Below, piece by piece: positions 1-16,955 of a stretch of 16,955 bases of DNA. The stretch is from Ramlibacter sp. GTDB taxonomy: Bacteria > Pseudomonadota > Gammaproteobacteria > Burkholderiales > Burkholderiaceae_C. A program made the position numbers and the translations under genes. A model generated the notes under the pieces. It was given only the letters and a program-made list of their open reading frames with translations. It was not told the origin of the DNA and ran no database searches. Where the stretch lies: positions 1 through 16,955 of the forward strand of contig JAJNBO010000033.1 of the NCBI GenBank assembly GCA_021156245.1, read 5' to 3'. Numbering within the stretch: position 1 is the first letter of the stretch; every line of letters starts with the position of its first letter.

Positions 1-292
1 GGTACTTGATGGAGTACGTGCCGCGGGTGTAGGTGATGTCCGCGGAGATGCTGTGCTTGCCGCGCACGTTCAGCACCGCCAGGGCCTTGCCCTGGCCCGT
101 GGGCGTGATCTGCCAGCCGCGCGGCGCGCCGGCTGCCTGCAGCGCCGCGCGGATCTGGTCGGCGCTGGCCGGCTGCCCGCTCGCGGACGTGACCGGGATC
201 GCCTCGTGGTTGATGATGGGAACCGAGCCGCGCGCGTGCGCATTCAGGGCGGTGAAGGCCAGGACGACGGCCAGCAAGCGCAGGAATTTCAT
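1..292 (-). CDS. Secreted small protein of unknown function, 3' part missing
   Basis: The reading frame opens at ATG (292-290) on the minus strand and runs off the left edge, giving 97 visible codons. The first 20 residues (MKFLRLLAVVLAFTALNAHA) form a clear Sec signal peptide with an AHA-type cleavage site, so the product is probably periplasmic or outer-membrane associated. The mature part begins RGSVPIINHEAIPVTSASG and continues with a RGW...LNVRGKHSISADITY...YSIKY stretch. I recall similar small exported proteins of unknown role in Burkholderiales, but I cannot assign a function. The start is supported by GGAGGA at 304-299, six bases ahead of the ATG. It is divergent from gdhB. No lipobox cysteine is visible. 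The C-terminus lies outside the window. Confidence 0.75.
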   Translation of the reverse strand, partial: MKFLRLLAVVLAFTALNAHARGSVPIINHEAIPVTSASGQPASADQIRAALQAAGAPRGWQITPTGQGKALAVLNVRGKHSISADITYTRGTYSIKY

Positions 293-324
293 GTTGGGTC
301 CTCCCCCGTGGAATCCAGCTCGAC

Positions 325-330
325 AGTGTA
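325..330 (-). promoter_or_regulatory. Candidate -10 box for the secreted-protein gene
   Basis: On the minus strand TACACT lies 33 bases ahead of the ATG at 292 and is a reasonable -10 hexamer (four of six matches to TATAAT). No convincing -35 hexamer is seen 16-18 bases upstream, so support is weak. The 136-base divergent gap 293-428 holds this, the ribosome binding sites of both flanking genes, and nothing else I can support. Confidence 0.3.
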
Positions 331-428
331 GCGGCGGCCATGCGGCTTGCGCATAGTCTTGCGGCCAAAAGGCATTGGCGCGGCGGCGGCGAGGCCCGTA
401 CAGTCCATTGGCCCAGGAGAACGACAAC

Positions 429-3400
429 ATGGCCTCTGCCGAAGCGAAGCGCGCGGAGCGCATTGCCCCCATCACGGCGCTCGGCGCCGCGCGGAAGGTG
501 AAAACGCCGCTGCCGCTGGACGAATTCGCCAGTGAGTACTTCCGCCAGGTGGACGTGGAGGACCTGGAGGAGCGCACGCCCGAAGACCTGCTCGGCGCCC
601 TGCTGTCGCACGGCCAGTTCGGCCAACAGCGCAACCCGCGCACGGCCAAGGTGCGGGTCCTGAGCCCGACGCCGGGGGAGGATGGGTGGGGTTCCCGCCA
701 CACCATCGTGCAGGTCGTCAACGACGACATGCCCTTCCTGGTGGATTCCGTGTCGATGGAAATCGCGCGCCAGGGCCTCACGCTGCACCTGATCGTGCAT
801 CCCATCTTCGCGGTGCAGCGGGATGCGGCGGGCGTGCTGCAGTCCCTGGCCGCGCGCGCGTCGGCGCCCGAACTGCCGCGCGAGTCTTGGATGACCATCG
901 AGGTCGACCGCATGGTCGACCCGGCGCGGCGCGCAGCGCTGGTGGCAGGCATCGAGCGGGTGCTCGCCGACGTCCGGGCGGCGGTGGAGGACTGGAAGCC
1001 GATGCTGGCCCGCCTGCAGGAGGTGACCTCCGCGCTGGCCAGCGTGCCGGCCGGCGTGGGCGCCGAGGAGGCGGCCGAAAGCCAGGCCTTCCTGCAATGG
1101 ATCGCCGACGAACACATCACCTTGCTGGGCTACCGGCAGCATGACCTGGTGGAAGACGGCGGCGAGCTCCTGCTCAAGCCCGTCGCAGGCAGCGGCCTCG
1201 GCCTGCTGCGCGACGGCGCGGCGACGCCGCCCTCGGCGAGCTTCGCCGCCCTGCCACCGGCGGCGCGCGCCCTCGCCCGCACCGCGTCGCCGGTGCTGGT
1301 GGTCACCAAGGCCAACACCCGCTCCACCGTGCACCGCGACGGCTACACCGACTACGTCGGCGTCAAGCGCTTCGACGCGAGCGGGCGCGTGGTCGGCGAG
1401 CATCGCTTCATCGGCCTGTTCACGTCGACCGCATACGCATCGCGCGTGTCCGAGACCCCGCTGCTGCGGCGCAAAGTGGCGGCGATCGCGCAGCGCGCCG
1501 GCTTCGCCCCCGGCGGCCACCTGGCCAAGGCGCTGGAACACACGCTGGAGACCTTTCCCCGTGACGACCTGTTCCAGATCCCTCTAGACGAGCTGTACGA
1601 CACCGCGCTGGGCATCCTGGCGCTGGGCGAGCGGCACCGCTTGCGCCTGTTCGCCTGGAAGGATCCGTTCGACCGTTTCGTGTCCTGCCTGCTGTTCATG
1701 CCGCGTGACGCCTTCTCGACGCAGCTGCGGCTGAAGTTCCAGCAAGTGCTGCTGCAGGCGCTGGGCGGAACGCAGATCGACTTCGACGTCCTGCTGTCGG
1801 GCACCAAGCTCGCGCGCGTGCATTTCATCGTGCGTATCGCGCCTGGCCCCATCCCCGCCTTCGACCCGAAGGACCTGGAGCGGCGCCTGGCCAGCGTGGC
1901 GCGGCGCTGGGAAGACGAGCTGCGCGACGCGCTGGTGGAGAGCGACGGCGAGGCGGCGGGCCTGGAGCTGGACCGCCGCTTCAACACCGCGTTTCCCGTC
2001 GCGTATCGCGAACGCGTGCCGGCGCGCGCCGCGGTGCACGACATCCGCAAGATCGAATCGCTCGGTCCCGCGCAGCCGCTGGCGCTGGCCTTGTACTGGC
2101 CGCTTGGCGCGCCCGAGGGCAGCCTGGGCCTGAAGGTGTACCGCCGCGGTGCGCCCGTGATCCTGTCCGACAGCCTGCCGATGCTGGAGCGCATGGGCGT
2201 GCGCGTGCTGGCCGAGGACAACCATCGCATCGAGCTCGGAGCGGCCGACCAGACGGTGTGGCTGCACGACTTCACGCTGCAGGCGCAACCCAGCGCCGAC
2301 ATCGAACCGCAGGCCCTGGCCCGCCTGTTCGAGGACGCCTTCGCCCGCGTGTTCCACGGCGAAGTGGAGAACGACGGCTTCAACCGGCTGGTGCTGCTGG
2401 CGGGACTGTCGGCGGAAGAGATCGTGGTGCTCCGGGCCTACGCCAAATACCTCAAGCAGGTCGGCTTCGCGCAGTCGCAGGCGACGATCACGGCCACCCT
2501 GGCTGCGCATCCGCGCATCGCCCGCATGCTGGTGTCGCTGTTCCGCCTGCGCTTCGACCCGGCGAAGCACGACGAAGCAGGCGCGCAGTCGCAGGTGAAT
2601 GCGCTGGAGCAGGCGCTGGACAAGGTCAGCAACCTGTCGGAAGACCGGGTGCTGCGGCAGCTGCTGGCGCTGGTGCAGGCGACGCTGCGCACCAACCACT
2701 GGCGCACCGGCGTGGGCGCGAGCGGGGCGCCCGGACCCCGCCGTCCCTTCCTGAGCTTCAAGCTCGACTCGCGCCAGGTGCCGGGGCTGCCGGAGCCGCG
2801 CCCGCTGTACGAGATCTGGGTGTACTCGCCGCGCTTCGAAGGCATCCACCTGCGCGGCGGCAAGGTCGCGCGCGGCGGCCTGCGCTGGTCCGACCGGCCG
2901 GACGACTTCCGCACCGAGGTGCTCGGGCTGGTGAAGGCGCAGATGGTGAAGAACACCGTCATCGTCCCGGTCGGTTCCAAGGGTGGCTTCGTGCTGAAGA
3001 AGGCGCCGCCCGCGAGCGACCGTGAAGCCTTCATGAAGGAAGGCGTGGCCTGCTACCAGGATTACCTGCGGGGCCTGCTGGACGTCACGGACAACCTGGT
3101 GGCGGGCAAGCCGGTGCCGCCGCCGCAGGTGGTGCGCGTCGACGGCGACGACCCCTACCTCGTGGTGGCGGCCGACAAGGGCACGGCCAGCTTTTCCGAT
3201 TTCGCCAACGCGATCAGCGCCGAATACGGCCACTGGCTCGGCGACGCCTTTGCCTCCGGCGGCAGCCAGGGCTACGACCACAAGGCAATGGGCATCACGG
3301 CGCGGGGCGCGTGGGAAAGCGTCAAGCGCCACTTCCGCGAGCTGGGCCTGGACACGCAGTCCACCGACTTCACGGTGGTCGGCATCGGCGACATGTCGGG

Positions 3401-5237
3401 CGACGTGTTCGGCAACGGCATGCTGCTGTCGAAACACATCCGCCTGCTCGCGGCCTTCGACCATCGCCACATCTTCATCGACCCGAACCCGGACGCGCAG
3501 GCCTCGTTCGCGGAACGGGAGCGCCTGTTCCAGTTGCCCCGCTCGTCGTGGGCGGACTACGAACCGAAGCTGATCTCCGAGGGCGGCGGCATCTGGGCGC
3601 GCTCGGAAAAGTCGGTGCCGCTGTCGCCACAGGCGCGTGCCGCGCTGGGCATCGAGGCCGAGCAGCTGGCGCCCACGGAGCTGGTGAACGCGATCCTCAA
3701 GGCGCCGGTGGACCTGCTGTACAACGGCGGCATCGGCACCTACGTCAAGGCGTCGACCGAATCGCACGCCGACGTGGGCGACCGCGCCAACGACGCGGTG
3801 CGCATCAACGGCGGCGAGCTGCGCTGCAAGGTGGTCGGCGAAGGCGGCAACCTGGGCTTCACGCAGCGCGGACGCATCGAGGCTGCCCTGGCCGGGGTGA
3901 AACTGAACACCGACGCCATCGACAACTCCGCGGGCGTGGACACCTCCGACCACGAGGTCAACATCAAGATCCTGCTGGGGCTCGCGGTCGCCGACGGCGA
4001 GCTGACGGAGAAGCAGCGCAACACGCTGCTGCCGCAGATGACCGACCAGGTGGCGGGGCTGGTGCTGCGCGACAACTACTTCCAGACGCAGGCACTGTCC
4101 ATCGGCGGTCGCCTGGCGCCGCGCTTGCTTCAGGAGCAGGCCCGCTTCATCCGCTTCCTGGAAAAGAAGGGCGAACTGAATCGCGCCATCGAGTTCCTGC
4201 CGTCCGACGAGGCCATCGCGGACCGCAAGCTGCGAGGGCTGGGCCTGACCAGCCCCGAGCTGGCGGTGCTGCTCGCGTACAGCAAGATGTGGCTGAACGA
4301 CGAGCTGATCGCGTCGGACCTGCCGGAGGATCCGTGGGTGGCCACCGCGCTGGAGCGCTACTTCCCGACGCAGCTGAAGGAAAAATTCGCGGCGTACGTC
4401 CCGCGCCATCCGCTCAAGCGCGAGATCATCGCCACGCACGTCCTGAACAGCATGGTCAACCGGGTCGGCCCGACCTTCGTCCATCGCCTCGGGGAGATCA
4501 CGGGCGCCACGGCGCCCCAGGTCGTGCGCGCCTACCTGGCAAGCCGCGAGGTGTTCGGGCTGGTGGCGCTGTGGCAGCAGATCGAGGCGCTGGACAGCCG
4601 CGTGCCCGACCAGGTGCAGGCCGAGATGGTCATCACGCTGCGCGGATTGATCGCGCGCGCCACCACCTGGTTCCTGCGCTCGCGCCGCCTGCTGGAGCCC
4701 ACGCAGCAGCTGGTGGAGCGCTTCGCCCCCGCGGTGCAGGCCTTGCGCGCGCACCGGGAGGCGTCCGCGGCGCTGTCCCCTCGCGCCACGCCCTGGGTCG
4801 AGGCCGGCGTGCCCGAGGCGCTGGCGCGGATGGTCGATGGTTCGGAAACCTGGTTCAACGCCCTGGACATCGCGGAGATCGCCGAAGGCAGCAAGCACCC
4901 GCTGGAGCTCACGGCGCAGGTGCACGCCGGCGTCGGCGACCGGCTGGGGCTGGAGCGCATGCGGCAGCAGATCGAGCTGCTGCCGGCGGACAGCTTCTGG
5001 GCCAGCCTGGCGAAGCTCGCGCTGTCCGATGACCTCACCGACCTGCAGCGCTCCATCGCGCTCCAGGCCGTGAGCCACCACCAGGGTGACGCAGGCCGCG
5101 TGCTGGACCAGTGGGAGCAGGGCAACCGCCAGTCGTTGGAGCGCGCGCGGCGCCTGCTCGCGGAGCTGCAGGAGACGCCGGGCAGCGACCTGGCGATGCT
5201 GTCGGTGGCGCTGCGGGAGCTGCGCAACCTCGTTTAG
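429..5237 (+). CDS. gdhB: NAD-dependent glutamate dehydrogenase, large (~180 kDa) class
   Basis: Oxidatively deaminates L-glutamate to 2-oxoglutarate and ammonium with NAD+, a catabolic link between amino acids and the TCA cycle in the cytoplasm. At 1602 residues it has the usual length of the large bacterial GDH family (Bac_GDH). The long N-terminal half carries ACT-like regulatory segments, for example around residues 95-130 (VNDDMPFLVDSVSMEI). The catalytic core follows: GGLRWSDRP at about 816-824, the glutamate-site lysines in AQMVKNT (K841) and PVGSKGG (K851), the dinucleotide-binding GIGDMSGDVFGNG at about 985-997, and VGEGGNLGFTQRGRIE near 1136. A helical C-terminal domain completes it. 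The ATG at 429 is chosen because AGGAGA (415-420) stands eight bases ahead; an in-frame TTG at 375 has no such site. No frameshift or missing core residue is seen. The SPFH gene starts 32 bases after the stop. Family assignment is firm; the symbol follows Pseudomonas usage. Confidence 0.96.
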   Translation: MASAEAKRAERIAPITALGAARKVKTPLPLDEFASEYFRQVDVEDLEERTPEDLLGALLSHGQFGQQRNPRTAKVRVLSPTPGEDGWGSRHTIVQVVNDDMPFLVDSVSMEIARQGLTLHLIVHPIFAVQRDAAGVLQSLAARASAPELPRESWMTIEVDRMVDPARRAALVAGIERVLADVRAAVEDWKPMLARLQEVTSALASVPAGVGAEEAAESQAFLQWIADEHITLLGYRQHDLVEDGGELLLKPVAGSGLGLLRDGAATPPSASFAALPPAARALARTASPVLVVTKANTRSTVHRDGYTDYVGVKRFDASGRVVGEHRFIGLFTSTAYASRVSETPLLRRKVAAIAQRAGFAPGGHLAKALEHTLETFPRDDLFQIPLDELYDTALGILALGERHRLRLFAWKDPFDRFVSCLLFMPRDAFSTQLRLKFQQVLLQALGGTQIDFDVLLSGTKLARVHFIVRIAPGPIPAFDPKDLERRLASVARRWEDELRDALVESDGEAAGLELDRRFNTAFPVAYRERVPARAAVHDIRKIESLGPAQPLALALYWPLGAPEGSLGLKVYRRGAPVILSDSLPMLERMGVRVLAEDNHRIELGAADQTVWLHDFTLQAQPSADIEPQALARLFEDAFARVFHGEVENDGFNRLVLLAGLSAEEIVVLRAYAKYLKQVGFAQSQATITATLAAHPRIARMLVSLFRLRFDPAKHDEAGAQSQVNALEQALDKVSNLSEDRVLRQLLALVQATLRTNHWRTGVGASGAPGPRRPFLSFKLDSRQVPGLPEPRPLYEIWVYSPRFEGIHLRGGKVARGGLRWSDRPDDFRTEVLGLVKAQMVKNTVIVPVGSKGGFVLKKAPPASDREAFMKEGVACYQDYLRGLLDVTDNLVAGKPVPPPQVVRVDGDDPYLVVAADKGTASFSDFANAISAEYGHWLGDAFASGGSQGYDHKAMGITARGAWESVKRHFRELGLDTQSTDFTVVGIGDMSGDVFGNGMLLSKHIRLLAAFDHRHIFIDPNPDAQASFAERERLFQLPRSSWADYEPKLISEGGGIWARSEKSVPLSPQARAALGIEAEQLAPTELVNAILKAPVDLLYNGGIGTYVKASTESHADVGDRANDAVRINGGELRCKVVGEGGNLGFTQRGRIEAALAGVKLNTDAIDNSAGVDTSDHEVNIKILLGLAVADGELTEKQRNTLLPQMTDQVAGLVLRDNYFQTQALSIGGRLAPRLLQEQARFIRFLEKKGELNRAIEFLPSDEAIADRKLRGLGLTSPELAVLLAYSKMWLNDELIASDLPEDPWVATALERYFPTQLKEKFAAYVPRHPLKREIIATHVLNSMVNRVGPTFVHRLGEITGATAPQVVRAYLASREVFGLVALWQQIEALDSRVPDQVQAEMVITLRGLIARATTWFLRSRRLLEPTQQLVERFAPAVQALRAHREASAALSPRATPWVEAGVPEALARMVDGSETWFNALDIAEIAEGSKHPLELTAQVHAGVGDRLGLERMRQQIELLPADSFWASLAKLALSDDLTDLQRSIALQAVSHHQGDAGRVLDQWEQGNRQSLERARRLLAELQETPGSDLAMLSVALRELRNLV

Positions 5238-5238
5238 C

Positions 5239-5244
5239 TATCAT
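5239..5244 (+). promoter_or_regulatory. Candidate -10 box ahead of the SPFH-led operon
   Basis: TATCAT (one mismatch to TATAAT) lies in an unusually AT-rich patch directly after the gdhB stop codon and 25 bases ahead of the SPFH start. A start site near 5251 would leave a leader of about 19 bases carrying the GAGGAG ribosome binding site (5259-5264). No good -35 hexamer is visible, so read-through from gdhB or an activator-dependent promoter are alternatives. Confidence 0.25.
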
Positions 5245-5269
5245 CCGGATTCACTCCCGAGGAGCGGCC

Positions 5270-6190
5270 ATGGCACTGATGGATTTCATCAAGAAGCAGT
5301 TCATCGACATCATCCAGTGGACGGAGGACAGCGAAGGCACGCTGTCCTGGCGCTTCCCGATGGCGGACATGGAAATCCAGTACGGCGCGGCGCTCGTCGT
5401 GCGCGCTTCGCAAATGGCGGTGTTCGTCAACGAGGGGAAGGTGGCGGACGTGTTCGGCCCCGGCACGCACAAGCTCACCACCCAGACCATCCCGGTCCTG
5501 ACGTACCTCAAGAACTGGGACAAGCTGTTCCAGTCGCCGTTCAAGAGCGACGTCTACTTCTTCAGCACGCGCCAGCAGGTGGACCAGCGCTGGGGCACGC
5601 CGCAGCCGATCACCATCCGCGACAAGGACTTCGGCGCGGTGCGCCTGCGCGCCTTCGGCAACTACAGCTACAGCATCGCCGACCCGGGCGCCTTCCACAC
5701 GCGCATCTCCGGAACGCGCGAGCGCTATACGGTCGACGAGCTCGACGGCCAGCTGCGCGGGCTGGTGCTGCAGCACATCTCCGACGCCATCGCGCAGAGC
5801 GGCATGCCCTTCCTGGACCTGGCGGCCAACCAGATCGAGTTCGCCAACGCCTTGCAGAAGGAACTGGCGCCGGCCTTCGCGGAGATCGGCCTCACGCTCG
5901 AAGGCATGACGGTGCAGAACCTGTCGCTGCCCGACGAACTGCAGAAGCTGCTGGACCAGCGCATCGGCATGGGCATGGTCGGCAACGACATGGGCAACCT
6001 GCAGAAAGGCCTGCAGCCGGCGCCCGCGCAGGAAGCCGCGTCGGCGGCAAGCGCCCCGGCCGCGGCGGCCGTGCGTCCGGAGGACGTGATGGCCACGCTC
6101 GAGAAACTTGGCGAGCTCAAGGCCAAGGGCATCCTGACGCAGGAAGAGTTCGACGCCAAGAAGGCGGAGCTGCTCAAGAAACTCGTGTAA
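5270..6190 (+). CDS. SPFH-domain protein with C-terminal SHOCT domain
   Basis: A 306-residue protein of the SPFH (stomatin/prohibitin/flotillin-like) group often labelled 'virion core protein-like' or YdjI-type. Residues about 30-235 hold the SPFH-like domain: VVRASQMAVFVNEGKVADVFGPGTHKL at 43-69 is the typical opening, followed by NYSYSIADPGAF around 131-142. An Ala/Pro-rich linker (249-269) leads to a SHOCT domain at 276-305 (LEKLGELKAKGILTQEEFDAKK), a short helical module common at the ends of membrane-linked or oligomeric proteins. There is no signal peptide or membrane span, so membrane attachment would be peripheral or through partners. The start is set by GAGGAG at 5259-5264, five bases ahead of ATG. 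It opens a five-gene run, and the next gene starts six bases after its stop. Function is not established; a scaffold for the membrane proteins downstream is an inference from family and context. Confidence 0.88.
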   Translation: MALMDFIKKQFIDIIQWTEDSEGTLSWRFPMADMEIQYGAALVVRASQMAVFVNEGKVADVFGPGTHKLTTQTIPVLTYLKNWDKLFQSPFKSDVYFFSTRQQVDQRWGTPQPITIRDKDFGAVRLRAFGNYSYSIADPGAFHTRISGTRERYTVDELDGQLRGLVLQHISDAIAQSGMPFLDLAANQIEFANALQKELAPAFAEIGLTLEGMTVQNLSLPDELQKLLDQRIGMGMVGNDMGNLQKGLQPAPAQEAASAASAPAAAAVRPEDVMATLEKLGELKAKGILTQEEFDAKKAELLKKLV

Positions 6191-6196
6191 GCCGCG

Positions 6197-7702
6197 TTGA
6201 CGGCCGAACGCAAGTACACCGCGCCCTGCCCGGGCTGCGGTGCCCCCGTCGAATTCCGCAGCGCGCAGTCCACGCACGCGGTGTGCAGCTTCTGCCGCAG
6301 CACCGTGGTGCGCGACGGCGCCACGCTCGCGCGCGTCGGCAAGATGGCGGAGCTGTTCGACGACCACAGCCCCTTGCAGCTGATGGCGCGCGGCAGCTGG
6401 CAGGGCAAGGACTTCACGCTGGTCGGCCGGCTGCAGTACCGCGGCGCCAGCGGTCCCTGGACGGAATGGGTCGCACTGTTCGACGACGGCACCAGCGGCT
6501 GGGTGGCGGAAGACAACGGCGCCTACGTGTTCGCCCTGCCGGCCGCCAGCGAGCGCGCGATGCCGTCGGCGGAGCAGTTCCGGGTCGGCGCGTCCACGGC
6601 CGTCAACGGCAAGTCCTACCAGGTCACGTCGAACGAACAGGTGGCGTTGGTCGCGGCGGAAGGCGAGCTGCCGCACCTGCCGTCGCTGAACACGCCCTTC
6701 GCAATGGTGGAGCTGCGCAGCCCCGACAACGAGGTGCTGTCGGTGGACTACGGCGCGACGCCGCCGGGGCTGGCGCGGGGACGCCCCGCCGCGCTCGAGG
6801 AGTTGAAGGTCTCCGGCCTGCGGGAAGACAGCGAGCAAGTGTCCACCGGCCGCCAGTTCGCGTGCCCGAACTGCGGCGCGCCGGTGGAAGCGCATTTCGC
6901 CGACAGCAAGGCCATCACCTGCCGCGCCTGCAACACCCTGATCGACCTGAGCTCGGGCATCGGCGGCGAGTTGCGCCACGCGGTGCAGGACGAGCCGGTG
7001 CAACCGCTGATCCCGCTGGGAAGCACCGGACAGCTGCAAGGCGTGCATTGGCAGGTGGTGGGCTTCCAGCATCGCATCGGCACCGAGCCGGACGACCCGG
7101 ACGAGCACTTCGGCTGGAGCGAATACCTGCTGTACAACCGCAAGCGGGGCTTCACCTTCCTGGTCGACTCTACCGACGGCTGGAGCGTCGTCAAGCCGGC
7201 GACCGGCGCGCCGATGGTGAAGAAGGACATGCAGACGGCGGTGTACCTGGGCACCACCTACCGCCAGCAGTACGCGTACAAGGCGCGCACGACGTACGTC
7301 GCGGGCGAGTTCTACTGGCCGGTGGAGCGCGGGCACGCCACCTTCAACCGCGACTACGCGGGCGGCCACGGCGCGCTGCTGTCCATGGAAGAGACGCCGC
7401 GCGAGCGTACCTGGTCCGTCGGCAGCAAGGTGGACAGCGACCTGGTCGCGCGGGCCTTCGGCCTGGAGGCCAAGTCCGGCCTCATGAAGCGCGGCGATGC
7501 CGGGCCCACGAGCGGCAAGGGTGCGGGCTGCGGCTGCGCGACCATCGTGCTGGTGGTGCTGGCCATCCTGATCCTGCTCGCCCTGCTGAAGGCGTGCGAG
7601 GACGACAACTGGACCCGTGGCAGCGGCACCGGCTACACGTCCTCGCCGCGCAGCGGCGGCGGCTATTCCGGCGGCGGCGGCTGGTCGGGCGGTGGCAAGT
7701 GA
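6197..7702 (+). CDS. Double zinc-ribbon, double DUF4178 membrane-anchored protein
   Basis: A 501-residue protein with an internally repeated plan. Each half starts with a CPxCGAPVE zinc ribbon (C11, C14, C30, C33; then C223, C226, C242, C245) followed by a DUF4178-like beta-rich domain (about 56-195 and 274-425). One membrane span (about 448-466) follows a GCGC motif, and the tail is a Ser/Gly-rich sequence ending SGGGGWSGGGK. Most of the protein therefore probably lies in the cytoplasm, tail-anchored. TTG at 6197 is taken as the start because the frame is closed by the upstream TAA three codons earlier and a later start would remove the first zinc-ribbon cysteines. There is no clear Shine-Dalgarno sequence, so translation is probably coupled to the SPFH gene six bases before. 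DUF4178 genes often neighbour SPFH and DUF350 genes, from my knowledge of the families; no biochemical role is known to me. Confidence 0.82.
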   Translation: MTAERKYTAPCPGCGAPVEFRSAQSTHAVCSFCRSTVVRDGATLARVGKMAELFDDHSPLQLMARGSWQGKDFTLVGRLQYRGASGPWTEWVALFDDGTSGWVAEDNGAYVFALPAASERAMPSAEQFRVGASTAVNGKSYQVTSNEQVALVAAEGELPHLPSLNTPFAMVELRSPDNEVLSVDYGATPPGLARGRPAALEELKVSGLREDSEQVSTGRQFACPNCGAPVEAHFADSKAITCRACNTLIDLSSGIGGELRHAVQDEPVQPLIPLGSTGQLQGVHWQVVGFQHRIGTEPDDPDEHFGWSEYLLYNRKRGFTFLVDSTDGWSVVKPATGAPMVKKDMQTAVYLGTTYRQQYAYKARTTYVAGEFYWPVERGHATFNRDYAGGHGALLSMEETPRERTWSVGSKVDSDLVARAFGLEAKSGLMKRGDAGPTSGKGAGCGCATIVLVVLAILILLALLKACEDDNWTRGSGTGYTSSPRSGGGYSGGGGWSGGGK

Positions 7703-7723
7703 GAGTTTTCATCGGAGGTCATC

Positions 7724-7945
7724 ATGGATCTTGAGTGGCTGAGACCGGGCGCCTTTTTCGGCTCCATCCTGTACGCGCTGGTCGGCGTGGTCGTGTTCTG
7801 GATCAGTTTCGTCGTCCTCGACCGCGTCACGCCCTACAAGTTGTGGGAAGAACTGGTCGAGAAGCAGAACGTGGCGCTGGCCATCGTGGTCGGCGCGATG
7901 GCGCTGGGCATCTCGATCATCGTGGCGGCCGCCGTCCACGGATGA
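7724..7945 (+). CDS. Small DUF350-family inner-membrane protein
   Basis: A 73-residue protein with two hydrophobic spans (about 12-32 and 51-69) separated by a short charged loop, DRVTPYKLWEELVEKQN. This pattern, especially the TPYxLWxEL...KQNxALAIVVGAMALGISIIVAAA run, is typical of DUF350 (YjfL-like) proteins, which form inner-membrane proteins of unknown activity. It is a single two-span unit; many family members carry two such units. A perfect GGAGGT (7714-7719) four bases ahead of ATG suggests strong translation, a contrast with the weak site of the gene before it. Its stop overlaps the start of the next gene (ATGA at 7942-7945), so it is translationally coupled to the aminopropyltransferase-like gene and probably works with it. 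Confidence 0.85.
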   Translation: MDLEWLRPGAFFGSILYALVGVVVFWISFVVLDRVTPYKLWEELVEKQNVALAIVVGAMALGISIIVAAAVHG

Positions 7946-9474
7946 AGGAAGCGGTGAAAGAGGGGCCGCGCCCGCTGGAGGTGGCGCTGCTTGCCTCGGT
8001 GTTCGTGGTCGCGGCCTGCGGGCTGGTCTACGAGCTCGCGGCGGGCGCGCTGGCGTCGTACGTGCTGGGCGACTCGGTGCTGCAGTTCTCCACCATCATC
8101 GGGACCTACCTGTTCGCGATGGGCGTGGGTTCGTGGCTCTCGCGCTTCTTCGAGCGGCAGCTGCCCGCGCACTTCCTGCGCATCGAGCTGCTGGTGGCGT
8201 TGATCGGCGGCAGCCTGCCCGCGCTGCTGTTCCTCGCGCATGCGTGGCAGCCGGATGCTTTCCGCGTGCTCCTGTATGGCCTGGTGCTGCTGGTGGGCGT
8301 GCTGGTCGGCCTCGAGATCCCGCTGGTGATGCGCATCCTCAAGCGCGACGTGGCGCTGCGCGAGCTGGTGTCGCAGGTGCTCACCTTCGACTACCTCGGG
8401 GCGTTGGCGGTCTCCGTGGCCTTTCCACTGTTGCTGGTGCCGCAGCTCGGCCTGATCCGCACCGGCCTCCTGTTCGGCCTCATGAATGCGGCCGTCGCCG
8501 TGTGGGCGCTGTGGCTGTTCCGCCATGAGCTGCGCCGCTTCGCCGCGCACGCGGTCGCCTGCTTCGCGACCCTGGGCGCGCTGGGCGCCGCCTTCGCCGG
8601 CTCGCAGCACATCACCTCGCTGGCGGAGGACCGCTTCTACCAGGACAGGATCGTGCTGGCGCAGAGCTCGCCGTGGCAGCGCATCGTGGTGACGCAGGGC
8701 CGCAGCGGCATGCGCCTTTTCCTCAACGGCAACCTGCAGTTCGCGCAGTCCGACGAGTACCGCTACCACGAGGCGCTGGTGCATCCCGCGATGGCGGCGC
8801 ACGGCGCGCCGCGCAAGGTGGCCGTGCTGGGCGGGGGCGACGGCCTCGCGGTGCGCGAGCTGCTGCGCTATCCCTCGGTCGAGAGCATCACCGTGGTGGA
8901 GCTGGACCCGAACATGACGCGCATCTTCTCTACCGACCCGGCACTGGTGGCGCTCAATGCCGGCGCCCTGCGTTCGCCCAAGGTTCGCATCGTGAACACC
9001 GATGCGTTCCAGTGGCTGCAGCAGGAGCAGGGAACGTTCGACGTGATCGTGGTGGACTTCCCGGATCCCACCAACTTCTCCATCGGCAAGCTGTACACCA
9101 ACGCCTTCTACTCGCTGCTGGACCAGCGGCTCGCGGCCAGCGGCTATGCGGTGATCCAGACGACGTCGCCGCTGATCGCGCGGCAGAGTTTCTGGACGGT
9201 CGCTGCCACCATCGAATCGGTGGGGCTGAGCACCCATCCCTATCACGCGAACGTGCCGAGTTTCGGCGAGTGGGGCTTCATCATGGCCAGCCGGCGGCCC
9301 TGGCGCGCGCCGACCGCGCTGCCCGAGGGCCTGCGTTTCCTGACCGTGGAAGGCACGCGGGCGCTGTTCGATTTCCCGCGCGACATGGCACGGGTGCCTG
9401 CCGACATCAACCGGCTGTCCAACCAGGTGCTGGTCACCACCTACGAGCGCGAATGGGGCAAGGCGCACCCCTGA
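7942..9474 (+). CDS. Membrane-bound spermidine synthase-like aminopropyltransferase
   Basis: A 510-residue fusion of an N-terminal hydrophobic domain (about seven spans, residues 14-220) and a C-terminal polyamine aminopropyltransferase fold. The soluble part shows the family signature in order: FYQDRIV (232-238), LNGNLQFAQSDEYRYHEALVH (261-281), the AdoMet-type glycine loop LGGGDG (296-301), the acidic strand end VVELDP (318-323), and VDFPDPTNF (371-379) where soluble SpeE has its catalytic DxxDP. Soluble enzymes transfer the aminopropyl group of decarboxylated AdoMet to a diamine. The membrane form probably does a related reaction at the inner membrane, but its acceptor cannot be read from sequence. 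The name speE is avoided because membrane-fused members may not make spermidine. The start ATG overlaps the DUF350 stop, and the FAD gene start lies inside the last codons. A SpeD-family gene 3.2 kb past the cluster could supply the donor. Confidence 0.88.
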   Translation: MKEAVKEGPRPLEVALLASVFVVAACGLVYELAAGALASYVLGDSVLQFSTIIGTYLFAMGVGSWLSRFFERQLPAHFLRIELLVALIGGSLPALLFLAHAWQPDAFRVLLYGLVLLVGVLVGLEIPLVMRILKRDVALRELVSQVLTFDYLGALAVSVAFPLLLVPQLGLIRTGLLFGLMNAAVAVWALWLFRHELRRFAAHAVACFATLGALGAAFAGSQHITSLAEDRFYQDRIVLAQSSPWQRIVVTQGRSGMRLFLNGNLQFAQSDEYRYHEALVHPAMAAHGAPRKVAVLGGGDGLAVRELLRYPSVESITVVELDPNMTRIFSTDPALVALNAGALRSPKVRIVNTDAFQWLQQEQGTFDVIVVDFPDPTNFSIGKLYTNAFYSLLDQRLAASGYAVIQTTSPLIARQSFWTVAATIESVGLSTHPYHANVPSFGEWGFIMASRRPWRAPTALPEGLRFLTVEGTRALFDFPRDMARVPADINRLSNQVLVTTYEREWGKAHP

Positions 9475-11021
9475 TCACCCGGCGCGCCGCGCTCGCCGGC
9501 GCGGCCGCGGCGCTCGCGGGCTGCGCGCCGCAGCGCCCGCCCGTCACGGGTGGCTTCAGCGGCGCCGCGGTGGAGCGTGGACACCTGCTGCGCACGCGCG
9601 CCAGCTGGCCCGCGCCGGCCGTGACGCGACGCGTCGAGGTGGTCGTCGCCGGCGGCGGCGTGGCGGGCCTGGCGGCGACGCGCGCGCTGCGCCAGCGCGG
9701 CGTCGAGGACCTTGCGCTGCTCGACCTGGAAGACACCGCGGGCGGCAACAGCCGGGCCAGCGTGCTCGGCGGCATCGCCTGCCCCCTGGGCGCGCACTAC
9801 CTGCCGATCCCGGGCGATGCGGCTCCCGACGTCCAGGACCTGCTGGAGGAGCTGGGCCTGCGCCAGCGCGTCCACGGACGCTGGCGCTATGACCAACGCG
9901 CGCAATGCCATGCGCCGCAGGAGCGGCTGTACTTCCAGGGGGAGTGGCAGGAAGGATTGCTGCCCACCGCGGGCGTCGGTGCAACCACGCTGGCGCAGTA
10001 CGCGCGGTTTGCACAGGAGGTGCAGCGCGTGGCCGCGACGGGCGTGTTCCGCATCCCGGTGCCCGCGCGCGAGCGTCTGCGGCCCTGGGACGGCGAAACG
10101 TTCGCCGCATGGCTCGACGCGCGGGGCTTCACGGATCCGCAGTTGCGCTGGTACCTGGACTACTGTTGCCGAGACGACTACGGTGCGGGCATCGCGACCG
10201 TGGCCGCGTGGGCAGGGCTGCACTACTTCGCCGCGCGCCACGGCTTCCATGCGCCGGGAGCGGAGGAAGGCGGCGAGCGCGAAGCCGTCCTGACCTGGCC
10301 GGAGGGCAACGCCTTCCTCACGCGCGCGCTTTCACGGCCGCTCGGAGACCGCTTTCGCGGCGGCCGGCTCGTGCTGCGCATCGCCGAACTGCGGCACGGA
10401 GTCGAGGTCGATGCGTGGGACGTCGCGGCGCAGCGGGTCGAACGCTGGCAGGCGGCGCGCTGCATCGTCGCCCTACCTGCGTTCATCGCGGCCCGGGTGG
10501 TGGAGAACGCGCCGGCGGCGCTGCGCACGCTGGCCCAGGGGACCCGCCATGCGCCCTGGATCGTGGCCAACCTCCACCTGTCCGCCTTGCCCTGGGCGCG
10601 CGCCGGCATGCCGCTGGCGTGGGACAACGTGGTCCACGGCGACGGCGCCAGCCTCGGCTACGTGGTGGCGACGCACCAGGCGCTGGACCCGGCGCCGGGG
10701 CCGACCGTGCTCACCTGGTACGGCACCCCGGGCGAGTCAGCGCGTGCGGACGTGTTGCGGCCGCCCTGGACCCATTGGCAGGATCGCATCGTGCGCGAGT
10801 TGTCCGTGCCGCATCCGGAGCTGGCGCAATTGCTGACGCACGTGGAGGTGACGCGCCATGGCCATGCGATGCCGGTGCCCGTTCCCGGCGCGCTGGCGCG
10901 GCTGCCCGCGGCGCCGGACAGCCGGCGCGTGCGTTATGCCCACAGCGACTGGGCCGGCTACTCCATCTTCGAGGAGGCCTTCACCCTGGGCCATCGCGCC
11001 GGGATCACTCGAAATCGCTAG
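9453..11021 (+). CDS. Tat-exported lipoprotein-like FAD-dependent oxidoreductase
   Basis: A 522-residue flavoprotein related to flavin amine oxidases and NAD(P)-binding FAD oxidoreductases. The N-terminus, LITRRAALAGAAAALAGC, combines a twin-arginine motif with a lipobox ending at C24, so the folded holoenzyme is probably exported by Tat and lipid-anchored facing the periplasm. VEVVVAGGGVAGLAATRAL (61-79) is the FAD dinucleotide-binding strand-loop-helix, followed by the acidic end LLDLE (89-93) and GGNSRA (97-102), typical of amine-oxidase-type flavoproteins. The C-terminal YAHSDWAGYSIFEEAFTLGHRAG is the usual second flavin-contact segment. ATG at 9453 overlaps the aminopropyltransferase gene by 22 bases and is the only ATG that gives the complete signal; no strong ribosome binding site is seen. 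The substrate is unknown; polyamines or polyamine conjugates are suggested only by context. The 3' end overlaps the convergent pilin gene by 17 bases. Confidence 0.82.
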   Translation: MGQGAPLITRRAALAGAAAALAGCAPQRPPVTGGFSGAAVERGHLLRTRASWPAPAVTRRVEVVVAGGGVAGLAATRALRQRGVEDLALLDLEDTAGGNSRASVLGGIACPLGAHYLPIPGDAAPDVQDLLEELGLRQRVHGRWRYDQRAQCHAPQERLYFQGEWQEGLLPTAGVGATTLAQYARFAQEVQRVAATGVFRIPVPARERLRPWDGETFAAWLDARGFTDPQLRWYLDYCCRDDYGAGIATVAAWAGLHYFAARHGFHAPGAEEGGEREAVLTWPEGNAFLTRALSRPLGDRFRGGRLVLRIAELRHGVEVDAWDVAAQRVERWQAARCIVALPAFIAARVVENAPAALRTLAQGTRHAPWIVANLHLSALPWARAGMPLAWDNVVHGDGASLGYVVATHQALDPAPGPTVLTWYGTPGESARADVLRPPWTHWQDRIVRELSVPHPELAQLLTHVEVTRHGHAMPVPVPGALARLPAAPDSRRVRYAHSDWAGYSIFEEAFTLGHRAGITRNR

Positions 11022-11517
11022 AGGCGGCGATGGCCGTGGTGTCCACGCGGCAGGTGGTGGGCAGTGCGTTGCGCACGGGCAGCCAGTCGGAGCCGCAAGC
11101 CCAATTCCGCACCGGCCGGCCGAGATCCACCACGGTGTTCATCGGCGTCTGTCCATCGCCGCGCACCGGCACCAGGTAGACGTACTTGCCATTCACCAGC
11201 CCATCGAGGTTGTGGATGGAAATGCGGATTGCCCCGTCCGACGAAGTCTGGACGACCCCGCCGTACCCGGAGACCGGCGTGGACGATTCGCAGCCCCAGG
11301 TGCCCGCCTCGGGCGTGCTTTCCATGGTCAGGTAGCCCTCGGACACCCGGTTCTTGCACTTGTTCACCGCCATGACCAGCTCCGAGATGCGGGCGCGGCG
11401 GGAGTAGTCGCGCATCTGCGCCAGGGCAATGGAGCCGAGCACGGCCACGATGGCGACGCTGACGATCAGTTCTATGAGGGTGAAGCCTGCCTGTTTGCGG
11501 CGCTGGGGGAATCTCAT
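11005..11517 (-). CDS. Type IV pilin-like prepilin
   Basis: A 170-residue prepilin. After a short basic leader (MRFPQRRKQAG) the prepilin peptidase site lies between G11 and F12, and the mature N-terminus FTLIELIVSVAIVAVLGSIAL carries the conserved Glu5 (E16) and the hydrophobic assembly helix. RARISELVMAVNKCKNRVSEGY (41-62) resembles the alpha-1 region of major PilA-type pilins. Cysteines at 54, 76, 141 and 156 are available; C141-C156 would close a C-terminal D-loop. The product is expected in a type IV pilus (adhesion, twitching, DNA uptake) or as a minor pilin or pseudopilin; no other pilus gene is in the window, so it stands alone. The ATG at 11517 is chosen over an in-frame ATG at 11541 because a perfect GGAGGT (11528-11523) lies five bases ahead of it. 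The 3' end overlaps the FAD gene. Confidence 0.88.
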   Translation of the reverse strand: MRFPQRRKQAGFTLIELIVSVAIVAVLGSIALAQMRDYSRRARISELVMAVNKCKNRVSEGYLTMESTPEAGTWGCESSTPVSGYGGVVQTSSDGAIRISIHNLDGLVNGKYVYLVPVRGDGQTPMNTVVDLGRPVRNWACGSDWLPVRNALPTTCRVDTTAIAASSDFE

Positions 11518-11522
11518 CGCGT

Positions 11523-11538
11523 ACCTCCGATGGGAGGT
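11523..11538 (-). promoter_or_regulatory. Shine-Dalgarno hairpin of the pilin gene
   Basis: Read on the minus strand, ACCTCC (11538-11533), loop CATC and GGAGGT (11528-11523) form a perfect six-base-pair inverted repeat. The downstream arm is exactly the pilin ribosome binding site. In any RNA that contains both arms the site would be paired. Transcripts from the sigma-54 promoter just upstream would begin near 11531, inside the loop, and so lack the blocking arm. Confidence 0.5.
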
Positions 11539-11541
11539 CAT

Positions 11542-11557
11542 GGCAAGTGCTATGCCA
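11542..11557 (-). promoter_or_regulatory. Sigma-54 (RpoN) -24/-12 promoter of the pilin gene
   Basis: The minus strand reads TGGCATAGCACTTGCC, a match to the sigma-54 pattern TGGCAYR-N4-TTGCW with the invariant GG and GC ten bases apart. Transcription would start near 11531, about 14 bases ahead of the ATG at 11517. Major pilin genes are classically RpoN-dependent under the PilS/PilR system, which agrees with the gene behind it. No pilR or rpoN gene is in the window. Confidence 0.7.
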
Positions 11558-11566
11558 CCCCATCTT

Positions 11567-11584
11567 TCGTGACAAAGCTCACGA
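11567..11584. promoter_or_regulatory. CRP/Vfr-like inverted repeat upstream of the pilin promoter
   Basis: TCGTGA-N6-TCACGA is a perfect inverted repeat with six-base arms, containing the GTGA-N6-TCAC core of CRP-family sites. Its centre is about 44 bases ahead of the predicted sigma-54 start. One arm overlaps a TGTCAC motif (minus strand, 11574-11569) that recurs at 11604-11599, 30 bases away or close to three helical turns; PilR sites in Pseudomonas contain TGTC cores. The rest of the 128-base gap 11518-11645 shows no terminator for pepP. Confidence 0.35.
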
Positions 11585-11645
11585 TTTGTAAGGGCGATGT
11601 GACAGTTCTTGGCCTGCCGGTTACCGTTTTTGTCGTAGCCGAGCC

Positions 11646-13043
11646 TTACGCGCGCATCAGGGCTTCGATCTCCGCGGCCTCCACCGGCACGCCGCGGGTG
11701 ATGAGTTCGCAGCCTTGCTGCGTCACGATCGCATCGTCTTCGATGCGAATCCCGATGTTGTGGAAGGCTTCCGGCACGCCCTCGCCCGGCCGCACGTAGA
11801 TGCCGGGCTCGATCGTCAGCACCATGCCGGGCTGGAGCACCCGGCTGGGGCGGTTCTTGATGATCTCGCCGGACAGCGGGTCCTTGCGTTCGCTGACCTG
11901 GCCCACCTCCGCCGGCTCGACGTAGCTGCCGCAGTCGTGCACGTCCATCCCCAGCCAGTGGCCGGTGCGATGCATGTAGAAGGGGAAATAGGCGCGCTTC
12001 TCGATCACGTCGTCCACGCCGCCCACCTTGTTCGCGTCCAGCAGCTTCACGTCCAGCATGCCTTGCGCCAGCACCTTCACGGCGGCCTCGTGCGGGTCCG
12101 TGAAGCGGGCGCCCGGCCGGGTGGCCGACACCGCCGCGTGCTGGGACGCCAGCACGATGTCGTACAGCGTCCGTTGCGGGCCCGTGAACTTGCCGTCGGC
12201 GGGGAAGGTGCGGGTGATGTCGCTGGCGTAGCCGTCGAGCTCGCAGCCCGCGTCGATCAGCACCAGCTCGCCGGCGCGCACCGGCGCCATGTCGGCGCGG
12301 TAGTGCAGCACGCAGGCGTTCGCGCCGGCCGCGACGATGGAGTAGTAGGCCGGGTACTGCGAACCCGAGGTGCGGAATTCATGCAGCAATTCGGCGTCCA
12401 GGTGGTACTCGCGCACCTCCTTGCCTTCGCGCAGCATGCGGGCGCTGGCCTGCATGGTTCGCACGTGGGCGCGGGCGCTGATCTGCGCCGCGCGCCGCAT
12501 GATGTCCTGCTCGTGCGCGTCCTTCACCAGCCGCATCTCGTCCAGCACGGCGCACAGGTCGCGCTGCTGCTCCGGGCAGAGCGCCCCGTAGCGCACGCGC
12601 GCGCGCACCTGGTTCAGCCAGCCGGCCACGCGCTGCTCCAGGCCCTGGTGGATGGCCAGCGGGTACCAGACGGTGTCTCGGTTCTCCAGCAGCTTGGGCA
12701 ACTGCTGGTCGAGCTCGCCGACCGGGAACGCCGCGTTCACCGCGAGCGCGCCGACGGCGGCCTCCGGACCCAGGCGGTAGCCGTCCCAGATCTCGCGCTC
12801 CAGGTCCTTGGGCTGGCAGAACAGGGTGCTCTGGCCGTCGCCCGTCACCACCAGCCAGGCATTGGGTTCGGTGAAGCCGGTCAGGTAATAGAAGTAGCTG
12901 TCGTGCCGGTACAGGTAGTCCGTGTCGCGGTTGCGCGGCCGCTCGGGCGCGGTCGGGATGATGGCGATGCCGTTGCGGCCCAGCTGGGCGGCCATGCGGG
13001 CACGGCGCTGGGCGTACACGGAAGTGGGCACGGTCGTATTCAT
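11646..13043 (-). CDS. pepP: Xaa-Pro aminopeptidase
   Basis: Removes an N-terminal residue that precedes proline (EC 3.4.11.9) in the cytoplasm. The 465-residue length is slightly above the E. coli enzyme. Residues 1-175 form the N-terminal creatinase-like domain (YLYRHDSYFYYLTGF, 43-57) and 176-465 the pita-bread metalloprotease. All five dimanganese ligands are recognisable: D264 and D275 (LIDAGCELDGYASDITRTF), H362 (TGHWLGMDVHD), E412 (TIEPGIY) and E435 (IRIEDD). The spacings D-D (11) and E-E (23) equal those of E. coli PepP, while about 20 extra residues (380-400, RKDPLSGEIIKNRPSR) lie between the histidine and first glutamate. ATG at 13043 has only a weak GGCGGC ahead. It lies 53 bases after murU on the same strand with a hairpin repeat between them. 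The assignment is firm. Confidence 0.95.
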   Translation of the reverse strand: MNTTVPTSVYAQRRARMAAQLGRNGIAIIPTAPERPRNRDTDYLYRHDSYFYYLTGFTEPNAWLVVTGDGQSTLFCQPKDLEREIWDGYRLGPEAAVGALAVNAAFPVGELDQQLPKLLENRDTVWYPLAIHQGLEQRVAGWLNQVRARVRYGALCPEQQRDLCAVLDEMRLVKDAHEQDIMRRAAQISARAHVRTMQASARMLREGKEVREYHLDAELLHEFRTSGSQYPAYYSIVAAGANACVLHYRADMAPVRAGELVLIDAGCELDGYASDITRTFPADGKFTGPQRTLYDIVLASQHAAVSATRPGARFTDPHEAAVKVLAQGMLDVKLLDANKVGGVDDVIEKRAYFPFYMHRTGHWLGMDVHDCGSYVEPAEVGQVSERKDPLSGEIIKNRPSRVLQPGMVLTIEPGIYVRPGEGVPEAFHNIGIRIEDDAIVTQQGCELITRGVPVEAAEIEALMRA

Positions 13044-13060
13044 GCCGCCATTGTCATGTC

Positions 13061-13080
13061 ATTCCCGCGCAGGCGGGAAT
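13061..13080. repeat. ATTCCC-N8-GGGAAT hairpin (dRS3-like dispersed repeat)
   Basis: ATTCCCGC-GCAG-GCGGGAAT is a perfect eight-base-pair stem with a four-base loop, sitting 16 bases after the murU stop and 17 bases before the pepP start. It fits the ATTCCC-N8-GGGAAT rule of the neisserial dRS3 element and belongs to the GTCATTCCCGC...GCGGGAATCCA family of short intergenic palindromes I know from several Proteobacteria. There is no U-run on either side, so it is not a standard intrinsic terminator. A second inverted repeat (CCGCC-N5-GGCGG, 13090-13104) spans the murU stop codon. Confidence 0.7.
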
Positions 13081-13096
13081 CCAGGGCTTCCGCCCC

Positions 13097-13798
13097 TCAG
13101 GCGGCGTCCAGCGCGGCGAGGCGCTCCGGCGTCCCCACGTCGGTCCACGGCCCGCTGTAGAGCTCGGCGCTGACTTCGCCGCGGTCCATGGCCTGGCGCA
13201 GCAGCGGCGCCAGCGCGACCTTCCGTCCCTGCGGATTCCCGACCGGCAGGCCATCGAAGAACGCGCGCCGGAACAGGCCGGTGGTCGAATAGGTGTGCCG
13301 CTCGCCAGCCTGGTTGAGCGCTTGGCCCCCGGCCGACAAGCCGAAGTCGCCTTTCGGGTTGTGCGGCGGGTTGGGCACGAGGAACAGGTGGGCGAGCTTG
13401 CCGCTGGCCGCGAAACGGTCGTAGGCCGCGCGGGTGAACAGGAACTGCGGCATGTAGACGTCGCCGGCCACGATCCAGAACACCTCGTCCAGCAAGGGCA
13501 GCGCCCTCGCGATCCCGCCCGCGGTCTCCAGCGCGCCGCCGAAGTCCCTGCCCTCGTGCGAATAGGCGATGCGCACGCCCTCCGGCGTCTCGTGGCCGAA
13601 ACGCGATTCGATCTGCTCGCCCAGCCACGCGGTGTTGACCACCACGTCGCGGAAGCCGCCGCGCCCGAACGCCTCCAGGTGGTAGCCCATCAGCGGCTTG
13701 CCTTTCAGCGGCAGCAGCGGCTTGGGGCAGCTGTCGGTCAGCGGCCGCATGCGCTCGCCGCGCCCGGCCGCCAGGATCATGGCCTGTGCAGTGCTCAA
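13097..13798 (-). CDS. murU: N-acetylmuramate alpha-1-phosphate uridylyltransferase
   Basis: Makes UDP-MurNAc from MurNAc-1-phosphate and UTP in the peptidoglycan recycling route that bypasses de novo synthesis. The 233-residue protein is a compact sugar-nucleotidyltransferase: AMILAAGRGERMRPLT (6-21) is the nucleotide-binding loop, CPKPLLPLKGKPLMGYHLEAF (24-44) follows, GGI (94-96) contacts the nucleotide, AGDVY (111-115) holds the metal aspartate D113, and KVALAPLLRQAM...WTDVGTPERL closes the fold as in Pseudomonas MurU. A few extra residues (83-89, GRDFGGA) precede the LETAGGI motif. The start is TTG (13798), backed by AGAGGA seven bases ahead and inside the speD 3' end; speD stops only three bases before, so the two are co-translated. 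Its usual partner kinase AmgK is not here. A mannose-1-phosphate guanylyltransferase-like activity is the alternative. Confidence 0.82.
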   Translation of the reverse strand: MSTAQAMILAAGRGERMRPLTDSCPKPLLPLKGKPLMGYHLEAFGRGGFRDVVVNTAWLGEQIESRFGHETPEGVRIAYSHEGRDFGGALETAGGIARALPLLDEVFWIVAGDVYMPQFLFTRAAYDRFAASGKLAHLFLVPNPPHNPKGDFGLSAGGQALNQAGERHTYSTTGLFRRAFFDGLPVGNPQGRKVALAPLLRQAMDRGEVSAELYSGPWTDVGTPERLAALDAA

Positions 13799-13801
13799 GT
13801 C

Positions 13802-14179
13802 TTAGTCCTCTTCGCCCCGGTCGAGGGACCGCTGCTCGGTCCATTCCGGCTGGAAGCGGTTGACCAGCGCGACCATCAGGCCGCGGGCCTTGGCCGACTG
13901 GTCGCCGCTGAAGTTGCAGACGTAGACGTCCGCCGTCACCGCCTTTTCCTCCGGCCAGGTGTGCAGGCAGATGTGCGATTCGGCCAGCAGCACGGTCGCC
14001 GTGACGCCGCCCGGCCCCTTTTCGCTGGCCGGGAAGGTGTGGAACAGGTGGCCGACCGGTTGCAGCCCGACGGCCGTGACGGCGGCGGTGCACCACTGCC
14101 CCAGTTGCTGCGCGTCCGTCAGCCACGCCGGCTCGCATCGGCAACGGTAGAGGTCGGCGGTCAGGTGCAGGCCCTTCAT
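13802..14179 (-). CDS. speD: S-adenosylmethionine decarboxylase family proenzyme (SpeD-like)
   Basis: A pyruvoyl-dependent decarboxylase that cleaves itself to make its cofactor; AdoMet decarboxylase supplies the aminopropyl donor for spermidine synthesis. In the 125-residue form starting at 14179 ([11 protein letters not shown]), the self-cleavage site is E67-S68 in [18 protein letters not shown]68 becoming the pyruvoyl group. H73 and C88 (in DVYVCNF) are the processing/catalytic residues, with the same 5 and 15 residue spacings as in the Thermotoga enzyme (S63, H68, C83). Other in-frame starts are ATG 14197 and TTG 14221; none has a clear ribosome binding site, and 14179 is preferred because the family begins right before the GLHLTADL strand. 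It heads a minus-strand run with murU (three bases between) and is divergent from tkt. Some SpeD homologues decarboxylate arginine or ornithine instead, so the substrate is not settled. Confidence 0.85.
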
Positions 14180-14242
14180 GGCTTGAATGTATGCCATGGA
14201 CGGGGCCACCCGGTGCGCCAAGGCCGCGCAGGGACCGCCCGC

Positions 14243-14248
14243 TAAAAT
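14243..14248 (+). promoter_or_regulatory. Candidate -10 box of the tkt-gap operon
   Basis: TAAAAT (one mismatch to TATAAT) lies 41 bases ahead of the transketolase ATG in otherwise GC-rich DNA. It is flanked exactly by CCCGC (14238-14242) and GCGGG (14249-14253), a perfect inverted repeat centred on the hexamer. No clear -35 box is seen 16-18 bases upstream. Confidence 0.45.
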
Positions 14249-14289
14249 GCGGGGTTCCCCTGATCCTTCCTTCCCCGGAGCTGCCCCTG

Positions 14290-16955
<2,666 letters not shown>

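Follow-up and report, generated by a model that had tools for sequence, protein, structure and literature searches.

Our analysis of a stretch of Ramlibacter sp. DNA points to a periplasm-facing protein-modification system, in which the synthase domain of a membrane-bound aminopropyltransferase would aminopropylate the terminal Lys of an anchored partner protein; we put the probability of this reading at roughly 0.45. The window, meaning the whole 16,955-nucleotide stretch that was analyzed (contig JAJNBO010000033.1, from an assembly that is 69% complete), carries the enzyme in one run of genes with a DUF4178 protein whose Gly/Ser tail ends in Lys. Given that Lys-ended tails recur beside the enzyme in the genomes that we surveyed, we infer that the terminal Lys is the best candidate for its acceptor.

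The five open reading frames of the run all lie on the forward strand (Table 1), and their spacing is exactly that given in an initial annotation made from the sequence: gaps of 6 and 21 bases, followed by overlaps of 4 and 22 bases. The frame of the DUF4178 protein opens with a TTG codon. Pfam profiles bear out the SPFH plus SHOCT gene, the double DUF4178 gene, and the DUF350 gene that the annotation had named. Its multi-span spermidine-synthase-like fusion matches Spermine_synth, and the helices of an AlphaFold2 model fit seven membrane passes followed by the synthase domain. The FAD protein with Tat and lipobox signals is likewise as described, with twin-Arg and lipobox Cys columns at least 90% conserved in 49 sequences. 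A scan of positions 4900-11700 returned no promoter-like site on the forward strand and no terminator-like site.

Table 1 Features of the window, with positions counted from its first nucleotide.
Feature	Position	Strand	Evidence
SPFH/Band-7 protein with C-terminal SHOCT, 306 aa	5270..6190	+	PF13421 (Band_7_1) 1.3e-75; PF01145 1.2e-16; PF09851 (SHOCT) 1.5e-9
Two zinc ribbon-DUF4178 units, C-terminal membrane helix, and Gly/Ser tail ending in Lys, 501 aa	6197..7702	+	PF13785 (DUF4178) 1.5e-31, two stretches; zinc ribbons read from sequence
Lone C-terminal membrane helix of the DUF4178 protein, residues ~448-464	7538..7588	+	Translation
Conserved C-terminal tail of the DUF4178 protein (terminal Lys codon 7697-7699)	7649..7699	+	Entropy, 80 homologues
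DUF350 small membrane protein, 73 aa	7724..7945	+	PF03994 2.5e-15
Seven-pass membrane domain fused to aminopropyltransferase domain, 510 aa	7942..9474	+	Spermine_synth 9.7e-36; NF002956; model
FAD protein with Tat signal and lipobox, amine-oxidase fold, 522 aa	9453..11021	+	NAD_binding_8 3.8e-10; conserved columns; structure alignment
AdoMet decarboxylase, 131 aa	13802..14197	-	PF02675 1.4e-26, 93.3 bits, cut-off 25

The genomes behind all counts reported here are related to one another, so the counts are not independent observations. Ramlibacter supplies the most similar of the related loci, with a best identity of 92% in the membrane enzyme. The expectation that the genes would stay together in a neighborhood survey holds in part: the core is found repeatedly, yet only 38 of the 71 loci from the related-locus search that had sufficient flank keep all five genes side by side. 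Within these 71 loci the flavoprotein is present in 71, DUF4178 and DUF350 in 69 each, SPFH in 52, and the AdoMet decarboxylase in 26. In Novosphingobium ES2-1 a single run comprises SPFH, DUF4178, DUF4178, a small protein, DUF350, the aminopropyltransferase, the FAD protein, and speD. For the wider set of 111 loci, genes were called with a codon-model gene caller (out-of-frame ORFs abound in GC-rich DNA); the set includes two duplicates (L021 = L127, L043 = L128), and the short loci L001, L082-L114, and L145-L146 were omitted in favor of longer stretches. SPFH occurs in 63 of the 111 loci, PspA in 12, both in none, and neither in 36; SPFH is found in the lineage of the window, and PspA occupies its place in others. 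We rejected SPFH as an obligatory part because 19 of the 71 related loci have no SPFH gene in the sequence covered. The SPFH/SHOCT protein of the window is likely an inner-membrane scaffold.

The final Lys of the DUF4178 protein had escaped the initial annotation. It is the last residue in 82 of the 94 complete DUF4178 gene calls; leaving out L081, where the Lys is not in a tail, and L002, which is cut, gave 80 sequences for a tail profile. The terminal Lys is found in 80/80 of these and is preceded by His in 78/80, and entropy is low across the last 17 residues and high in the linker upstream. The membrane helix of these homologues is strongly marked, with a mean hydropathy of 3.16 over its best 17-residue stretch. 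The charge around it is ambiguous (K+R of 1.5 before and 1.9 after the helix), so the case for an outside tail in the DUF4178 class is made by two other points, the absence of a signal peptide and the lipoprotein classes of partner described below; we consider the tail probably extracytoplasmic.

Like the window, 31 of the 299 Pseudomonadota genomes surveyed encode a protein that exceeds the NF002956 cut-off, and so do 37 of 199 in a second phylum, that of the Bryobacterales genome G299. Among the Pseudomonadota, 20 of the 31 genomes with the membrane enzyme have DUF4178 at E <= 0.001, 19 of them above the DUF4178 cut-off, compared with 0 of the 268 others. A membrane- or lipid-anchored partner ending in Lys is present in 31 of the 31, on at least four scaffolds, a count reached after adding unannotated ORFs and distant DUF350 loci. 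Where the locus lacks a tailed DUF4178 protein, the Lys tail is carried by a single-helix protein of 49-100 aa, by a lipoprotein of ~300-360 aa, or, once, by a 571-aa protein. The partner lies within ~10 kb of the enzyme in 27 genomes, 10.2 kb away in one, and beside DUF350 on another contig in three.

We first saw the Lys tail in the initial set of loci and only then tested later samples, with the same criterion: a last residue of K, at least seven of the final 15 residues drawn from GSRTNH, and a hydrophobic stretch. This criterion selects a partner in 99 of the 111 gene-called loci. Among the 1367 remaining gene calls of the set, 19 also pass, and 18 of the 19 are the partner itself. Of the 12 loci that it misses, L038 spans only 3.2 kb and L042 has no partner assigned; the rest have a Lys-ended partner, either slightly below the criterion or elsewhere in the genome, as for L043, whose partner lies in L157. 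In a plasmid sample (12 of 22 records, those with at least 80% query coverage, some being near-duplicates, from Gemmatirosa, Novosphingobium, Burkholderia, Tritonibacter, Ensifer, and Alteromonas), the partner is present in 12/12 loci, each time overlapping a system gene or within 27 bases of one; 16 of 1964 ORFs pass, and 12 of these are the partner. In the second phylum, an ORF that passes lies no more than 600 bases from a system gene in 31 of 37 loci; in all, 35 of 4977 ORFs pass. Inspection raised this to 36/37: five of the six misses have a small K-ended ORF directly upstream of DUF350, and the other is cut by the contig end. These 37 genomes include G299, which the first set had sampled as L079.

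One could instead take the Lys-ended tail to be a docking, sensing, or processing signal on a membrane-stress scaffold, with the enzyme acting on an unrelated acceptor. The nearly invariant penultimate His does suggest recognition, SPFH or PspA are fitting company for such a scaffold, and other membrane-stress proteins also have tails rich in Gly and Ser. We nevertheless judge this explanation improbable. Over the 15 positions that precede the terminal Lys, the 34 non-DUF4178 tails contain 2 K and 66 R among 510 residues; the use of Arg and avoidance of Lys suits a single reserved reactive amine. The corresponding figures in the 80 DUF4178 tails are 0 K and 4 R among 1200 residues, and since Arg is nearly absent there as well, the scarcity of Lys carries weight only outside the DUF4178 class. 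Moreover, the end residue covaries with the class of enzyme, Lys accompanying the aminopropyltransferase and Gly accompanying a ligase found in E. coli and discussed below.

The enzyme itself has an intact aminopropyltransferase fold in a structure alignment, which hardly covers the membrane domain. The Asp pair, which we take to be catalytic, is present. Could it simply make polyamines, with putrescine, another diamine, or an existing polyamine as acceptor and the Lys tail serving only localization or regulation? Its score against NF002956, an NCBI equivalog model named polyamine aminopropyltransferase, is 690 bits (cut-off 472); the SpeE fold is complete and the active-site residues are in place, as judged from structure alignment and conserved columns; and the enzymes of solved structure nearest to it in sequence are thermospermine synthase and polyamine aminopropyltransferase. 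Against this, it falls below the cut-off of the curated speE model TIGR00417 (140.9 bits compared with 249.55), and in 2019 Li and colleagues reportedly found no spermidine and no rescue of an E. coli speE deletion by such fusions. A small-molecule acceptor also leaves the terminal Lys on unlike scaffolds unexplained, and we regard it as rather unlikely.

The initial annotation had envisaged a membrane-scaffolded system handling a polyamine-like compound. The aminopropyltransferase fold, the nearby AdoMet decarboxylase, the amine-oxidase-fold flavoprotein, and SPFH or PspA all speak for the general idea, but a polyamine-like compound is probably too narrow a description, because what recurs is a Lys-terminated protein tail.

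The charges of the seven-pass domain predict that its N-terminus is inside and that the synthase domain is on the periplasmic side. E31, E82, E125, R131, and D150 are invariant in the membrane domain. Fusion of the synthase to a conserved domain with invariant acidic and basic residues, together with its probable position on the outer face, would also suit an amine-bearing membrane lipid or envelope sugar as acceptor, such as phosphatidylethanolamine or aminoarabinose, the tail protein then being a lipid-side cofactor. We consider this very unlikely: no recurring lipid enzyme was noticed in passing while reading the neighborhoods, and the invariant terminal Lys is left unexplained.

Aminopropylation of the terminal Lys would call for decarboxylated AdoMet, and the window includes an AdoMet decarboxylase gene that the initial annotation did not mention. 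It lies outside the operon, ~2.8 kb downstream and on the opposite strand. Its translation contains the ESH processing site, and going by its size we take it to be class 1b; it narrowly misses TIGR03330 (74.0 bits, cut-off 75.65). No second AdoMet decarboxylase was found in the 69%-complete Ramlibacter genome. The membrane enzyme is the sole clear aminopropyltransferase in the same genome, a second PF01564 match reaching 23.8 bits, barely above the family cut-off of 22.9. Of the 31 Pseudomonadota genomes with the membrane enzyme, 27 have no second NF002956 match of at least 100 bits. AdoMet decarboxylase is present in 25 of these 31 genomes, compared with 46 of the 268 without the enzyme, and class 2 enzymes are found in 3 more of the 31. 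Searches with PF02675 and PF01536 found none in the remaining three (G169, which is 71% complete, G037, and G057). The gene falls within the stretch around the membrane enzyme in 15 of 31 Pseudomonadota genomes and in 17 of 37 genomes of the second phylum. The p-values for association with the membrane enzyme, 1.2e-23 for DUF4178 and 1.4e-12 for AdoMet decarboxylase, are too small, because the genomes are related.

The flavoprotein is no core part of the system, because it is found in 10 of the 31 Pseudomonadota genome loci and 0 of the 12 PspA loci and no column of its alignment exceeds 47% Lys; it does occur in 32 of the 37 second-phylum loci. Flavin amine oxidases of the MAO/PAO/LSD1 kind have a conserved active-site Lys near the flavin, the residue we sought in this alignment of 49 sequences. 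We therefore dropped a plain amine oxidase as its description: the fold matches, but the canonical Lys is absent. The strict RR plus lipobox pattern fits 30 of the 49 sequences. We also dropped the idea of a defense system, a role that had been suggested for these genes; PADLOC gave nothing specific, just a generic mads_2 match to the synthase domain (2.8e-15) and two matches to the DUF4178 protein weaker than E = 0.01.

How might the parts work together? A cytoplasmic AdoMet decarboxylase would, going by its family, make decarboxylated AdoMet, which would have to cross to the periplasm, conceivably via the seven-pass domain or DUF350. There the synthase domain would place an aminopropyl group on the side-chain amine of the C-terminal Lys of a Gly/Ser tail, the partner in the window being the DUF4178 protein. 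Since the four-carbon amine of lysine plus an aminopropyl group gives the spermidine skeleton, the product would be protein-bound spermidine, a counterpart of the spermidine amide expected from E. coli YjfM/YjfC. SPFH here, and PspA elsewhere, may tether the complex to the membrane, and the added charge may act on the stability of the membrane or envelope. The exported flavoprotein might conceivably act on the modified end of the tail.

As a tentative generalization, bacteria may have a dedicated periplasmic aminopropylation of C-terminal Lys on anchored Gly/Ser tails that builds protein-bound spermidine, an alkylating twin of the peptide-spermidine ligase pathway of E. coli; AdoMet decarboxylase would thus serve beyond free polyamines. 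Membrane spermidine-synthase fusions are common, and we know of no established acceptor for them; the present proposal narrows the question to one peptide and one mass measurement. If it is true, this would be a new protein modification, would account for AdoMet decarboxylases in genomes without another clear spermidine synthase, and would unite two sets of DUF350 operons as routes to a polyamine on a membrane-anchored tail.

Operons of this kind are already known. The initial annotation's remark that these families recur without a defined role is fair, though related operons are described in PMC11237479 (Ravi et al, 2024), where operons of the second major group of PSP systems encode a lipoprotein together with DUF350, DUF4178, and a 7TM-spermidine-synthase fusion. 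That paper suggests that other substrates are aminopropylated, and it describes an ATP-grasp group with one variant that has band-7/SHOCT and polyamine oxidase. The window shares with the second group the membrane domain-synthase fusion and the presence of DUF350 and DUF4178 in the same operon. That group differs in having PspA and a CesT/Tir pair where the window has SPFH-SHOCT and a Tat flavoprotein, and the DUF4178 protein of the window has its own membrane helix and tail. No PspA gene was found in the window by profile; with SPFH-SHOCT in its place, we therefore file the operon as a variant of the second group. The word lysine is absent from the main text of PMC11237479. Full-text literature searches, whose coverage excludes most subscription journals, found nothing joining an aminopropyltransferase with a C-terminal lysine; no lysine terms stood among the matches listed for aminopropylation and aminopropyl-lysine, and no description of the Lys tail was found. 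The tail and its proposed modification are thus possibly new.

Several other systems invite comparison. Li and colleagues reportedly described clusters of AdoMetDC, an MFS-SpdSyn fusion, and DUF350 and are said to have suggested an acceptor other than putrescine; those clusters likewise combine a membrane-synthase fusion, AdoMet decarboxylase, and DUF350, and the acceptor proposed here is a protein, through the terminal Lys of an operon-mate. From SpeE, including spermidine and thermospermine synthases, the window enzyme differs by its seven-pass N-terminal domain and its predicted periplasmic site, and its invariant T408-S409-P410 is unmatched in the two solved enzymes compared. Aminoalkyl groups on protein lysines are known from hypusine in eIF5A, where the aminobutyl group comes from spermidine, and from the polyamine-lysines of silaffins; these modifications involve other enzymes and donors and are not known from bacterial membrane tails.

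In E. coli MG1655 (RefSeq), yjfIJKLMC encodes a DUF2170 protein, PspA (YjfJ), a DUF2491 protein, DUF350 (YjfL), a DUF1190 protein (YjfM), and an enzyme annotated as peptide-spermidine ligase, and ygiBC encodes a DUF1190 protein and an enzyme named peptide-spermidine ligase, which was reportedly the subject of a 2023 paper by Pederick and colleagues. The yjf operon resembles the systems studied here in its DUF350, its PspA, and its anchored protein with a Ser/Gly/Arg tail adjoining a polyamine enzyme; YgiB is likewise anchored and has such a tail. A tblastn search for YgiC homologues found none, either in the window or across 110 loci with the membrane enzyme, and DUF1190 is present in 0 of the 31 genomes with the membrane enzyme compared with 39 of the 268 others (p 0.02), an exclusion that is weak because the genomes are related. 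YjfM ends in RGHWGG and YgiB in SSRSMGG. Of 30 DUF1190 proteins with loci (from 42 matches), 27 end in GG and 0 in K, and a YgiC homologue is present in 26 of the 30 loci. YjfM or YgiB may be the substrate of the adjoining ligase; the YjfC/YgiC family is presumably ATP-grasp and would be expected to act on a carboxylate. E. coli thus pairs a ligase with a tail that ends in Gly-Gly, where the systems studied here pair an aminopropyltransferase with a Lys-ended tail. In each case the end residue offers a group that suits the enzyme, a carboxylate in the case of the amide ligase and an amine in that of the aminopropyltransferase.

The product encoded immediately upstream of SPFH is one that we take, from its sequence, to be of the NAD-glutamate-dehydrogenase type. 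In the window, 32 bases separate the end of this gene from the SPFH gene, and SPFH has the same upstream neighbor in three of the compared loci (L003, L006, and L009); across the 111 gene-called loci with the membrane aminopropyltransferase, only 6 homologues of the dehydrogenase-type gene were found. At the other end of the run, the final 17 bases of the flavoprotein gene also lie within a type IV pilin-like gene on the opposite strand.

Other genes in the window.
Feature	Position	Strand	Remarks
Small ORF	2-292	-	97 aa (gene caller); signal-peptide-like start
NAD-glutamate-dehydrogenase-type gene	375-5270		1620 aa; name assigned from sequence
Type IV pilin-like gene	11005-11541	-	
Nucleotidyltransferase, AdoMet decarboxylase, divergent transketolase	13097-16347		

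SPFH was not found in the Alteromonas plasmid loci L225 and L230; each has a gene annotated as a toxic anion resistance protein within the gene run (12503-13609 in both). Another locus, L273 from genome G377, contains two membrane aminopropyltransferases in opposite orientation with about 5 kb between them.

Around the AdoMet decarboxylase, the order nucleotidyltransferase, AdoMet decarboxylase, divergent transketolase is conserved in several related loci, including L003, L004, L009, and L012. In four surveyed genomes (G082, G196, G102, and G270), the matches to AdoMet decarboxylase and to the spermidine synthase SpeE adjoin in open frames of equal length (410-451 aa); this arrangement suggests that these genomes carry fused decarboxylase-synthase genes.
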